The notes below the pieces were generated by a model, which saw nothing but the letters and a program-made list of their open reading frames with translations, searched no databases and was not told the origin of the DNA. Both the position numbers and the translations under genes were made by a program. From the NCBI RefSeq assembly GCF_000712055.1, contig NZ_JOOA01000002.1:744001-808000 (forward strand): a stretch of 64,000 nt of DNA. The letters are read 5' to 3'. This DNA is from Ruminococcus sp. HUN007 (GTDB taxonomy: Bacteria; Bacillota; Clostridia; Oscillospirales; Ruminococcaceae). Below are positions 1 to 64,000 of this stretch, piece after piece (position 1 is the stretch's first letter; the number at the start of each line of letters is the position of its first letter).

Positions 1-654
1 CAGTCTCACCTTGATATCAGCTATCCAAGCGCTCAGGTTTACAAGACAGGTCTTGAAAAGTTCTTAAGCACAGGTCTCGATGTTCAGATCACTGAGCTCG
101 ATATCACATGCGGTTCAGACTTCAATACACAGGCTAAGCTCTTTGCAGACGTATTCCAGATGGCAGCTGACCACGCTGATCAGATCCCTGCAGTTACAGT
201 ATGGGGTACAAACGACAGCATCAGCTGGAGAAGAGAAAACAATCCTCTCCTGTTCAGCTCAGGATACAAGGCAAAGCCGGCATATGAGTCAGTAATGGCC
301 GTTAAGGTACCTTCAGGTTCAACACAGAAAACTGAACCTGCTGCAAGTCCTTCACCATCACCTTCTCCTTCACCTAGCCCGTCACCAAGTCCTTCACCAT
401 CACCAAGTCCGTCACCTTCACCTGTAGTTATCAACGTTCCGGCACCTTCACCGGTAAATAATCCGGAACCTTCATTTGTAGCAGGTGATGCTGACATGAA
501 TGGTTCAGTCAACACAAGCGACCTCATCGCAGTTATGAAGCACATTGTAGGTTCTTCAAAGCTTACAGGAGACGCTGTAAAGGCAGCTGACCTTAACGGT
601 GACGGTTCAGTTTCAATTCTTGACCTTATCAAATTAAGAAATAAACTTATTTGA
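1..654 (+). CDS. GH10 endo-xylanase with C-terminal dockerin (5' end missing)
   Basis: This is the C-terminal part of a secreted family 10 xylanase; the gene enters the window in frame 1. The first residues read QSHLDISYPS, and ITELDIT follows. In GH10 the Glu of the TELDI motif is the catalytic nucleophile. The barrel ends near base 300. A Pro-Ser linker (about 345-430) follows, then a type I dockerin (about 480-650) with two calcium-binding loops, GDADMNGSVNTSDL and ADLNGDGSVSILDL. The enzyme would cleave xylan backbones while tethered to a cohesin on a scaffoldin. The gene ends at a strong terminator, and the next gene encodes a second xylanase with the same linker and dockerin style. The family assignment is secure even though the N-terminus is outside the window. 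Confidence 0.92.
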   Translation, partial: QSHLDISYPSAQVYKTGLEKFLSTGLDVQITELDITCGSDFNTQAKLFADVFQMAADHADQIPAVTVWGTNDSISWRRENNPLLFSSGYKAKPAYESVMAVKVPSGSTQKTEPAASPSPSPSPSPSPSPSPSPSPSPSPSPVVINVPAPSPVNNPEPSFVAGDADMNGSVNTSDLIAVMKHIVGSSKLTGDAVKAADLNGDGSVSILDLIKLRNKLI

Positions 655-674
655 TCCAATTCAATCCAACCCGG

Positions 675-713
675 GAAAGTCCGTCTGTAGTAAATACAGG
701 CGGACTTTTCCTT
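675..713 (+). terminator. Rho-independent terminator of the GH10 gene
   Basis: A 12-bp stem (AGTCCGTCTGTA with TACAGGCGGACT, one G-T pair) and a 5-base loop are followed by TTTTCCTTTT, 20 bases after the stop codon. Confidence 0.9.
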
Positions 714-1088
714 TTGTATTATATCAGTACTTAAATTGGTCATATGTCGAATGTGACTTGATTGCGTATTCGTAAATATTATCTCCGTTATTTGCTGATC
801 CTGCAAGTATTATTTTTACCCGATAGTGATAATTATTTACTTAATTCTTTTATTAAAAAATTAATTAGCTTAAATTTTAAGCTATTTCAGCTGTGACGAA
901 ACTTTGTCAAATAATTGACATTAGTCATTTACTTACAGTCATCCGGTTTACATCAAAAAATCATCGTACATTTTTGGCATACTGCACATTTCCTCTCCGT
1001 ATCCAAATAAACATTTGTCTATGAAAGTGTCGAGCCATTAGTGATACTGCACAATGAAAAATTCAATACCGCCGGATTATTATCGAAC
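714..1088. other. AT-rich intergenic spacer between the two xylanase genes
   Basis: No ORF with coding character is seen here. The stretch is AT-rich and holds no recognisable riboswitch or repeat. The only clear signal is the promoter at its right edge (1089-1117). Such a long leader-side spacer could hold binding sites for a regulator of the xylanase gene, but no inverted repeat stood out. Confidence 0.5.
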
Positions 1089-1117
1089 TTGACATATATT
1101 ATGAAAAGTTGTATACT
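1089..1117 (+). promoter_or_regulatory. Sigma-70 promoter of the GH11-esterase gene
   Basis: TTGACA (1089-1094), a 17-bp spacer and TATACT (1112-1117). The upstream possible start at 1109 lies inside this promoter, so translation must begin further down, at 1142. Confidence 0.8.
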
Positions 1118-1141
1118 GAGTGCAAAGAAAGAGGTGGTATA

Positions 1142-3286
1142 ATGAAACACACAAATAAGATCGCATGTTGTTTCATAGCATTATCAATGGCTCTGCCTGT
1201 CGCAGCATCGCCGGAACTGATCAGTGTAAACGATATACTGACTGTTAAAGCTGCAGATCAGGTCGGACAGAAATTCACTGTAGGCAATGGTCAGACACAG
1301 CACAAAGCCGACAACGTTGACGGCTACAGCTATGAGATCTGGCTTGACAACACTGGCGGAAGCGGTTCCATGACGCTCGGAAGCGGCGGTACATTCAGCA
1401 CAGACTGGAGCGCTACAGTTTCAAGAGGTAACTTCCTTGCCCGCCGAGGCAGAAACTATGACGCTACAAAGAAAGCTACCGAATACGGTCCTATCGTAAT
1501 GGACTACGCTGCTGACTATTCAGCAAGCTCACAGGGTAACTCAAGACTCTGCGTATACGGCTGGATGAAGAATCCTCTCGTTGAATACTACATCATCGAA
1601 GACTGGGTAAACTGGTGCCCGAAGCCAAACGGTGCAAGCAAGACAGTTACGATCGACGGTGCTGAATACGAGATCTTCCAGCTCGATCACACAGGTCCTA
1701 CTATCCTCGGTACAAACGAAACATTCAAGCAGTACTTCAGTGTCCGCAAGTCAAAGAGAACATCAGGTACTATCACAGTATCAGATCACTTCAAGGCATG
1801 GGCAGACGCAGGCTGGAACATAGGTAACCTTACTGAAGTTGCTCTCAACGTTGAAGGATGGGAAAGCAGCGGTAAGGCTAACGTAACAAAGCTCACTATC
1901 GGCGAAACCGGCAGCGGAAACACAAACCCTTCACAGGGGCAGACTAATCCGACACAGGGCCAGGATCCAGGCCAAATGCCTTGGGGCCAGATGCCTTGGG
2001 GTCAGGGACAGGATCCGGGACAAATGCCTTGGGGCCAGATGCCTTGGGGACAGGATCCGGGTCAGACAAACCCTCAGAATCCTGGTGTAAATCAGAACCC
2101 GAATCCAAACGGACAGCAGAATCCTGACACAAATTCAAACCCACAGCCGTCAGCATTCTCAGGCAGTCTTTCTGATATTCAGAAACAGGCAAAGGCCGAC
2201 TTTACTTCAAACGTACCTGCTGAGGCAAAGCAGACTGACTCAGGCAAGCTTACAAAGATAAAATACCAGTCAAAGAAAGCAAACAGACAGAAGCCTGCAA
2301 ACGTATGGCTTCCGGAAGGCTACACAGAAGGAAAGAAATATCCTGTTCTCTACGTAAATCACGGCGTAATGGGCGGCGAAGACGACCTTACAAAAGGCTG
2401 GGGAATCTGCGAAATGGCTTCATACTTCATCAAGAAAGGTATAACAAAGCCATTCATCATCGTATTTACACAAATGTATACAGATCCAAAGTCAGACAGA
2501 GCGCAGGGCATCACACAGGATGCTATGGACCGTTATGATGACTTCCTCTACGATCTCACTGAAAGCCTTATGCCATACATGGCTGAACACTATTCAGTAG
2601 CTGAAGGCAGAGAAAACACAGCTATCTGCGGATTCTCAATGGGCGGCAGAGAGTCACTCTATATCGGTATGAAGGCATGTGACAAGATCGGTTACGTTGC
2701 AGCTTCATCCCCTGCTCCAGGTATCGTACCTGCACAGGATATGTTCCTCAACCACCGCGGAAGCATGACTGAATCTGAATTCAAATTTGCTACTGCACCT
2801 TATCTGCTTATGATAGGCGGAGGTACAAACGACTCTGTCGTTGGAACATTCCCTAAGCAGTATCATGAACTTTATGACAAGAACGGCGTGGACAATATCT
2901 GGTTTGAAGTACCGGGTGCAGGTCATGACGCTTCTGTAGGCACACCACTGTTCTACAACTTCATCGGACACATCTTCCCTGTCAGTGCAGCACAGTCGGC
3001 ACAGCCTTCTCCAAGCCCGTCTCCAAGTCCTTCTCCAAGTCCTTCTCCATCTCCGAAACCTGTTCAGAGTCCTTCACCTGAACCGACTCATAACGGCGGA
3101 AGCAACGTTGTTGAAGGCGATGCTGACGGCAACGGCTCAGTAAATACAACTGACCTTACCGTTCTTATGAAGCACCTTATCGGAGCTTCATCTATCAAGT
3201 CAGAAAACGTAAAAAATGCTGACTTAAACGGTGACGGAAAAATCTCCATCATCGACCTTATCAAGCTCAAGAACAAGTTATCATAA
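1142..3286 (+). CDS. Secreted bifunctional GH11 xylanase / CE1-type esterase with dockerin
   Basis: The 714-residue protein has a signal peptide (about 1-38), a GH11 xylanase (about 40-255), a linker (260-340), an esterase of the CE1/esterase D type (about 345-615), a Pro-Ser linker (622-640) and a type I dockerin (658-714). GH11 catalytic glutamates are visible as E148 (NPLVEYY) and E238 (NVEGW). The esterase shows the nucleophile in GFSMGG (S499) and a likely catalytic His in GAGHD (H595). It would cut xylan and remove feruloyl or acetyl side groups on one polypeptide bound to the cellulosome. The first linker is unusual, with four MPWGQ-type repeats. The start at 1142 is chosen because GAGGTGG lies just upstream and the promoter ends at 1117. 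Whether the esterase is feruloyl or acetylxylan specific cannot be told from sequence. Confidence 0.93.
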   Translation: MKHTNKIACCFIALSMALPVAASPELISVNDILTVKAADQVGQKFTVGNGQTQHKADNVDGYSYEIWLDNTGGSGSMTLGSGGTFSTDWSATVSRGNFLARRGRNYDATKKATEYGPIVMDYAADYSASSQGNSRLCVYGWMKNPLVEYYIIEDWVNWCPKPNGASKTVTIDGAEYEIFQLDHTGPTILGTNETFKQYFSVRKSKRTSGTITVSDHFKAWADAGWNIGNLTEVALNVEGWESSGKANVTKLTIGETGSGNTNPSQGQTNPTQGQDPGQMPWGQMPWGQGQDPGQMPWGQMPWGQDPGQTNPQNPGVNQNPNPNGQQNPDTNSNPQPSAFSGSLSDIQKQAKADFTSNVPAEAKQTDSGKLTKIKYQSKKANRQKPANVWLPEGYTEGKKYPVLYVNHGVMGGEDDLTKGWGICEMASYFIKKGITKPFIIVFTQMYTDPKSDRAQGITQDAMDRYDDFLYDLTESLMPYMAEHYSVAEGRENTAICGFSMGGRESLYIGMKACDKIGYVAASSPAPGIVPAQDMFLNHRGSMTESEFKFATAPYLLMIGGGTNDSVVGTFPKQYHELYDKNGVDNIWFEVPGAGHDASVGTPLFYNFIGHIFPVSAAQSAQPSPSPSPSPSPSPSPSPKPVQSPSPEPTHNGGSNVVEGDADGNGSVNTTDLTVLMKHLIGASSIKSENVKNADLNGDGKISIIDLIKLKNKLS

Positions 3287-3303
3287 AACACTGTTTATAA
3301 GAA

Positions 3304-3352
3304 ATCACTGAACGGTCCCGGGATCCGGTATACCGTTTCCCGGGAAAGTGAT
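3304..3352 (+). terminator. Long inverted repeat after the GH11-esterase gene
   Basis: Nested arms ATCACT/AGTGAT, TCCCGGG/CCCGGGA and the palindromic CGGTATACCG form one long hairpin 17 bases after the stop. No clean T-run follows, so it may be an imperfect terminator or an mRNA-stabilising 3' structure. Confidence 0.55.
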
Positions 3353-3433
3353 CTTATTGATGTGAGTCATCTAAACCAGTTATATTCTGAACCATATCGA
3401 GTAGGAGGCGGCAATGAGCCGCCGACCTCTCAC

Positions 3434-3467
3434 ACCACCGTACGTACGGTTCCGTATACGGCGGTTC
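3434..3467 (-). ncRNA. Group II intron domain V (catalytic hairpin)
   Basis: A 34-nt hairpin reads GAACCGCCGTATACGG... on the minus strand with a GGAACC turn, in the expected place between the RT stop codon and the intron 3' end. A domain VI-like stem with GGCGGC/GCCGCC arms follows (about 3400-3430). Confidence 0.8.
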
Positions 3468-3469
3468 AA

Positions 3470-4165
3470 TCAACTTAACGTTTTATTATAATAATCTAAC
3501 ATCGAGACTAGTCCAAATTTGGCTAGTCTCTCATTGCTTATGGCTTTCTGCACCCATCCGTTATGGGCTAGGCGTGCATATCTATTTCCGCAGTATGCGA
3601 TTTTATATGCCGCCCATCTCTCAACACCAAGTTTTATTAGGTTCTTGGCTCTATTTCGTGGAGTTTTCCAAAATTTCCATATACACATACGAAGTCTAAC
3701 TCTTATTCTTATATCGAGTTCTTGGCAAAGTCTTTTCATACTTCCAATTCTAAAGTAATTTATCCATCCTCGAATAAGCTGGTTCAGTTTTGAAACCTTG
3801 TAACTGTTACTTACTCCCCAGTTTCGACATGTTAATTCTCTCATTCTTTTCTTGAATTTCTGTACCGATTTCATGTGAGGTTTAGCTTTATACTGATGAG
3901 CTTTTCTATCGTGATAAAATCCAAATCCAAGATATTTTATGCCTTGCGGCTTATCTACTTTACTCTTTGATATATTCACCTTAAGTCCAAGTTTATCTTC
4001 GATGAATTTTGAGATATTTCTCATCACTCGTCTGGCAGACATTTCGCTTCCAACCATGATGATGCAGTCATCCGCATACCTCACAAAGTTCAGACCTCGC
4101 TTTTCCATTTCCTTGTCGAGTTCATTAAGCATGATGTTGGCTAGCAGTGGCGAGAGATTTCCACC
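3470..4165 (-). pseudogene. ltrA: Group II intron reverse transcriptase, C-terminal half
   Basis: This is the 3' part of the intron-encoded protein. It reads on from the GTPQGG motif of the N-terminal half: NLSPLLANIMLNELDKEME, then the RT catalytic motif FVRYADDC, then a maturase (domain X) region with LNQLIRGWINYF and RLRMCIWKFWK. Joining 8854-9531 to 3470-4159 restores an uninterrupted 455-residue protein. No endonuclease domain follows. The gene was cut between GTPQGG and NLSPLL by the RIT element, so the catalytic YADD lies on the detached half. Confidence 0.9.
4160..4165. repeat. 6-bp duplication TCCACC flanking the RIT element (left copy)
   Basis: TCCACC occurs here and at 8854-8859. 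One copy plus the flanks rebuilds the intact RT reading frame (GGTGGA within GTPQGG codons). It marks the staggered exchange made at insertion. Confidence 0.8.
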
Positions 4166-4303
4166 TTATGCAAAGAAAGTTGTTATGCTAAGTAACACAT
4201 CATAGAGCACGAATTTTCGTAATTTGCTATTGCACAACTTTGCATAATATCCGAGAATATATAATGAGTTCACAACTCAAAAATATATTTTCGGAGGTAA
4301 ACT

Positions 4304-5539
4304 ATGAATCAAAAGCTATTATCTGACTTGGTTTCAGATTTGGAACAGGAACTTTTACGTCTTGGTTATACGGAAGGCAGCATGTGCTTCTATCGAAGAA
4401 GATGGAAGCAGCTGATAAATTATGCTGAAGAGCATAATGAAGAATACTTTACTGAACAACTTGGAATCGCTTTTCTCAAAGATAAATTTGGAATAGCTCA
4501 AGATGATTTTGCCAAAGTACTTCCTCAAAAAGAAACTCAGGAAATACGCGTTATTCGTATGATAGGCGATTTTCAAATACATCATGCGGTACTTCGACGT
4601 TACATGAAGCATAAAGAAATCCTTACAGACCCGGTATTTGTTGAAGCCAGAGTGAAATTTAAGGATTTCTGTATTGAAAAAGGCTATTCCAAAGTTACAA
4701 TCGGACATTACGTTAAGCAGTCAGCATACATGATGGATTACCTGTCTGCAAATGAAATAAGTGATTTTAATGACGTAACTATAGATATCATCTTTGCATA
4801 TATACGTACTCTTGCGGGATTTACTTACAAAACAATTGAACAGAATATGTGTTCACTAAGAGCTTTCTTCAGATTTCTTTATCAAAATGAAATGATAAAC
4901 CATGATCTGGCAAGTGAAATGCCAATGATCAAGGCGCGTAAGCAGACAAATATTCCTTCAGTATGGACACATGATGAATTGAAAAAACTTATCGGAGCAA
5001 TTGATCGTGGAAATCCGAAAGGAAAACGAGATTATGCAATTATTCTTATTGCCTGCCGGCTTGGTTTAAGATGCAAGGACATTAAAGAGCTTCGGTTTGA
5101 AAACTTTAACTGGTCAGAAAAAAAGCTCTGTTTTACTCAGTCTAAAACCAAACAGCCAATGGAATTGCCTCTTGTTCCGGATGTCGGATGGGCTGTAATT
5201 GATTATCTTAAATATGGAAGGCCTAAGGTGGACAGTCCGTATATTTTTGTGCGTCATCTTGCACCGTTTCTGCCTTTTTCAGATGAAGATCATCTTAATC
5301 AGTTAATCAAAACCTATATGATTAAGGCTCATATTTCAACAGCAAACAAGCATAGAGGTATGCATAGTTTAAGGCATACTATGGCAAGTGTACTTCTTGA
5401 AAAAGAAACACCTCTTCCGGTGATTTCAGATATCATAGGTCACATAGATACAAATTCTACTGCCGTTTATCTTAAAGTTGATATGAAGCAGCTCTCTGAA
5501 TGTCCATTGGATTTTGAGGAGGCGATTGATCTTGGCTGA
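4304..5539 (+). CDS. ritA: RIT element tyrosine recombinase A
   Basis: A 411-residue phage-integrase-family recombinase, first of the trio. Catalytic residues visible are R256 (GLRCKD), the H-x-x-R box at 354-357 (HSLRH), the following GHIDTNSTAVY, and the nucleophile Y389. The N-terminal half contains a SAM-like core-binding domain that starts near residue 110; the first 100 residues are an extra N-terminal segment. The start codon at 4304 has CGGAGG 6 bases upstream. The stop overlaps the ritB start, so the genes are translationally coupled. It should act with RitB and RitC to cut and join the element ends. Confidence 0.88.
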   Translation: MNQKLLSDLVSDLEQELLRLGYTEGSMCFYRRRWKQLINYAEEHNEEYFTEQLGIAFLKDKFGIAQDDFAKVLPQKETQEIRVIRMIGDFQIHHAVLRRYMKHKEILTDPVFVEARVKFKDFCIEKGYSKVTIGHYVKQSAYMMDYLSANEISDFNDVTIDIIFAYIRTLAGFTYKTIEQNMCSLRAFFRFLYQNEMINHDLASEMPMIKARKQTNIPSVWTHDELKKLIGAIDRGNPKGKRDYAIILIACRLGLRCKDIKELRFENFNWSEKKLCFTQSKTKQPMELPLVPDVGWAVIDYLKYGRPKVDSPYIFVRHLAPFLPFSDEDHLNQLIKTYMIKAHISTANKHRGMHSLRHTMASVLLEKETPLPVISDIIGHIDTNSTAVYLKVDMKQLSECPLDFEEAIDLG

Positions 5540-5679
5540 AAATGAATTTTCCGGACCATTTGCTAAAGAAATGAGCGATTTCGTTGAATTAAAGATGGCG
5601 CTTGGTTACAAATACACTACCGAAAGAGGCATATTAAAACGTTTCGGAAGCTTTCTTTCATCAGAATACGATGATTTAG

Positions 5680-6904
5680 GGAAACGCTGAATAAGTCGTG
5701 ATATAATAAAATATCCTTGTAATATTGGAATAATATTGAAATGCGAATCGCTATTCGAGCATTTACCTCATTTTTTTATTATTTTTTGCGGAATTAATCC
5801 GCATTAGGGTACACTTACCCCTTGCAAAATTCTGCAGTTCTTCCTGCACGAGAACACATCAGCAAATTTGCTGATGCGAATAGAAAATTGAATCTATTCA
5901 TGTTCTTTTTTATTCCTTTGTATGCTACTTTTGAGTATCCAAATGTATTCTTTACAATGAGGAAAGCATGTTCCACTTTGCATCTTACTGATGACTTATC
6001 ATGCTCCATCTTTTTTATCCCAGTTAATACCGTTATAGTCATCTGAGGTTTTTAAACTTGACGGTCTTTTATTGATTTCAAACTTCATGTTTTTATGATG
6101 CTCATCCTGTTTTATGGCATTCTGTGCCGGAACACCAAGATAACCAGAATCGCCGTACATTATTTCATCATCATTGCGAATAAGCTTAGATGCTTCAGTG
6201 GAATCATGCACATTTGCCGCTGTTCCGGTTATTGTATGCACATATCCTGTTCCAGCATCTACTCCAGCATGTACCTTCATTCCATGATACCACTGATTGC
6301 CTTTCTTAGTCTGATGCATTTCAGGATCACGTTCTCCCTTGGCATTCTTTGTTGAACTTGGTGCTGCAATTATTGTTGCGTCAACAATTGTACCACCATG
6401 CATGATAAGTCCTGCCTTTTCAAGTCGATCATTAACGTCCTTGAAAATAGCGTCGCCGATATTATGTTCTTCAAGAAGATGTCGAAACTTCAGTAATGTT
6501 GTTGCATCCGGAACTTGTTCATGCATAAAATTTATTTTCATGAATTTTCTCATTGCATAGCTATCATAAATAGCATCTTCGACACCTTCATCTGATAGAT
6601 TGAACCAATCCTGAAGAAGATACATTCTAAGCATGGTCTCGATACCTTTTACAGGTCTGCCATGATTACCTGACGGATAGTAAGGAGCGATTATCTGAAT
6701 CCATGAATCCCATGGAATTATCTCTTCCATTCTATTAAGAAACGCTTCTTTTTTTCCCTGACGCTTTCTAAGGGAATATTCCATATCGCTGAAACTTAAC
6801 TGTCCGTTCATATCAAAATACCTCGCATAATATATTTTATTAACTACATTATATCATATATACGACAATTTGTCAATACTAACGTCGATTAAATCAGCGT
6901 TTCC
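5680..6904 (-). mobile_element. IS5-family insertion sequence inside ritB
   Basis: The element is 1225 bp. Its ends are inverted: GGAAACGCTGAATAAG at the left and, read inwards on the minus strand, GGAAACGCTGATTTAATC at the right. Direct repeats TTAG flank it (5676-5679 and 6905-6908), matching the YTAR duplication typical of IS5-group elements. The single transposase gene is on the minus strand. The same terminal sequence caps two MITE copies at 51450 and 62905. Confidence 0.9.
5815..6811 (-). pseudogene. IS5-type DDE transposase, frame broken at an A-run
   Basis: The DDE transposase is read in two frames: residues 1-270 from 6811 down to 5999, and the C-terminal 60-75 residues from about 6016 to 5815. 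DUF772-type N-terminal sequence, the first Asp (GGTIVDATIIAAP) and the second Asp (MYGDSGYLG) are in the first frame. The catalytic Glu (CKVEHAFLIVK) is in the second. The switch falls at six A residues (plus 6011-6016); five would give one continuous protein. The phase does not fit the usual -1 A AAA AAG signal, so it is either decay, an assembly error or a +1/slippage event. GAGGTA lies 8 bases before the 6811 start. Confidence 0.82.
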
Positions 6905-7722
6905 TTAGATTCATTATCAAAAGAAGCTGTGACGAAGTGGTGCTCAAAAACACTGCATGAAACAGACAACAACCATTGTTCGCGCGCTTCTTTAGTAAGG
7001 CAATTTTCAAAGTATTTGAATAGCATTGGTATTAAAGCGTGGGTATTGCCTAATAAATATTATCCTAAAGGCAATAAATACATACCGCATATTTATACTC
7101 CTGATGAATTAACACGCTTTTTTTCAGCAACTGATAAATGCACATACTGCTCTGAAGTTCCATATCGTCATTTAATTATGCCGGTTTTCTTCAGGCTTCT
7201 TCTTTCCAGTGGATTACGATGTTCCGAAGCTCGAATGCTAACTGTTGATGATGTGGATTTGGATCTTGGCATACTTAAAATATCTGATTCAAAGAACCAC
7301 AATGACCGATTAGTACCACTTTCAAAAACAATGCTTATCAGACTTCAAAGGTATTCAGAACAGGTTCATTCTTCAGGTTCACATGAATTCTTTTTTCCAG
7401 GATACAAAGAAAAACCTATGACGTTAGGAAATGTGTACAAGAATTTTAGACGTTTTCTATGGAAGGCTGGAATATCACATACTGGAGACGGTCCAAGAGT
7501 TCATGATTTCCGTCATACGTATTGTGTTTTTAAATTGCGGGAATGGGCTGAACAGGGAAAAGATCTGATGGTATTAATTCCTCTTATGCGAACATATCTC
7601 GGTCATCAGACATTCAATGAAACGGCTTACTATCTCAAATGGACTGCTGATGTATTTCCTGATATCAGACTTAAACTTGAAAGATATTGTGAAGGTATCA
7701 TACCTGAAATGGAGGAATTTCA

Positions 7723-8733
7723 ATGACTCCAACAGATTTCTCTAAACATCTTACCGATTTCTTCTCGAATTACCTTCCACTGCAGAAAAATGTCAGCAAA
7801 AACACGATAAAGGCTTACAGAGACACTTTTAAACTTCTCTTATACTTTTGCGAAAGCGAAGAAAAAATCAAACCTGAAAAACTTTCCATGCATCATTTAT
7901 CATCGGATCTCATAGAGCGATTTTTGCTATGGTTGGAAACAGAAAGAAATTGTTCTGTTTCTACAAGAAATCTAAGATTAGCTGCTCTTCATGCTTTTTT
8001 CAGATATGCTCAGTCTGAGTCACCGGAGTCGTTATTTCATTACCAGAAAGTTATTGCTATTCCTGTGAAGAAAAAGAAACAATCTATTGTTGAACACCTT
8101 TCTCCTGAAGCGGTTAGATTACTTTTGGAACAACCGGACAGAACAACTACACAAGGAAGACGAGATCTGGCTTTACTCAGTCTTTTGTATGACAGCGGCG
8201 CAAGAGTGCAGGAACTTATTGATCTTTCTGTCTCCGATTTTGTTGCCGGTTCTAATCCCATACTTATACTAACAGGAAAAGGAAACAAAATCCGGCGTGT
8301 ACCGATAATGAACAATACAGCAGTTCTGGTTCAAAAGTATATATCTGAAAACAAGCTTGATTTACCTCATAAATGCAATTATCCTCTTTTCACAAACAAA
8401 CAGCATAGTAAACTTACAAAAGAAGGCGTTGCATATATTCTCAATAAATATGCAGTAATGGCTCGAGAAAAGACTGATAAAATACCGGTTAAAGTTAAAT
8501 GTCATATGCTCCGCCATTCAAAAGCTGTTCACCTTTTACAGGCTGGCGTAAACTTGATTTATATCCGCGATTTTTTAGGCCATAGTGACATTAAAACTAC
8601 TGAAATTTATGCAAGAGCAGATTCCGAACTCAAAAGAAAAGCTCTGGAAAATGCTTATCCCGATTTGGTAGATACTAATTTACCAGACTGGAATGAAAAT
8701 ACTGATCTTATGAACTGGCTTTCAAAACTGTGA
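7723..8733 (+). CDS. ritC: RIT element tyrosine recombinase C
   Basis: The third recombinase of the trio, 336 residues, begins inside the ritB stop (ATGA overlap). It has a SAM-like N-terminal core-binding domain (about 5-100) and an intact catalytic domain with R in DSGARVQEL, the box CHMLRHSKAVHLL, and GHSDIKTTEIYARAD with the nucleophile tyrosine. It is the shortest and most XerC/D-like of the three. It ends 12 bases before the first TTATGCAAAG repeat of the right end. Confidence 0.88.
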   Translation: MTPTDFSKHLTDFFSNYLPLQKNVSKNTIKAYRDTFKLLLYFCESEEKIKPEKLSMHHLSSDLIERFLLWLETERNCSVSTRNLRLAALHAFFRYAQSESPESLFHYQKVIAIPVKKKKQSIVEHLSPEAVRLLLEQPDRTTTQGRRDLALLSLLYDSGARVQELIDLSVSDFVAGSNPILILTGKGNKIRRVPIMNNTAVLVQKYISENKLDLPHKCNYPLFTNKQHSKLTKEGVAYILNKYAVMAREKTDKIPVKVKCHMLRHSKAVHLLQAGVNLIYIRDFLGHSDIKTTEIYARADSELKRKALENAYPDLVDTNLPDWNENTDLMNWLSKL

Positions 8734-8745
8734 TTTAAACAGAAG

Positions 8746-8853
8746 ATTATGCAAAGCAACATTCCCATGAATCACGATTTTATTGGTTTTATGCGAATTA
8801 CTTTGAATAATATTTTTCTTTGCATAAGGTGGATTATGCAAAGCTTCGCATAA
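8746..8853. repeat. RIT right terminus with five TTATGCRAAN-type motifs
   Basis: Motifs occur at 8746-8755 (+), 8789-8798 (+, diverged), 8818-8827 (-), 8834-8843 (+) and 8844-8853 (-). The last pair forms a 20-bp palindrome framed by GGTGGA (8828-8833) and TCCACC (8854-8859), giving a perfect 12-bp inverted repeat around 8 bases. Paired arms around 6-bp spacers resemble tyrosine recombinase core sites. Confidence 0.75.
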
Positions 8854-9531
8854 TCCACCCTGTGGAGTTCCAATGACTGACTCTTCATATTCATCGTCAA
8901 TCATTATTCCACTTACAAGGTATTTTCTGATTATTGAGATCACATCGCCATCTTTTATTGTCTTGCCCACCAGTGTCATTAGCTTATCATGATTTACCGT
9001 ATCAAAGAACTTTTCAAGGTCAATGTCTACAATCCAGTCGTTCCCGTCATTCATTATATCCAATGCGGTCAAGATTGCCTGTTGTGCACATCTGTTTGGC
9101 CTGAATCCGTAACTGTGTTCATGGAATTGTGCTTCATAAATTGGTGTAAGTACCTGTGCTATAGCTTGTTGGATAAATCTGTCGGTTACCGTTGGTACTC
9201 CCAGATTTCTTACTCCGCCGTCAGGTTTGGGTATTCCTATTCTTCGAACCGGCTGAGGTTTATATTTTCTTGTTCTCAGCTGTTCTCTGATTGTTTCGCC
9301 GTTCTTTTCAAGGTGTTCTTTGAGTTCTGTGTATTTCATTCCATCCACACCCTCTGCTCCTTTATTCCGAACGACTTGCAGATATGCTCTGTTAAGATTG
9401 TTTCTTGACAATATCTGCTCCATTAGATTATTTGTTTCCACGCGTTCTTTCCTTTCCGTCTCGCTTGATTTGACCACCCTTTTTCCCGATTGGTTACGGC
9501 AGATGTTTGTCATTTCTGCAATTCGAGACAT
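8854..9531 (-). pseudogene. ltrA: Group II intron reverse transcriptase, N-terminal half
   Basis: This is the first 226 codons of the intron-encoded protein, from 9531 to the RIT junction. It shows RT-0/RT-1 sequence (NKGAEGVDGM), RKYKPQPVRRIGIPKP, RFIQQAIAQVL, YGFRPNRCAQ, the first catalytic Asp in VDIDLEKFFDTVNHD, and GTPQGG at the break. Past the break the frame runs into the RIT end and stops at 8722. A shorter start at 9423 (MEQILSRNN) is possible, but related proteins carry a similar basic N-terminal extension. Confidence 0.9.
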
Positions 9532-9940
9532 ACTTGAACTTATTGATTGTTCGCCCCTTCACTCCATTTCCATTACAGAAACTTCTTCGCTACTATGGGC
9601 TCGGCTGACTTCTCACAGTTCGTTGTTACTACAGCTAATGAGACTGCCTGTGAGACCTCCACGCTTAAGGTGCACGCTCTTTCTCTCCATATATCCGCCA
9701 CATTTACTTTGCTACTACAAATGTGATAGTTATTAGACTTTGTTGTTCTATGCCAACTTATCTCTCGCAGCCCAGCCTCGTATGTGATTTCTGTTCGTCG
9801 GACCAGAGATTTGCCTACAGCTTCCTTCAGATTCCACCTCACGATGGACACCCTTGCTGTTCAGCTATACACTTCCCACTATCTGGGCGTGTTCGGGACT
9901 TTCACCCGTTAGAGCGCGCCCATGGCGCGCAAACACAGTA

Positions 9941-9975
9941 AAAGTGCGTACCTTTTCAGATACGCACTTTTTTAT
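9941..9975 (+). terminator. Terminator-like hairpin next to the intron 5' end
   Basis: AAAGTGCGTA (9941-9950) pairs with TACGCACTTT (9961-9970) and a T-run follows on the plus strand. It is also the 5' exon of the group II intron, consistent with class C intron targeting of terminator stems. It may originally have been the distal terminator of the xylanase gene. Confidence 0.8.
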
Positions 9976-9986
9976 GCAATAAACAG

Positions 9987-10014
9987 TTGTTTTTTTTCAG
10001 ATCAATGATATAAT
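9987..10014 (+). promoter_or_regulatory. Probable promoter for the 10130 gene
   Basis: TTGTTT (9987-9992), a 16-bp spacer and TATAAT (10009-10014), leaving a leader of about 110 bases with no clear structure. Confidence 0.5.
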
Positions 10015-10129
10015 GACTTATATAGCTAAGCAGGCACTGAACCGCGCCAAAATGCATCATGGCGTATTTCCAGTTTGATCAGTGTCTCCCTGGCATGAGA
10101 GATATGATACAGAAACACGGAGGGGTATT

Positions 10130-10399
10130 ATGACAACAGTAAAAGAGCACACTATCATAGAAGATATGACCAGATATCTTCAGAGACAGTACACTATTTA
10201 CAGAAATGCAAAGGGTGCGGAATCAGCCGATGTTGAAGTCCTTTATACCAGTATGATAATTTACATCCACGGATTTATACGCGGGATAAGAGTACTGTTT
10301 CCTGATTCAGAAGCTCCGAGCAGGATAGAATCCATGCTTATCAAAGAGAATTCCCGTCTTCACGAAGAATCGATGAAACTGATAAAGAAACTGCACTGA
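10130..10399 (+). CDS. Small hypothetical protein (89 aa)
   Basis: I do not recognise this protein. It is soluble, with a predicted helical pattern and a charged C-terminus (KLIKKLH). GGAGGGG lies 6 bases before ATG 10130, which is preferred over the in-frame ATG at 10082. A membrane-protein gene follows 40 bases downstream with its own strong ribosome site, so the two are probably co-transcribed up to the terminator at 10871. Confidence 0.65.
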   Translation: MTTVKEHTIIEDMTRYLQRQYTIYRNAKGAESADVEVLYTSMIIYIHGFIRGIRVLFPDSEAPSRIESMLIKENSRLHEESMKLIKKLH

Positions 10400-10439
10400 A
10401 CAGATCTGATTCAATGTATTTTCAGGGAGGGGATCATCT

Positions 10440-10874
10440 GTGGAGATAATAATTATAATCGCTGTAATAGTCGTTCTTTGTCTTATGCTCGGGGTAAAAA
10501 AGATATATCTTGTCTTTGCAGCACTGGCACTTATTGCACTCGCCTATGCCGCAACTGTAATTCTTCTGAGTTTTTTCTTTATAGTTATGATCACCTCAAA
10601 AAAACAAAAAGCATCTTTTTCCCGTATTGACCAGAGTCCGCGAAGCCGTTTCAAAGTCGCCTGGTACACTGTAGACGGAAAAGAATATCCGAATATCTTC
10701 CCGGAAGAAGGCTTTATGCAGAACAAACTCTACCGTTCTGACAAAGAATGCGCAGTTCTGCTTTCCCAAAATCGTAAATATGTTTTCGATAAATTTTCTG
10801 CTGCCACATGTACCATAGGATTTATTCTCGGTATCGGTACAGTCATTGCCATAGTTCTGATCCTTATAAAGTGA
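10440..10874 (+). CDS. Small membrane protein (144 aa), unknown function
   Basis: The protein starts at GTG 10440 behind GGGAGGGG. Two hydrophobic stretches span about residues 2-55 (probably two membrane passes), then a polar region of about 60 residues with WYTVDGKEYPNIFP, and a final hydrophobic segment (about 120-143). The middle resembles a small DUF3592-like extracellular domain in layout, but I cannot assign a family. Confidence 0.6.
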   Translation: MEIIIIIAVIVVLCLMLGVKKIYLVFAALALIALAYAATVILLSFFFIVMITSKKQKASFSRIDQSPRSRFKVAWYTVDGKEYPNIFPEEGFMQNKLYRSDKECAVLLSQNRKYVFDKFSAATCTIGFILGIGTVIAIVLILIK

Positions 10875-10906
10875 ACGCCTGATCCTCATCAGCGTTCACT
10901 TTTTTG
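10870..10906 (+). terminator. Rho-independent terminator after the 10440 gene
   Basis: AGTGAACGC pairs with GCGTTCACT around an inner GAT/ATC stem and is followed by TTTTTT. The stop codon is inside the 5' arm. Confidence 0.88.
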
Positions 10907-10914
10907 TATAAAGA

Positions 10915-10969
10915 AAACAGCATATCCGGTTTACGTAAAACACGCAGACTGGATATGCTGTTCTTTTTT
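10915..10969. terminator. Bidirectional terminator between convergent genes
   Basis: AACAGCATATCC (10916-10927) pairs with GGATATGCTGTT (10951-10962) followed by CTTTTTT. It separates the plus-strand pair from the minus-strand lipoprotein gene. Confidence 0.75.
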
Positions 10970-10998
10970 AGGAAAAGAATCGTTACATACTCACTTTA

Positions 10999-11133
10999 TT
11001 AATCGAAAAAGAAATCAGAAATGAGCCAGTTACCGTCTTCAAGAACAAAATAAGCTGTTCCTGTTCCATAAAGAGCATCTGATTCATTAGTTGTGGCAGT
11101 AAAGCTTGTTTCCGTTTTATCCGGATTTAATAC
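10999..11133 (-). pseudogene. Out-of-frame end of the second lipoprotein repeat
   Basis: In a different frame from the lipoprotein gene, this stretch encodes TSFTATTNESDALYGTGTAYF and a terminal GNWLISDFFFD. It matches the end of the first repeat of the upstream protein (RSFTVTPNENSTLYGTGKFKF, then NEWKILSYEV). It is the tail of a second copy, cut off by a deletion and frameshift near 11134. Confidence 0.7.
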
Positions 11134-11977
11134 TGTCTGACTCATCATACGAAATAACACCTGAGAATAATCCCTGCAAATCTGAAAATGTATCCATCTT
11201 CTGAACAGCATCTCTGCTTTGCTCTTCCGTCTCCCCGTTATCGCCGGTCAGCACTTCATATGATAAGATTTTCCATTCATTGTCTTCGGCTGCGAATTTA
11301 AATTTACCCGTACCGTAAAGAGTACTGTTTTCATTTGGGGTAACTGTAAACGATCTGTCAGTAACATCAGAAAGAACTACGCCCTGACTGAGATCAAAAG
11401 AAAGAGAGCCTCTCCCCGCTTCTCTTGCATACAGTTTCCCGTCTTTTTCGACATACATTTCACTGACGAGATCAGTATTCTCTGATGCAAGACTTCCTGA
11501 GAGCGTGTTTTTGATAAGCTTCTGAAGTTCATCGATAGAAGATATCTTTTCGCCGTCTAAAACTCTGTAATAATTAAAACCGCTTACTGTAACAGAATCT
11601 GATCCATCTGTTTTTATGAATCCGGCAAGCAGTGCGTCAATCGTGAAAAAGTCACTCAGCTTTTCTTCAGCGACCTTTTCTGAAGCTTTCGGAAGAGTTT
11701 TTGGAGTTTCATCTGATTTTTTTGCCGCTTCTTCCTTCTTCGCCGAAGTAACAGCTGCGGTTTGTGATACGGCTGTGACTTCCGACGTTACAGGAGTAGT
11801 TTCTGATACCGCTGAAGTTACAGTTGTTTCTGCCGGCACTTCTGTTACTGTTGTTTCTGTCTCTGCTGTAGTAACTTTTACATCATCCGTCTGCGGATCG
11901 TTTGTCTGACTGCATGAAGTCATTGACGCTAAAAGTGAAGCTGCCGCGATCAGACTAAGTGTTTTTTTCATTTTCAT
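11117..11977 (-). CDS. Lipoprotein with Thr-rich linker and a truncated second repeat
   Basis: The protein has 286 residues. A lipoprotein signal ends at the lipobox MTSC (Cys about 22), followed by a Thr/Val/Glu-rich low-complexity segment (about 25-85) and a folded domain (about 105-245). A second copy of the domain begins after it (FSDLQGLFSGVISYDESDS) but stops after about 20 residues. The missing middle of about 80 residues and the frame change show an internal deletion; the tail persists downstream in another frame. ATG 11977 has GGGGGC about 10 bases upstream. The function is unknown; it is probably anchored outside the membrane. Confidence 0.8.
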   Translation of the reverse strand: MKMKKTLSLIAAASLLASMTSCSQTNDPQTDDVKVTTAETETTVTEVPAETTVTSAVSETTPVTSEVTAVSQTAAVTSAKKEEAAKKSDETPKTLPKASEKVAEEKLSDFFTIDALLAGFIKTDGSDSVTVSGFNYYRVLDGEKISSIDELQKLIKNTLSGSLASENTDLVSEMYVEKDGKLYAREAGRGSLSFDLSQGVVLSDVTDRSFTVTPNENSTLYGTGKFKFAAEDNEWKILSYEVLTGDNGETEEQSRDAVQKMDTFSDLQGLFSGVISYDESDSIKSG

Positions 11978-12035
11978 TATTTTTTTGCCCCCATCACAAT
12001 TGTTTTCGGAATACTGTAGTATTCTGATAAAACAT

Positions 12036-12064
12036 ATTATACTACAAGGGGACAGTCATTTCAA
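12036..12064 (-). promoter_or_regulatory. Promoter of the lipoprotein gene
   Basis: On the minus strand TTGAAA (12059-12064), a 17-bp spacer and TATAAT (12036-12041). A 7-bp inverted repeat GAATACT/AGTATTC (12009-12024) lies just downstream in the leader and may be an operator. Confidence 0.75.
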
Positions 12065-12099
12065 GGATTTCCGGTGATTTAGGTCCTTTAAGGACACTA

Positions 12100-12140
12100 A
12101 AAAAGACAGCTCCGTACAAAACAGAACTGTCTCTTTTTTA
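12100..12140 (-). terminator. Terminator of the acn-icd operon
   Basis: On the minus strand a GACAG/CTGTC-based stem is flanked by A- and T-runs, 27 bases after the icd stop. Confidence 0.7.
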
Positions 12141-12166
12141 GTATAAAAGAATAATTGTGAAGCTTA

Positions 12167-13378
12167 TCAAGCCATAGCGTCAAGTCTCTTGCCGATTTCC
12201 TTGAGGAATTCTTCTGAGTCAACCTTCTTCTTGTTTTCGAGCTTTGAGATGAGGTAGAGGTCGCCTGTCATTACGCCTTCTTCGATTGTCTGGATAGTAG
12301 CCTTTTCAAGCTTGTCAGCGAATGCGCAGAGTTCAGGAGTATTGTCGAGTTCTCCTCTCTTTCTGAGAGCGCCGCTCCATGCAAAGATAGTAGCAACTGA
12401 GTTTGTTGATGTTGTTTCGCCCTTAAGGTACTTGTAGTAGTGTCTCTGAACTGTACCGTGAGCTGCTTCGTATTCATAGATACCGTCAGGTGAAACGAGT
12501 ACTGAAGTCATCATTGCAAGGCTGCCGTAAGCTGTTGAAACCATGTCTGACATAACGTCGCCGTCATAGTTCTTGCAAGCCCAGATGTAGCCGCCGTTTG
12601 AACGGATAACACGTGCAACAGCGTCATCGATGAGTGTGTAGAAATATTCGATGCCTGCAGCTTCAAACTTTTCCTTGTATTCTGCATCGAAAACTTCCTG
12701 GAAAATATCCTTGAAACGGTGGTCGTACTTCTTTGAAATAGTATCCTTTGAAGCGAACCATACGTCCTGCTTAAGGTCAAGACCGTAGTTGAAGCATGCT
12801 CTTGCAAAGCCTCTGATACTGTTGTCCTTGTTGTGGAGACCCTGGATGATACCGTCTGTATCCTTGAATGTGAAGATCTCCTGTCTTGTTTCGTTGCCTT
12901 CAGCATCTGTAACAACGAGTTCAGCCTTTGAGCCCTTCTTTACCTGCATTTCTGTGTTCTTGTAAACATCACCGTAAGCATGACGGGCAATTGTGATAGG
13001 AGCTGTCCATGTAGGAATATATGGTGTAACACCCTTGACAAGGATAGGTGTTCTGAAAACTGTACCGTCAAGGATGGCACGGATAGTACCGTTAGGTGAC
13101 TTCCACATTTCCTTGAGATCATATTCTGTCATTCTTGCAGCGTTTGGTGTTATTGTAGCACACTTAACTGCAACACCGTACTTCTTTGTAGCTTCAGCAC
13201 TTTCAACAGTGACCTTGTCATCTGTTTCGTTTCTGTGCTTAAGTCCGAGGTCATAGTACTCTGACTTGAGATCAACATAAGGAAGGATGAGGATATCCTT
13301 GATCCACTGCCAGAGGATCCTTGTCATTTCGTCGCCGTCCATTTCAACGAGCGGTGTTTTCATCTGAATCTTTGCCAT
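12167..13378 (-). CDS. icd: NADP-dependent isocitrate dehydrogenase (eukaryote-like type)
   Basis: This 403-residue cytosolic enzyme oxidatively decarboxylates isocitrate to 2-oxoglutarate. It belongs to the homodimeric NADP-IDH subfamily that includes the eukaryotic enzymes: MDGDEMTR near the N-terminus, [42 protein letters not shown] and the C-terminal [10 protein letters not shown] and [14 protein letters not shown] segments are all present, and the length is typical. GGAGG lies 8 bases before the ATG. It sits 113 bp downstream of acn on the same strand, so the pair runs the citrate to 2-oxoglutarate branch used for glutamate synthesis. Confidence 0.95.
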
Positions 13379-13491
13379 TGAAGTATCCTCCTGTTTTGAA
13401 ATTAATAGTTATAATACCTGTCCGCCGGCTTCCTTATTGTAAAGCCGGTGAACAGATAAAATACAATAGTAAAATCCCCGTATGCCTTTGA

Positions 13492-15432
13492 TTACTTTTT
13501 AAGGTTCTCTCTTGTGTAGTCAAGAAGACCGCCGGCAAGGATGATGTCCTTTGTACGTCCTGTGAGTTCGCAGAGAACAGGAATGTTTGCACCTGTTGTC
13601 TTGTTTACTACTGTGAGTTCAGTCTTGTTTGCTTCGATATCTGCACGAACGTTCATGATCTCGATATCGTCGCCTTCATTAATCTTGTCGTAGTCTGCTT
13701 CGTTTACGAATGTGAGCGGAAGAATACCGGCATTTATGAGGTTAGCTCTGTGGATTCTTGCGAAGCTCTTAACGAGAACAGCCTTGATTCCGAGGTAGAG
13801 AGGTGCAAGAGCTGCATGTTCTCTTGATGATCCCTGACCGTAGTTTGCGCCGCCTACGATAATCGACTGACCGAGGCTCTTTGCTCTTTCAGGGAACTTT
13901 TCATCACATACTGTGAAGCAGTGCTGTGAAATAGCAGGAATATTTGAACGGAGAGGAAGGATCTTTGCACCTGCAGGCATGATGTGGTCAGTTGTGATGT
14001 TGTCCTCAACCTTGAGTGATACCTTGCACTTAATGTCCTTAACGAGCGGAGCAGTTTCCGGATAAGGCTTGATGTTTGGTCCGCGGAGGATCTCAACGCT
14101 GTCCATATCCTTTTCATCAACAGGAGGTACGATCATGTTATCGTTGATAACGAACTTTTCAGGAAGTTTGAAGTCAGGCATTTCGCCGATGTCTCTTGGA
14201 TCTGTGAGAACACCTGTAATTGCTGAGATGGCAGCCATTTCAGGTGATACGAGGTAGATCTGTCCGTCCTTTGTTCCTGAACGTCCGAGGAAGTTTCTGT
14301 TGAATGTTCTGAGTGAGATACCCTTTGAGTTAGGTGACTGACCCATACCGATACACGGACCGCATGCACTTTCGAGGATTCTTGCACCGGCATCGATCAT
14401 GATGGAGAGAAGGCCGTTCTGAGCGAGCATGTTGAGAACCTGCTTAGAACCAGGAGCGATAGAAAGTGAAACGTCAGGATGAACAGTCTTACCCTTGAGT
14501 ATGTGAGCAACCTTCATCATGTCGAGGAGTGATGAGTTTGTGCATGAACCGATACAAACCTGATCGATCTTGATGTTTCCGATCTCCTTAACACTCTTAA
14601 CGTTGTCAGGCATGTGAGGACATGCAGCAAGAGGAACAAGTTCCGAAAGGTTGATCTTTATTTCTTCGTCGTAAACAGCATCTTCATCAGCAGCAAGAGG
14701 AGTCCATACTTCTTCACGGCCCTGTGCTCTGAGGAACTGCTTTGTAACTTCGTCTGAAGGGAAAATTGATGTTGTGGCACCGAGTTCAGCACCCATGTTT
14801 GTGATAGTAGCTCTTTCAGGAACTGAAAGAGTCTTTACACCTTCACCGCAGTATTCGATAACCTTGCCTACGCCGCCCTTAACAGACATGATACGGAGAA
14901 CTTCGAGAATAACGTCCTTTGCAGCAACCCACGGGCTGAGTTTGCCGGTAAGTTCAACCTTAACTACCTTAGGGCATGTGATGTAGTATGCGCCGCCGCC
15001 CATAGCAACAGCAACGTCGAGTCCGCCTGCACCGATAGCGATCATACCGATACCGCCGCCTGTTGGTGTGTGGCTGTCTGAACCGATAAGTGTCTTGCCA
15101 GGGATACCGAATCTTTCGAGGTGTACCTGATGGCAGATACCGTTACCAGGTCTTGAGAAATAAATGCCGTGCTTCTTTGCTACGCTTCCGATAAATCTGT
15201 GGTCATCAGCATTTTCAAAGCCGTTCTGGAGAGTATTGTGGTCGATGTATGCAACAGAACGTTCTGTCTTTACTCGCGGAACACCCATAGCTTCAAATTC
15301 GAGGTAAGCCATTGTTCCTGTAGCGTCCTGTGTAAGTGTCTGGTCAATACGGATACCGATCTCGCTGCCCTTGATCATTTCACCGTCTACGATATGGTTT
15401 TTGAGGATCTTTTCAGTTAATGTAAGTCCCAT
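13492..15432 (-). CDS. acn: Aconitate hydratase, short (about 645 aa) form
   Basis: The aconitase converts citrate to isocitrate with a 4Fe-4S cluster. Cluster cysteines are visible in CIGSCTNSS and SACGPCIGMG. Active-site sequences SDSHTPTGG and, in the C-terminal swivel domain, GGANYGQGSSREHAAL are intact. At 646 residues it is the short form found in many anaerobes rather than the 900-residue AcnA. The gene has a consensus promoter at 15548-15577 and precedes icd in one operon. Confidence 0.95.
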   Translation of the reverse strand: MGLTLTEKILKNHIVDGEMIKGSEIGIRIDQTLTQDATGTMAYLEFEAMGVPRVKTERSVAYIDHNTLQNGFENADDHRFIGSVAKKHGIYFSRPGNGICHQVHLERFGIPGKTLIGSDSHTPTGGGIGMIAIGAGGLDVAVAMGGGAYYITCPKVVKVELTGKLSPWVAAKDVILEVLRIMSVKGGVGKVIEYCGEGVKTLSVPERATITNMGAELGATTSIFPSDEVTKQFLRAQGREEVWTPLAADEDAVYDEEIKINLSELVPLAACPHMPDNVKSVKEIGNIKIDQVCIGSCTNSSLLDMMKVAHILKGKTVHPDVSLSIAPGSKQVLNMLAQNGLLSIMIDAGARILESACGPCIGMGQSPNSKGISLRTFNRNFLGRSGTKDGQIYLVSPEMAAISAITGVLTDPRDIGEMPDFKLPEKFVINDNMIVPPVDEKDMDSVEILRGPNIKPYPETAPLVKDIKCKVSLKVEDNITTDHIMPAGAKILPLRSNIPAISQHCFTVCDEKFPERAKSLGQSIIVGGANYGQGSSREHAALAPLYLGIKAVLVKSFARIHRANLINAGILPLTFVNEADYDKINEGDDIEIMNVRADIEANKTELTVVNKTTGANIPVLCELTGRTKDIILAGGLLDYTRENLKK

Positions 15433-15547
15433 TAATTTACTCCGTTTCTCCGCAGCCTGAAAATAGTCTTAGTGTTCGGAAACATCTTCTGCGGTGCGAT
15501 GTACCCGATGCAGTGAACATTTTTACGTCCACTCACACACACTATTT

Positions 15548-15577
15548 ATTTTACCACTTATACGCGGTACTTGTCAA
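15548..15577 (-). promoter_or_regulatory. Promoter of the acn-icd operon
   Basis: On the minus strand TTGACA (15572-15577), an 18-bp spacer and TAAAAT (15548-15553) with an upstream TGG. It overlaps the last codons of the upstream kinase gene and leaves a leader of about 110 bases. Confidence 0.75.
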
Positions 15578-16145
15578 TTAGATTTTCAATACATTTTACG
15601 ACTTCTCCGACATTCTGTGAGGCATCTATACGATGGAGATTTCCATATTTCTCCGAGCGTCCCCTGTAGAAATCTGCCTCATCGGCAAGGAAGCGTCTGC
15701 ACACTTCGCTGTAATCAGGCGTTTTCTGGCGTGATTCACGGTCTATGCACCTTTTAAGCCGCTCACCGTTATCCATTTCCAGATAAAACACCACTATGTC
15801 ACTTCTGTCGTATTTTTCGTAGAGTTTGTCGATAACATCCGGCGTACAGATGATTATGTGATCAGTCTTTCCTGATATATCAATAGTACAGGTAAAATAG
15901 TTCCAGTCGCCGTGTACCGTATGGTAAGTACGCCTTTCAATGACTTTTCCCGCACTTTCGAGCTCATGAAGCTTTTCCTCATCGACGAAATGATATTCGA
16001 CCCCGTCGGTCTCCCCTGTTCTTATCGGTCTGGTGGTATAAGTGACCACCCTTTCAAGATCAGGTATGTTTTTATTCATAAGTGTATTGAAGGCAGTATC
16101 CTTTCCGGAACCGCTCTTTCCAATAAGGCAGTAGATCTTTCCCAT
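15558..16145 (-). CDS. Guanylate-kinase-like P-loop kinase
   Basis: A 195-residue protein with the P-loop GKSGSGKDT and the guanylate-kinase signature YTTRPIRTGETDGVEYHFVD. A region HGDWNYFT and ICTPDVIDKL follow. It resembles guanylate kinase and phosphonate-type GMK relatives, but its second half is not typical of housekeeping Gmk, so the nucleotide substrate is uncertain. The start is ATG 16145 because GGAGGG lies 9 bases upstream and the promoter (16195-16223) covers the upstream alternative start. Confidence 0.8.
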   Translation of the reverse strand: MGKIYCLIGKSGSGKDTAFNTLMNKNIPDLERVVTYTTRPIRTGETDGVEYHFVDEEKLHELESAGKVIERRTYHTVHGDWNYFTCTIDISGKTDHIIICTPDVIDKLYEKYDRSDIVVFYLEMDNGERLKRCIDRESRQKTPDYSEVCRRFLADEADFYRGRSEKYGNLHRIDASQNVGEVVKCIENLIDKYRV

Positions 16146-16194
16146 TAAATTTCCCTCCGTTGCTGTTTTCCCACATGGGCATTTAAACATTATG

Positions 16195-16223
16195 ATTATA
16201 TCATTTTGGAAACGGTTTTTCAA
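16195..16223 (-). promoter_or_regulatory. Promoter of the guanylate-kinase-like gene
   Basis: On the minus strand TTGAAA (16218-16223), a 17-bp spacer, TGA and TATAAT (16195-16200). Confidence 0.8.
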
Positions 16224-16231
16224 TGCAAAAT

Positions 16232-16278
16232 AAAGAAAACGTTCAGAGAAAAAATCTCAGAACGTTTTCTTTTTTTAT
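16232..16278. terminator. Terminator of addBA
   Basis: AAGAAAACGTTC pairs with GAACGTTTTCTT around an inner GAGA/TCTC stem, with A and T runs on both sides. It lies about 125 bases past the addA stop and could work in both directions. Confidence 0.75.
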
Positions 16279-16403
16279 TGAAAAGGTGAACATATTACGA
16301 TAAGAAATTCTGAATTCTCAATGGCGTTTACTATATCCTCACTGAGGTCACTGCTCGACTAATGCTTTGTATTTGTAAGCCATAATATTCCCTGTATTGT
16401 TTA

Positions 16404-19400
16404 TCAGCGCTTCATTATTTCCGCGTATTTTCCAAGTTTCAGCGAATAGATAACGGCACACTTTACTTTTTTGTTTTCTGTTTTTTCCAGAGCAGCACGG
16501 TAGATCTCCAGCTGGAGCGAGTAGTTTTCCACAAGTTCTGAAATATCTGTTACATAATCGGTCTTGTAATCAACAAGCACCAGACCGTCTTCCTCCTCGA
16601 AGTACATATCGACAATGCCCTGTACCATGCTGTCAGAATCCTTAAACTTTTCAAAGGCTGCATCATTAAGTTCCAGATCACCGAGACGGACAAGGAATTT
16701 TCGTTCCCTCTCCATACGTTCTGATGAGACGGCACGTCTGAAAAGTTCCGATGAAGTGAAGGCTTTTATATACTCAGGATCAATGCCCTCAGCCTGCCTA
16801 GCCGTGATAAATCCCTTTTCGGCTGCACGCTTTATCTCACCGGCCGGATCGTTTTCAAGAGCTCTGAAATCAGCATGCTCAAGGATACTGTGTATCGCTG
16901 TACCGCGTTCGGTTCCGGTCATTCCGGTGCGTTCCTTCATAAAGGCCGGACGCTTAAGTACTGTTCCGTATTTTTCATGATCCTTCGAAATATCCGAAAC
17001 TGCAAACTTGGCCTCATGAAGAACGGACGTCTGTTTTACTGATGCAAAGCGTCCGGTTATCTTTACGGTAAGTTCCGGATCAGCGCTGATCTCTTCCGTT
17101 TCGGTATCAGCCTCTCCGGTCACTTCACTCATCGCGGATGCTTCTTCAAATTCCACTCTGAATTTTTCATCGGAAACAAAGAACATATCCTTTCCGCTGA
17201 GTTCCCTGAGCTTTTTACCGTCCGGATGTGTAATGAGAGCCATCAGCAGCCAGTCTTCCATACAGCCGGCTTTTGCTGCAAGATCAGAAGTGATCCCTCC
17301 GGCCCTGTGTGCTGAAGCTGCATATTCCGCAAGCTTCTGCACTGTCGCTTTTCCGGTGTCGAGCGTGATGAAAAGGCGCTCCCTTGCCCTCGTCAGCGCA
17401 ACGTAGAGCAGTCGCATCTCTTCACTTACGGAATCACGCATGTTCCGTATGTTTATAAGTTCAAACGGAAGAGTTGTGTAGCGTCTGAACTCACGCCTTT
17501 TCTGAAGTCTGAAGCCTATACCGCTTTCGAAGCTGAGCTGTATCTTTTTAAGACTGTCCGATCTGTTGAACGGCGCCTGAGTTTCACAGAGGAACACAAA
17601 CGGATATTCCAGACCCTTCGATTTATGAATAGTCTTGATGGCAACCACGTCCTCCGATGTGGAAGCTGTCTGGCCGGACTTAAAGTCCCCGTTCATTTCA
17701 AGAGTACGGTCGATATATCTTATAAATCCGCTCAGTCCCTCGTCCGATGCCTGCTGATATGTCCGTGCATATTCCAGCAGGGCGCGGAGATTGGCACGCT
17801 TTTTCTCACCGTCATCCAGCATATAAACCAGCGAAATGAAATCCGTTCTTTCATAAATGTACTGAATAAGTTCCACAAGGCTTCTCGAAGCCGCAAGCAT
17901 CCTCAGTTCCGAAACAGTGTCCATAACATGGATCACCTTGCGTTTCATTTCCTCCGGTATCTGTTCGGTGTTATCACCGTTATATATGTCAAGAAGTGCA
18001 TGGTACAGATGTCCCGTCCTTTTTTCAAGACGCAGGATGATCATTTCATCGTCAGTGAACATGAAAAGCGGAGACATGAGTACCGCTGCAAGCGATGTGT
18101 CGATAAGCGGATTGTCCGTCATACGCAGAAGATTCAGAAGTACACTGATCTCCCTTGAACTGAGATATCCGGCAGTTTCCTCGCTGTATGCCGTAATGCC
18201 GTATTCAGCGAGAGCTTTTATATAATCCGCCGCATCCTTCTTTCGTCTCAGAAGAATACAGAAATCCCTTTTCGTACACGGACGCACGCCGCCTTTTCTG
18301 TCATCAACAGGAGTCCCATCCTTCAGCATCGAGGCTATTTTACGTGCAGTGTATTCTGCCTGAGTTACCGGTTCATCCGCATCCGGATCAGTAAGGGCCA
18401 CAACGGTTTTCCTGTCACGTTCCGAAAACTCTGCACCCTTTATCAGTTTTTCGCCCTCATCGTATACGATCTCGCCGACTTCACGGCTCATGACTGAGCG
18501 GAAAATGAAGTTTACAAATTCTATAACATCTTCAGAACTTCTGAAATTTCGGTTAAGGCGTATGCATGAATTTCTTCCGCCGTTATTTTCAGAATAATCC
18601 TCCGAGTTTTCCATTGTGTTTATGAATATTTTCGGGTTGGCAAGACGAAAACGGTAAATCGACTGCTTCACGTCACCGACCATGAACAGATCGTCGCCCG
18701 GACATCCGGCAGTTCCTCCGTGCGAGAGCATTCTGAAAATAAGGTCCTGATTGTTGTTCGTATCCTGAAACTCGTCGATCATTATGACCTTGTAGTATTC
18801 CGAAAGCTCTTTTGCAAGTGCGGATTTTACCGGAACTCCGTTTTCGTCCTGTACTGAAAGAAGCTTTACTGCCAGCGATTCAGCATCGGAAAATCCTATG
18901 CAGCTTTTCTCTACTTTCTTCTTCCAGAGTTTTTCTTCCAGTTCCTTTATGATATCAGTAAATGCTTCAAGCACGCGGCAGTGCACGGCAATGTCCTCAT
19001 CTGCACAGAGTATGAGTTCCTTAGCTGAAACAAGTTTTTCCTTCAGTATTTTCTTGTAGCCGTCACGCAGCGCCTTTATGCTGTCCTTTGCTTCCGGAGT
19101 AACTGTTTTCGCCATTCTGAGCACTGCGAACGCCGGCTCTTCGTACGAACTTATCCTCTCCTCCGGAGTTCCTTCATTTCCGGATAAAGTCCGGTAAATC
19201 ATCTTTATTGTGTCATTTTCAGTTCTGATAATATCCAGAGCCTTTTCACCCACATCATCCGACTCCGCAAGTTCCAGGCATTCACCGGAAAGCGTGCAGG
19301 CATTACGGACAGCTCCGCAGATATATCTTAAATATTCGTCCTTAAAATATCTGCCGGTATTTCCTTCAGAAGAATATCCCTTACATATGCTTTCAAGCCA

Positions 19401-19961
19401 TGAAGTTCCGTAAGGTATGGAACTTACGAATCTCCAGATCTCCTTAATGATATCCTCTATCGGTGTATCGTTCCGGCTGCAGAACTGATCGTAGAGAAGC
19501 CCGGTCATCTCAGGATGTGTTTCATATCTTTCCGTTACTATTTCCGAAACAAGCCTGCTTTCCATAAGTTCCGCTTCAGTTTCATCAAGTATTCTGAAGC
19601 TGCCTGTAAGCTCCAGCTCATGGATGTTGTCACGTATAAGGTCAAAGCAGAAAGAATGAACAGTGGATATTTTCGCACTCTGCAAAAGAAGCTGCTGCTC
19701 ACTCAGCCACTGGTTTTCCGGATCCTTTTCTATCAGGTCAGCCAGCGCCGCAGTAAGTCGCTGCTTCATTTCAGCAGCTGCATCCTTCGTAAAAGTAACG
19801 ACGATCATTCTGTCCGCCGGCACTCTGTTTTCGCTGTCCGAAAGAATACGTACAAGCCTTTCGACCAGTACCGACGTTTTTCCGCTTCCTGCCGCCGCAG
19901 ATACAAGCAGCGAGCATCCCCTTGCATCTATCGCCGTTTCCTGTTCCTTAGTCCAGCCCAT
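16404..19961 (-). CDS. addA: AddA helicase-nuclease subunit
   Basis: This 1185-residue protein is the UvrD-like helicase and nuclease of AddAB, which resects double-strand breaks for RecA-mediated repair. The Walker A motif AAAGSGKTS is at about residues 18-26. Helicase sequence includes VTFTKDAAAEMKQRL, DEFQDTNNNQ and LYVALTRARERL. The C-terminal RecB-type nuclease has LVDYKTDY with catalytic Asp and Lys. Its first 14 bases overlap the end of addB, so the subunits are translated together. Length and motif order are normal for Firmicutes. Confidence 0.96.
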   Translation of the reverse strand: MGWTKEQETAIDARGCSLLVSAAAGSGKTSVLVERLVRILSDSENRVPADRMIVVTFTKDAAAEMKQRLTAALADLIEKDPENQWLSEQQLLLQSAKISTVHSFCFDLIRDNIHELELTGSFRILDETEAELMESRLVSEIVTERYETHPEMTGLLYDQFCSRNDTPIEDIIKEIWRFVSSIPYGTSWLESICKGYSSEGNTGRYFKDEYLRYICGAVRNACTLSGECLELAESDDVGEKALDIIRTENDTIKMIYRTLSGNEGTPEERISSYEEPAFAVLRMAKTVTPEAKDSIKALRDGYKKILKEKLVSAKELILCADEDIAVHCRVLEAFTDIIKELEEKLWKKKVEKSCIGFSDAESLAVKLLSVQDENGVPVKSALAKELSEYYKVIMIDEFQDTNNNQDLIFRMLSHGGTAGCPGDDLFMVGDVKQSIYRFRLANPKIFINTMENSEDYSENNGGRNSCIRLNRNFRSSEDVIEFVNFIFRSVMSREVGEIVYDEGEKLIKGAEFSERDRKTVVALTDPDADEPVTQAEYTARKIASMLKDGTPVDDRKGGVRPCTKRDFCILLRRKKDAADYIKALAEYGITAYSEETAGYLSSREISVLLNLLRMTDNPLIDTSLAAVLMSPLFMFTDDEMIILRLEKRTGHLYHALLDIYNGDNTEQIPEEMKRKVIHVMDTVSELRMLAASRSLVELIQYIYERTDFISLVYMLDDGEKKRANLRALLEYARTYQQASDEGLSGFIRYIDRTLEMNGDFKSGQTASTSEDVVAIKTIHKSKGLEYPFVFLCETQAPFNRSDSLKKIQLSFESGIGFRLQKRREFRRYTTLPFELINIRNMRDSVSEEMRLLYVALTRARERLFITLDTGKATVQKLAEYAASAHRAGGITSDLAAKAGCMEDWLLMALITHPDGKKLRELSGKDMFFVSDEKFRVEFEEASAMSEVTGEADTETEEISADPELTVKITGRFASVKQTSVLHEAKFAVSDISKDHEKYGTVLKRPAFMKERTGMTGTERGTAIHSILEHADFRALENDPAGEIKRAAEKGFITARQAEGIDPEYIKAFTSSELFRRAVSSERMERERKFLVRLGDLELNDAAFEKFKDSDSMVQGIVDMYFEEEDGLVLVDYKTDYVTDISELVENYSLQLEIYRAALEKTENKKVKCAVIYSLKLGKYAEIMKR

Positions 19962-22900
19962 CTATTTTCTCCTCCCCGTCACTTCCGAGAATATTCATTT
20001 TCAGTTCCTTAACATCGTCCGGAACAAAGCGTTCGTACTTACGAGGAAAGTTTCCGCATATCTCTTTGTAGTCGCAGAATCTGCAGACATCTTTCTGTGT
20101 ATCGTAGTTAAGCGGCAGTGCACTTACATCACCGTCAAGAAGATCGGCCGCCATTTTTTCAAGCATTTCTCTTACATGTCTGCGAAGGCGCTCGAACTGC
20201 GGTCTTGTAAGGCAGCGGCTTCTTGTTTTGTCCAGTTCAAACGTGCCTTTTTTCACCGCATCTGCCGTAAGCTTTGCAGGGATGTATATACCGGCTATAT
20301 TCTCCTCCATAGCACGGAGTACCTTCAGTTCCTTCAGTACTACACCGCTCATACGGTAAAATTTGCTGAGATACGCTTCGGTATCATCGTCTCCGGTCCT
20401 GTCACGTCCGAGTTCTATCGATCCTGAAGGCATGTAGAGAACTCCGGCAGGTATGGAATCGCCGTAAACTCCGCCCCCGGATGTAACTGAGAAAAGATAG
20501 AGAAGCATCTGTATGTCGATGCCGTAGAGTATCTTTTCAAGTTCAAAGCTTTTAACGCCGGTCTTGTAGTCTATGATCCTTATGAATTTTTCACCTGTTT
20601 CAGGATCGGTGTAGCTGTCAACACGGTCGATCTTGCCCTTAAGTATGATCTCGGTGCCTTCATGCCCTTTTATTCGGAACGGCTCCCCGCAGGTCGCCTC
20701 ATTTATCTCAAACTCGAATTTTTCCGGCATGAACTGTGAAGCAGCCAGTTCTTTCTTAAGATGGTTCACAAGATACAGCGTATCTTCCGTAAACTTTTCA
20801 AACTTCGAATCAAGTCTCGCATTTTTGCCGAAATCGCCTGCAAGGTTTTCAGCCTTGTATTTTTCAGCGAACTCCTTAATTTTTTCTGTAATGACCTCAT
20901 CAGTCAGCGAGATAAACTCATCCTTCGTGCTGCATCCGGAAAGAATGTTTTCAAGGCAGCTGTGAACAAGACTTCCGAGATCTCTGAAATCCATCTCTCT
21001 CCTGTCGCGGGCTCTGATGTGAAGTCCGTATTTACAGAAATAGCGGAAATGGCACTCGCTGTAATCTTCAAACGAGGTTGCCGACACCTGTATTCTGTCG
21101 CCCATAAGTCTGCCAATAAGCGAGCTGTCACTTACGGCGTGTACTCCGTCTTTACCGATAGAATCGAGGTACTCTATTTTGCTTTTATACTCAGGAATAT
21201 TTAAAAGCGCTTCGCGCAGCGAGGCTTTTTCCTGCTCATCACGGAACATGCCCTGAACGTAATTGCGGTAAGCGGCAGCAGGTGTCGGTGAATAGAACAG
21301 CACGTCATATTCCGCGGCCGGTTTTCTTATATTGTCCGTATACATGCCGGCTATCTGGTTAAGTATATACGACGGAAAGCGTGTTCCTCCCTGTGCATCG
21401 CAGAGCGGATAGGAAATTATCACGCGTTCTGAAGCAGATGAAAACAGACGGTACACCACAAATCTTTCATCTGCCAGAAGGCGCTTTGTGTCCTTGCCGA
21501 GATCGATGCCAAGTTTTTCAAACGCTTCCTTGTCAGTGCTGCTCAAAAGTCCTGATGACTTTGCCGCAAACGGAAGAATTCCTTCATTTGCGCCCGTAAC
21601 GAAAATCACCTTCTGTCCTTCAACTCTCGCCTTTTCAGCTGACACTACCGAAACGATATCGAGTTTCTGCGGAGGTGCAAGGAATCTGTTCTGCCTTACG
21701 ATAAGTGTGAACAGCTCTGCAAATTCAGAAGGATCTGTAATCTCATCGCCCAGTACTTCAGCAACCGTATCGAAGGTGTCCATGATACAGTTCCACAGAC
21801 GTTCCAGTTCCGAAGCTGTATCAGTTATTCCGTTGTTTTTGTATTCTGCAATAAGACCGGAGACATTTTTCGTTATCTCCTGTTCCTCAAGGAATTCATA
21901 GATATACCGGCACATCTGCGCCGCCGTGCTTCCCTTCATCTTTTTACGGAGCGCAATGATCGGATCGGCAAGTCTCATCCTGAGTGCTTCGGCATTTGCA
22001 AGATTCTCTTTCCTTTCCGTACCGGAAAGTCCGGTATCAGTAAAGCTTTCCTCCCACATGGCCCCGTCAACATTCCACTTGTAGCAGAAGTTTTCAAGAA
22101 ATGCTGTTTCGGTCAGTGAGACCGGAGTAAGACCGGTCTTGGCATAACGGAAAAGAACGTCGCTCTGAATTTTTTTCATACCGGACAAATCAAGAAGTGA
22201 TGTTATCAGTATTACTATGGAAGTATGCATGACCGGAGTTTCCTCATCGGAAAAATAAGGGATGCCGTAGCGTTCAAGCGCTGACTTAAGTATGATGTCA
22301 TAATCCTCCGGCTGACGTGAAGCTATGGTTATCTCACCGTACCGGCATTCATTTTCGTCAACGAGTTTTCTGATATATGAGCATACAAAATCAGCTTCCC
22401 TGTAAAGGTCTTTCGCCTCGGTTATCTGTACAGCTCCTTCGGACGGAACCGGAGCCGTCCTTCTTCTGAAGATACTTCCGCTCAGTTTCTTAACTGCATC
22501 GTTTCTGAAACGATGATTCTCCGTAAGAAGCTCAGTTTTCTGTTCTGTCCTGTACTTTTCAGCTAAGGCCTTAAGCCTTGCATAAGTGGTATTAACAGTC
22601 GAAAACAGTGAATTCTCCTTCTTTTCCGTCTCCGGTGTACACAGAGCGATATTTATTTCCGAACACTCTGCTGTCATGACATCGATCATTTCCAGTTCAT
22701 CCGGACTGAATGAATCGAACTCATCGATGAAGCAGACGGTATCCTCAAAAAAGTCATTCATATTGGCGGCAGCCGCTGCCTCGGTTATATCTGTAAGACT
22801 GTCACGAAATCCGCGTTCAGTCATTATGCTGTCGTAAGCCGAATAGATCATGGATATGTCCGACGCCTTTTCCTTCAGCTTTTCATCCATGCCGTTTATA

Positions 22901-23322
22901 CGTGAAGCAAGACTGTCAGCTGTAACCGAAGCACGTCTGAGGTCTGCGACTATTTCAAGGGCATCGTTTATAAACGATCTGCTTTCCGCCTGCCTTCCGA
23001 AAAACATAAATGATTTATTTTTTCGTATCTCCTTAAGTGCGAGATACATAAGTGCGGCCTTTGTGCTGTCGTCCGCATATTCACCGGAACGGCTTCCGAA
23101 AGTATCGAATATCAGGCGGGCAAGCCGTGTAAAGCTGAGAACATTTATACTGTTCGACACAGAGCTTCCGAGTTTCTGATACATCTTACGCTCATATTCA
23201 AAAGAAAACTGCTCGGGAACTATAACAAATATTCTCCTGCCGCTTTCCGCATGCGTCTTTATTCTTTCTATTATGGCAGATGACTTTCCGGAACCTGCCT
23301 CTCCAAGTATGAATCTTAACAT
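19948..23322 (-). CDS. addB: AddB helicase-nuclease subunit
   Basis: The second AddAB subunit has about 1124 residues. It has a P-loop GEAGSGKSS near the N-terminus and a C-terminal nuclease with IIDYKTG. Four cysteines expected to bind a 4Fe-4S cluster are visible: one in CHFRYFCKYG and three in CRFCDYKEIC near the end. ATG 23322 is chosen because GGGAGG lies 6 bases upstream; an in-frame start at 23367 has no ribosome site. A perfect 12-bp palindrome GTTTACGTAAAC (23334-23345) sits just before the ribosome site. Confidence 0.94.
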   Translation of the reverse strand: MLRFILGEAGSGKSSAIIERIKTHAESGRRIFVIVPEQFSFEYERKMYQKLGSSVSNSINVLSFTRLARLIFDTFGSRSGEYADDSTKAALMYLALKEIRKNKSFMFFGRQAESRSFINDALEIVADLRRASVTADSLASRINGMDEKLKEKASDISMIYSAYDSIMTERGFRDSLTDITEAAAAANMNDFFEDTVCFIDEFDSFSPDELEMIDVMTAECSEINIALCTPETEKKENSLFSTVNTTYARLKALAEKYRTEQKTELLTENHRFRNDAVKKLSGSIFRRRTAPVPSEGAVQITEAKDLYREADFVCSYIRKLVDENECRYGEITIASRQPEDYDIILKSALERYGIPYFSDEETPVMHTSIVILITSLLDLSGMKKIQSDVLFRYAKTGLTPVSLTETAFLENFCYKWNVDGAMWEESFTDTGLSGTERKENLANAEALRMRLADPIIALRKKMKGSTAAQMCRYIYEFLEEQEITKNVSGLIAEYKNNGITDTASELERLWNCIMDTFDTVAEVLGDEITDPSEFAELFTLIVRQNRFLAPPQKLDIVSVVSAEKARVEGQKVIFVTGANEGILPFAAKSSGLLSSTDKEAFEKLGIDLGKDTKRLLADERFVVYRLFSSASERVIISYPLCDAQGGTRFPSYILNQIAGMYTDNIRKPAAEYDVLFYSPTPAAAYRNYVQGMFRDEQEKASLREALLNIPEYKSKIEYLDSIGKDGVHAVSDSSLIGRLMGDRIQVSATSFEDYSECHFRYFCKYGLHIRARDRREMDFRDLGSLVHSCLENILSGCSTKDEFISLTDEVITEKIKEFAEKYKAENLAGDFGKNARLDSKFEKFTEDTLYLVNHLKKELAASQFMPEKFEFEINEATCGEPFRIKGHEGTEIILKGKIDRVDSYTDPETGEKFIRIIDYKTGVKSFELEKILYGIDIQMLLYLFSVTSGGGVYGDSIPAGVLYMPSGSIELGRDRTGDDDTEAYLSKFYRMSGVVLKELKVLRAMEENIAGIYIPAKLTADAVKKGTFELDKTRSRCLTRPQFERLRRHVREMLEKMAADLLDGDVSALPLNYDTQKDVCRFCDYKEICGNFPRKYERFVPDDVKELKMNILGSDGEEKIDGLD

Positions 23323-23370
23323 TCCGGCCTCCCGTTTACGTAAACTATGTGAAATTCCCATAATCAATTA

Positions 23371-23401
23371 TCCCCCGAAAACCAGATCACGGTTCCGGGG
23401 G
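23371..23401 (-). terminator. Hairpin between the KD-rich lipoprotein gene and addB
   Basis: CCCCCG...CGGGGG arms with an 18-base interior (extra ACC/GGT pairing). The T-run is weak (ATAATT on the minus strand), so termination may be partial and allow read-through into addB. Confidence 0.6.
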
Positions 23402-23409
23402 AGTATATC

Positions 23410-24093
23410 TTATTCTGTAAACACCCTCATATCTTTCACTTCAATGTTTTTATCAGTTTTAAACACAACTCCGCCTTTGAAAATACAGTTGCTTTCCTTA
23501 TCATAAAATTCATAATGGATCCAGTTTTCCGTTCCTTTTTCAGCAGCAGCAAGCCACTTTTCCTTCGGCTGTGTGATAGATTTCTCCCAGGTCGCACCCG
23601 GTTTCATCTCTTCATCGCTCTTGTAATAGACCTGATCAGATACATTAACAAACTCGATCGTCAGAGTAGCACCTCCGTCCGCTTCCTCCAGTGATTTTAC
23701 ATAAGCACCGAGGTATTCGTTCTGAACATCAAATGAATATTCCGGAACAGGTTCCTCAGTAACTTCTTCGGCAGAACTCTCATCATTCTCTTCAGCAACG
23801 GAATCCTTATCATCCTTTGAGTCTTTGTTATCCTTTGATTCTTTATCGTCCTTTGAATCCTTGTCGTCCTTGCTTTTCTTATCATCTTTTGATTTTTTAT
23901 CGTCCCCGGAATCCTTGTCTTTATTATCATCTCCGGAATCGTTATCTTCTTTTTCATCATCAGTTTCAGGCTCGATCACATTTCCTGAAACATCTGTTTC
24001 TGCGACACTGTCTGCATTTTCCTCATCACTTTTACCGCATCCTGCAAGAAGCAGAACAGCAGCGGTAAGTACGATCAAAAATTTTTTCTTCAT
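23410..24093 (-). CDS. Lipoprotein with Lys-Asp-Ser repeat linker and FxLYD-like domain
   Basis: A 227-residue lipoprotein with lipobox LAGC (Cys about 19). An acidic region passes into a highly repetitive DKKSKDDKDSKDDKES segment (about 55-100), then a folded C-terminal domain (about 120-227) with EYLGAYVKSLEEADGG and MKPGATWEKS. That domain has the look of the FxLYD/DUF-type beta-sandwich seen in Firmicute surface lipoproteins, which is inference. The charged repeat probably spans the cell wall. Confidence 0.75.
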   Translation of the reverse strand: MKKKFLIVLTAAVLLLAGCGKSDEENADSVAETDVSGNVIEPETDDEKEDNDSGDDNKDKDSGDDKKSKDDKKSKDDKDSKDDKESKDNKDSKDDKDSVAEENDESSAEEVTEEPVPEYSFDVQNEYLGAYVKSLEEADGGATLTIEFVNVSDQVYYKSDEEMKPGATWEKSITQPKEKWLAAAEKGTENWIHYEFYDKESNCIFKGGVVFKTDKNIEVKDMRVFTE

Positions 24094-24130
24094 TGTATTT
24101 TTCCCCTTTATAATTCATCATTCCCATGTA

Positions 24131-24160
24131 TTTATACTGTCTATGATAGCATATTTTCAA
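24131..24160 (-). promoter_or_regulatory. Promoter of the KD-rich lipoprotein gene
   Basis: On the minus strand TTGAAA (24155-24160), an 18-bp spacer and TATAAA (24131-24136). Confidence 0.6.
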
Positions 24161-24165
24161 TAAAA

Positions 24166-24213
24166 AAACAACCTCTCTGCAGGCGTATGACTGTCTGCAG
24201 AAAGGCTGTTCTG
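24166..24213 (-). terminator. Terminator of the AraC-type gene
   Basis: On the minus strand CAGCC..TCTGCAGACAG pairs imperfectly with CTGCAGAGAGGTTG and TTTTTTTATT follows. Confidence 0.75.
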
Positions 24214-24249
24214 TTGTATGTGATCAATTAAATATCAGTTTTCTGACGC

Positions 24250-25107
24250 TTATTTCTTCTTCACCGGGATCCAGATCTCGCAGTAATAATTCCCGTCTTT
24301 AGTACCCTTTTCGTACTTGGTCGGATCATCATAATACTCCACGCAGTATCCGGCTGCAAACTCATAATCCTTTAACGCCGGAAGCCATTCTGTGAAGATC
24401 TTGGTGTTTACGTCCTGAAGTGCGTCCGGCATTGCTCCTCTGCACGGGAAAACCGCCCATTCAAATGAAGGTATAGTTCTTGTGACTAATCCCTCCGGCA
24501 CCTCCTTTTCCGGATCATACGGATCTGCGATAAGGTATTCAAAATTTTCCCTGCCCATAGCGGTGTCGATATTGATACCGTACATTCCCATTACATATTT
24601 TCCGCAGCCTGATGCGTAATGTTCCTGCCAGAACTGCGGAACATTTTCCTTTGCACCTTCGTATGAAAATGTCTTTGCATTAGCGATAACCGTAAAAGCG
24701 TCCTTCTTAATGATCTTGTAATCCATGAGATATCCTCCTTCTAATGACAGCTTCAGTTTCAGCGGAGCAAAGGTCTTGAGAAGCACCTCATCCCTGCGCA
24801 CGGATGAAGGTGAAACGCCGTGGAATCTTGTAAAAGCTTTGGTAAAACTGTCCGGAGAGTCATACCCGTACTTCATGGCGATATCGATTATCTTTTCATC
24901 AGTTATCAGAAGATCATTTCCCGCAAGAGCCAGTCTTCTGTTACGGATATATTCCGCAGCGCTGAATCCGCAGAGCATTGCAAATCCTTTCTGAAAATAG
25001 AACGGAGACACACCCACAGCTTTCGCCGCATCATCTGCCGTTACACCTTCAGTGATATGATCCTCAATATACTGAATCGAATCGCCTATTATCCTCATCC
25101 ACTCCAT
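24250..25107 (-). CDS. AraC-family regulator with GyrI-like effector domain
   Basis: The 285-residue protein has an N-terminal AraC-type double helix-turn-helix (about 8-108) with SPFYFQKGFAML and the signature IAMKYGYDSPDSFTKAFTRFHGVSPS. A C-terminal GyrI-like/effector-binding domain (about 128-283) follows. It would bind DNA in response to a small hydrophobic or cationic ligand, as in Rob/BmrR-type regulators. GGGAG lies upstream of ATG 25107. The gene stands alone, so its target is not evident. Confidence 0.9.
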   Translation of the reverse strand: MEWMRIIGDSIQYIEDHITEGVTADDAAKAVGVSPFYFQKGFAMLCGFSAAEYIRNRRLALAGNDLLITDEKIIDIAMKYGYDSPDSFTKAFTRFHGVSPSSVRRDEVLLKTFAPLKLKLSLEGGYLMDYKIIKKDAFTVIANAKTFSYEGAKENVPQFWQEHYASGCGKYVMGMYGINIDTAMGRENFEYLIADPYDPEKEVPEGLVTRTIPSFEWAVFPCRGAMPDALQDVNTKIFTEWLPALKDYEFAAGYCVEYYDDPTKYEKGTKDGNYYCEIWIPVKKK

Positions 25108-25450
25108 ATTGTTCTTTCTCCCTTCGCCTGCTGTGATTCTATCTTACCACACTGACGAATATCTTTCCCGATTTTTCTTGGCTTTATTTGTCCGTCAGAA
25201 AATCACCGGTATCTCATTCTTTTAACTCATAAAAATAAAACCGGCAGCATGAAACCGAACTTCCGCTGCCGGATAAAGTTTTCTTTACTGTCCGACACAA
25301 AAAATGAAGTCTTCCGGGATGGATACATTAACATTAAACAATTACCTGTCCCGTAGAATAACGAATAACGGAAAACTATAACCGTAAACTTTTACTCTGT
25401 GATATAAAAAGGGTGTGTGAACAGTAAACGGAAAGAGCTTTTACTCTGAT
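25108..25450. other. Intergenic spacer between the AraC gene and the 25451 gene
   Basis: Apart from the terminator at 25231-25272 no gene, repeat or clear promoter was found. Confidence 0.5.
25231..25272 (-). terminator. Terminator of the 25451 gene
   Basis: CCGGCAGC (25241-25248) pairs with GCTGCCGG (25265-25272); on the minus strand TTTTATTTTT follows. It lies about 180 bases past the gene. Confidence 0.75.
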
Positions 25451-25960
25451 TTATAAATCAACTTCCAGCTCGGCAGTACTGTTTACTGTATCAAGTGCAA
25501 GCTGCGCTCTTGCTATCTCAGCAGAAAGATCTTTATAGTCTTTTTCCGCAAGATCAATATCGTAGTTCGCATACCGGTAATCAACCACATTTGTGCCTCT
25601 TCCGAATCCTACGTTTTCACGCACCTTCGGAAGAGCGTCCTTCATAGCAAAAAGCTTGGTCTGACGCTTCTGAAGCTGCGGCAGATATACAAGCATTTCG
25701 TCGATGGTAAAACCATATTCCGGTATCACCGTATTTGTATTGAACACATTTACAGCATGCTTCAGTTTACGGATCTTCTGTTCAACCTTTATCTGCTCCT
25801 CCTGCATTGAAGCATAGTCATACGAAGGACGAACCGATTCCACATCTTCACCGAGTGATGCTAAGAATGACTTTGAATTCTCATCACGCACCTGAAGTGT
25901 ACGGAGTTCATCATTAAGCTGACGAAGAAGCTTTGAAGCCTGTGCAGATGTCATTTTCAT
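25451..25960 (-). CDS. Coiled-coil protein resembling DIP1984/septicolysin family
   Basis: A 169-residue, largely helical protein without signal or membrane segment. Sequence such as KVEQKIRKLKHAVN, YGFTIDEMLVYLPQLQKR and YRYANYDIDLAEKDY followed by ARAQLALDTVNST resembles the DIP1984 (septicolysin-like) family of small bacterial proteins. This is from memory of the pattern, not a search. The gene stands alone with its own promoter and terminator. Confidence 0.65.
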   Translation of the reverse strand: MKMTSAQASKLLRQLNDELRTLQVRDENSKSFLASLGEDVESVRPSYDYASMQEEQIKVEQKIRKLKHAVNVFNTNTVIPEYGFTIDEMLVYLPQLQKRQTKLFAMKDALPKVRENVGFGRGTNVVDYRYANYDIDLAEKDYKDLSAEIARAQLALDTVNSTAELEVDL

Positions 25961-26040
25961 ATTTTTTACCTCTCTCCCAGTTTTTATTACATAAATAACT
26001 TAACCTTAAATCCACCACTCAGGTGTCAGTTCACGTTATT

Positions 26041-26069
26041 ATTTTATCACGCTATTCATTAACAGTCAA
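26041..26069 (-). promoter_or_regulatory. Promoter of the 25451 gene
   Basis: On the minus strand TTGACT (26064-26069), a 17-bp spacer, TGA and TAAAAT (26041-26046). Confidence 0.7.
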
Positions 26070-26117
26070 TCACTATACTATAACTGCAAAGTATATCAGA
26101 GTATTCACTATAGGCAT

Positions 26118-26146
26118 TTGCTATTTTCAGAAAGTCTTGTTATAAT
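26118..26146 (+). promoter_or_regulatory. Promoter of the acetyltransferase gene
   Basis: TTGCTA (26118-26123), a 17-bp spacer and an extended -10, TGT-TATAAT (26138-26146). Confidence 0.7.
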
Positions 26147-26206
26147 GAATACAACAAAAGCGTTGCAGGTGCGCACATAAAAGAAAGCTACACGGAGGTA
26201 ACAGCC

Positions 26207-26770
26207 ATGACAACAAAAGAATTCATTGACTTCATGTCCAGCGGAAAACAGGTTACGGCTGAATGTGATGTTCATCAGACGATGCACAGGCTCAGTCAGG
26301 AAGCGATCCGGATCACAATGGAGATCAACAATCATTACCATACCCCCGACGAGATCAATGCATTGATGTCGGAGCTTATCGGTGAGCCGGTTGAGGTCGG
26401 ACTGTTTCCTCCGTTCAACGCCGACTGCGGAAAGAACATTCATCTCGGCAAGAACGTGTTTATAAATTCCGGCTGTAAATTTCAGGATCAGGGCGGCATC
26501 TATATTGGTGACGGAGTGCTGATCGGTCACAACACGGTGCTTGCAACGCTGAACCACGGAATTCTGCCTGAAGAACGCCACGATCTGATACCGAAACCCA
26601 TTCACATCGGTAATAATGTGTGGATCGGATCAAATTCAACTGTTCTTGCTGGCGTGACTATCGGAGATAATGCTGTGATCGGTGCAGGCTCGGTGATCAC
26701 TAAGGATATCCCCGAAAACATGATAGCTGTAGGCAGTCCGGCAAGAGTTATAAAGAGCATATTTGATTAA
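26207..26770 (+). CDS. Sugar O-acetyltransferase (maltose/galactoside type, hexapeptide repeat)
   Basis: The 187-residue left-handed beta-helix enzyme transfers acetyl from acetyl-CoA to a sugar hydroxyl. An N-terminal Maa-type helical region (about 1-55) is followed by hexapeptide repeats: GKNIHLGKNVFINSGC, IGDGVLIGHN, IGNNVWIGSNSTVLAG, IGDNAVIGAGSVI. The catalytic His is in ATLNHG. The length matches LacA/Maa. CGGAGG precedes ATG 26207. The physiological sugar is unknown. Confidence 0.92.
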   Translation: MTTKEFIDFMSSGKQVTAECDVHQTMHRLSQEAIRITMEINNHYHTPDEINALMSELIGEPVEVGLFPPFNADCGKNIHLGKNVFINSGCKFQDQGGIYIGDGVLIGHNTVLATLNHGILPEERHDLIPKPIHIGNNVWIGSNSTVLAGVTIGDNAVIGAGSVITKDIPENMIAVGSPARVIKSIFD

Positions 26771-26859
26771 GTAACTCAAACATTCTCGAATTAGCTGATG
26801 CTCATAACCGTTTTAAAAGTCCTCTAGGCATAGAAAACGAAGAAGCGTGCATAACAATA

Positions 26860-27624
26860 TCAATCTTTCCGGCTGTAAAGCACCCTTTCAAACGCGGCAT
26901 AATTTCTATCCGGCGGTACAGCAAAAACTACTTGTTTTACTACGGTATCACTGAATAATTCTATGAACAGACTTGCCACCCTCTCCGGTCTTTGGGCAAA
27001 AACTCCGCATCCAAATGCTCCGGCAATCAATACTTCCACATTCAGCGAATCACAAATATCTCTTATGAAACGTATTCTGTCCTTCAGTGCACGATCATTC
27101 TGCTCTTCACTTATACTTCCTTTTTTAAGCATCACAGAACGATTAGGTGCTGCGCATGTTATTACATCAGCGGTTACATGCTTATTTTCGTCATCATTAA
27201 AGAAGTACACACCAGGAGAATAGAGCGCCCTGTTCATATACAAACCCATATTATAATTGGCTTCATTCCATTCATAATAATCCGGAAAAGTACTGAGTAC
27301 ATTATATAAGAACGATGCGTGACATAACGCCTCTTCCTGTGCCATAGCTCCATTTAAAAAGCCTCCTCCGGGATGTCTGTAGCTTGCAAAGTTAAGTACA
27401 GCAAGTTTATTCCCGTTAGAATGCTTTAAAACACTCTCTTCGGTATATGACTTTTCAAGAACAAACTCCGCTCTTTTTCCTGTTATCTTATCTCTCACAA
27501 ATTCGGTTCCAAATACATGCGTTGCCAGAATACTCTTCTGTATTTCATCGGAGTACTGTTTCACCATTTTTTCAGTATGCTTCAAAGCTTTATCTTTAAG
27601 ATCATCTTTTCTTCCCATCATCAT
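26860..27624 (-). CDS. Microbial-type PARG (TIGR02452 family) ADP-ribose glycohydrolase-like protein
   Basis: The 254-residue protein carries the PARG signature GGG-x7-QEE (GGGFLNGAMAQEE), in which the second Glu is the catalytic residue of bacterial poly(ADP-ribose) glycohydrolases. AGAFGCGVFAQRPERVA near the C-terminus is also typical of the macrodomain-like fold. It would remove ADP-ribose chains from proteins. Three consecutive ATG codons open the gene; GGAG sits only 2 bases before the first, so the second or third is the likelier start. A strong promoter lies at 27700-27729. Confidence 0.88.
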   Translation of the reverse strand: MMMGRKDDLKDKALKHTEKMVKQYSDEIQKSILATHVFGTEFVRDKITGKRAEFVLEKSYTEESVLKHSNGNKLAVLNFASYRHPGGGFLNGAMAQEEALCHASFLYNVLSTFPDYYEWNEANYNMGLYMNRALYSPGVYFFNDDENKHVTADVITCAAPNRSVMLKKGSISEEQNDRALKDRIRFIRDICDSLNVEVLIAGAFGCGVFAQRPERVASLFIELFSDTVVKQVVFAVPPDRNYAAFERVLYSRKD

Positions 27625-27649
27625 TTCTCCTTTTCATAAATATAAACAA

Positions 27650-27680
27650 GCACGTAAATTGATATAGTCAACTTACGTGC
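27650..27680. repeat. Inverted repeat in the PARG leader
   Basis: GCACGTAA (27650-27657) and TTACGTGC (27673-27680) flank 15 bases. On the plus strand a T-run follows. On the minus strand it lies between the PARG promoter and start codon, so it would be a leader structure or operator rather than a terminator of the ATPase gene. Confidence 0.6.
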
Positions 27681-27699
27681 CGTTTTTTTAGCTAATAAA

Positions 27700-27729
27700 A
27701 GTATATCAACAAACCACATCGGCTGTCAA
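27700..27729 (-). promoter_or_regulatory. Promoter of the PARG gene
   Basis: On the minus strand TTGACA (27724-27729), an 18-bp spacer ending in TGA, and TATACT (27700-27705), just past the stop codon of the upstream ATPase gene. Confidence 0.75.
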
Positions 27730-27743
27730 GATGAATATACGGA

Positions 27744-29150
27744 TTATACATTAAAAAGATCATCAGGTTCTACAAGAAATATATTCTTCTCGTTCTCTGC
27801 CTTTTCTCTGATCCATTCTGTAAATCCGCCTTTGCTGAAGAAATAAAAATACTTTTCAGTTATACCGCTGAAATTATCTGCGGTAGCACATATAGCATCA
27901 AACTCTTTTTTATCAAGCGGTGAATTTTTATATTTGCATTCACAGAATACGGCCTTACGGTTATCTCTGCTTAGTAAAAGAATATCACAGTCATCCTGAC
28001 GCTTCAGTTTACTGTTCGTTCCCCACCATTTTCCCATCTTATGTGGGATAAAAGGAAGCTTTTTCTGTTTGGCAAGGCGTTTCATGTACTGGCAGCATAT
28101 CTTTTCAAATATAAGTCTCATATAATTGTTGAAAGAGTCAGGATCAGTTATTTCTCTGGCTGCGTCCTCCGCTCCGATAAGTTCGTAGTAGCTTTTTTCA
28201 GTAAAAAGATACCGGAACCAGAATGCGAAGAAATTATCACTTATACTGTAAAGCGTTTTACGTGAACTTTCTTCCTCACCGCACGGGGTATTTCTGCTGA
28301 TAAGTTTCAGATCTATAAGAGTTTTCAGATATTTACTGCATTTTGAAGGTTCTTCATGTATCTTCTGTGTGATATCATTCATTCTGCTCGCACCATTTGC
28401 GATTGCTTCAAAAATACTGTTATACACTGCCGGATCACGAAGTTCCATCTTCAGAAGCGACTGTGGCTCTTCAGTCAGAAATGCGCCTGTACGCAGAATA
28501 TTTTTGGCGATATTTTCTTTTATCGATCTTTCAGGATCAAATGTCTGAAGATAACATGGTATTCCTCCCAGTATCCCGTATGCCGCAAGTTTTTCCTCTG
28601 AAGAATAGTTTCTGAAAAACTCTGCACTGTCAAGGTAATCAAAAGGAAGCAGTTCCAGCTGTGATGTGGATCTGCCGTAAAGAGGACTCTTGTACCCCAT
28701 TACGTCATTCTCCATAAAACTTACACTTGATCCGCACAGTATCAGAAAAATGTTTTTGTTTTTCCACGAGTGATCTACAGTATGTTGAAGAATGCTTTTT
28801 ATACTCGGATTTTCCGCTGCTATAAAAGGAAATTCATCTATGATAATAGTGACTTTGTTTTTGCCAGAAGCTTTAAGACCGATATAGTCAAATGCCTTTT
28901 CCCAGCTTTCAAAGCTTCCGAAATCTTTTCCTTCAAAGTACTTCTGAACTGTTCTGGAAAAATCAATAAGGTTCAGAGCATCATTTTTTTCCTGTGCTGA
29001 AAAGAAAACAGTAGACGATCTGGTGCTGAACTCCTTCAAAAGCGAGGTCTTACCAACACGCCTGCGGCCGTAAAGCACAAGAAATTCAAATCTTTTCGAG
29101 CTGTGCAGCTCATTCAGCAGCTCAAGTTCATTCTGACGTCCTATGAACAT
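27744..29150 (-). CDS. AAA ATPase with C-terminal DUF234-type nuclease-like domain
   Basis: The 468-residue protein opens with MFIGRQNELELLNEL and a P-loop YGRRRVGKTSLL; Walker B is IIIDEFPF. A winged-helix region (about 250-310) and a C-terminal DUF234-like domain follow, with the restriction-like core seen as DDCDILL then AVFCECKYKN (D-x(n)-E-x-K pattern). This architecture is the archaeal-type ATPase family widespread in bacteria, of unresolved function and sometimes suggested to be selfish or defensive. It has a consensus promoter with an inverted repeat around the -10. Confidence 0.88.
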   Translation of the reverse strand: MFIGRQNELELLNELHSSKRFEFLVLYGRRRVGKTSLLKEFSTRSSTVFFSAQEKNDALNLIDFSRTVQKYFEGKDFGSFESWEKAFDYIGLKASGKNKVTIIIDEFPFIAAENPSIKSILQHTVDHSWKNKNIFLILCGSSVSFMENDVMGYKSPLYGRSTSQLELLPFDYLDSAEFFRNYSSEEKLAAYGILGGIPCYLQTFDPERSIKENIAKNILRTGAFLTEEPQSLLKMELRDPAVYNSIFEAIANGASRMNDITQKIHEEPSKCSKYLKTLIDLKLISRNTPCGEEESSRKTLYSISDNFFAFWFRYLFTEKSYYELIGAEDAAREITDPDSFNNYMRLIFEKICCQYMKRLAKQKKLPFIPHKMGKWWGTNSKLKRQDDCDILLLSRDNRKAVFCECKYKNSPLDKKEFDAICATADNFSGITEKYFYFFSKGGFTEWIREKAENEKNIFLVEPDDLFNV

Positions 29151-29169
29151 AGAATCCTCTCCTTTTCAT

Positions 29170-29215
29170 TTTAGTGAATTACGATTATTATACTCCTGTT
29201 TCACTAAATTGTCAA
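29170..29215 (-). promoter_or_regulatory. Consensus promoter with operator-like inverted repeat for the AAA ATPase gene
   Basis: On the minus strand TTGACA (29210-29215), a 17-bp spacer and TATAAT (29187-29192). Nine-base arms TTTAGTGAA and TTCACTAAA (29170-29178, 29200-29208) enclose the -10, a layout suited to repression. Confidence 0.75.
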
Positions 29216-29225
29216 TAGAAGAATC

Positions 29226-29264
29226 AGGTACTGTCGGCTCGTCAGAGACGGCAGTACCTTTTTG
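29226..29264. terminator. Hairpin upstream of the AAA ATPase promoter
   Basis: AGGTACTG pairs with CAGTACCT around an imperfect inner stem and TTTTT follows on the plus strand. It lies just past the stop of the gene remnant at 29280. Confidence 0.5.
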
Positions 29265-29279
29265 AAGAATGCGGTCAGT

Positions 29280-29423
29280 CTATGCTGTAACAAACTGCTT
29301 ATGAAATACCGTAAACTCATTCACCGGCATATCCGGCAGCTCACCGTACTTTTCAAGCAAAAGTCTGATGATCGCGGCCGACTTTGCCTGCGTGTTTATA
29401 CATTTGTTTATCTTTTGTACAGG
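29280..29423 (-). pseudogene. Possible remnant of a protein-coding gene (C-terminal 47 codons)
   Basis: One minus-strand frame reads AKSAAIIRLLLEKYGELPDM, then a short tail ending FHKQFVTA and a stop, with good codon usage, but has no start codon and a stop directly upstream. It looks like the tail of a lost gene; I cannot identify the family. Otherwise the 29216-29477 stretch holds only the neighbouring hairpin. Confidence 0.3.
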
Positions 29424-29477
29424 TCATCTGTCAGCTGCACGATCTTTTTTTTCTTATAAAACGCAATCAAAAAACTA

Positions 29478-29512
29478 TTGATTTTCTCCGGTAAATTGTG
29501 TATAATACAATT
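29478..29512 (+). promoter_or_regulatory. Promoter and likely operator of the AbiE pair
   Basis: TTGATT (29478-29483), a 17-bp spacer and TATAAT (29501-29506). An inverted repeat AATTGT/ACAATT (29494-29499, 29507-29512) frames the -10, where AbiEi-type antitoxins are known to autoregulate. Confidence 0.65.
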
Positions 29513-29526
29513 AAGAGGTGAAAATA

Positions 29527-30129
29527 ATGATTTTTTCTGCATCCATGTTATCACAAAAGCTGAATAATTACAGTGATCCTGCAGGAAGGATAATGAGAAT
29601 GAAAAAATCCGGAGAAATAATTTCTCTTGTCCGCGGACTGTATCAGGATGATAAAACTGTTCCTGCATATCTTATGGCCGGAGCCATATACGGTCCTTCC
29701 TATATATCTTTTGAATACGCCTTATCTTACTACGGACTTATTCCTGAAGCTGTGTATACTGTAACTTCAGCAACTTATGAAAAGAAAAAAATAAAAGAAT
29801 ACAGTAATTTCTTTGGCAATTACTATTATCACGACATTCCTGCCGAAGCTTACCCGTTCGGAGTCTCTCTTTCAGAAGAAAACGGGTATCAGTTTCTTAT
29901 AGCATCCCCTGAAAAAGCCCTGTGCGATAAACTCTGCATTATGCCGCCGGTAACCAGTCAGAAAGATATAAAGAAACTGCTTTTTGAAGATCTGCGAATA
30001 GACCGGGCTTTATTCTATACTCTCAGTTTCGGGGATATATTTGAAATCGGAGACAAATACCACAGCAACAATATAAAGTATCTCATAAAATTTCTGAAAA
30101 AGGAGCAAAGTAATGAACAGCACAATTGA
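29527..30129 (+). CDS. abiEi: AbiEi-type antitoxin
   Basis: A 200-residue protein with an N-terminal winged-helix region (to about residue 75; GEIISLVRGLYQ is typical of AbiEi/AbiGi) and a C-terminal antitoxin domain (SPEKALCDKL). It would repress the operon and counteract the nucleotidyltransferase downstream in a type IV toxin-antitoxin system. ATG 29527 is preferred because AAGAGGTG (29513-29520) provides the ribosome site. Its end overlaps the toxin gene by 17 bases. Confidence 0.88.
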   Translation: MIFSASMLSQKLNNYSDPAGRIMRMKKSGEIISLVRGLYQDDKTVPAYLMAGAIYGPSYISFEYALSYYGLIPEAVYTVTSATYEKKKIKEYSNFFGNYYYHDIPAEAYPFGVSLSEENGYQFLIASPEKALCDKLCIMPPVTSQKDIKKLLFEDLRIDRALFYTLSFGDIFEIGDKYHSNNIKYLIKFLKKEQSNEQHN

Positions 30130-30973
30130 AGAAATGCTGAAATACTATCAGACCAATAATCTTACCGATAAAAAGAATGCGATGAAGGAGATAATACAGG
30201 AAATTGTTCTGTGCGGACTTTCACGGGCAGGATTCTTTAATAAAGCTGCATTTTACGGTGGAACCGCTCTGCGTATATTCTACGGCCTGAACAGATTTTC
30301 TGAAGATCTTGATTTTTCTCTTACAAGTCCCGAACCTGATTTTGATCTGTCGTCATATTTTCCTGTTCTGAAAAAGGAAGTCACTTCATGGGGATTAAAC
30401 GTTGATATTTCGCTGAAAGAAAAAAATACAGATTCAGCAATACGTTCCGCATTTCTTAAGGGAAACACTATGGAACACATGCTTGTATTTTATGCTTCAG
30501 AATCATTAAAAAGCGGGATTTCCAGAGATGAAGTTATAAAAATCAAATTTGAAGTTGATACCATGCCTCCTGAATGGGCAGGATATGAGAATAAATATCG
30601 TCTTCTTCCCTCACCTTACGAAGTTAAGATGTATGATATGCCTTCGCTTTTTGCCGGAAAAGTTCATGCAGTTATCTGCCGTGCTTGGAAACAGCGAGTA
30701 AAAGGAAGAGATCTCTACGATTACATTTTTTATCTTTCCCGCAATGCAGCACTTAATTTACCGCACCTGAAAGCCAGACTCGTTCAGTCCGGAGCATGGG
30801 ATCCTGAAAAAGATCTTTCGATTGAAGATACACGTGATCTTCTTTTTTCAAGATTTGATTCAATAGATTTCGAAAATGCCAAAAACGATGTGCGTCCGTT
30901 TATCAGAGATACTGATTCACTCAATATCTGGAGTGCGGATTTCTTTAAGCAGATAACTTCGAATCTTCGGTGA
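30113..30973 (+). CDS. abiEii: AbiEii/AbiGii-type nucleotidyltransferase toxin
   Basis: The 286-residue nucleotidyltransferase has YGGTALRIFYGLNRFSEDLDF; the GG-T, the DLDF pair of Asp residues and the downstream F-E-V-D (KIKFEVDT) form the expected metal-binding site. RVKGRDLYDYIFYL is the conserved C-terminal motif of the family. The toxin is thought to transfer nucleotides to a tRNA or other target and block growth. It starts inside abiEi with AAAGGAG upstream. It may defend against phage or stabilise the locus. Confidence 0.9.
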   Translation: MNSTIEEMLKYYQTNNLTDKKNAMKEIIQEIVLCGLSRAGFFNKAAFYGGTALRIFYGLNRFSEDLDFSLTSPEPDFDLSSYFPVLKKEVTSWGLNVDISLKEKNTDSAIRSAFLKGNTMEHMLVFYASESLKSGISRDEVIKIKFEVDTMPPEWAGYENKYRLLPSPYEVKMYDMPSLFAGKVHAVICRAWKQRVKGRDLYDYIFYLSRNAALNLPHLKARLVQSGAWDPEKDLSIEDTRDLLFSRFDSIDFENAKNDVRPFIRDTDSLNIWSADFFKQITSNLR

Positions 30974-31157
30974 TTATTCATTCAGTTATACATTAAAAAG
31001 ATCATATAGCAAAGAAATTTCTGACGAAGCAAGACAGTTTCCGTGCAATAATCACACAATTTTAGGCGTTATCACCCTATGTCATTTGACAATACACTGA
31101 TTTTATAAAGAAATGCACAAATATTTCTGCATTTTGTTGTAGATCACAGAATCTGAC

Positions 31158-31186
31158 TATACATTTAAGTTTTTTTATTGTATAAT
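31158..31186 (+). promoter_or_regulatory. Promoter of the cohesin/dockerin gene
   Basis: TATACA (31158-31163), a 17-bp spacer and TATAAT (31181-31186), 43 bases before the start codon. Confidence 0.6.
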
Positions 31187-31228
31187 ATATAGTAAACCAC
31201 AAATACAAATAATGGAGGTTATATACAA

Positions 31229-32206
31229 ATGTCAAGAAAAATCAGAAAAACAGCAGCTGTTGCTTTTGCTCTTGCAATGTTCGCTGCTTCAGCATCTTAT
31301 TATCCTGCATACAGTAACGTTCAGACAGTAAACGCTGCAGAACAGGCTGTATCCGTGACCAAAGCTGCAAAAGGAACAGCAGGCCCGACAGTTGATGCCG
31401 GTATTTACAAAGTAAAGAAAGGCGAAACATTCAAAGTCAAGATAAAGGTAACTAACAACGCTGACGGATTCAATGCTGTAAACTCATGGCTTGATGTCAA
31501 CACCGATTACTTTGAAATTGTAAAATCAGAAGCCGGAGACCCTGACATCAAAGATTACGAAGACAGCGAAGCATATTCAAATGTTACACTCAACTCATTC
31601 GTAAAAAAAGGCGGTCCTAAAAACATAAAGACTCTCCTTGCACTTTACAGTGACGCAAACAACTACACAGGTGATATCGTTATTGCTACTTTCACACTTA
31701 AAGCAAACGACAGCGCTCCGGAAGGATACTATTCACTTCCTTTTGATGCTGACGGTGATGACGGAGCTATGGCAAACCGTATAGTCAACGATAACGGAAA
31801 CAGATCACCTGTTGTTATAAACCCGACATTCCGCGGTGCGCTCGTTCAGATCGGTGACAGTACAGATGATCATACTGCTCCTGCAAAGACCGAAGGCGAA
31901 CTCAGAGGTGACGTAAACCTTGACGGAAAGGTTACTCAGATCGATGCAACAATACTCCTTCGTGACGTACTTTCAGTTTCAGTAAACGGCAAGTCTGTTC
32001 TCGATGATCTTATCAGCGCTGATGCCAAGAAAAAGTATCCTAACTACGTTGAATTATCAAACAAAAACGGCGACATCGATAACTCTGACAAGGGTTCAAA
32101 GTACCGTCAGACTGATGCAACATACATTCTCAGAGCTCTCCTTGAAACAAGCCTTGCAGGCAAGGACGAGATCGATGATGAGATCTGGGGCAAAGTTGTA
32201 AAGTAA
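31229..32206 (+). CDS. Secreted protein with cohesin-like module and C-terminal dockerin
   Basis: The 325-residue protein has a signal peptide (about 1-37), a beta-sandwich module of the cohesin/CBM-like fold (about 52-210: VDAGIYKVKKGETFKVKIKV, NAVNSWLDVNTDYFEIV, ALVQIG at its end) and a dockerin (about 225-315). The dockerin loops are RGDVNLDGKVTQIDATILLR and, after a long insert, NGDIDNSDKGSKYRQTDATYIL; the spacing is longer than in the enzyme dockerins. A single cohesin plus dockerin is the layout of adaptor scaffoldins such as ScaC of R. flavefaciens. Cohesin assignment is by pattern and could instead be another extracellular sandwich domain. Confidence 0.75.
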   Translation: MSRKIRKTAAVAFALAMFAASASYYPAYSNVQTVNAAEQAVSVTKAAKGTAGPTVDAGIYKVKKGETFKVKIKVTNNADGFNAVNSWLDVNTDYFEIVKSEAGDPDIKDYEDSEAYSNVTLNSFVKKGGPKNIKTLLALYSDANNYTGDIVIATFTLKANDSAPEGYYSLPFDADGDDGAMANRIVNDNGNRSPVVINPTFRGALVQIGDSTDDHTAPAKTEGELRGDVNLDGKVTQIDATILLRDVLSVSVNGKSVLDDLISADAKKKYPNYVELSNKNGDIDNSDKGSKYRQTDATYILRALLETSLAGKDEIDDEIWGKVVK

Positions 32207-32268
32207 TCTGATCTCACAAATACTTTTTAAAGCTTACAAAAGGGCGCAGAAAGCTCCCCTGAAAGCAG

Positions 32269-32320
32269 ATCAGCATATCACAGGACACGTATTTACGTGA
32301 TCCGGATATGCTGATTTTTT
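32269..32320 (+). terminator. Terminator of the cohesin/dockerin gene
   Basis: ATCAGCATATC pairs with GGATATGCTGAT around an inner ACACG/CGTG stem and TTTTTT follows. Confidence 0.85.
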
Positions 32321-32447
32321 GTATACAAGAATTATCTTTTATACTTATTCTCTTTTTTCAAAAGCCTTAGGAATATTCTTTACGCTTTCAGTTATTATAT
32401 TTTTGACATTGTTCAAAAGGATCTTACGCGCTTCCGGATTCATGTCA

Positions 32448-33530
32448 TCAAAGTTTTTTCTTGATTTCCGGGATCACCTTCATAAAATCTATGTCATCGA
32501 GAGTTTCAGCATTTGTCGTGTTGAAAAGCTCGAACAGCGACTGTATGATCCTTGAACGTTCCTCGTAGTTCATGTCAGCGATCCACTTGTTTACAGATAC
32601 ATTAAGAATACGGCTGTCGTATGTAAGATCGTCCGTAAAGTCAAACTCACCTTCAGGCGTTATGTGCCAGTAGAACGCCATATGCTGTGAGAATCCGCGG
32701 CCGTCTGATTTCACTATCCGGTAATCTTCACGTTTTTCCATTATCAGACCGATAAGTGATGACTGAGGAACAACTTTTACTACCTTGTCATATATCTGGT
32801 CGATCAGTTCTTCGTTCACCTCATCATCCACACCCGGACCGTCAAACGAATAGATCTTCGTGATCCTGTTCCTTATGGATTCGTCGCATAAAGCTGACGA
32901 AAATATCGCCAGATTTCCGCCTTTGGAATGACCTCCTGTTATTATCTCTCCGTCAAACCCTGAAGCGCAGCGGGTAAGATAGCGGACGGATGATTTCTGC
33001 GATTCAACCGGATCCGCCAGGGCAAGACAAAGGTCTTCCTTCCAGCCTACAATAAACTTGTCAGTACCGCGGAAAGCAACGAACCTTAAGTTATCGGAAA
33101 TATGAAAATTAACAGCTGAAAACTGCTTCAGCGTTTCCGGATCAAGACGGCTTACGTAATGGCTCACGCCTGTGTCACGGAAACGCGGGCTTGCTGCAGC
33201 TGCGCAGAAAAGTGCCTTTGTTTCATCATAGGCTACTGCTGTTCTGAACAACTGTTCAAAAAGTTCGGCCTTATAAAGATCTCCTAACCGTACCGCATCG
33301 TCCGGAATACAGTTTTCAGGAAAGTCGATATACGCAAGCCATGAAAACACAAGAGCGTCAGCATCACAGAAAGGCTTTTCCTCAAAAGTCTCCATCGTAT
33401 TTTCAACGTACGAAATGAAATTCATGTGTTCTTCCTGCTTTGTCTGAATTTCTTCAGACTGGATCTCTTCTTCATTTCTGTTCACTATTTTCTTTGCGTG
33501 AAGGCGATAGAAATTTCTGTTTAGCTCCAT
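32448..33530 (-). CDS. DUF2974-type alpha/beta hydrolase (lipase-like), probable 3' frameshift
   Basis: The 360-residue protein has the nucleophile elbow GGHSKGGNLA and FRGTDKFIVGWKEDL, features of the DUF2974/Mbeg1-like hydrolases. No signal peptide is seen. After the C-terminal EIKKKL the frame stops at an A6 run (plus 32454-32459); with five As it would continue for 39 codons (NFDDMNPEARKILLNN... to EKRE) and stop at 32345, which looks like the natural C-terminus. GGGAGA precedes ATG 33530. It is the last gene of an operon with a VWA protein, although a terminator-like hairpin (33562-33618) separates it from the previous gene. Confidence 0.8.
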   Translation of the reverse strand: MELNRNFYRLHAKKIVNRNEEEIQSEEIQTKQEEHMNFISYVENTMETFEEKPFCDADALVFSWLAYIDFPENCIPDDAVRLGDLYKAELFEQLFRTAVAYDETKALFCAAAASPRFRDTGVSHYVSRLDPETLKQFSAVNFHISDNLRFVAFRGTDKFIVGWKEDLCLALADPVESQKSSVRYLTRCASGFDGEIITGGHSKGGNLAIFSSALCDESIRNRITKIYSFDGPGVDDEVNEELIDQIYDKVVKVVPQSSLIGLIMEKREDYRIVKSDGRGFSQHMAFYWHITPEGEFDFTDDLTYDSRILNVSVNKWIADMNYEERSRIIQSLFELFNTTNAETLDDIDFMKVIPEIKKKL

Positions 33531-33561
33531 ATTAATTTGTCTCCCGTTTTATTTTATCTTT

Positions 33562-33618
33562 AAAAAAGAAGCGCTGACAGTATGCTGTACCGGAAACCCG
33601 GTTCACCTGTGCGCTTCT
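33562..33618 (-). terminator. Terminator or attenuator before the DUF2974 gene
   Basis: On the minus strand AGAAGCGC pairs with GCGCTTCT and TTTTTT follows. It would lower expression of the DUF2974 gene relative to its upstream neighbours. Confidence 0.7.
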
Positions 33619-33624
33619 CATATT

Positions 33625-34249
33625 TCATCTGCACATACTGTACAATCTGCTGAAGCCGCTGCGAAATCCGGCTATATCAGCTGTTTCGTAAACTCCTGAG
33701 ATCTGTTCACCGCCTGTAAGATTTATCTGATAATTTACTCTGGCGATCAGTACTGCATTCGTGAATACATCAGATGCCGTTGTGGTTATACCGGCAAGCC
33801 GTTCCGTAAGAGCTGTATACTCGGCAGCAGTGTTTTCAAGCAGTCCCTTCATATTCAGTGCGACCATCTTCTGATCGCTGATCTCTCTGTCTGCATTTTT
33901 CTGAAAATCCGGTCAGAAAACTGTCAAGTACCGTTTTATAGTTTTCAAGCTCGCTTTTAAGGGTAACAAGAGTATTCTCTGCTACAAGCCTGTTCTTTTT
34001 CAGTTCTCCGGTAATCACTCCGACTTTGCTGTAATGCTCCGAAAAAAGCATCCAGTATTTTCTGATCTTTCTTTCCGCAAAAAAACCGCTCTTCGTAAAA
34101 TCAATGCCTGAAGGATCAAGGACATCGAGATATTTTGCAAAGGCTGAAATAAGTTCTGCAGAACGTACAGCAACGTTGTTCGGACCGCAGCACAGATCTA
34201 TACAGCTTTGTGCTGACGATACCGCTTTTTTCATTTCTGTAGAATACAT
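33625..34249 (-). pseudogene. Helical protein of the VWA operon, frame broken at an A5 run
   Basis: Two overlapping frames join into one protein. The first frame (34249 to 33836) reads MYSTEMKKAVSSAQSCIDLC and ends in junk after FLTGFSEK; the second (to 33625) continues NADREISDQKMVALNMKGLL. The break is at five As (plus 33896-33900); with four the product is a continuous 207-residue, all-helical protein lacking signal peptide. I do not recognise the family. It follows the VWA gene by 10 bases. Confidence 0.65.
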
Positions 34250-34259
34250 AAAACTTTCC

Positions 34260-35966
34260 TCAGAGATTTGCGTTGAAAAGATTCTTTAACTGATAAACGA
34301 CGTCTTCGCTTGCCGCATCAATACTTGCCGCTTCGTTTATAGATGAGATCTTTTTGAGTTCATCAAGGTCTGCGTTGTATCCGATAGTATAGATCGGTGT
34401 TTTTAAGCTCTTTACGGCTGCCCTGATATCGTTGAATGATGCCCCTACATTCTGTTCGCCGTCACTCAGAAGGAATATCATTGGCTGAACGTTCGGTGTG
34501 GTTTTCATAAACTCATCAAGCATAATTGAAGCCTGGGCAAGAGCCGAGTAAGTCGCTGTGCTTCCTGAAGCATGCAGCTGATCGACCGCACCCTGGAAAA
34601 GCGCCTGCTGATTGATGTCGAAAATGCCGATAGGAAGATCTATGTTCACGTCGGATGCATAGCTTATTACGCCGACATAATTTGTGGTGTTGATATAACG
34701 GATACTGTTTGTAAGCGAACTCTTGAGTGCATTTATAGGTTCACCGGACATTGAGCCTGATGTATCGAGCACGAATACTGCAGCGATCGGTTTTGCTGTA
34801 TTCTTGTTCTTCTTCCATACCTTCTGCATCTGTGACCATTTCTGGCCGTCAGTAGCAGGGATGCTGTCCTTATAGCTGTCAAGCTGGTTAAAGCCGTAAT
34901 CTGTCGAACGCTTTTTCGCAGCATCTGTTGAACAGTAAGCGCTGAAAGCTTTAAGCAGATCCGTTTTTTCAGCTGAAATGCCCTTTACTGCATAGAGCGG
35001 ATTATCGTGTCTTATACCGTAAGGAAGAAATTCATAATTATTCTTAAGGTCAATGTTATTATAGTAACCCTGATATTCAAGAATAAAGCTTGTGAAAGTA
35101 TTGTTCGATGCAGCGTCTCTCATCTGAAGAGTGTTGTAGGCTACAAAAGGAACGTTATTCTGGAACTTGTTGAAGCCTTCAACTGCTGCAGCACTCAGCG
35201 GGTCAGCCTTGTCGTAGCTGTAGAGTGTTGCCGCAAGGAAATTAAGTCCTGATGTACTTGAAAACGGATTTGTGTAACCCGCTGTGATTTTTCCTTCTTC
35301 AGTTGCAGTGATAACAGTCTGAATATCCACACTGCCGTACTGTGATTCAAGATCACTGTATGTCTTTTTGTCGATAAGTACACCTGCAACGTTTCCGACC
35401 ATTCTTTCAGAAATGAGTTCAAGCTTTGTACCGCTGAATTCAAGCATATCCGCCCACATGGATGCTGACGGAGTAATAGCATCAGGAACATAGACTCCTG
35501 ACTCAATATAATCTATCTGTGTGCCGGATGAAACTGAACGCAGAGCAATGCCGGCTGTTTTTCCGTCAACCTGCTGGTTGCTGTCGTTGTATTCTTCAGC
35601 GAGTTCCTTAAGCCATCCGTCTGTACCGGAACCTGCCTTTTCAGGTGAACTGAAAATCTCGACAACAAGTTCCTTGCCTGAAGGTTTTACTACAAGCGGA
35701 TAGGATGTATCGATGTCAGGGAGCTCCTCTCTGGAGGTAACTGCATCATATGAAACAGTTCCTTTCGGAGCATGGTTCTCGGTTACTGAAACTCTGCCGG
35801 CTGCCTTTGAAAATACTTTGAGTGCTTCCGCTGATGAGATCTCTGATATTCCTGATTTATCATTCCCCGCCGGTTTGTCATTTCCCGTTACAGCGAAAAC
35901 TATACCCAGTATTGCGCCTATAAGGCATATTACTGCGCTGATAACTATTACTGGTCCTTTTTTCAT
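34260..35966 (-). CDS. Membrane-anchored protein with solute-binding and VWA domains
   Basis: The 568-residue protein has an N-terminal membrane anchor (about 5-27), an extracellular solute-binding-like domain (about 95-375, with VVEIFSSPEKAG, SGTDGWLKELAEEYN, TPSASMWADM) and a C-terminal VWA domain (about 395-565) with an intact MIDAS (VLDTSGSMSG) and LLSDGEQN. The two-domain combination suggests a secreted sensor or adhesion platform whose VWA binds a partner in a metal-dependent way. It starts 6 bases after the stop of the upstream gene. Confidence 0.85.
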   Translation of the reverse strand: MKKGPVIVISAVICLIGAILGIVFAVTGNDKPAGNDKSGISEISSAEALKVFSKAAGRVSVTENHAPKGTVSYDAVTSREELPDIDTSYPLVVKPSGKELVVEIFSSPEKAGSGTDGWLKELAEEYNDSNQQVDGKTAGIALRSVSSGTQIDYIESGVYVPDAITPSASMWADMLEFSGTKLELISERMVGNVAGVLIDKKTYSDLESQYGSVDIQTVITATEEGKITAGYTNPFSSTSGLNFLAATLYSYDKADPLSAAAVEGFNKFQNNVPFVAYNTLQMRDAASNNTFTSFILEYQGYYNNIDLKNNYEFLPYGIRHDNPLYAVKGISAEKTDLLKAFSAYCSTDAAKKRSTDYGFNQLDSYKDSIPATDGQKWSQMQKVWKKNKNTAKPIAAVFVLDTSGSMSGEPINALKSSLTNSIRYINTTNYVGVISYASDVNIDLPIGIFDINQQALFQGAVDQLHASGSTATYSALAQASIMLDEFMKTTPNVQPMIFLLSDGEQNVGASFNDIRAAVKSLKTPIYTIGYNADLDELKKISSINEAASIDAASEDVVYQLKNLFNANL

Positions 35967-35971
35967 GAGTT

Positions 35972-36688
35972 TTACATCTGCCTTTCTTTAATTTTTTTAT
36001 AATTCTGTGTCTGTTCCACAAGTCTGGTCACTTTTTCAAGAGGCACATCTGAAATGTCATCAAGATTGACAAGCTCATGCATAAGATCATCAATGTGATC
36101 AATTACAACATAGTTTTTCTGGTAAAGATCATCCACCTCAGAAATATATTCATCTGCATGTTCATCGTTTCTGTTATCACTCCAGTTCTTATAGTCGAAC
36201 ACCTCAATACGCTTTTTTATTCCGCCGAGATTATTGTTGAATATCTTCATTACCTCATCAAGCGTACTCATGTAAGTGTTATAGGTAAGATCTTCAGTCG
36301 AAAACGAATCGCGGAGAAGTTTCCGGATATTATCGTTTTTCTGCTTCATGCTGACACAAAGGTCATATATATCTCTTTTTCTGCTTTCAAACGGTCCGAG
36401 ATTAGCTCCGGCCATTCTTCTGTAAAAATCAGTGAATTCTTCAAGTCTTCTTACTTCTGACACTGGTGCCTTTGTTTCTATGGCAGGAAGCTCACTTATC
36501 TTCGCCGCCTGAAGAGCACTTATAGTCAGATAAATAACGAGACCTATCATCAAAAGCATTATAACTATCCCTGCAGCTGTACGCAGAGGGTTTCCGTTTA
36601 TAAGATGAAGACCGAATCTGGAATAGATAAGTACCACTGCAAGAAGAAATCCGCCGTAAACAGGTATAAGTTTTTTAAGGTATTTCAT
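35972..36688 (-). CDS. Membrane protein with cytoplasmic coiled-coil, first gene of the VWA operon
   Basis: The 238-residue protein has two membrane segments (about 9-25 and 36-62) and a long helical C-terminal region (80-238). Two N-terminal membrane passes followed by helices recall XpaC-like proteins that accompany TelA/VWA genes, but the resemblance is only architectural. It is preceded by a promoter at 36731-36759 and followed directly by the VWA gene. Confidence 0.6.
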   Translation of the reverse strand: MKYLKKLIPVYGGFLLAVVLIYSRFGLHLINGNPLRTAAGIVIMLLMIGLVIYLTISALQAAKISELPAIETKAPVSEVRRLEEFTDFYRRMAGANLGPFESRKRDIYDLCVSMKQKNDNIRKLLRDSFSTEDLTYNTYMSTLDEVMKIFNNNLGGIKKRIEVFDYKNWSDNRNDEHADEYISEVDDLYQKNYVVIDHIDDLMHELVNLDDISDVPLEKVTRLVEQTQNYKKIKERQM

Positions 36689-36730
36689 CTCTTTCCACCT
36701 ACTTTCCTCCTGTAAATTATCACAAATATT

Positions 36731-36759
36731 ATTTTACCACATATTTTTCTTATTGTAAA
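36731..36759 (-). promoter_or_regulatory. Promoter of the VWA operon
   Basis: On the minus strand TTTACA (36754-36759), a 17-bp spacer ending TGG, and TAAAAT (36731-36736). Confidence 0.7.
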
Positions 36760-36840
36760 TAAAAAAAGAAGTTCATTTTAAGCTCATCTGCGGTTTCAAG
36801 GCACCCTGACGGAAAAATCCGCAGGGCCGGAAAAATAAAA

Positions 36841-36889
36841 ACACCCCTTCAGAAGACCTTGAAAAAACGGTCATCACCGAAGGGGTGAA
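36841..36889 (-). terminator. Terminator of the zinc-ribbon gene
   Basis: On the minus strand CACCCCTTC pairs with GAAGGGGTG around an inner GACC/GGTC stem and TTTTTATTTTT follows. Confidence 0.85.
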
Positions 36890-36921
36890 ATTATTTCATT
36901 ATCATTATCCAACATAAATAA

Positions 36922-37539
36922 TCAGCTTATCTTTCTTGCACTTCTGTAGTAAGGTCTGAATGTTTCCCTGACTTCATCGAGCATTTCTTTGTATTTTCTG
37001 TATTCTGCCGAACCTGTATCATCTGTGATCAGTTCGTCACGGTTTACCCGGATCGGAATTACACTGAACCATGGCGAATCGATGGTGAGAATGAAACTGA
37101 AATTACAGCTTACATAACCGTCAGGCACTTCGTTTTCAATGCCTTCCGAGCTTTCGTAATAATCACCTGAATCGATAACTTCAATGTACTCATCAAAACC
37201 TGTGATCTGGTCAAAATGAATTACATCCGGCTGGTACTTTGTCCACTTGTCTCCTTCTGCAGCGAAAAGAACAAGCTTGTTTTTGTCGTCGATCACAATA
37301 CGCTCTTTTTCCCCTATGATGCGTGTGATCTGGAACTTTTCAAGAAGTTCCGAACTCTCCTTTCTGTACTCCAGATGTTCTTTCAGCTTTTCAGCATCAG
37401 TAAATCTGGTGTACTTGACCAGCGGTGAGATCTGATGGCTGCATTTTTCACAGATAAAACCGCAAGGCAGCTTTTTTCTGTAGAAGGCCCCGATATTCTC
37501 TCCGCACGCACAACATTTCTTCTTACCAAACAAACTCAT
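36922..37539 (-). CDS. DUF4428-like zinc-ribbon protein
   Basis: The 205-residue cytosolic protein has an N-terminal zinc ribbon (CCACGENIG and FICEKCSHQ, about residues 8-35), then a domain with a PH-like or SHOCT-associated look (RIIGEKERIVIDDKNKLV). It resembles the DUF4428 family. ATG 37539 is chosen because GGGGAT lies 8 bases upstream; the in-frame start at 37587 has no ribosome site. The function is unknown. Confidence 0.7.
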   Translation of the reverse strand: MSLFGKKKCCACGENIGAFYRKKLPCGFICEKCSHQISPLVKYTRFTDAEKLKEHLEYRKESSELLEKFQITRIIGEKERIVIDDKNKLVLFAAEGDKWTKYQPDVIHFDQITGFDEYIEVIDSGDYYESSEGIENEVPDGYVSCNFSFILTIDSPWFSVIPIRVNRDELITDDTGSAEYRKYKEMLDEVRETFRPYYRSARKIS

Positions 37540-37649
37540 AAAATCATCCCCTGTTCTTAAAAAATCATAAAACCCTTTGATTCCCATTTCATGTCAGTAA
37601 TTTACTGCTACATTATCAAAACCGACATGATTATCAAAATCTTGTTATT

Positions 37650-37678
37650 ATTATAACATTATCTGTGCAATATTACAA
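37650..37678 (-). promoter_or_regulatory. Promoter of the zinc-ribbon gene
   Basis: On the minus strand TTGTAA (37673-37678), a 17-bp spacer ending TGT, and TATAAT (37650-37655). Confidence 0.65.
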
Positions 37679-37836
37679 CATATTAATACAGAAAATTTCC
37701 AGTATCTTTTTTGAACATATCACACAACATCTGATGATTAAAGAGCTTATTTATTTCAATTTGGTTACAGAACGATTTCATTTCAGAATCATTAGTTACG
37801 GCAGCATTAATTGTACTCTTTTCAAACAATACAAAT

Positions 37837-37876
37837 TACGGATGAAACGTCAAAATACGACGATATCATCCGTAAT
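37837..37876 (-). terminator. Terminator overlapping the end of the M23 peptidase gene
   Basis: TTACGGATGA pairs with TCATCCGTAA; the stem includes the last codons and stop of the gene. Confidence 0.6.
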
Positions 37877-39272
37877 TGATATATGTATAACTGTCCGGAT
37901 TTGTCTTCTCTCCGTTCTTTCTGACTTCAAAATGGAGATGTGGTCCTGTTGAATATCCGGTAGAACCCACCAGTCCTATGAGCTGACCTTTTCTTACATG
38001 CTCGCCCTCGGAAACATAGATGGTGTAGCAGTGTGCATAAACTGTCTGGTAAACGCCATCATCGTGCTGAAGAACTATGTAGTTGCCGTATCCGCCGCCG
38101 CATCCGCAGCTGTAGTTCTTTCCGTATGAATGTGTGCAGTAGTTGCATGCCGTAACTACCGTACCGTTTTCAGCAGCATAGATCTTTGCGAATTCGATAG
38201 TGTCGTTCGGGTTTCCCTGAATATCAATCGCCTTGTGATCACTCTGGTCAAACTCTCTGTATCCGTAAAAGCTTGAATGACTTGTATATCCCGGCACCGG
38301 CCAGAGCATGTTCGCTGACGATGAAGATACATTTATCTGTGAAGGTCCTGTGTTTTTCTTCTTTACTCCTCCGGGTATCGTCTTCTGTTTACGGGCTTCC
38401 TCCTCGAGTTTTTCCATTTCTTCCTTGAGTCTCGCCTGTTCTGCCTTTATGGCCTTTGTGATCTTCTCCTGTTCCTTCTGCTTTTCAGCAACAGCAGCTT
38501 TTTGGGCATCGTATTCATTTTTGTACCGGTTCTTCTCTTCCGTGATCTTTTCGAGTTCAGACCTGATGTTTTCATAGTCTTCCTTCATTTCCGCCAGTTC
38601 TTCATCCAGTTCAGCTTTTCTTTCCGATACTGAAGCAAGGTTTTCGTCAACTATCTGTTTTTTGAACTTCAGCTGGTCATCCAGAACACTGAGTTCTTCC
38701 AGCTTCTTTTCAAGTGCGTCAAGTGTCTTCCTGTCCTTTTCCGCGATCCTTGAAACAAGTTCAGCTCTTGAAATTATCTCGGAAACGCTTGAAGAACCCA
38801 TAAGAACAGAGGAAAGATTATCCGGCTTTGACATATACGAAACACGGAGACGCTGCTTGAACAGCTTAAGTGCTTCTTCCGTATCCTCACGAAAGCCCGA
38901 CATTTCCGACTCGATATCCGTCATCATTTCACTTGTATTATAAGCTTCAGTCTCGAGCATGTTTATCTGACGGACAGTGCATTCGAGATTTTCATTTCTC
39001 AGTGCCATCTTTTCATCAAGCTTTTTTATATATTCCTTTTTGGCACTTTCACTTTTCGAAGCAGCCTCATACTGCTTTCTTGCCTGCTCAATTCCCCTCT
39101 GAAGCGTATCAAGCCTGACGTTGTTCTTTACCTTCAGTGTGTCAAGCTCATTCAGCGACTTGTTCTCAAGAAGGTCTTTTCCGTCATCCTCGGAGCTTAC
39201 AAAACCTGTCCCGATCTGCATTACAAGAAGAAATGCCGTGACCAGAACACCAATTCTTTTCCTTAATTTCAT
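37866..39272 (-). CDS. Secreted M23 peptidase with coiled-coil (EnvC/NlpD-like)
   Basis: The 468-residue protein has a signal peptide (about 1-27), a long coiled-coil region (about 35-295) and a LytM/M23 domain (about 325-465). The zinc ligands H and D are visible in SDHKAIDIQG and the second His pair in GPHLHFEVR, with VYAHCY between, so the peptidase should be active. A Cys-rich insert (CNYCTHSYGKNYSCGCGGG) inside the domain is notable. Coiled-coil plus M23 proteins cut peptidoglycan cross-bridges at division. It lies 51 bases after the REC-GGDEF gene on the same strand. Confidence 0.92.
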   Translation of the reverse strand: MKLRKRIGVLVTAFLLVMQIGTGFVSSEDDGKDLLENKSLNELDTLKVKNNVRLDTLQRGIEQARKQYEAASKSESAKKEYIKKLDEKMALRNENLECTVRQINMLETEAYNTSEMMTDIESEMSGFREDTEEALKLFKQRLRVSYMSKPDNLSSVLMGSSSVSEIISRAELVSRIAEKDRKTLDALEKKLEELSVLDDQLKFKKQIVDENLASVSERKAELDEELAEMKEDYENIRSELEKITEEKNRYKNEYDAQKAAVAEKQKEQEKITKAIKAEQARLKEEMEKLEEEARKQKTIPGGVKKKNTGPSQINVSSSSANMLWPVPGYTSHSSFYGYREFDQSDHKAIDIQGNPNDTIEFAKIYAAENGTVVTACNYCTHSYGKNYSCGCGGGYGNYIVLQHDDGVYQTVYAHCYTIYVSEGEHVRKGQLIGLVGSTGYSTGPHLHFEVRKNGEKTNPDSYTYINYG

Positions 39273-39323
39273 TTTTTCATCCCTATACGCCTTAGTAATG
39301 TTGTTTTCCCGGGGAACCGCTTA

Positions 39324-40697
39324 TCAGTCAGTGCATCCCTGACCTTTGCTTTCAAGCCGTTCCGTCTCATAACGGATATCAACCTCAGGACCGGTATATA
39401 TGCTTCTGAAATTGTCCATTATTCTGCCTGCGATCTGCCCGCAGTCCTCCTCATCAGCATTCATAAGCACAACGAGTATCTGCCTTCCTGAATATCTGGT
39501 CGATACATCAACACGCCTGAGAGACGCAAAAACAGCCTTTTCAAATATTTCAAGCGTTCTTTCATAATCTGTGTCATGACTTACAGGAAAAGTAAAGGTG
39601 AACAGCAGAGTCTGAACATCACTCGCACTGCGTCTGACTATACGTCTGATAAAATTGTACACATGGCTGAACGATTCAAGATTGAGAATATATGAACCGT
39701 TGCTGGCATCTGAACGGGCAAGATAATCATTAAGATATCCCAGATCAACAAGATTTTCTGTACGTTTTTTGTCATCAGCTTTTTCATCACGGTAAAAATG
39801 GAAGGCTCCCTTACCGTTCTGTTTCACGAAATACAGTGCCTTGTCAGCACTGTGGCAAAGCGAAGCAAAATCATCGCCGTCAGTCGGGAAGAACGATATG
39901 CCGACCGATGCAGTCGTACCGGTATTGTATCCTGCGTCATGGACTTTTGCGGTCAGATCTTCAATTATTGCTCCGGCAAGCGCACTGAGTTCTTCGGCAG
40001 ATCTGCTTTTCTTTATAAACATGACAAATTCGTCACCGCCAAGACGGCAGATCACATCGCCCTCCCCGGAATGTTCCTCCAGCGTCCGGGCAAACATTTT
40101 AAGCACACTGTCTCCGGCAGCATGGCCGTATACATCATTTATTATCTTAAAATTGTCCATGTCTATCATGAACAGTGTTCCGTTTCCTTCCGAAGAAAGC
40201 AGACTGTTGACCGCTTCAGCCGCTGAATTTCTGTTAAGCAGTCCGGTAAGTCCGTCATGGCTGGAGCGCTCCCGCATAACTGAAACTTCCTGTATCTTCT
40301 GGTCGAGCTTGCGGCGAAGGCTGGTCCTCAGTTCTTCAAGTTCAAGTATTCTGCTTATTCTTGAACGCATTACAAGCGGAATAAAAGGCTTGGTGATAAA
40401 ATCAACAGCACCGGCTTCAAGGCAGCGGCATTCAGTTTCTGCTTCGCTGTCTGCTGTAAGGAAAATAACAGGAACATACTGAAGCCTGTCGTCTTTTCTT
40501 ATAGCTGTCATTACTTCATAGCCATCCATATCAGGCATGTTTATATCAAGAAGAATGAGGTCCGGTATATTTGATGCAAGGAAACGAAGCGCCTGATCTC
40601 CGGATAGTACGGCGGTGATTCTGTACACATCGCTCAGAGCATTGCGGGCCATTGTGAGATTGGTCTTGTCGTCGTCAACTATTAGAAGATGCTTCAT
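39324..40697 (-). CDS. Response regulator with GGDEF and a degenerate second GGDEF domain
   Basis: The 457-residue protein has a receiver (1-125; phosphoacceptor Asp in LILLDINMP, Lys in ITKPF), an intact diguanylate cyclase domain (about 140-305; RLGGDEFVMF) and a third domain (about 320-445) that follows the same pattern but reads RYSGRQILVVL at the signature. It should make cyclic di-GMP on phosphorylation, with the last domain as a possible sensor or dimerisation copy. It follows degV by 52 bases in what looks like one operon led by the 44453 kinase. Confidence 0.92.
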   Translation of the reverse strand: MKHLLIVDDDKTNLTMARNALSDVYRITAVLSGDQALRFLASNIPDLILLDINMPDMDGYEVMTAIRKDDRLQYVPVIFLTADSEAETECRCLEAGAVDFITKPFIPLVMRSRISRILELEELRTSLRRKLDQKIQEVSVMRERSSHDGLTGLLNRNSAAEAVNSLLSSEGNGTLFMIDMDNFKIINDVYGHAAGDSVLKMFARTLEEHSGEGDVICRLGGDEFVMFIKKSRSAEELSALAGAIIEDLTAKVHDAGYNTGTTASVGISFFPTDGDDFASLCHSADKALYFVKQNGKGAFHFYRDEKADDKKRTENLVDLGYLNDYLARSDASNGSYILNLESFSHVYNFIRRIVRRSASDVQTLLFTFTFPVSHDTDYERTLEIFEKAVFASLRRVDVSTRYSGRQILVVLMNADEEDCGQIAGRIMDNFRSIYTGPEVDIRYETERLESKGQGCTD

Positions 40698-40749
40698 GTT
40701 ATCATCCTTTCGTATATAATTTTATTATTCATGGAACACTGAACCTCCG

Positions 40750-41619
40750 TCACTGCTTTTTCACATACACCACACCAACGCTGTGCGGTCCGCAGTTACA
40801 CGACACGGCAGCCGATGATTCTGCAACGCAGACGTTAGTGAATAATCCGCTTTTTTCAAAACGCTTGTGCATCGTATCCATCTCACGGAACAGGCATCCT
40901 GCGTGTATAAGGTAAACTCTTTCAGGATCAGCCTCTTCAGAATTACGCACCTTTCTTATAATGGAATTGATAAAGCGAAGTTCCGTGTTCTGATAATCTC
41001 CCTTGTAAAACTTTTTAGCGACCATGCGGCCGTGCCTGAGTTCAAATACAGGGTGTATCGAAAACAGCGAGCAGAGTTTGTATGTAATATTCCCCACACG
41101 CCCGTTTCTGCGGAGATTCTCCAGATCTTTTATAAGAAACTGAGTTACAATCTTGCTTCGGTACTCTGTAAGTTCAGTTATTATTCTGTCGGGAGATGAA
41201 CAGCACTCGGCAAGTGAACACGCCTTCAGCACTATAAATCCTGTCCCCATGGAAAGATGCTTCGAATCAAATATACGGATGTTCTTTGCGTTTTCTCCCA
41301 TTATCCTCAGTGCTTCACAGCAATTTCTGTAGGAACGGCTTATCTCCGAACTCATGCATATATGAATGATATTATCCGCCTCTTCAAGATGCTCAGTAAA
41401 AAATCTGATACAGTCATCAACAGAAGGCGCTTCACTTCGTATCGAACCTCCGCTGCTCATGTGTTCAAACACATTGTTCGCTGTGATCTCCTCACGGTCA
41501 AGAAAACATCCACGTTCTGTTATAATGTTGAACGGCAGTGTTCCTATACCATACTGTTTAAGAAGTTCATCGGAAAGATCACTTGTACAGTCCGCAGTTA
41601 TCTGAATTTTCTTTTTCAT
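40750..41619 (-). CDS. DegV family fatty-acid-binding protein
   Basis: The 289-residue protein has the DegV fold: ITADCTSDLSDEL at the N-terminus, ICMSSEISRSYRN, IFDSKHLSMGTG and a second-domain segment LENLRRNGRVGN. DegV proteins bind fatty acids and deliver them to fatty acid kinase in Firmicutes. The start overlaps the stop of the hybrid kinase gene by ATGA, an unusual pairing that suggests coupled expression. Confidence 0.9.
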   Translation of the reverse strand: MKKKIQITADCTSDLSDELLKQYGIGTLPFNIITERGCFLDREEITANNVFEHMSSGGSIRSEAPSVDDCIRFFTEHLEEADNIIHICMSSEISRSYRNCCEALRIMGENAKNIRIFDSKHLSMGTGFIVLKACSLAECCSSPDRIITELTEYRSKIVTQFLIKDLENLRRNGRVGNITYKLCSLFSIHPVFELRHGRMVAKKFYKGDYQNTELRFINSIIRKVRNSEEADPERVYLIHAGCLFREMDTMHKRFEKSGLFTNVCVAESSAAVSCNCGPHSVGVVYVKKQ

Positions 41620-44453
41620 GATTCTCCCCCCGTACTGTTGATCCCCTTTATGAAATCGTTTATTATTCCGCCCGCCTGATCATATTCATAATCATTTGCA
41701 AGCTTGGCAGCCTTTCCGAAAACGTCTTTAAGATTCATTCCTCCGAATGAATAACGTGACGCCTCTTCACACAGTTTCGAAGCTGCATCCGCATCGAAGC
41801 CTGCGCATGCATCGGCAGCCTTCGTTAAGATCTTTAAAAGCTCTTCTGCTTTTATCGGCGGGGCAAGTTTAAGATTATCCTTAACAGGCTTTATTTCTTC
41901 CCCGACCTTTATGCCCTTTAAGGCAAGATACTTCACGCCTTCGTCATAAACGTCGTTACAGTATTTAAGGAAAATTGAATGGCCGGTACTGATCTTTTCA
42001 AAATCACATGCACGTCCTGCCATCTCCATCTCTTTTGCAGCGTCGGAAAGTGTACGGCTTCCGATGGAAAGTGATGCACTCTTGAGAGCATGTGTCTCTA
42101 TAACATAATCCTTCCATTCCTCTTCCTCGTAAAGCTTATTGATGTAGGCTGTCTTTTCCGGAAGTCTTTCGATGAAATCCTTCAGAATATCAAGATAGGC
42201 CTCCTCATTTCCGCCTGTATAGTTAAGTCCGAGATTTACGGATATGAGTCTTCCGCTGGCTGCTGTTCCGCCTTCGCGGTCGCTCTTTCTTCTTCCGCCC
42301 ACCATTACAGTTCGTACCGGAGGACAGATAAGTTCAGCAGGAAGCCATTTTTTCAGCACCCTGTCAAGCGTGCTGTGTTCGATTGGCTTAGGAATAAAGT
42401 CGTTGAATCCTGCTTCAAGGAACATCTTTCTGGCACCGCTGACCGCATTGGCCGAAAGTGCTATTATCGGAAGTTTCTTAAAGTATTCATCCTCAAACTC
42501 ACGGATAAGCGTAGTAGCTTCAACGCCGTCCATTTCAGGCATCATATGATCCATAAGCACAAGGTCAACTTCCTTTTTACGTAACAGGGTAATAGCTTCC
42601 TTCGCGCTCGACGCAGTAATGAACTGCATATTGTAAGGTCTCATAAGTCCTACAGCGACTTTAAGGTTTATCTCATTGTCATCAACTATCATGACACGCG
42701 CCTTCGGTGCCGAGAATGTGATCTGAGAATTTCTTCTTTCATTCAGGTTGAGCACTATGTTTTCATTATTGAAAACTGATGCGACCGACAGTGAATACAG
42801 CGGCTTGTATATGCACTTCATATTAGGTTCAGGCTGAATTGAATTAATGATATCCTGAATGATGATAACCTGAACGATATTGCTGATATCCTTGATATAC
42901 TGTCTGTTTTCGAGATATCCTTCCTTGGTCACAAAAAGATGCGTAATACCTGCGTCCGGAACAAGGAAAAGTGCCTTTACTTCGTCAATGCTGTCAGTCT
43001 GTACGACATTGATCTTAAGTTTCGTTCTGATCTCATCAACAAGTTCATTATATTTCTCGCTTACGATACTGTCCGGCAGTCTGTCTGAACGTATGAATGC
43101 GACAGCATTTATCTTCTCGGCATCCTTTATCAGAATGAACGGTCTCTCATTAGAAACACGAAGCGGAATAACAACTGAGAAAACAGATCCCTTTCCTGAT
43201 TCACTCTTTACATTAATAAATCCGCCCATCTTGGAAACGAGTCTTTTGGAAATGGCAAGTCCGAGACCTGTACCCTCTACTGCACGGTTCTTTCTGGTAT
43301 CCACCTGCTGGAAGCTTGTGAAAAGCTTTTCAATATTCTCCGGAGATATACCTATTCCCGTATCTTCGACTGTCACTTTAAGATTGATACCGTAGTTATG
43401 CTTTGTATATGACAGTCTTAATATAACGGCTCCTTCGTTTGTATATTTGACAGCATTGGTCATGATGTTTATCATGATCTGTCTTATACGTATCTCATCA
43501 CCGATAAGACCTGACGGGATATCAGGATCAACAAAGGCGATAATTTCGATCTTCTTGTCACGTTTTCTCGTAACAGTCATATTGATGACATCGTTGAGCG
43601 TGGAGGCTATGTTGAATTCCGACTCTATAAGCTCCATTTTTCCGGACTCGATCTTTGAAAAGTCAAGTATGTCATTTATGATGTAGAGAAGGTTTCTGCC
43701 CGAACTCTGGATCGCAAAACAGTTGCTGCGCACGTTGTCACTGATATCAGGCTCACGGAGAATAAGCTCGCACATACCTACTATAGCGTTCATAGGTGTT
43801 CTGATTTCATGGCTCATGTTTGCAAGGAAATCACTTTTCGCACGGCTTGCATTTTCAGCAATATCCGTCATCTCACGCAGTGATTCGCTTCGCTTTACAA
43901 AAGCCCTTGATGCTGTACCTATCAGTAAACCGAAAAGTAAAACAAATCCTACAGATGTTACCGCTTCATAATAGAAATCATCCGACAGTTTATTGTCATG
44001 CGCTCTCTGAACAAGTCCCGGAATAAGTCCGCCAACGCTGAACAGCATAGTGATATTGGTAAGACGCTGGTCCTCGTAAAAAAGAGTCATCGCGATCGGT
44101 ACAAAAAATACGGCAAAAGCGCTGGCGCAGTCATAGTGCGTAGTGTAAAGCACAAGGCCTATTACAATAAAGGTAATAAGCATTATATATTTCTGATAAA
44201 CGTCCCTGCGTTCTGATTTTTCTGTTCTGGTCAGAAAAAAGATCTCGGAAAACATCGCAAAGATGTTCATCAATGACGGCATAACAAGATAATCCATGCA
44301 GTAGTCAAAACTCAGAATGAAATCCGGTTTATGAAAGGTATTATATACGATACTGAATACCTCCATCAGAAACTGAAACAGAACGATCAGCATCTGAATG
44401 ATCAGCATGGTTTGCTTTCTGGTTATCCCCTCTCCCTGATAATCCTTTATCAT
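41616..44453 (-). CDS. Membrane hybrid histidine kinase with receiver and Hpt domains
   Basis: The 945-residue protein has an N-terminal membrane region with about six segments (to about residue 185), a HisKA domain (SHEIRTPMNAIVGM), a HATPase domain (GTGLGLAISKRLV), a degenerate receiver-like region, an intact receiver (LVLMDHMMPEMDG; phosphoacceptor Asp) and an Hpt domain (ETHALKSASLSIG). It is a complete phosphorelay on one chain and probably feeds the downstream REC-GGDEF protein. It has a perfect consensus promoter. Confidence 0.93.
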   Translation of the reverse strand: MIKDYQGEGITRKQTMLIIQMLIVLFQFLMEVFSIVYNTFHKPDFILSFDYCMDYLVMPSLMNIFAMFSEIFFLTRTEKSERRDVYQKYIMLITFIVIGLVLYTTHYDCASAFAVFFVPIAMTLFYEDQRLTNITMLFSVGGLIPGLVQRAHDNKLSDDFYYEAVTSVGFVLLFGLLIGTASRAFVKRSESLREMTDIAENASRAKSDFLANMSHEIRTPMNAIVGMCELILREPDISDNVRSNCFAIQSSGRNLLYIINDILDFSKIESGKMELIESEFNIASTLNDVINMTVTRKRDKKIEIIAFVDPDIPSGLIGDEIRIRQIMINIMTNAVKYTNEGAVILRLSYTKHNYGINLKVTVEDTGIGISPENIEKLFTSFQQVDTRKNRAVEGTGLGLAISKRLVSKMGGFINVKSESGKGSVFSVVIPLRVSNERPFILIKDAEKINAVAFIRSDRLPDSIVSEKYNELVDEIRTKLKINVVQTDSIDEVKALFLVPDAGITHLFVTKEGYLENRQYIKDISNIVQVIIIQDIINSIQPEPNMKCIYKPLYSLSVASVFNNENIVLNLNERRNSQITFSAPKARVMIVDDNEINLKVAVGLMRPYNMQFITASSAKEAITLLRKKEVDLVLMDHMMPEMDGVEATTLIREFEDEYFKKLPIIALSANAVSGARKMFLEAGFNDFIPKPIEHSTLDRVLKKWLPAELICPPVRTVMVGGRRKSDREGGTAASGRLISVNLGLNYTGGNEEAYLDILKDFIERLPEKTAYINKLYEEEEWKDYVIETHALKSASLSIGSRTLSDAAKEMEMAGRACDFEKISTGHSIFLKYCNDVYDEGVKYLALKGIKVGEEIKPVKDNLKLAPPIKAEELLKILTKAADACAGFDADAASKLCEEASRYSFGGMNLKDVFGKAAKLANDYEYDQAGGIINDFIKGINSTGGES

Positions 44454-44497
44454 AAAAAGATCCCCCCTCGATCTCTTCGTACATAGTTATATAATTT

Positions 44498-44526
44498 ATT
44501 ATATATTCTGAATCGTTTTTTGTCAA
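44498..44526 (-). promoter_or_regulatory. Perfect consensus promoter of the hybrid kinase-degV operon
   Basis: On the minus strand TTGACA (44521-44526), a 17-bp spacer and TATAAT (44498-44503). Confidence 0.85.
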
Positions 44527-44535
44527 TAATAAATC

Positions 44536-44577
44536 AAGCCCATGAAATGAAACTGATGCATTTCATGGGCTTTTTTG
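44536..44577. terminator. Terminator of the GH30 gene
   Basis: AAGCCCATGAAATG (44536-44549) pairs with CATTTCATGGGCTT (44559-44572). The longer T-run is on the plus strand, but it lies 23 bases past the minus-strand GH30 stop. Confidence 0.7.
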
Positions 44578-44599
44578 TTTAATTATTTAATAACGATTA

Positions 44600-46849
44600 T
44601 TACGCAAATAAAGATCTGAGAGTAATGAAATCAATGATGTTAATCTTTCCGTCCTTGTTAAGATCGGCATTTTCTGCAGTAATCGCTTCATCTTTTCCGA
44701 GGATGAAAGATGAAAGTGTAATGATGTCGGATGTATTGAGAACACCGTCATTGTTTACGTCACCCTTTACCGGTTCCGGTGAAGGCTCTGTTGTTGGTTC
44801 GGCTGTAGGTTCCACTGTTGGCTCAACTGTTGGCTCTGCTGTAGGTTCCACTGTTGGTTCGACTGTCGGAGCTGCCTGTGCAGCATCGCCGTAAACTGCG
44901 ATCTCTGCAATGTTGCAGCAGTAAACTGAATCCTTGTTGATGCTGCTGTCCGGTTTGCCTTCCGGAACCTGATATTTGATGTATCTTACTCCTTCAGTGT
45001 TCTGAAGTTTTGTAAGTGTATGCATTCCGAATGAAGGAACGGAAGTGATCTTGTACATTTCCTTCCAGTTCACACCGTCGGCTGATGAGAAGAACTGTCC
45101 GCCCGGACATCTGTATTCATAGCCTGAACGAGGTGAATATGCAATTGCTGAAATATTGTAGACGCCGCCGAGGTCAGCCTGTACCCAGCCGTTGCCTACA
45201 CCGTCAAAGTATGTTGATGTGTTTCCGTCAAATACCTTCTGAGCTGTATCTGCTGAATTCTTCCACGGATTGCTTCCTGTTACCTTTGAAGCATCGATTT
45301 CGATCTTATTGCCTGCGAAAGCTTCTGCCTTCACGCCGTCAACGATGTATGTTGTGATTGAAAGCGGAGCAAGAGTTGCCTTGAATCCGTTGTCGTTTGT
45401 TGCAATAGTTCCGACTTCCTTCCAGTGTTCACCGTTGGACATTGTACCGCTTGTTCTGATTACCTTTACACTGTCGCCGACAGCACCGAATTCTGAAAGG
45501 TCGAATTCGAGGTCACGCTGACCGCCGTCATTTGTTGCTACGATAACGAGCTGATTGCCCTTAGGGTCGTAGGCAGCAACTGTCTTGTCAGATGTCTTGA
45601 GCATTGTGAATCCCGGACGGATGTAACGTGAATACTGTCCGAATGCGTAATATTTCTGTGTAAGGATAACGTCCTTCTTATCATGGTCGCAGACTGAAAG
45701 TCCCCAGAAACCCTTGGAGATATCGATCATACCGCTGTCTTTCTTTCCGTTGTAGCCGTTCTTTGAAATGTGCTTGTCGATAGCCTGCCAGAGGATCCAT
45801 GCTGAACACTCGAGTCCGTTGCAGTCGTCGCGCATTCTGTTTGCGAGCCAGAGGGCCGGAGCCATTTCACCTGCATTGGTACCTGCTGTACCGTTGCCGT
45901 CAACTTCACTCATCCAGAGATTCTTGCCGTTCTGAAGAGCCAGGTTCTTGAGGTCTGTTCTCTTCCAGCCGCCGTATGTATGTGTATCGATTCTCTGAAC
46001 TACCTTCTTGGCATCGCCTGAAAGAGCCTTGAATGCATCGATCTGTGTATCGATAGATGTTTCGTCTGAAGCAACGATCATTGTGCCGCCCATGTTCTTT
46101 GCATCCATGGCACGTTTCATTTCCATGAGCATCTTTGATTCGCTGTTGCCGATATCGAAGTGGCAGCCTTCCTGCTTTGGACTGTAGGCTCCCCAGAAAT
46201 TCGTATACGGTTCGTTGAAAGGTTCAACACTCTGAATATGTATTCCCCATTCCTTTTCGTAATGGGCACAAACTTCAGCCATGTAGTCTGCAAAACCTGC
46301 GTACCAGTTATCCTTGAGGTTGTTCTTGCCTGCATCCTTGTTACCGCTTGTACATCCGCTGTTTGTCATGTAGTACGGAGGAGAGTTCGAGAACATTTCA
46401 ACAATAAGATCCTTGTTCTTTCCCAGAGCCTTTTTAAGAACGTTTCTCTGATTGTAGTCCGCATTCCAGTCGTAGACTACCTGTCCGTTCTGGTACTTTG
46501 AGTAACCAGGCATTGCAGAGTCAGTTCTCGTGATGTGGTTGTGCGAAGGATCGTCACCGCCGCCGATGTTGAATCTTGCAATGTTCATGCGAAGACCTGT
46601 GTCACCGAAGAAAAGCTCTGCTGTCTTTTCAGCAAGTTCATCGGAATAACCGACACGGTTGGCCCACCAGCAGAGTGATGTGCCCCATCCTTCGAACACG
46701 CCGTTGTTGATCTCGTATTTGCTGTTTGGTGAAAGAGATACGACAGCAGCTGCCTTTACCTCATTTTCACTGAATGTCAGGTATCCTGCCATTGTACCGC
46801 ACAGTCCTGCTGCTGTCATAAATGACACGATTCTTTTAAAAACTTTCAT
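44600..46849 (-). CDS. Secreted GH30-family glycosidase with CBM32-like domain and dockerin
   Basis: The 749-residue protein has a signal peptide (about 1-34), a GH30 catalytic domain (about 40-420) and its beta-sandwich (to about 505). Then come an F5/8-type (CBM32-like) module (about 520-660), a PTVEPTAEP linker and a type I dockerin (about 693-749). The acid/base is E213 (PFNEP) and the nucleophile E315 (WMSEVDG). The N-terminal sequence GWGTSLCWWANRVG and IGGGDDPSHNHI resembles endo-beta-1,6-galactanases of GH30, so pectin or arabinogalactan side chains are the likely substrate. TAAGGAG precedes the ATG. Confidence 0.9.
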   Translation of the reverse strand: MKVFKRIVSFMTAAGLCGTMAGYLTFSENEVKAAAVVSLSPNSKYEINNGVFEGWGTSLCWWANRVGYSDELAEKTAELFFGDTGLRMNIARFNIGGGDDPSHNHITRTDSAMPGYSKYQNGQVVYDWNADYNQRNVLKKALGKNKDLIVEMFSNSPPYYMTNSGCTSGNKDAGKNNLKDNWYAGFADYMAEVCAHYEKEWGIHIQSVEPFNEPYTNFWGAYSPKQEGCHFDIGNSESKMLMEMKRAMDAKNMGGTMIVASDETSIDTQIDAFKALSGDAKKVVQRIDTHTYGGWKRTDLKNLALQNGKNLWMSEVDGNGTAGTNAGEMAPALWLANRMRDDCNGLECSAWILWQAIDKHISKNGYNGKKDSGMIDISKGFWGLSVCDHDKKDVILTQKYYAFGQYSRYIRPGFTMLKTSDKTVAAYDPKGNQLVIVATNDGGQRDLEFDLSEFGAVGDSVKVIRTSGTMSNGEHWKEVGTIATNDNGFKATLAPLSITTYIVDGVKAEAFAGNKIEIDASKVTGSNPWKNSADTAQKVFDGNTSTYFDGVGNGWVQADLGGVYNISAIAYSPRSGYEYRCPGGQFFSSADGVNWKEMYKITSVPSFGMHTLTKLQNTEGVRYIKYQVPEGKPDSSINKDSVYCCNIAEIAVYGDAAQAAPTVEPTVEPTAEPTVEPTVEPTAEPTTEPSPEPVKGDVNNDGVLNTSDIITLSSFILGKDEAITAENADLNKDGKINIIDFITLRSLFA

Positions 46850-46925
46850 TACATACGCTCCTTACCTGTTAAATTCAATTTTTGCGGGCATACCTGAAAA
46901 TGCCCGTCATCCAATCCTGATTATT

Positions 46926-46954
46926 ATTTTAACACATAAATTCAAAAAAATCAA
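46926..46954 (-). promoter_or_regulatory. Promoter of the GH30 gene
   Basis: On the minus strand TTGATT (46949-46954), a 17-bp spacer ending TGT, and TAAAAT (46926-46931). Confidence 0.7.
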
Positions 46955-47010
46955 GCTGTTTTATGTATATTGCGCACAAATATTGTATTAAGTTAATTAA
47001 TTAAATAATT

Positions 47011-47043
47011 AAAGCTGCTTAACCAGTCAGTTAAGCAGCTTTA
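47011..47043 (-). terminator. Terminator of the GH3-FTR-thioredoxin operon
   Basis: AAAGCTGCTTAAC pairs with GTTAAGCAGCTTT around a 6-base loop, directly after the thioredoxin stop. Confidence 0.85.
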
Positions 47044-47049
47044 TTATTT

Positions 47050-47370
47050 TCAGATGTACTCTTCGAGCATTTTTTCAACCTGAGGCTGATCTCTGTATCC
47101 TACAGCTGTAGTCATGCATTTTCCTTCCTTCATGACCATAAGCATAGGAATGCTTGAAACTCCGAAGGAATCAGCGAGTTCAGGAACTTCATCAACATTG
47201 ACCTTGCCTACTCTGATCTTTCCTTCATATTTTTTTGCTACCTCTGCGACAACCGGCGAAAGCATTCTGCACGGTCCGCACCATTCTGCCCAGAAGTCAA
47301 GAAGAACAGGTATACTGCACTTTTCCACTTCTTCCTCAAAGTTTTCAAGAGTAACATTGATCTCTGCCAT
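47050..47370 (-). CDS. trxA: Thioredoxin
   Basis: A 106-residue classical thioredoxin with WCGPC at residues 30-34, the cis-Pro in SIPMLM and normal length. It reduces protein disulfides in the cytosol. It lies 21 bases after a small FTR-like gene, which suggests that its reductant may be ferredoxin via that protein rather than only NADPH-thioredoxin reductase. Confidence 0.95.
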   Translation of the reverse strand: MAEINVTLENFEEEVEKCSIPVLLDFWAEWCGPCRMLSPVVAEVAKKYEGKIRVGKVNVDEVPELADSFGVSSIPMLMVMKEGKCMTTAVGYRDQPQVEKMLEEYI

Positions 47371-47391
47371 TTTTTAACCTCCGTATTTCAT

Positions 47392-47589
47392 TTATTTTGA
47401 CTTGTAATAGAGCATGCAGTGACAGAAACCTTCAAATTCAGGATCCTTTATCTGATCCCTGAATTCCTGGCACATGCACTTGTATTCTTCCTTTTTGCCT
47501 ATTCTGCACGGACAGTATCCGCCTGTGCGTTCAAGACCTTCCTTTATTGTCTTTACTACTTCTTCGTCTGTATTAAGTGTTACTTTCAT
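47392..47589 (-). CDS. Small ferredoxin-thioredoxin reductase catalytic-chain-like protein
   Basis: A 65-residue protein with three Cys-x-Cys motifs: CPC (26-28), CMC (38-40) and CHC (56-58). The catalytic chain of ferredoxin:thioredoxin reductase has CPC, CPC and CHC, where the cysteines hold a 4Fe-4S cluster next to a redox disulfide. Spacing here is shorter (9 and 15 residues between motifs). Its location next to thioredoxin supports the assignment. GGGGAT precedes the ATG. Confidence 0.8.
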   Translation of the reverse strand: MKVTLNTDEEVVKTIKEGLERTGGYCPCRIGKKEEYKCMCQEFRDQIKDPEFEGFCHCMLYYKSK

Positions 47590-47609
47590 AGAATCCCCGC
47601 TTTCTTTAA

Positions 47610-50390
47610 CTAATCATGCCTTCTTTCGAAAGGCTTTACTAACCTGTACCTTATGCTTTTTATATCAAGACCGCTCTGTCCGAAATAGAACCGGACGGTA
47701 TTGAAACGTGAATACATGTTCACACTGCGTACCTCAGAAACATATTTTCCTCCGGTACCGTTGAATGTATAGGTAGCGCAGACTGTACCGTTGCAGAAAT
47801 ATGTGACAGGTATCTGTGCAGTCTCGCTGTTTTTCGAAGAAGCTGTTATTTCCGCCTCAAATGCACCCGGCGTGGTAATGGTAAGCTCATAGCAGTAAAT
47901 GCATCCCTTGTCGGTCTTAACATTTTCAAACGGTATCTCTATCTCATTTTCAAGCTCATAGAATACAACCGGTGCATCACTTCCCTCATCCTCTTCAGGA
48001 CGGTTTATGATCTCAGTTTTTTCGTATGTGCCTTCAAGGCGCTTCATCGCATTTGTATTCATAAGGAAACGGCAGATGTTTGCTGCGTTTCTCTGGAGTT
48101 CAGCCCTTGTAAGCGTTCCGTCGGCAAGAGAGGAAAGTGTGTTGTCATCATGATCGGCACTGTCCGAGCAAACCATGTAAACGTCATTCTGGGCTCTTGC
48201 CATTGCAGCGAAATTGTTCTTGCACTGCTTTTCTCCGCGCTCGTTTATATCGGCCCACCAGTCGGTCATTACCATTCCCTCAAAGCCCCATTCGTTTCTC
48301 AGAACGGATGTGTCGAGGTCGTAGTGTCCGGCTGTCCACAGGCCGTTAAGTGAACCGTATGTTGTCATAACGGTACGTGCACCTGTGTTCTTAATGACCA
48401 TTTCAAAGCCTTTTAAATAGATCTCGCGAAGCGCTCTCTCGGAAATAACAGAATCGATAACAAGACGTCCTGTTTCCTGATTGTTTCCGCAGAAATGCTT
48501 GATCGTTCCCTCGGAACCGCTTCTGTGAAGGCCCTCAAGTTCGGCACATGCCATTATTCCGGTGAGATACGGATCTTCGGAGAAATATTCAAAGTTTCTG
48601 CCGTTAAGCGGATGACGGTGGATATTCATTCCCGGTCCTAAAAGACAGTCAACTTTGTTTTCTGCCATTTCATATCCTGTAAACTCAAAAAGCTCGGTTA
48701 CAAGTTCCGGGTTGAACGTGGAGGCGATCATCGTTCCGTTCGGAAGACTGAACGCCTTTATTCCGCAGTCAAGTCTCATTCCCGAAGGACCGTCCGCACA
48801 GCATCCGCACGGTATGCCGAAGTCTTTCAGGCTGTCTGTGACTCCTCCGAAAGCTGAAGCCGTTCCGGCTGTTACCTTCGGACTTCCCATACCCTCGCCG
48901 CGTATTATGCATGCAAGGTCATTGTCTGAAAGCTGTGCGATGAATTCATCCATCGTACGGCTTCTATTCCTGACATCCTTAAGCTTTATTCCCCTGTCTC
49001 CCGTATACGGGATCTCAGGCGGCAGGTTGTCAAGACGTTTTTTATTTTCATCTGCTTCAAGAAGCGGAACATCTTCAAAAACAACTTTGTACGTTCCGTC
49101 ATTCTGAAGTTCAGGACGCATTCTCTTAAACGGAAGTACCGGTGCGACACACTGTGAAAGTTTCTTTATTACCTCAGTGTTTTCCAGTGTAACTGAAGAT
49201 ACAGGCTTTGCACTTCTAACATCGGTTCCGGCATAGAATTTATATTCACCTGCTTCAAGCACGAAACATGAACGGTGTCCTGTAACACCGGAGTCATCGT
49301 AGGAAGCGGCTTCTGACAGCGGAACTTCGATAGTAAAGCGTTCCTCCTCACCAGGTCTCAGTTTCTTCGTTTTCTTAAATCCGCAAAGCACCCTTAAAGA
49401 TTTTCCAAGTTTTCCCTGCGGAGCCTCACAGTAGATCTGTACTACTTCCTTACCCGAATAATTACCGGTGTTCTTTACTGTAATATCAAAAACTGAAGTA
49501 TATTCCGAATAATCGCGGTACGCTTTCGAACTGGTTCCGTTCACCTTTACGTCAAAAGTCGTGTATGAAAGGCCGTAGCCGAACGGGAAATGCACCTTTT
49601 CCTTCGCAAAAGTTTCAAAATAACGGTAGCCGACATAAATGTCCTCAGCGTAGAAATTGCGTTCCTTATCGCCGAAATACTCCGCAGCCGGATAGTCTGC
49701 TATCTTAAATGCAGCAGTATCCGTAAGCTTGCCGGACGGTGAAACTTCACCTGTAAGCACCCTGGCTGTACCGGTTCCGCCTGTCATGCCTCCCTGCCAA
49801 ACGTACAGAAGTGCATCAGGCTCATTCTCCTCGATAAACAGAGTATTCATGATTCCGCCTGTGTTCAGAAGGACTATCATTTTCGGAAAGGCTTTTCTGA
49901 CCTTTCTTATCATGTCACGTTCAGTTTCGCTTAGGAAAAACGCACCGTCTTCCTCACGGTTATCCTGTTCCTCACCTGCTGTTCTGCCGATTATTACTAC
50001 AGCAGTCTTACACTGAGCTGCTATTCTTTCAACAAATTCATCTTCAAGAGGCATCTCCTTCTGTGACCACGGTTCGGTTCCCCAGCCCTCACCGGGATCG
50101 AAAGGATTCTTTTCATCCCATTTTTCATAAACGGAATAAAGCTCCTCATTTACCGGCACACCGCTTTCACGGAGACCGTCAACGATTCCGGTCACTTTCG
50201 AAACGTTTACCATTCCGCCGGAGCCTGTTCCGCTTTTATAGTAGTGCAGCTGTATTCTTCCGAAAACTGCTACCTCTTCATTTTTACTGAGAGGAAGCGC
50301 ACCGTTCCTGTTGATGAGCATTACAATACCCTCGGAAACAGTCTGCACCGCCTTTTCAATATATCTGTTCCAGTCTAAAATTTTTTTCAT
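47610..50390 (-). CDS. GH3 beta-glucosidase with permuted domain order
   Basis: A protein of about 926 residues without signal peptide, so it probably acts on imported cellodextrins. The domain order is swapped relative to most GH3 enzymes. The alpha/beta sandwich (GALPLSKNEEVAVFGR) comes first, a fibronectin-III-like domain follows (VFDITVKNTGNYSGKEVVQIY), then the TIM barrel with CADGPSGMRLD, KHFCGNNQE and the nucleophile Asp in GMVMTDWWAD. A C-terminal sandwich follows. R. albus F-40 beta-glucosidase has this order and a similar length. ATG 50390 (AAGGG upstream) is preferred to 50456. Confidence 0.9.
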   Translation of the reverse strand: MKKILDWNRYIEKAVQTVSEGIVMLINRNGALPLSKNEEVAVFGRIQLHYYKSGTGSGGMVNVSKVTGIVDGLRESGVPVNEELYSVYEKWDEKNPFDPGEGWGTEPWSQKEMPLEDEFVERIAAQCKTAVVIIGRTAGEEQDNREEDGAFFLSETERDMIRKVRKAFPKMIVLLNTGGIMNTLFIEENEPDALLYVWQGGMTGGTGTARVLTGEVSPSGKLTDTAAFKIADYPAAEYFGDKERNFYAEDIYVGYRYFETFAKEKVHFPFGYGLSYTTFDVKVNGTSSKAYRDYSEYTSVFDITVKNTGNYSGKEVVQIYCEAPQGKLGKSLRVLCGFKKTKKLRPGEEERFTIEVPLSEAASYDDSGVTGHRSCFVLEAGEYKFYAGTDVRSAKPVSSVTLENTEVIKKLSQCVAPVLPFKRMRPELQNDGTYKVVFEDVPLLEADENKKRLDNLPPEIPYTGDRGIKLKDVRNRSRTMDEFIAQLSDNDLACIIRGEGMGSPKVTAGTASAFGGVTDSLKDFGIPCGCCADGPSGMRLDCGIKAFSLPNGTMIASTFNPELVTELFEFTGYEMAENKVDCLLGPGMNIHRHPLNGRNFEYFSEDPYLTGIMACAELEGLHRSGSEGTIKHFCGNNQETGRLVIDSVISERALREIYLKGFEMVIKNTGARTVMTTYGSLNGLWTAGHYDLDTSVLRNEWGFEGMVMTDWWADINERGEKQCKNNFAAMARAQNDVYMVCSDSADHDDNTLSSLADGTLTRAELQRNAANICRFLMNTNAMKRLEGTYEKTEIINRPEEDEGSDAPVVFYELENEIEIPFENVKTDKGCIYCYELTITTPGAFEAEITASSKNSETAQIPVTYFCNGTVCATYTFNGTGGKYVSEVRSVNMYSRFNTVRFYFGQSGLDIKSIRYRLVKPFERRHD

Positions 50391-50530
50391 TAAAAATATT
50401 ACCCTTCTATCATACGGTTTTCTTATGAAAAGCTGTTTTAATATCCGGCACATCACTTAAAGCCGGTCTTCATCATTTTCAATTCACTGATTATCACTTT
50501 CCAAAGCTGTGTATGAATTTATATATTGTA

Positions 50531-50559
50531 ATTATACCAAATATTAATTAGATTTTCAA
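50531..50559 (-). promoter_or_regulatory. Promoter of the GH3 operon
   Basis: On the minus strand TTGAAA (50554-50559), a 17-bp spacer ending TGG, and TATAAT (50531-50536). Confidence 0.8.
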
Positions 50560-50602
50560 TCTTTTTTGAAGAATTTATATAAAATCCCGTCTGGTTTTTC
50601 TT

Positions 50603-51421
50603 TTATTTTTTCTTTCTTCCGAGCTGCCAGAAGGCAACTGCGCTTGCTGCGGCCACGTTAAGGGAATCGACGCCGTGTGACATTGGGATTTTCACGGTGT
50701 AGTCGCAGGCTTCGATGGTGGAAGCGAGAAGTCCTTCACCTTCCGCTCCCATTATGACTGCAAGTTTCTCCTCTGAATTAAGTGCTGCATCGTCAATATC
50801 AACGGAATCGTCACACAGTGCCATTGCTGCCAGTGAAAATCCGAGATTCCGGAGCAGTTCGGTATATCCGTTTTCTGCGGCATCGATAAATGTCCACGGC
50901 ACCTGAAAGACCGTCCCCATGCTCACACGGGATGAACGCCTGTAAAGCGGATCAGTACAGCCTTTCGTCAGCAGGACAGCATCCATATCAAGTGCCGCTG
51001 CACTCCGGAATATCGATCCCATATTAGCCGGATTCACTACATTTTCAAGTACAGCTATGCGCCTTGCATCACGGCATATCTCCTCAGCTGCCGGCAGTTT
51101 CCTGCGCCGCATTGCACATATTGCACCGCGTATCAGTTCAAAACCGGTAACAGCAGTTATTTCATCATAATCACCGGTATAAAGCGGTATGTCTCCGCAC
51201 CGGGAGATGATCTTTGCAGCCTCACCGGTAATATCACGCCGGCACATCATAAGTTCAAGCGGCTCGTAGCCGGCATTCAGCGCCCTTTCGATTACTTTCG
51301 GACTTTCAGCAATAAAGATGCCCCGATCCGGTTCGTAATAATGATAAAGCTCACGTTCCGGCACCGATGTGAATATCTCTGTTTCTTTCCTGTTTTCACT
51401 GCTGATTTCAATTATATTCAA
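50603..51421 (-). CDS. SpoU/TrmH-type RNA 2'-O-methyltransferase
   Basis: The 272-residue SPOUT methyltransferase has the three family motifs: ENVVNPANMGSIFRSA (motif 1, catalytic Arg), MGAEGEGL (motif 2) and IPMSHGVDSLNVAAA (motif 3). An N-terminal substrate-binding region (about 1-115) is present. It methylates ribose in rRNA or tRNA with S-adenosylmethionine. The target nucleotide cannot be told. A MITE lies 28 bases upstream of its start. Confidence 0.92.
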   Translation of the reverse strand: MNIIEISSENRKETEIFTSVPERELYHYYEPDRGIFIAESPKVIERALNAGYEPLELMMCRRDITGEAAKIISRCGDIPLYTGDYDEITAVTGFELIRGAICAMRRRKLPAAEEICRDARRIAVLENVVNPANMGSIFRSAAALDMDAVLLTKGCTDPLYRRSSRVSMGTVFQVPWTFIDAAENGYTELLRNLGFSLAAMALCDDSVDIDDAALNSEEKLAVIMGAEGEGLLASTIEACDYTVKIPMSHGVDSLNVAAASAVAFWQLGRKKK

Positions 51422-51449
51422 TGTATTTCCTGCTTTCTTTTTTGTTTAG

Positions 51450-51558
51450 GGAAGCACTGATCAAACCGGAAATCCGGCTTCGCCGGATTTCCGGAGGTGG
51501 GATTTGCGGGGCTTCGCCCCGGAGCCCCGCGCTGATTTATGAATAAATCAGCGTTTCC
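51450..51558 (-). mobile_element. 109-bp IS5-related MITE, copy 1
   Basis: The ends are GGAAGCACTGATC and, inverted, GGAAACGCTGATTTA. The element is made of three hairpins (GGAAATCCGG/CCGGATTTCC; GGGGCTTCGCCCC; GCTGATTTATGAATAAATCAGC). Flanking YTAR-like tetramers are TTAG and TCAG. By my count it differs from copy 2 (62905-63013, opposite orientation) at 4 of 109 positions. No ORF. Confidence 0.85.
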
Positions 51559-54475
51559 TCAGGGAAGTTTCTGTCTGACTGAGAACGAGAAACGTGAACC
51601 AAGGCCGTATACACTTTCAGCCTTCAGCGATGAATCCATCATTTCAAGCAGCCGGTTTGCGACCGGCAGACCGAGGCCAAGACCTTCTGAATTATTTCCG
51701 TTTTCAGTTTCAAAGCGTTCAAAAGCTGAAAACAGTTTGCGCATATTTTCTTCCCTGATACCGCTGCCGGTATCCTTGACGGAAACATTCAGCAAAACGC
51801 TGTCCGGATCATCCGGAACCTTTTCACAACCTGCCGAGAAAGTAACACTTCCCCTTTCGGTGTATCTGACAGCATTCTGCAGGACTGCATCGATTATCTG
51901 CCTCATTCTTTGTCCGTCACCGCGGAGTATTTCCGGAAGTTCAGCATCAGTATCCGCTATAAGAAAGATACCCTTTTTCTCGGCTTCCTTCCTCATTTTG
52001 AAAATTAAATCGCCGATCATATCCTTAAATCTGTAGTCACTATCCTCAAGCCTGATTTTGCCGGCTTCGATCTCGGAGTAGTCAAATATGCCGTTTATAT
52101 ATTCCTGCAGAACTTTTCCTGATTCTCGTACTCCTTCTGCATATTCAAGTGTATCAGGTTCACTGCTGTGATCGAGTATCTTTTTGTTCAGGCTGAGTAC
52201 TGTAACCAGCTGTCTGCCGATCTCATGCGACATGACAGAAAGGAATGACGACTTGGCTTCGCTTGCGGCAAGCGCACGTTCCGACATGTCGATGAGCTCA
52301 TCACGCTTTTTCTTTTCGGCATCGATGTCCTCAACAAGCCAGAGTACATGTACCGGTCTGCCTGACTTCGCACGTTCCGAAACCATGAATCTCATACGCA
52401 CCCATTTGTTTGTGGCAGTATATGCTTCCATCATAACAGTATCGCATTCCAGCAGACGCGTGCTGAGCGTACTCAGATCGACAAAACGCAGTGTCTCGTC
52501 TGCTGACCGCTGATCAGTGAATTTCAGCGTGATCTCGGACAGCAGCTTCTGTGCATTGTCACGTTTGTCGCGAACAAGATTATCAACATTTGAATTGGAT
52601 GACTTTATAACCTCAAAAGTATCACGAAGAATATCGATATCGTATACTGTCATGAACACGTTCGAGATGGACGCCATCTGTGAATTCAGACTCTCAGCGG
52701 TTTCCGAAAGTGCGTCCCTGCGGCGTTTTTCCTCATCGATATTTTCAACAAGCAGAAGCACCTGTTCTGCCATTCCGCCGGCCCCGCGCTTTGATACGAC
52801 AAATCTTGCCCTGAACCATACATTTTCATTGTCCATAAACTCTTCGGTAACACTGTCTTTGATCTTAAGGCGCTCACCAAGAGTTAAAAAATCGGTAAAC
52901 CTGCGCATGCTGTCAGCATAGTTTCTGCCGGTGATTTTGTCCATTACCGTATAAATGACCTGCTGTGCTCCTCCGCTGCTTCCGTCAACTATCTCAGTGA
53001 GCTTGCGTTCATCTGACTTTAACTCACTGAATGTGTCGTTTTTAAGATTAATATCATGTATTGAATAATAGATATTGGCAACGGATGAGATCTGCTCATT
53101 CATCAGCTTTACAGCTTCAAGCGTCATATCGCGTTCACGCTTTTCCCTGTCGATATCCTCAACCATGTACATCGCTCTTGCGACATTTCCGTCAGGTGTC
53201 CTGCCTGAAACTATGTACCTTGCTCTTCTCCAGAGTTTATCCTCATTAAGGAACTCTGTCGTTATGGTGTTGCAGTCCCGCAGGCGTTCATTAAGCTTGC
53301 TGAAATCCACAAAATCAAGAATAATATCACGTGTGGTCTCATCAGAAAACTTTGTCATTATCTCGCGTATCTTTTCCTGACAGCTGTCATGTACTTCGCT
53401 TATGACAGGATATGCCTGAGTCTTGTTATTTCTTATTTCACTGAAAGTATCATCGATGAAATTGATCTCGTGAAGCGAAATGTAGATATCTGCAGTCGAG
53501 GAAAGCTGTGAATCCAGACGGGCCGCGATCATGCTTCTTCTGCTGGCTCTTGCCATCATGATTCCGACTGTCACGACTATTGCGATTATCGTCAGAACTG
53601 TAAAAATGAATATCGTAAGGATGGCCCGAAGATCTCTTGTGGCATCACCGGCCGATATACAGTACCAGCCGTTTTTCATCACATTGCAGTATACGATATT
53701 GTGCCGGCCGTTGTACATGATATCAAAATGCTCCCTGCCGGTAAGCATTTTTTCGCCGACTATTGCCGCTCCGAACGAACCGTCATCTATACTGTAGTTT
53801 TTTCCGATTTCTCCTTTTTCAGAATTTGCAACAACGGTATTGTTTCTGTCAAGTACGAAAAGCATATCCGTAATTCCGGATCTTACTGTTTCTTCTGTAA
53901 TATGCTGCAGTTCGTCAAGTGTTATGTCAAAAGCGACAACGCTTTCCCCGTCAGACAGCATCTTGGCAAGTGTTATCATGACAGTACCGGTCTTGACGTC
54001 AGTATAAGGATCAACTATGGTTATCTCGCCGCCTGCTGCCATGGCGGTCTTATACCACGGCCTTGACTGAGCTACGAAACCTGGTTCAGGCACCCAGCCG
54101 GATCCGTTAAGGAATTCACCGTTTATAAGGCCGTAAATACCGTTGCTCTTCTTGTCTATCGCTGCTTCGATACCATCTGACTGATCGGTAAGATACTCCA
54201 GTATGTCTCCTGCCGATCTGCCGTCATTTATCATTTTGTCAAGCGTATATGATGTCAGCTCAATGGTATCATAGCTTATGGAAAGATAGCTGTTCATTTC
54301 ACTGACAGCCTTTACAGATGCCATTTCACCGTTTCTGACCATCAGTTCACGTTTTTCCTGATAGATCTGCCTGTAATAGAAAAGCACTATACCGACAAAG
54401 AAAACTGTCAGTGTTAAACTTATCAGAATGCTTCCTGAAACAGAATATCCCTTGTTTCCGTTTTTTTTCCCTCAT
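51559..54475 (-). CDS. Cache-domain histidine kinase with three repeated PAS-like modules; N-terminus out of frame
   Basis: The kinase has an N-terminal membrane segment, an extracellular Cache domain (WVPEPGFVAQSRPWYKTAM), a second membrane segment (about residue 300), three tandem sensory modules of about 130 residues each (signature WxRxRFVVS and EDIDxEKxxRD), a HisKA region (MSHEIGRQLV, His kept but the usual RTP changed) and a HATPase (GLGLGLPVANRL). The natural start is ATG 54475 (GAGGGTG upstream), but an A8 run (plus 54461-54468) puts it out of frame; seven As give a 971-residue protein with the membrane segment. As sequenced, the open frame begins only near 54387. It has no receiver of its own. 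Confidence 0.85.
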
Positions 54476-54495
54476 ATCATATCACCCTCTGTCCA

Positions 54496-54942
54496 TCAGG
54501 CTTCGATATTCATCCAGCGACCGCTTTCAAAAAAATGATCGATACTCGCCAGCATTCCCTGACGTTTCACAGACTTGAGCATATATCCCTGAGGTCTGAG
54601 TTTCAGGCAGTCCATAACACTGTCTCTGTCTGAATGACCGGTAAGAAAAACTACCGGTATGTTTGCAGTCTGTTCATCCGTTCTCAGTGCTTCAAGTACT
54701 TCCGGTCCGTTCATACCCGGCATTTCAAGATCAAGCAGGATAAGGTCCGGACGTTCGTTGTATGCCGCAGGAACCGCTTCCGGACCGTTTCTTACAGCAA
54801 TTACATGATAGCGGTCTTTCAGCCAGTCACTTACTATCTTAAGAAACATTATATCATCGTCACATATGAGAATGTGATTTTTGTCATGTATGAACTGTTC
54901 TTCCCTGACATCCGTTTTAGCTTCATTCACTGTGCCGCTCAT
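54496..54942 (-). CDS. Stand-alone receiver-domain protein
   Basis: The 148-residue single-domain response regulator has acidic pocket DDD (HILICDDDIM), phosphoacceptor Asp in LILLDLEMP, Thr in FLTGHS and Lys in MLKSVK. It has no output domain, so it acts as a phosphate shuttle or by protein contact. Its start overlaps the stop of the upstream hybrid kinase by ATGA, and the next kinase starts 20 bases after its end. Confidence 0.92.
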   Translation of the reverse strand: MSGTVNEAKTDVREEQFIHDKNHILICDDDIMFLKIVSDWLKDRYHVIAVRNGPEAVPAAYNERPDLILLDLEMPGMNGPEVLEALRTDEQTANIPVVFLTGHSDRDSVMDCLKLRPQGYMLKSVKRQGMLASIDHFFESGRWMNIEA

Positions 54943-57860
54943 AATAATACCCCTTTCAGTTTCTGACCAAGTTTTCTGCTTCTCTCCGTCAGTTCCCCTG
55001 CGTTTTTATCAAGCTTTTCCATGTCTCCGTTTCTGCCTGCGCTTTCGAGTTCCGCTGCGAGATCTCCGAGTCCGGAAGCGCCGATTATACGTGAAGTACT
55101 TTTCAGTGCGTGTATTCTGATAACCGCATTCTCCGCATCACCGTTTTTCAGGTACTCATCGATGCTGTCTGCATATTCATCGACCATTTCCGCATATATC
55201 TTCAGCGTTTCAAGATACGAATTCTCATCTCCGCAGTTTTCAACACCGGCAGATATATTCAGTTCCTTTATCTTTCTTATGCTTCCGGGAATAACGGAAA
55301 CCTGCCTTTCGCTTTCCCTCTTCTCAGCTTCAGACGGATCCGTTATGATCACTTTTTTCCCAGGAAGCCTGTCAGCCAGAAGTATCTCCAGAAGTTCCGG
55401 ATCAACTGGTTTTGTAAGATATTCGTCGAATCCGGCTTCGATATACTTTTCCTTTGCTCCTGATATCGCATTGGCTGTCAGACACACCGCAGGTGTACCT
55501 GCGTTTATGCCACCCGGATCGGAGCGTATTCTCCTCAGCGTTTCGATCCCGTCCATATCAGGCATCATGTGATCAAGGAAAATAATATCATATTTCTTTG
55601 CAGACGCAAGCTTCAGACATTCAGCTCCGCTCTCTGCAGTATCTATCTTTACTTTCGTTCTTTTAAGAAGGTTTCTGAATACCATAAGATTCACCGGCGT
55701 GTCATCTGCAGCAAGTACGCATGCATCAGGTGCACGGAACATCTCATAATATCTTTTTCTGCTTCCCGGCAGTTTTGTGTCTTTTGCATTACAGTCACCC
55801 ACAGGTTCACGGTCTGTGACTTTCTGCTTCAGTTCAAACCAGAACCTTGAGCCGAGTCCGTAAATACTGTCAACTCTGAGAGATGAACCCATAAGTCCGA
55901 GAAGCTTTTCCGTAATGCTTATTCCAAGGCCGGTTCCCTCGATGTTCCGGTTATGATCCTCATCGATACGTTCAAACTCTGAAAACAGTCTGCGCATATC
56001 CTCCGGCTTTATTCCTATGCCGGAATCCCTTACTGAAATGATGAGAACTATCTTTTCAGGATCATCATTATCATTACGGTATCTGATACTCAGCTCTATG
56101 CTTCCTTTTTCCGTGTACTTTACTGCGTTGGTCAGAAGATTGGTTATTATCTGTCTGATACGTGATCCGTCACCGAAAAGATTCCTCGGTATGTCAGGAC
56201 TGACGTCGAGAACAAAGTGAAGTGCTTTTTCCTCCGCCTTTATCTGAATCATATTCACAATATCGTTTATAAGAACGGACAGATCATACTTTGATTCCGT
56301 TATACTCATCTTGCCCGCCTCGATCTTTGAAAAATCGAGTATGTCATTTATAAGACTGAGCAGTGCAGTTCCGGCAGCACGTATATTTTCGGAATATCCG
56401 AGAATGTTTTCATCATCACATTCGCGGAGTATCATTTCATTCATACCCAGCACCGCACTGATCGGGGTACGGATCTCGTGGGACATGTTCGAAAGGAATG
56501 ATGACTTGGCCTCACTTGCGGCGAATGCCCGCTCCGACAAGTCGATAAGCTTGTCACGTTCCTTCTTTTCACCGTCAATATCTTCCGAAAGCCAGAGGAC
56601 GCGCTTGAGCCTGCCGTTTTCGTCACGTCTTGAAGCAACGAATCTTCCTCTTCTCCACTGACCGTTTCTGTGCATGTATTCGATAGTCATCGTCTTGATA
56701 CCGAACATGCGCTGTTCAAGGGTGTCAAGATCGGTAAATCTTAATACATTATCAGTAAAAGCCTCATCAGTTATACTTTTCATTACTCTTTGCAGAGTTG
56801 CACGGGCGTGGTCATGAGCTCCTCCGACGAGTTCGCTCACCGCTCTGCTGTCGGACTTCAGCTCAGTAAACGTGTCATTTTCAAGATCGATGTCATGAGC
56901 AGTCTGATAAATATCCGCAATGGATGAAATACGGTAGTTGAGCGTTTCTGCCGTTTCAGCGAGTTCGTCACGCTTCCTCTTTTCCTCGTCGATACCTTCG
57001 ATGAGCCACATTACGTGTGCCGGCGTGCCGTCTTCATTTCGTTTTGAAACAACGAATCTTGCACGTCCCCAGACACCCTTGAAGCTTAAAAACTCCTGCG
57101 TTATCGTGTTTCTGTTTCTAAGACGCTCGTTCAGTGTGGAAAAGTCAACGAATTCAAGCATCGCACTTCGGGTTGTATCATCTGCGAGCTGTTTCATTAC
57201 GGCATACATTGTTTCCTGTGCATTGACATTATCGGCATAAGCCAGTTCCGAAACATCATTTGTATTTGTTTTTATCTCAGTAAACGAATCATTTTCAAGA
57301 TCGATGTCATGCATGGTAAAATAGATGTTCGCCACTGATGCCATCTGACTGTTCAGCTTTCTGAGCGCTTCAAGTGTCAGATCACGGTTTCTCTTTTCCT
57401 CATCGATGTCCTCGATAAGATACATCGCTCTGGCAACTCTGCCGTCAGGCATTCTTTCCGAAACTATGTACCTTGCTCTCCTCCACTTTTTTTCAGCATT
57501 GAGGAACTCTGTCGTGATGGTGTTACGGTCCTTGAGCCGGACGTTCAGCTTACTGAAATCAACAAAGTCAAGCACACTTTCACGCGTGGATTCATCGGAG
57601 AACTTCTCCATTACAGCACGTATCATCTGCTGGCAGTCCGAACGCGTATCGCCTATCATATCGACTGCTTCAGACTTGTTGTTACGTACTTCAATAAACG
57701 TATCGTCTATAAAATTGATCTCGTGAAGAGAAATATATATATCAGCCGTTGACGAAAGCTGATTGCTGATGCGCTGCGTTACCTCATTTCTTCTGTACAG
57801 TACGACCGCAGCAGCTGCTGTCACTGAAACTGACAGGATGACCATGATAAATACAAGCAT
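54939..57860 (-). CDS. Hybrid histidine kinase with three repeated PAS-like modules, receiver and Hpt
   Basis: The 973-residue protein has one N-terminal membrane segment (about 1-22), three tandem sensory modules (about 30-420; each starts near ADIYxSxHDIDxENDTFTE and ends EDIDxEKxxRD), a HisKA domain (SNMSHEIRTPISAV), a HATPase (GTGLGISITEKL), a receiver (IIFLDHMMPDMDG) and an Hpt domain (RIHALKSTSRIIGA). It lacks an extracellular domain, so it probably senses intracellular signals or the Cache proteins next to it. The start overlaps the GGDEF gene stop (TAATG), with GGAGGG upstream. Confidence 0.93.
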   Translation of the reverse strand: MLVFIMVILSVSVTAAAAVVLYRRNEVTQRISNQLSSTADIYISLHEINFIDDTFIEVRNNKSEAVDMIGDTRSDCQQMIRAVMEKFSDESTRESVLDFVDFSKLNVRLKDRNTITTEFLNAEKKWRRARYIVSERMPDGRVARAMYLIEDIDEEKRNRDLTLEALRKLNSQMASVANIYFTMHDIDLENDSFTEIKTNTNDVSELAYADNVNAQETMYAVMKQLADDTTRSAMLEFVDFSTLNERLRNRNTITQEFLSFKGVWGRARFVVSKRNEDGTPAHVMWLIEGIDEEKRKRDELAETAETLNYRISSIADIYQTAHDIDLENDTFTELKSDSRAVSELVGGAHDHARATLQRVMKSITDEAFTDNVLRFTDLDTLEQRMFGIKTMTIEYMHRNGQWRRGRFVASRRDENGRLKRVLWLSEDIDGEKKERDKLIDLSERAFAASEAKSSFLSNMSHEIRTPISAVLGMNEMILRECDDENILGYSENIRAAGTALLSLINDILDFSKIEAGKMSITESKYDLSVLINDIVNMIQIKAEEKALHFVLDVSPDIPRNLFGDGSRIRQIITNLLTNAVKYTEKGSIELSIRYRNDNDDPEKIVLIISVRDSGIGIKPEDMRRLFSEFERIDEDHNRNIEGTGLGISITEKLLGLMGSSLRVDSIYGLGSRFWFELKQKVTDREPVGDCNAKDTKLPGSRKRYYEMFRAPDACVLAADDTPVNLMVFRNLLKRTKVKIDTAESGAECLKLASAKKYDIIFLDHMMPDMDGIETLRRIRSDPGGINAGTPAVCLTANAISGAKEKYIEAGFDEYLTKPVDPELLEILLADRLPGKKVIITDPSEAEKRESERQVSVIPGSIRKIKELNISAGVENCGDENSYLETLKIYAEMVDEYADSIDEYLKNGDAENAVIRIHALKSTSRIIGASGLGDLAAELESAGRNGDMEKLDKNAGELTERSRKLGQKLKGVLL

Positions 57861-59272
57861 TACGATCCCTCCTGTCTCCTGCGGCGGTCACCGTGAGTCC
57901 TGTAGTAGGCCGCCTTGTCCTGATACATCATATGATCAGCACGTCTGAAAACATCCTGGTAATCGGAATCGATACCCGGGCGGAAAATGGCATATCCTCT
58001 TGATACTGCAAAAGTCTGACCGTACGGCTTCTCTTTGGCATTTTCAGCAGCAATATGATAATCGAATCTGGAAATGGAGGTCTGTATCTCATCCTCGGAA
58101 AGTGAGTTTATTATTGCAATGAACTCATCGCCGCCGACACGGTAGACCCTGTCGCATCCGTACACTGCAATAAGTATGTCCGCTGCATCCTTAAGAAGCA
58201 TATCGCCGTATGCGTGGCCGAGACTGTCATTGACTTTTTTCAGTCCGTTCACGTCGAAAATGACAACGGTAAATGCTGCGCTGCCTTTTTTTATCCTGAG
58301 ACTGATCTCACGCTCACGTTCAATGTATGCCGACTTGTTGCGCACTCCGGTCATACTGTCAGTGAATGCCTGACGGCGCACACTTGCAAGAAGTGAATAG
58401 AGATCGTCCTGAAGTATTATTATCCTGTGCTGGATCGCTTCGATATCATCCTGTGCAGTATAATTGTCTTCAGTTTCAAATACTGACGGGTCATCTCCGG
58501 ATCCCGACATATTACGTACTTCAGTCATAAGTCTGGTAAAATTATCAGCAAGTCCGACAAGCTGACTGTTTACCCTGCTTATTCTTTTGCGGGTATTGCT
58601 CGTGAACATGATGACAAGTGCAACACCTACCGCAAGTGAAACTGTAACTATAAGAACAGTTGTCCACAGGAAGCGGTTCACATATGAATCGTACCAGGTT
58701 TTGTCGAAATCCACTGCGATTATTCCGGCTACATTTCCTTCCGAATCAAAGACAGGACTGTAGGCGCTGTAGAATGACCCCCATTCGTCACTGTACGACA
58801 CCATATCAGCCGCAGCTTTTCCGCGGCTTGCACTGAAAAGAGCTTCGGTAAATACTACGGGAGCTCCGAATTCACCCGGATCAACCGGAGTAGGGTCAAT
58901 ACCGAAAACAAAATTCTTATTTCCCTTGTCCTGTATGCAGTAGATATATTCCAGTTCAATATTATCCTGAAAATGTGTCAGCACTTCCATTATCTGTTCA
59001 TACTCAGGTGTTCCGGCATCTTCCGCTGTAATATTTTTCAGAATATCACCGTCGATCATGTCAGCAGCAGTATTGGTGATATCAAGCATTCGTGCTGATA
59101 TCAGAGTCTTCATCGCTTCGCCTGATTTTTCGGAAAGAAACAGTCCGAGCAGAATATTTACAAGCATCATGAGCGTGGCTGCAAAAACATATTTCCAGGT
59201 AGTTATGCTTTTCCGACGCTTCTCCGGTTTTTTTCTTACCGTCTGTTTGTTTTTATTAATTACCCCATTCAT
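57860..59272 (-). CDS. Membrane Cache-like sensor diguanylate cyclase
   Basis: The 470-residue protein has a membrane segment (about 26-47), an extracellular sensor domain (50-195; DPTPVDPGEFG, YSAYSPVFDSEGNVAGIIAVD), a second membrane segment (about 205-228), a linker and a GGDEF domain (about 300-460) with an intact RVGGDEF. It should make cyclic di-GMP in response to an extracellular ligand. It heads the four-gene signalling operon. Confidence 0.93.
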   Translation of the reverse strand: MNGVINKNKQTVRKKPEKRRKSITTWKYVFAATLMMLVNILLGLFLSEKSGEAMKTLISARMLDITNTAADMIDGDILKNITAEDAGTPEYEQIMEVLTHFQDNIELEYIYCIQDKGNKNFVFGIDPTPVDPGEFGAPVVFTEALFSASRGKAAADMVSYSDEWGSFYSAYSPVFDSEGNVAGIIAVDFDKTWYDSYVNRFLWTTVLIVTVSLAVGVALVIMFTSNTRKRISRVNSQLVGLADNFTRLMTEVRNMSGSGDDPSVFETEDNYTAQDDIEAIQHRIIILQDDLYSLLASVRRQAFTDSMTGVRNKSAYIEREREISLRIKKGSAAFTVVIFDVNGLKKVNDSLGHAYGDMLLKDAADILIAVYGCDRVYRVGGDEFIAIINSLSEDEIQTSISRFDYHIAAENAKEKPYGQTFAVSRGYAIFRPGIDSDYQDVFRRADHMMYQDKAAYYRTHGDRRRRQEGS

Positions 59273-59350
59273 CTCTATACCTCATATATCTGACTTCAAC
59301 GTAAAAGTTCAAGGCAGATTGCTGTAATATCGAAACAAAAAATTTACTTT

Positions 59351-59379
59351 ATTATAGCACATTTCGGTCAAAAGTGCAA
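59351..59379 (-). promoter_or_regulatory. Promoter of the four-gene signalling operon
   Basis: On the minus strand TTGCAC (59374-59379), a 17-bp spacer ending TGC, and TATAAT (59351-59356). Confidence 0.75.
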
Positions 59380-59389
59380 CATTTTCTGT

Positions 59390-59866
59390 TCAGACTATGA
59401 TATCGGCTGTTTTTATTCCCGCAACCCCCATAAGATCAGCAGGACTCAGCTCTATCTGGGCTCCGACTCTGCCGGCACTTACGAAGATCTTTTCAAATGA
59501 AGGTGCCGTTTCATGTATAAAGGTCGCAAACTGCTTTTTCATTCCTACAGGTGAACATCCTCCGTGAACATATCCGGTAAGCGGAAGAAGATCCTTCTGC
59601 TTAAGCATGCTTATCGCCTTTTCGCCCGCCGCCTTTGCAGCTTTTTTCAGATCAAGCTCCTCCTTTACCGGAACAACGAAAACATAATAAGTACCGCTCT
59701 TCGCCTGAGTAACAAGTGTCTTGAACACTTTTTCCGGATCCTCACCGAGAATACCGGCTATCTGTTCGCCCGTCAGTGTCGGATCTGCTTCGTAGGTATG
59801 ACTCTGATATTCTATTTTCTTACCGTCAAGTATTCTCATGACATTTGTTTTTTCTTCTTTTTTCAT
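59390..59866 (-). CDS. ybaK: YbaK-type Cys-tRNA(Pro) deacylase
   Basis: A 158-residue editing protein of the YbaK/EbsC family, which hydrolyses Cys mis-attached to tRNA-Pro. Conserved segments are FKTLVTQ, YYVFVVPV, LDLKKAAKA with the catalytic Lys region, and GYVHGGCSPVGMKK. The length is typical. GAGGAG precedes the ATG. It lies 90 bases after the metallopeptidase-VWA gene and may be read from the same message. Confidence 0.92.
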   Translation of the reverse strand: MKKEEKTNVMRILDGKKIEYQSHTYEADPTLTGEQIAGILGEDPEKVFKTLVTQAKSGTYYVFVVPVKEELDLKKAAKAAGEKAISMLKQKDLLPLTGYVHGGCSPVGMKKQFATFIHETAPSFEKIFVSAGRVGAQIELSPADLMGVAGIKTADIIV

Positions 59867-59956
59867 ATGGTATACTCCTCTGTAATGTATTCAGCGTTTT
59901 ATTTCGCTTTTCAGATCCGCAGACCGGATGATGTATGTTTTAAGTTACTGATACTG

Positions 59957-61813
59957 TCATCTCCTGCTGAAGTAAAACACCTTTCCCTGCGCTCTGAACG
60001 GAAGTGAATATCCCCTCGGAAGCATGAATGCGTGTTCGTGGTGCACGGTCAGATCTTTTTCTATCATTCCGTCAGTGATTATCAGTATTGGTCCGTCATT
60101 CGGAAAATCCTTATCGCGTTCGAGAAGATCAACGGCAGGCTGAATAACTGTTCCGCCGCGGCCTTTTACCTCGACTGTTCCTGCTAAGTCATCCGGACGG
60201 ATCCAGCCGGCATCATATGCGGTGGCATCACAGAACACGACTCTTACAAGCGGAACTTCCCTTTCAACCGAATAGCTTACGACCGCACCGAGTGCAAGAC
60301 CGATATCTTCCGGCGACATTGAACCCGACGTGTCGATAATTACGCCGTAAGTACGGCTGTGTTCCGGTATCTCTTCGGTGACATAACTCGGCCGCGGAAT
60401 GTCCGGAGTACTGCTCTGCCTTCTGCTCGGGCGGGCGTATGTTCTCTTTTTTCCCACCGGTTCAAAGTGGTCTTCAAACCACTTTGCCAGCTCAACATCC
60501 CATGGTATCGGCGGCTCTGACAGTGCGCGTATCTCCTCGATGAGTCCTGCAGGAATGTAACCGCGTCCCTTTTCGGTATGATATTCAAGGCCTGATCTTA
60601 ATGCACTGCGGCAGAAATCATCAAGCGTTACCGGTTTATATTTGGATTCGGCATAGCCTTTATCAAGTATGTCACATTTGCTGTTTCCGCGGAACGTCTG
60701 ATATTTCGAGCTTCGGCGTATGTCACTTACAATGATATCGTATATCTCTTCAGCCGAGCATCCTTTAAGTGTTTCATCGTAAAGGCCGCCGTTTACCGGC
60801 ATTTTTCCGATCTGCATTTCATGAAGCCAGCCATTGATGACGAAGTCGCACGCCACGTTCCAGAGGTACGGGTCACGTCCCTCGCAGCGCTCGTGATGCA
60901 TAAGTCCGGCGTGCAGATATTCATGAGCCAGAACGAATTTCCATTCCTCACTGTCAAGTCCGGCTGCTGTGTTTACATATATCTCGCGTTCAGTGACATT
61001 TATTGCAGCAACGCCTATGTCAGCGTTCATGGGTGCAGCACTTCCGAATCCGACTTCGGTTATCCTGAATGCTGACGCAAGTGCACCGAGCAGCGGATAA
61101 TGTGCAATGAACCACTCAGCCGCTTTTTCCTGAACGGTCTTTTTCCGGTTATCGGTTTTTCCTCCGGCTTCATCGATGACTGAGCGGACTGAATCGGCCA
61201 GTGCAAAAGCAAACTCGGCAGCATAGCTGTGGTTCCTTCGCCAAAAACTGGCTGAGATCCCGTTCCAGAACATATCTTTACCGTGTGCTGCCGTACTGAA
61301 GATAAACGGACGTTCCGAATCTTCTTTACCGCACAGCAGATCATAGATCTTACGTTCATCTGAAGCGGTGAGTTCCTGCGGCGGCGGATCTGCACCCGGA
61401 AATTTTATATCTGCAAGAAATTTTGCTATGTAAATATCACATGCGGTATTCCATCTTTCACGGTCACAGTGCACGGTCCACTTTTTACTGCCGTCTTTCT
61501 GTTCCTCGTAAAAGCCCGGCATTTTCTCGCTTTCAAAGTGTCCGAAACAAAGATGGAGCATGCAGTGAGCAATTATATATGCCCACTGACCCGGTGTACG
61601 GCTTTCATCGGGGTTCAGCAGAATGTCGCCGCTTTCACATGTAAGTGCGGCAGTTTCCTTGTTAAGCTTTCCTTTCAGATACTTTCCACGGTTTGCGATA
61701 TTAAGGCCGATATCCAGCTTTCCGAAAAGCCTGTGATCTTTTATGATATCCATACCGGCATAAAGGTTCTGCTCGTTCTGAGTGAGTTTGTCATCAGCCT
61801 TTTTCTTAGCCAT
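59957..61813 (-). CDS. VWA-like protein with DUF2201-type metallopeptidase N-terminus
   Basis: The 618-residue protein has two tandem metallopeptidase-like repeats followed by a VWA-like domain (about 470-618) with IDTSGSMSPED and IITDGMIE. The second repeat has a full HExxH (AHEYLHAGLMHHE, then WNVACDFVINGWL). The first copies the layout (AHCMLHLCFGHFE, then WNTACDIYIAKFL) but has Cys in place of the Glu, so it should be inactive. It is coupled to a MoxR-type ATPase 6 bases upstream, the usual chaperone-like partner. Confidence 0.9.
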   Translation of the reverse strand: MAKKKADDKLTQNEQNLYAGMDIIKDHRLFGKLDIGLNIANRGKYLKGKLNKETAALTCESGDILLNPDESRTPGQWAYIIAHCMLHLCFGHFESEKMPGFYEEQKDGSKKWTVHCDRERWNTACDIYIAKFLADIKFPGADPPPQELTASDERKIYDLLCGKEDSERPFIFSTAAHGKDMFWNGISASFWRRNHSYAAEFAFALADSVRSVIDEAGGKTDNRKKTVQEKAAEWFIAHYPLLGALASAFRITEVGFGSAAPMNADIGVAAINVTEREIYVNTAAGLDSEEWKFVLAHEYLHAGLMHHERCEGRDPYLWNVACDFVINGWLHEMQIGKMPVNGGLYDETLKGCSAEEIYDIIVSDIRRSSKYQTFRGNSKCDILDKGYAESKYKPVTLDDFCRSALRSGLEYHTEKGRGYIPAGLIEEIRALSEPPIPWDVELAKWFEDHFEPVGKKRTYARPSRRQSSTPDIPRPSYVTEEIPEHSRTYGVIIDTSGSMSPEDIGLALGAVVSYSVEREVPLVRVVFCDATAYDAGWIRPDDLAGTVEVKGRGGTVIQPAVDLLERDKDFPNDGPILIITDGMIEKDLTVHHEHAFMLPRGYSLPFRAQGKVFYFSRR

Positions 61814-61819
61814 TGATCA

Positions 61820-62884
61820 TCACCCGCCGTTTTTGACAAGACGCGGAAGATCACGTACAATTTCGACCATGAACCATTCCGGAAGCACCTTGTCATCATC
61901 AGAAGATACCACCATCTGTGCTATTTCAAGATTGATATGCGAAAGATCCTTTATAAGAGCCTTTGCTCTGTGTGTAAGCTGCTGGGTCGTGCGGTCAAGA
62001 TCCTGCTTGTCACGCGGCAGTTCAAGAAGCAGCCTTGCACGGAAACTCTGTGCAGTAAAGTAGAGCACATCCCTGTCGGCCGGATCAGACGGGAACTTTG
62101 CATTGCCTTTTATGATCTCACTTAAAAGGTCCTTGTTCTTTATCTGCTTGATAAACGCAATGAACATTCCGGCATGACGCGCTGATATACATCCGTATGC
62201 AAGCACCCTCAGAATATTTTCAGGCACCGTTTTTTCCCCTGCTCCGTATTCCTTAAGTGCATCGCTCAGCATATGCCACGAACGCGGTGTTGAATACGGC
62301 TCCTCGGTTTTCGGCGGTTCCGAGAAAAGATGATCAGGTCTTTGTGTGATATAATCCGTTATCCACGGATGAAGTCCCTCATCATACGCCCACTGAAGCC
62401 ACTGTTCCGGATCGGCAATGAGCTGAACGTGAAACATTCTGTTTATGAGTGCAGTTGACATGGTCTTTACGATTGCACCGTCCTGTGAACGGTTTCCTGC
62501 ACCGATCACAACGCTTCCCGCCGGCAGATGATACTCGCCTATACGCCTTTCATGTATAAGGCTGTAGAACGCTTTCTGCACTTCCTGCGAGCAGGCGTTC
62601 AGTTCATCGAGAAACAGAACATACGGTTCCTTCCTCGCTATCATCTTCGGCGGCATGAAACGTGAAGTCTCTCCGTCGATCTGCGGAATACCGATTATAT
62701 CTTCCGGGGCAAGCTGGCTTCCAAGAAGTGAAACGCACTCCATTCCCACGTCATCAGCAAATTTCTGAACAAGTGCTGACTTTCCTATTCCCGGTGCACC
62801 CCATATGAACACCGGCCTTTTCGGCGAGATATTCAGCAGCAGATCTGAAAGTTCGTTTTGTGTCACTGTATATGGCAGATTCAT
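61820..62884 (-). CDS. MoxR-type AAA+ ATPase
   Basis: The 354-residue ATPase has Walker A WGAPGIGKSAL, Walker B VLFLDELNA and sensor 1 IGAGNRSQDGA. It is the MoxR/DUF5925-like partner of VWA proteins and probably remodels a complex containing the downstream metallopeptidase-VWA protein. CTCC-complement (GGAG) lies just before the ATG. A MITE is inserted between its promoter and ribosome site. Confidence 0.9.
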   Translation of the reverse strand: MNLPYTVTQNELSDLLLNISPKRPVFIWGAPGIGKSALVQKFADDVGMECVSLLGSQLAPEDIIGIPQIDGETSRFMPPKMIARKEPYVLFLDELNACSQEVQKAFYSLIHERRIGEYHLPAGSVVIGAGNRSQDGAIVKTMSTALINRMFHVQLIADPEQWLQWAYDEGLHPWITDYITQRPDHLFSEPPKTEEPYSTPRSWHMLSDALKEYGAGEKTVPENILRVLAYGCISARHAGMFIAFIKQIKNKDLLSEIIKGNAKFPSDPADRDVLYFTAQSFRARLLLELPRDKQDLDRTTQQLTHRAKALIKDLSHINLEIAQMVVSSDDDKVLPEWFMVEIVRDLPRLVKNGG

Positions 62885-62904
62885 GTGTATCTCCTTTTTC
62901 TTTA

Positions 62905-63013
62905 GGAAACGCTGATTTATTCATAAATCAGCGCGGGGATCCGGGGCGAAGCCCCGCAAATCCCACCTCCGGAAATCCGGCGAAGCTGGATTTCCGGTTT
63001 AATCAGTGTTTCC
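62905..63013 (+). mobile_element. 109-bp IS5-related MITE, copy 2
   Basis: GGAAACGCTGATTTATTC at the left end and, inverted, GGAAACACTGATTAAAC at the right. It has the same three hairpins as copy 1 in the opposite orientation. Flanks are TTTA and TTGG, so the target duplication is not preserved. It lies in the 5' leader of the MoxR gene. Confidence 0.85.
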
Positions 63014-63054
63014 TTGGTTCTGTTTATCATCTTTCGAACAATATGTCGTTTTCT

Positions 63055-63083
63055 ATTATACCATCTCTGAGCAGCTTTTTCAA
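63055..63083 (-). promoter_or_regulatory. Promoter of the MoxR-VWA operon
   Basis: On the minus strand TTGAAA (63078-63083), a 17-bp spacer ending TGG, and TATAAT (63055-63060). The MITE at 62905-63013 is downstream of it, inside the transcribed leader. Confidence 0.75.
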
Positions 63084-63195
63084 TCATCATCTGACATAAA
63101 CTGCACGGTGTAAATGATCAGCGGAAATGAGAAGCGTGCATCAGCACATACGTATTCCCCGCTTCTGTATGCGCTGAGTGATTTCACAGATGTAT

Positions 63196-63224
63196 TTGTG
63201 TTCAGTCTGCAAAAGTGCTATAAT
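63196..63224 (+). promoter_or_regulatory. Promoter of the flavin oxidoreductase gene
   Basis: TTGTGT (63196-63201), a 17-bp spacer and TATAAT (63219-63224). Confidence 0.65.
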
Positions 63225-63284
63225 TATACTGAACGCCAAAAAGAATTTTACGTTCACAATACGTCAATAAAAGGAGATCTTAAA

Positions 63285-64000
63285 ATGGAAAATGGCAACA
63301 GCTGCTGTGTACTTACCGAAGAAGAAATTAAATGCTCGGTATGCGAAACAGGTAATATCACACCGGATGAAATACTTGACTACGATATCGTAGTAGTGGG
63401 TGCAGGTGCTGCGGGAGTTCCGGCTGCGGGATGGGCTGCTGAAAGCGGTGCAAAAACTGCTCTTCTTCAAAAGGAAAGCGGTGTTATCTCTCAGGGAAAC
63501 TGCGGTTCGGCTATCATAAAATCAAGATCCACACCGGGTGGTATCGCAAAGTGGATACACCATACAAACAGTCTCTGTGACTGGAGAGCGGATGTAAAAC
63601 AACTGCGCGCATATGCCGACCATTCCGAGGAGGCAATGATGTGGTTTTTAAACCGTGCGGGGCTTACATCTGAAACGGAATACGGCGACGGAAGCAAGGT
63701 CGACAGCAATTCAGACAGTGCAAAACTTCTTAATGACGGTGAAACCCTCTGCGCTTTCAGAAGTACGAGCGGTGATTTTACCGGACTTTGGAAGGATCGT
63801 ATGAACAGCTACGACTACGGTGATGACCATTGTTATTTCTGGGCTCCGTGGATAGGTCCGAAACCGTACAACACAGGCAATGCCATGAAAAATGTCATAA
63901 AGAACATTCAGAAAAATTGCGATAACCTTCATACGTACTTTTCAACGCCTGCTGTAAAACTTGTTAAAACCGGAAACAGAGTAACCGGTGTTATTGCCAG
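63285..64000 (+). CDS. FAD-dependent oxidoreductase, fumarate-reductase type (3' end missing)
   Basis: The gene runs off the window after 238 codons. Past a short Cys-containing N-terminus (IKCSVCETG) there is a Rossmann FAD motif (DIVVVGAGAAGVPAAGWA) and a following ESGVISQGNCGSA loop, as in the FAD_binding_2 family of fumarate reductase, urocanate reductase and 3-ketosteroid dehydrogenases. No signal peptide is seen. AAGGAGATC precedes the ATG. The substrate cannot be judged from this half. Confidence 0.85.
   Translation, partial: MENGNSCCVLTEEEIKCSVCETGNITPDEILDYDIVVVGAGAAGVPAAGWAAESGAKTALLQKESGVISQGNCGSAIIKSRSTPGGIAKWIHHTNSLCDWRADVKQLRAYADHSEEAMMWFLNRAGLTSETEYGDGSKVDSNSDSAKLLNDGETLCAFRSTSGDFTGLWKDRMNSYDYGDDHCYFWAPWIGPKPYNTGNAMKNVIKNIQKNCDNLHTYFSTPAVKLVKTGNRVTGVIA

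Follow-up and report, generated by a model that had tools for sequence, protein, structure and literature searches.

The recombinase-in-trio (RIT) element that interrupts a group II intron of Ruminococcus sp. HUN007 is probably a target-specific parasite of such introns, and it belongs to a clade whose integration site would be the DNA encoding PQ|GG, a conserved motif in the reverse transcriptases (RTs) of group II introns. An initial annotation of the 64,000 nucleotides that contain it, referred to here as the window, took the position of the RIT within the RT gene as incidental. However, the comparisons below argue that this position is the specific target of the element. Judged from sequence, we put the probability of this reading, which includes a circle and footprint model of integration, at about 85%. 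Because the insertion splits the RT, the RIT would be a parasite of a retroelement, sheltered in sequence that the host can lose. It may represent a DNA transposon dedicated to parasitizing group II introns, and three of the four TIGR04416-type intron RT genes found in this genome are split by a RIT.

Three elements are physically nested in the window with exact joins, a group II intron containing the RIT, which in turn contains an IS5-type element. Rfam, domain and profile matches bear out the identity of all three, and these features are not due to chance because exactly matching counterparts exist elsewhere. The intron lies on the minus strand (3396..9933; Rfam RF00029, RF02001 and RF01998) and its ends were placed by eye against the intron of a second locus of the same genome, L010. 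The 3' end, ...CTACTCGAT, agrees with that second intron at 3396 as first annotated, whereas the 5' end, probably TTTGCG, falls nearer 9933 than the 9935 originally given. RNA domains D1-D4 (9671-9848 and 9554-9633) and D5/D6 (3396-3466), all on the minus strand, flank an intron ORF for an RT with a maturase domain (RVT_1, GIIM, TIGR04416). Just upstream of the 5' end there is a terminator-like hairpin (9940..9973, minus strand); similar hairpins also precede the introns of L010 and L049 (by eye).

The RT gene, on the minus strand, is in two pieces. Its 5' half (8860..9531), ending in ...IGTPQ, matches RVT_1 and TIGR04416 positions 2-185 and belongs to an ORF at 8722-9531 with RVT_1; its 3' half (3470..4165), starting with GGNLSPLLAN, matches RVT_1, the GIIM maturase domain and TIGR04416 from position 183, with RVT_1 plus GIIM in an ORF at 3470-4132. 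TCCACC is found on both sides of the insert (4160-4165 and 8854-8859), and its limits are those first proposed, 4166-8853 plus one such core. The rebuilt RT of 455 aa aligns, with no gap at the join, to P0121, a public protein of 419 aa that is uninterrupted and differs by one residue; P0121 also represents the empty site for the window RT. When 297 family genomes were searched at the DNA level, the 3' part of the window intron itself did not turn up a second time.

The RIT with the IS inside occupies 4166..8827 on the plus strand, and its ends, TTATGCAAAGAAA...TTTCTTTGCATAA, were set from two further copies in the genome and a terminal inverted repeat. It carries three adjacent tyrosine recombinase genes in the same direction, each with a Phage_integrase match (PF00589): ritA (4304..5539), ritB (5532..7726, split by the IS into 5532-5679 and 6909-7726, with the match on the 3' piece) and ritC (7723..8733). 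ritA and ritB overlap by 8 bp (5532-5539, if ritB starts at TTG), ritB and ritC by 4 bp (ATGA, 7723-7726); in the part of PMC3414803 at hand, RIT genes are described as overlapping by 4-8 bp. Further RIT features given in the accessible part of PMC8138268 are two core-binding domains in RitA and an extra C-terminal helix in RitC. The window RIT has both a terminal inverted repeat and a palindrome. After removal of the IS and one TTAG it matches exactly an IS-free RIT of the same genome (L009), the empty counterpart that the initial annotation had called for. In L009 all three frames are open, including that of the rebuilt 321-aa RitB, read from a TTG start, and RitA, RitB and RitC are the only frames of at least 150 codons. 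ritC is 100% identical among all three copies of the genome. Such identical copies at different sites suggest that the element is mobile.

All three RITs of this genome split different intron RTs between PQ and GG of GTPQGG, and the split RTs are 25-46% identical. At related loci of the clade in other named genomes, the intron RT is broken at the PQ|GG motif in 16 of 18 readable cases; many of the loci compared are MAG contigs, whose host names may be wrong. Four further loci carry a RIT-broken intron RT at the same motif (L136, L164, L165 and L167, the last with a RitC at 55% on a long branch). Loci with no readable junction were dropped before counting, namely L036, which ends two bases into the core, L037, which ends ~40 nt beyond it, and L090. 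In other RIT clades an RT was broken at the RIT in none of 59 named loci, 43 of which have flanks of at least ~200 nt on one or both sides (28 on both), with 16 almost flankless, and in none of 12 partial loci. The only two RTs seen near RITs of this control set are uninterrupted.

In a RitC tree of 72 rows, from which L114 fell out, loci group by target. All RT-targeting rows fall on one 25-row branch (SH-aLRT 92, or 98 without L167) made up of 21 RT rows, three unlabelled rows (L036, L037 and L050) and L051; 11 changes account for the 12 target labels, which is the fewest possible. The specificity is not absolute because the core of L051, within the RT-targeting clade, lies in another gene, and L050, a decayed locus, has a left flank that is not RT. 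At L033 the 5' half of the RT is present twice and the 3' half is absent, and the locus is thus rearranged.

A single old entry of a RIT into a group II intron, followed by carriage through retrohoming and vertical descent, would equally place every RT-borne copy at one site, and an intron deprived of its RT could in principle move with RT supplied in trans. This explanation is contradicted by the decoupling of RIT and RT: two genomes hold RITs that are identical or nearly so (99.9%) inside RTs with just 25-46% identity, and the RitC proteins of L034 and L035 are close in the tree, yet the 3' halves of the RTs at these loci share 29% identity across 120 residues. Moreover, RIT orientation varies between copies, and in the L033 genome the occupied intron also exists as two intact copies (99.9 and 100% identity across 1,324 bp), whose empty sites read CAGCAG GGTGGA ATTATC. 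We consider joint carriage without targeting very improbable. For the RTs of L164 and L165 no intact twin was found in the same genome, the one match being an overlapping neighbourhood.

Mobile elements commonly nest in others, and the intron could merely have offered neutral DNA in which they pile up. For the IS5-type element in ritB, with its YTAR target and many copies, chance nesting remains the best account. For the RIT we give it almost no credence: chance does not account for one shared codon boundary at 23 loci (3 in this genome, 16 in other named genomes and the 4 further ones), and sister clades also sit at exact boundaries (IstB profile position 104 or 160-161; IS21 position 227). 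The window intron and the IS5-type element are ordinary members of their families, and nothing but the insertion is unusual about them.

The RIT junctions share a layout consisting of a 6-bp core, a 20-bp palindrome, an inverted core, the RIT and a further core. In the window, core1 at the PQ side of the RT (8854..8859) is followed by the near-palindrome TTATGCAAAGCTTCGCATAA (8834..8853), by core2, which is inverted relative to core1 (8828..8833), and, beyond the RIT, by core3 at the LSP side (4160..4165; GGTGGA on the RT strand). As single-stranded DNA, 8822-8865 folds better than 200 of 200 shuffles. The core on both sides of the RIT is usually GGNGGN. Of 17 five-prime junctions, 16 have the palindrome at the PQ side, against none of 20 three-prime junctions, and it stays at the PQ side regardless of RIT orientation. 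L042 has lost the palindrome.

We infer a circular form, produced when the element leaves its site or is copied from it, that carries two divergent attachment cores and has the predicted joint CTTTGCATAA-core-palindrome-inverted core-TTATGCAAAG. Recombination of either circle core with the 6-bp core of the host would yield the two RIT orientations; in the product, the core from the circle would lie on the side of the palindrome, and that of the host would remain beside the RIT end as a 6-bp footprint. The two loci in which the type of host core could be assigned agree with this. In L009, GGCGGC beside the RIT is host-like (relatives have GGCAGC and GGAGGC) and GGTGGA is at the palindrome side, and in L103 a host-like core likewise stands beside the RIT. 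The cores of L164 and L165 fit a donor-recipient pair, but that pair alone is also compatible with the opposite footprint rule.

Both orientations could alternatively arise by inversion of the integrated RIT, which is geometrically possible as core2 and core3 are mutually inverted. Inversion of the RIT alone would, however, reverse how the palindrome, which is slightly asymmetric, reads with respect to the RIT. Read in RIT orientation, the palindrome does not change between sister copies that point in opposite directions, as a one-circle model requires; this holds in three genomes, two with RT-targeting and one with amidoligase-targeting RITs. With a constant reading in 3/3 sister sets we rejected inversion, which we regard as quite unlikely. 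Under the favored circle model, the attB of the RIT is defined, and the sequence record also offers exact empty sites, a 6-bp footprint and a circle joint that can be tested.

Where RITs of other clades could be read, they break other genes, with transposition genes in 16 of 24 assigned targets; the label IstA_rve pools IS21 with IS481-type and other rve transposases, and five of the 24 were assigned by eye (L075, L076, L079 and L081, all four unscanned, and L106, of which two pieces were scanned without a family match). A family scan of L102, L111 and one of two L099 pieces likewise gave no family match. Two RIT relatives lie in radC (L096 by Pfam, L081 by eye), the gene in which the Tn554 target also lies. 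The clade targets are presumably motifs, which we take to be GHEKG in IS21 IstA, Walker A or Walker B in IstB and HNHPSG in RadC, and in further clades a DDE transposase motif, a PP-loop and an amidoligase. We lean towards a wider view in which RITs overall are motif-homing hyperparasites, with one conserved catalytic-motif attachment site per clade, mostly in mobile elements, and move via a two-core circle around a 20-bp palindrome in either orientation with fixed target polarity. If clades swap the target motif on a constant architecture, they would offer natural material for studying specificity change in tyrosine recombinases.

A RitC match was found in 12 of 297 family genomes (own included), the best outside the own genome at ~51%, and no RIT of the RT-targeting clade occurred in the other 296 family genomes searched. 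In a further set, 24 other genomes had a match, and stretches from 11 of them were examined. Plasmids yielded RitC relatives only below 60% identity. Among viral contigs a single RitC gave no match, and an alignment-based scan found only relatives at 49% or less.

RIT elements, reportedly described in 2009-2010 by Van Houdt, Ricker and colleagues, share with the present element three adjacent overlapping tyrosine recombinase genes, a length of ~3.4 kb, an inverted repeat at the termini and, at one end, a palindrome. Inteins and homing endonuclease elements also use DNA coding for conserved active sites as a durable target; those splice out or preserve the host gene, whereas the RIT splits it. 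Tn554-family elements carry cargo genes, are not known to have the two-core palindrome and, unlike the RIT, have the gene set TnpA/B/C. The accessible part of PMC10214605 describes that family as tyrosine recombinase transposons with a 6-bp footprint. For SE (strand-biased circularizing integrative elements) and GInts it gives a 6-bp core flanked by imperfect inverted repeats, with the host core left at one end and an imported core at the other. The RIT clade of the window resembles these in its 6-bp spacer between inverted arms and, in L009 and L103, in pairing a host core at one end with an imported core at the opposite end. Unlike SE, which have IntA/Tfp/IntB/Srap, it encodes RitA/B/C only. 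The RIT descriptions, as far as their accessible text goes, give no target rule, and in Table 1 of PMC10214605, in the part at hand, the entries for target specificity, empty site and movement of RITs are NT (not formally tested); in contrast, the target here would be the group II intron RT at PQ|GG. Our literature search found no link between RITs and group II introns, although an earlier mention in Ricker 2013, Nielsen 2017 or Van Houdt 2009 is possible; PMC10732058 and PMC6053426 are, in their accessible parts, not on RITs.

The innermost element (5680..6904, minus strand; ends GGAAACGC...GCGTTTCC) belongs to the IS5 family, its transposase scoring 246 bits against NF033581 (cut-off 140), and has 11 full-length copies in the genome. 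TTAG flanks it at 5676..5679 and 6905..6908, in line with the limits first given, 5680-6904 plus one TTAG. The initial annotation had also called the order of events clear, with the IS last. This order is not established, since an identical RIT::IS arrangement occupies two different introns: L010 has the same RIT with the same IS at the same position and in the same orientation in ritB, and two single-base indels, both in homopolymers, are all that separates the two 4,662-bp elements. Because this RIT::IS is present in two introns while L009 is IS-free, entry of the IS into a RIT most likely preceded one or both of the RIT::IS insertions. The IS would be a later passenger of the RIT, and RIT and IS may have reached the window locus together. 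That the IS came last, entering the window RIT in place with L010 acquiring the same state independently or by gene conversion, seems rather doubtful to us. Gene conversion between identical copies is possible, and with 47 candidate YTAR sites in the RIT sequence, 21 of them TTAG or CTAA, a coincidence has a chance of a few per cent, which is not astronomically small. Site, orientation and a near-identical 4.66 kb in two different introns speak against it, and independent insertion at the same RIT site is possible, but less likely than prior entry into a RIT.

The transposase frame of the window IS copy (1225 bp) is broken, whereas the ten other full-length copies have 1224 bp. A programmed frameshift, for which the split of the window ORF at an A-run had made a candidate, was rejected, as the frame is continuous in the L010 copy and all full copies but one (10 of 11) are shorter by a single base. 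IS5-family elements make a 4-bp YTAR target duplication. TTAG, CTAA or CTAG stands on both sides in the 10 copies examined of 11, and one copy, L186, has the unlike flanks CTAG/CTAA.

The position of the RIT (recombinases in trio) element within a group II intron reverse transcriptase (RT) is not accidental. In the window, the intron occupies about 9933 to 3396 of the minus strand, as recognized by Rfam D1-D4 and D5/D6 domains, with its ends taken from sequence comparison. According to profile matches, the N-terminal half of its RT ends with IGTPQ and the C-terminal half starts with GGNLSPLLAN. Between the halves lies the RIT (4166-8827), directly followed by an inner inverted core (core2), a 20-bp near-palindrome and a 6-bp core on the PQ side of the RT (core1; together 8828-8859). 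An IS5-type element (5680-6904), flanked by a TTAG duplication, interrupts the RitB of this RIT. The joins proposed in the initial annotation for these nested elements are correct: P0121, an uninterrupted public RT protein (419 residues, one different), spans the RT join without a gap. Adjoining the 3' end of the intron, 1109-3286 encodes a large secreted-looking protein that, by eye, has an esterase-like part, repeated G/Q/P-rich and PSPSP linkers and a dockerin-like C-terminus.

The genome contains three RITs with 100% identical ritC, and all three lie inside group II intron RTs, each split between PQ and GG. A genome search with the RT profile TIGR04416 gave eight matches, representing one intact gene, three genes in two pieces and one weaker RT-like match that we excluded from the RT gene count; the three split genes break at model position 185/183. 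The three host RTs, compared by halves, are only 25-46% identical to each other. The RIT at L009 lacks the IS, while that at L010 carries the same IS at the same place and differs from the RIT in the window solely by two single-base indels. Two different introns harbour the IS-bearing RIT, so at least one of its two insertions most likely postdates the entry of the IS into the RIT. If the IS-bearing RIT moved, RitB would have come from another copy or have been dispensable. The transposase frame of the IS copy in the window is broken, and of 11 full-length copies in the genome this one has 1225 bp and the other ten have 1224 bp, so that intact copies exist. Three IS5-type copies are close together at C2:2775568-2779851 of the same genome, with a single CTAA shared by two of them.

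The same target was found in relatives. Among the best 80 of 193 loci encoding a RitC relative, 21 form a near clade with a RitC identity of at least 61% across the matched part, and 16 of the 18 with a readable junction (all except L036, L037 and L090) split an RT at PQ|GG (L033, L034, L035, L038 to L049 and L103). In loci whose reading frame is preserved at the element, the match to the RT profile stops at position 223-227 and starts again at 224. The two exceptions are L051, with the core in a different gene, and the decayed L050, whose left flank is non-RT. Rfam identified intron domains in 8 of 11 loci searched (L010, L033, L039, L043, L045, L048, L049 and L103) and none in L035, L041 and L046. 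Contigs of the near clade are labelled Bacillota, Thermodesulfobacteriota, Pseudomonadota and Lentisphaerota. An alignment search of 398 genomes of the phylum returned 25 with a match at 1e-90, including the window's genome; stretches from 11 of the other 24 revealed the same PQ|GG break in four loci from G508, G644 and G438 (L164, L165, L136 and L167, the last junction read by eye). Searching the other 296 genomes of the family yielded no RIT of the near clade. Among public contigs with the nearest RitC relatives, many have a maximum length of 3.43-3.5 kb, roughly the size of one RIT, which would be expected if multi-copy RITs were collapsed by assemblers.

The junctions share one architecture. 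On the five-prime side of the RT, 16 of 17 read PQ, core1, 20-bp palindrome, inverted core2 and RIT, with the palindrome lost in L042; on the three-prime side, the RIT is followed by core3 and no palindrome in all 20. The RIT has the same orientation as the RT in 16 loci and the opposite one in six, L033 being ambiguous. As the palindrome, where present, is on the PQ side and the RIT points either way, polarity to the target appears to be set by the core and not by the RIT. Both orientations could in principle arise by inversion of an integrated RIT. This is contradicted by the slightly asymmetric palindrome, which keeps one reading relative to the RIT in three genomes with oppositely oriented sister copies (the window and L009 versus L010; L164 versus L165; L176 versus L177, an amidoligase-targeting RIT). 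One circle with two divergent cores would explain this constant reading. Cores 1 to 3 are GGCGGC, GGGGGT and GGTGGA in L164 and GGGGGT, GGTGGA and GGCGGC in L165: L165 is exactly what would result if a circle from L164 retained its core3 and used its other core. With the host core beside the RIT, L164 would be the donor and L165 the recipient; taken alone, this pair would equally fit the opposite rule combined with the opposite direction. That the host core remains beside the RIT is suggested by two loci, L009 and L103, on which the assignment is based. L009 has GGCGGC beside the RIT and GGTGGA on the palindrome side, and related introns read GGCAGC (L013, same genome, 86-88% DNA identity) and GGAGGC (L126, same genus). 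In L103, the core beside the RIT codes for GS and the palindrome-side core for GG, and its RT is nearer to that of L013 (PQGS) than to that of the window. A 6-bp footprint of this type has been described for strand-biased circularizing integrative elements (SE) and Tn554 (PMC10214605). The attB reads C-A-R in all 16 five-prime strings compared and G-G in all 19 three-prime strings, and core3 of L040 (GGTGCG), outside this set, fits as well; later codons are mostly degenerate, indicating that the enzymes tolerate synonymous change.

Empty sites are available in the complete Formimonas genome of L033: two intact intron copies match the 5' part of the occupied intron over 1,324 bp, with 99.9 and 100% identity, and both have the sequence CAGCAG GGTGGA ATTATC. 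At L033 itself (4899-9870), the RIT lies between two different RT 5' halves with a palindrome at each end, and none of the genome's 13 RT matches is a 3' half belonging to them, so the locus has been rearranged at RIT copies. Further compound loci were observed. L049 (3765-10614) is a three-level nest in which the RIT splits the RT of an inner group II intron, which in turn seems to break the RT of the outer intron. In L040 (about 2500-5835), a second, different RIT (RitC 36% identical, with another palindrome, ATATGCCGAGCTCGGCATAT) is reversed between ritA and ritC; this locus is a RIT inside a clade RIT inside an intron RT. At the right end of L038 (3989-4044), a palindrome is followed by the left end of a second RIT, with two differing cores (GGTGGT versus GGCGGT); these may be tandem RITs, or the contig end may be a circle joint.

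Outside the near clade, no RT broken at the RIT was found in the remaining 59 of the best 80 loci, of which about 43 have at least 200 nt of flank on at least one side, 28 on both, and 16 have too little to have revealed a broken RT, nor in 12 partial family-genome loci. The only two RTs seen at these control loci are whole and located elsewhere. Reading the flanks piece by piece with Pfam or NCBIfam scans assigned a target in 24 of the 59 loci, 19 by family match and five by eye (L075, L076, L079, L081 and L106). Transposition genes account for 16 of the 24: IS21 istA or other rve transposases, istB and other DDE transposases. The others are radC, PP-loop (PAPS reductase) proteins and, as single cases or near-copies, SSB, topoisomerase and an HK97-gp10-like protein. 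Break points are exact within a target class. In istB, they fall at the Walker A motif (IstB profile position 104 in all five scanned: L052, L068, L093, L168 and L182) or the Walker B motif (160-161 in L098, L105, L178 and L179, the last two sharing one flank). Eight of nine IS21-type pieces scanned break at position 227 and the ninth (L171) reads to 230; a tenth piece, L065, is IS481-type. On a RitC tree of 72 rows, a quick tree without bootstrap, 12 target labels require 11 changes, the minimum possible, and 19 when unlabelled rows form a thirteenth group, compared with 46.2 on average after shuffling; because of near-copies any label would cluster, and several families share the rve label.

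RIT copies in radC and IS66/Tn6049 transposase genes have already been noted (PMC2864759, PMC3414803), as have the inverted repeat and palindrome (PMC3414803), and Table 1 of PMC10214605 lists RIT target specificity and movement as not formally tested. Our literature search, with Ricker 2013 outside its scope, returned no link between RITs and group II introns and no RIT target rule. Behind the intron case probably stands a general target rule that deserves testing. One RIT clade, in viral contigs (L114-L116) and one genome (L086), adjoins an HK97-gp10-like gene, identified by Pfam in L086 and by eye in L114, L115 and L116.
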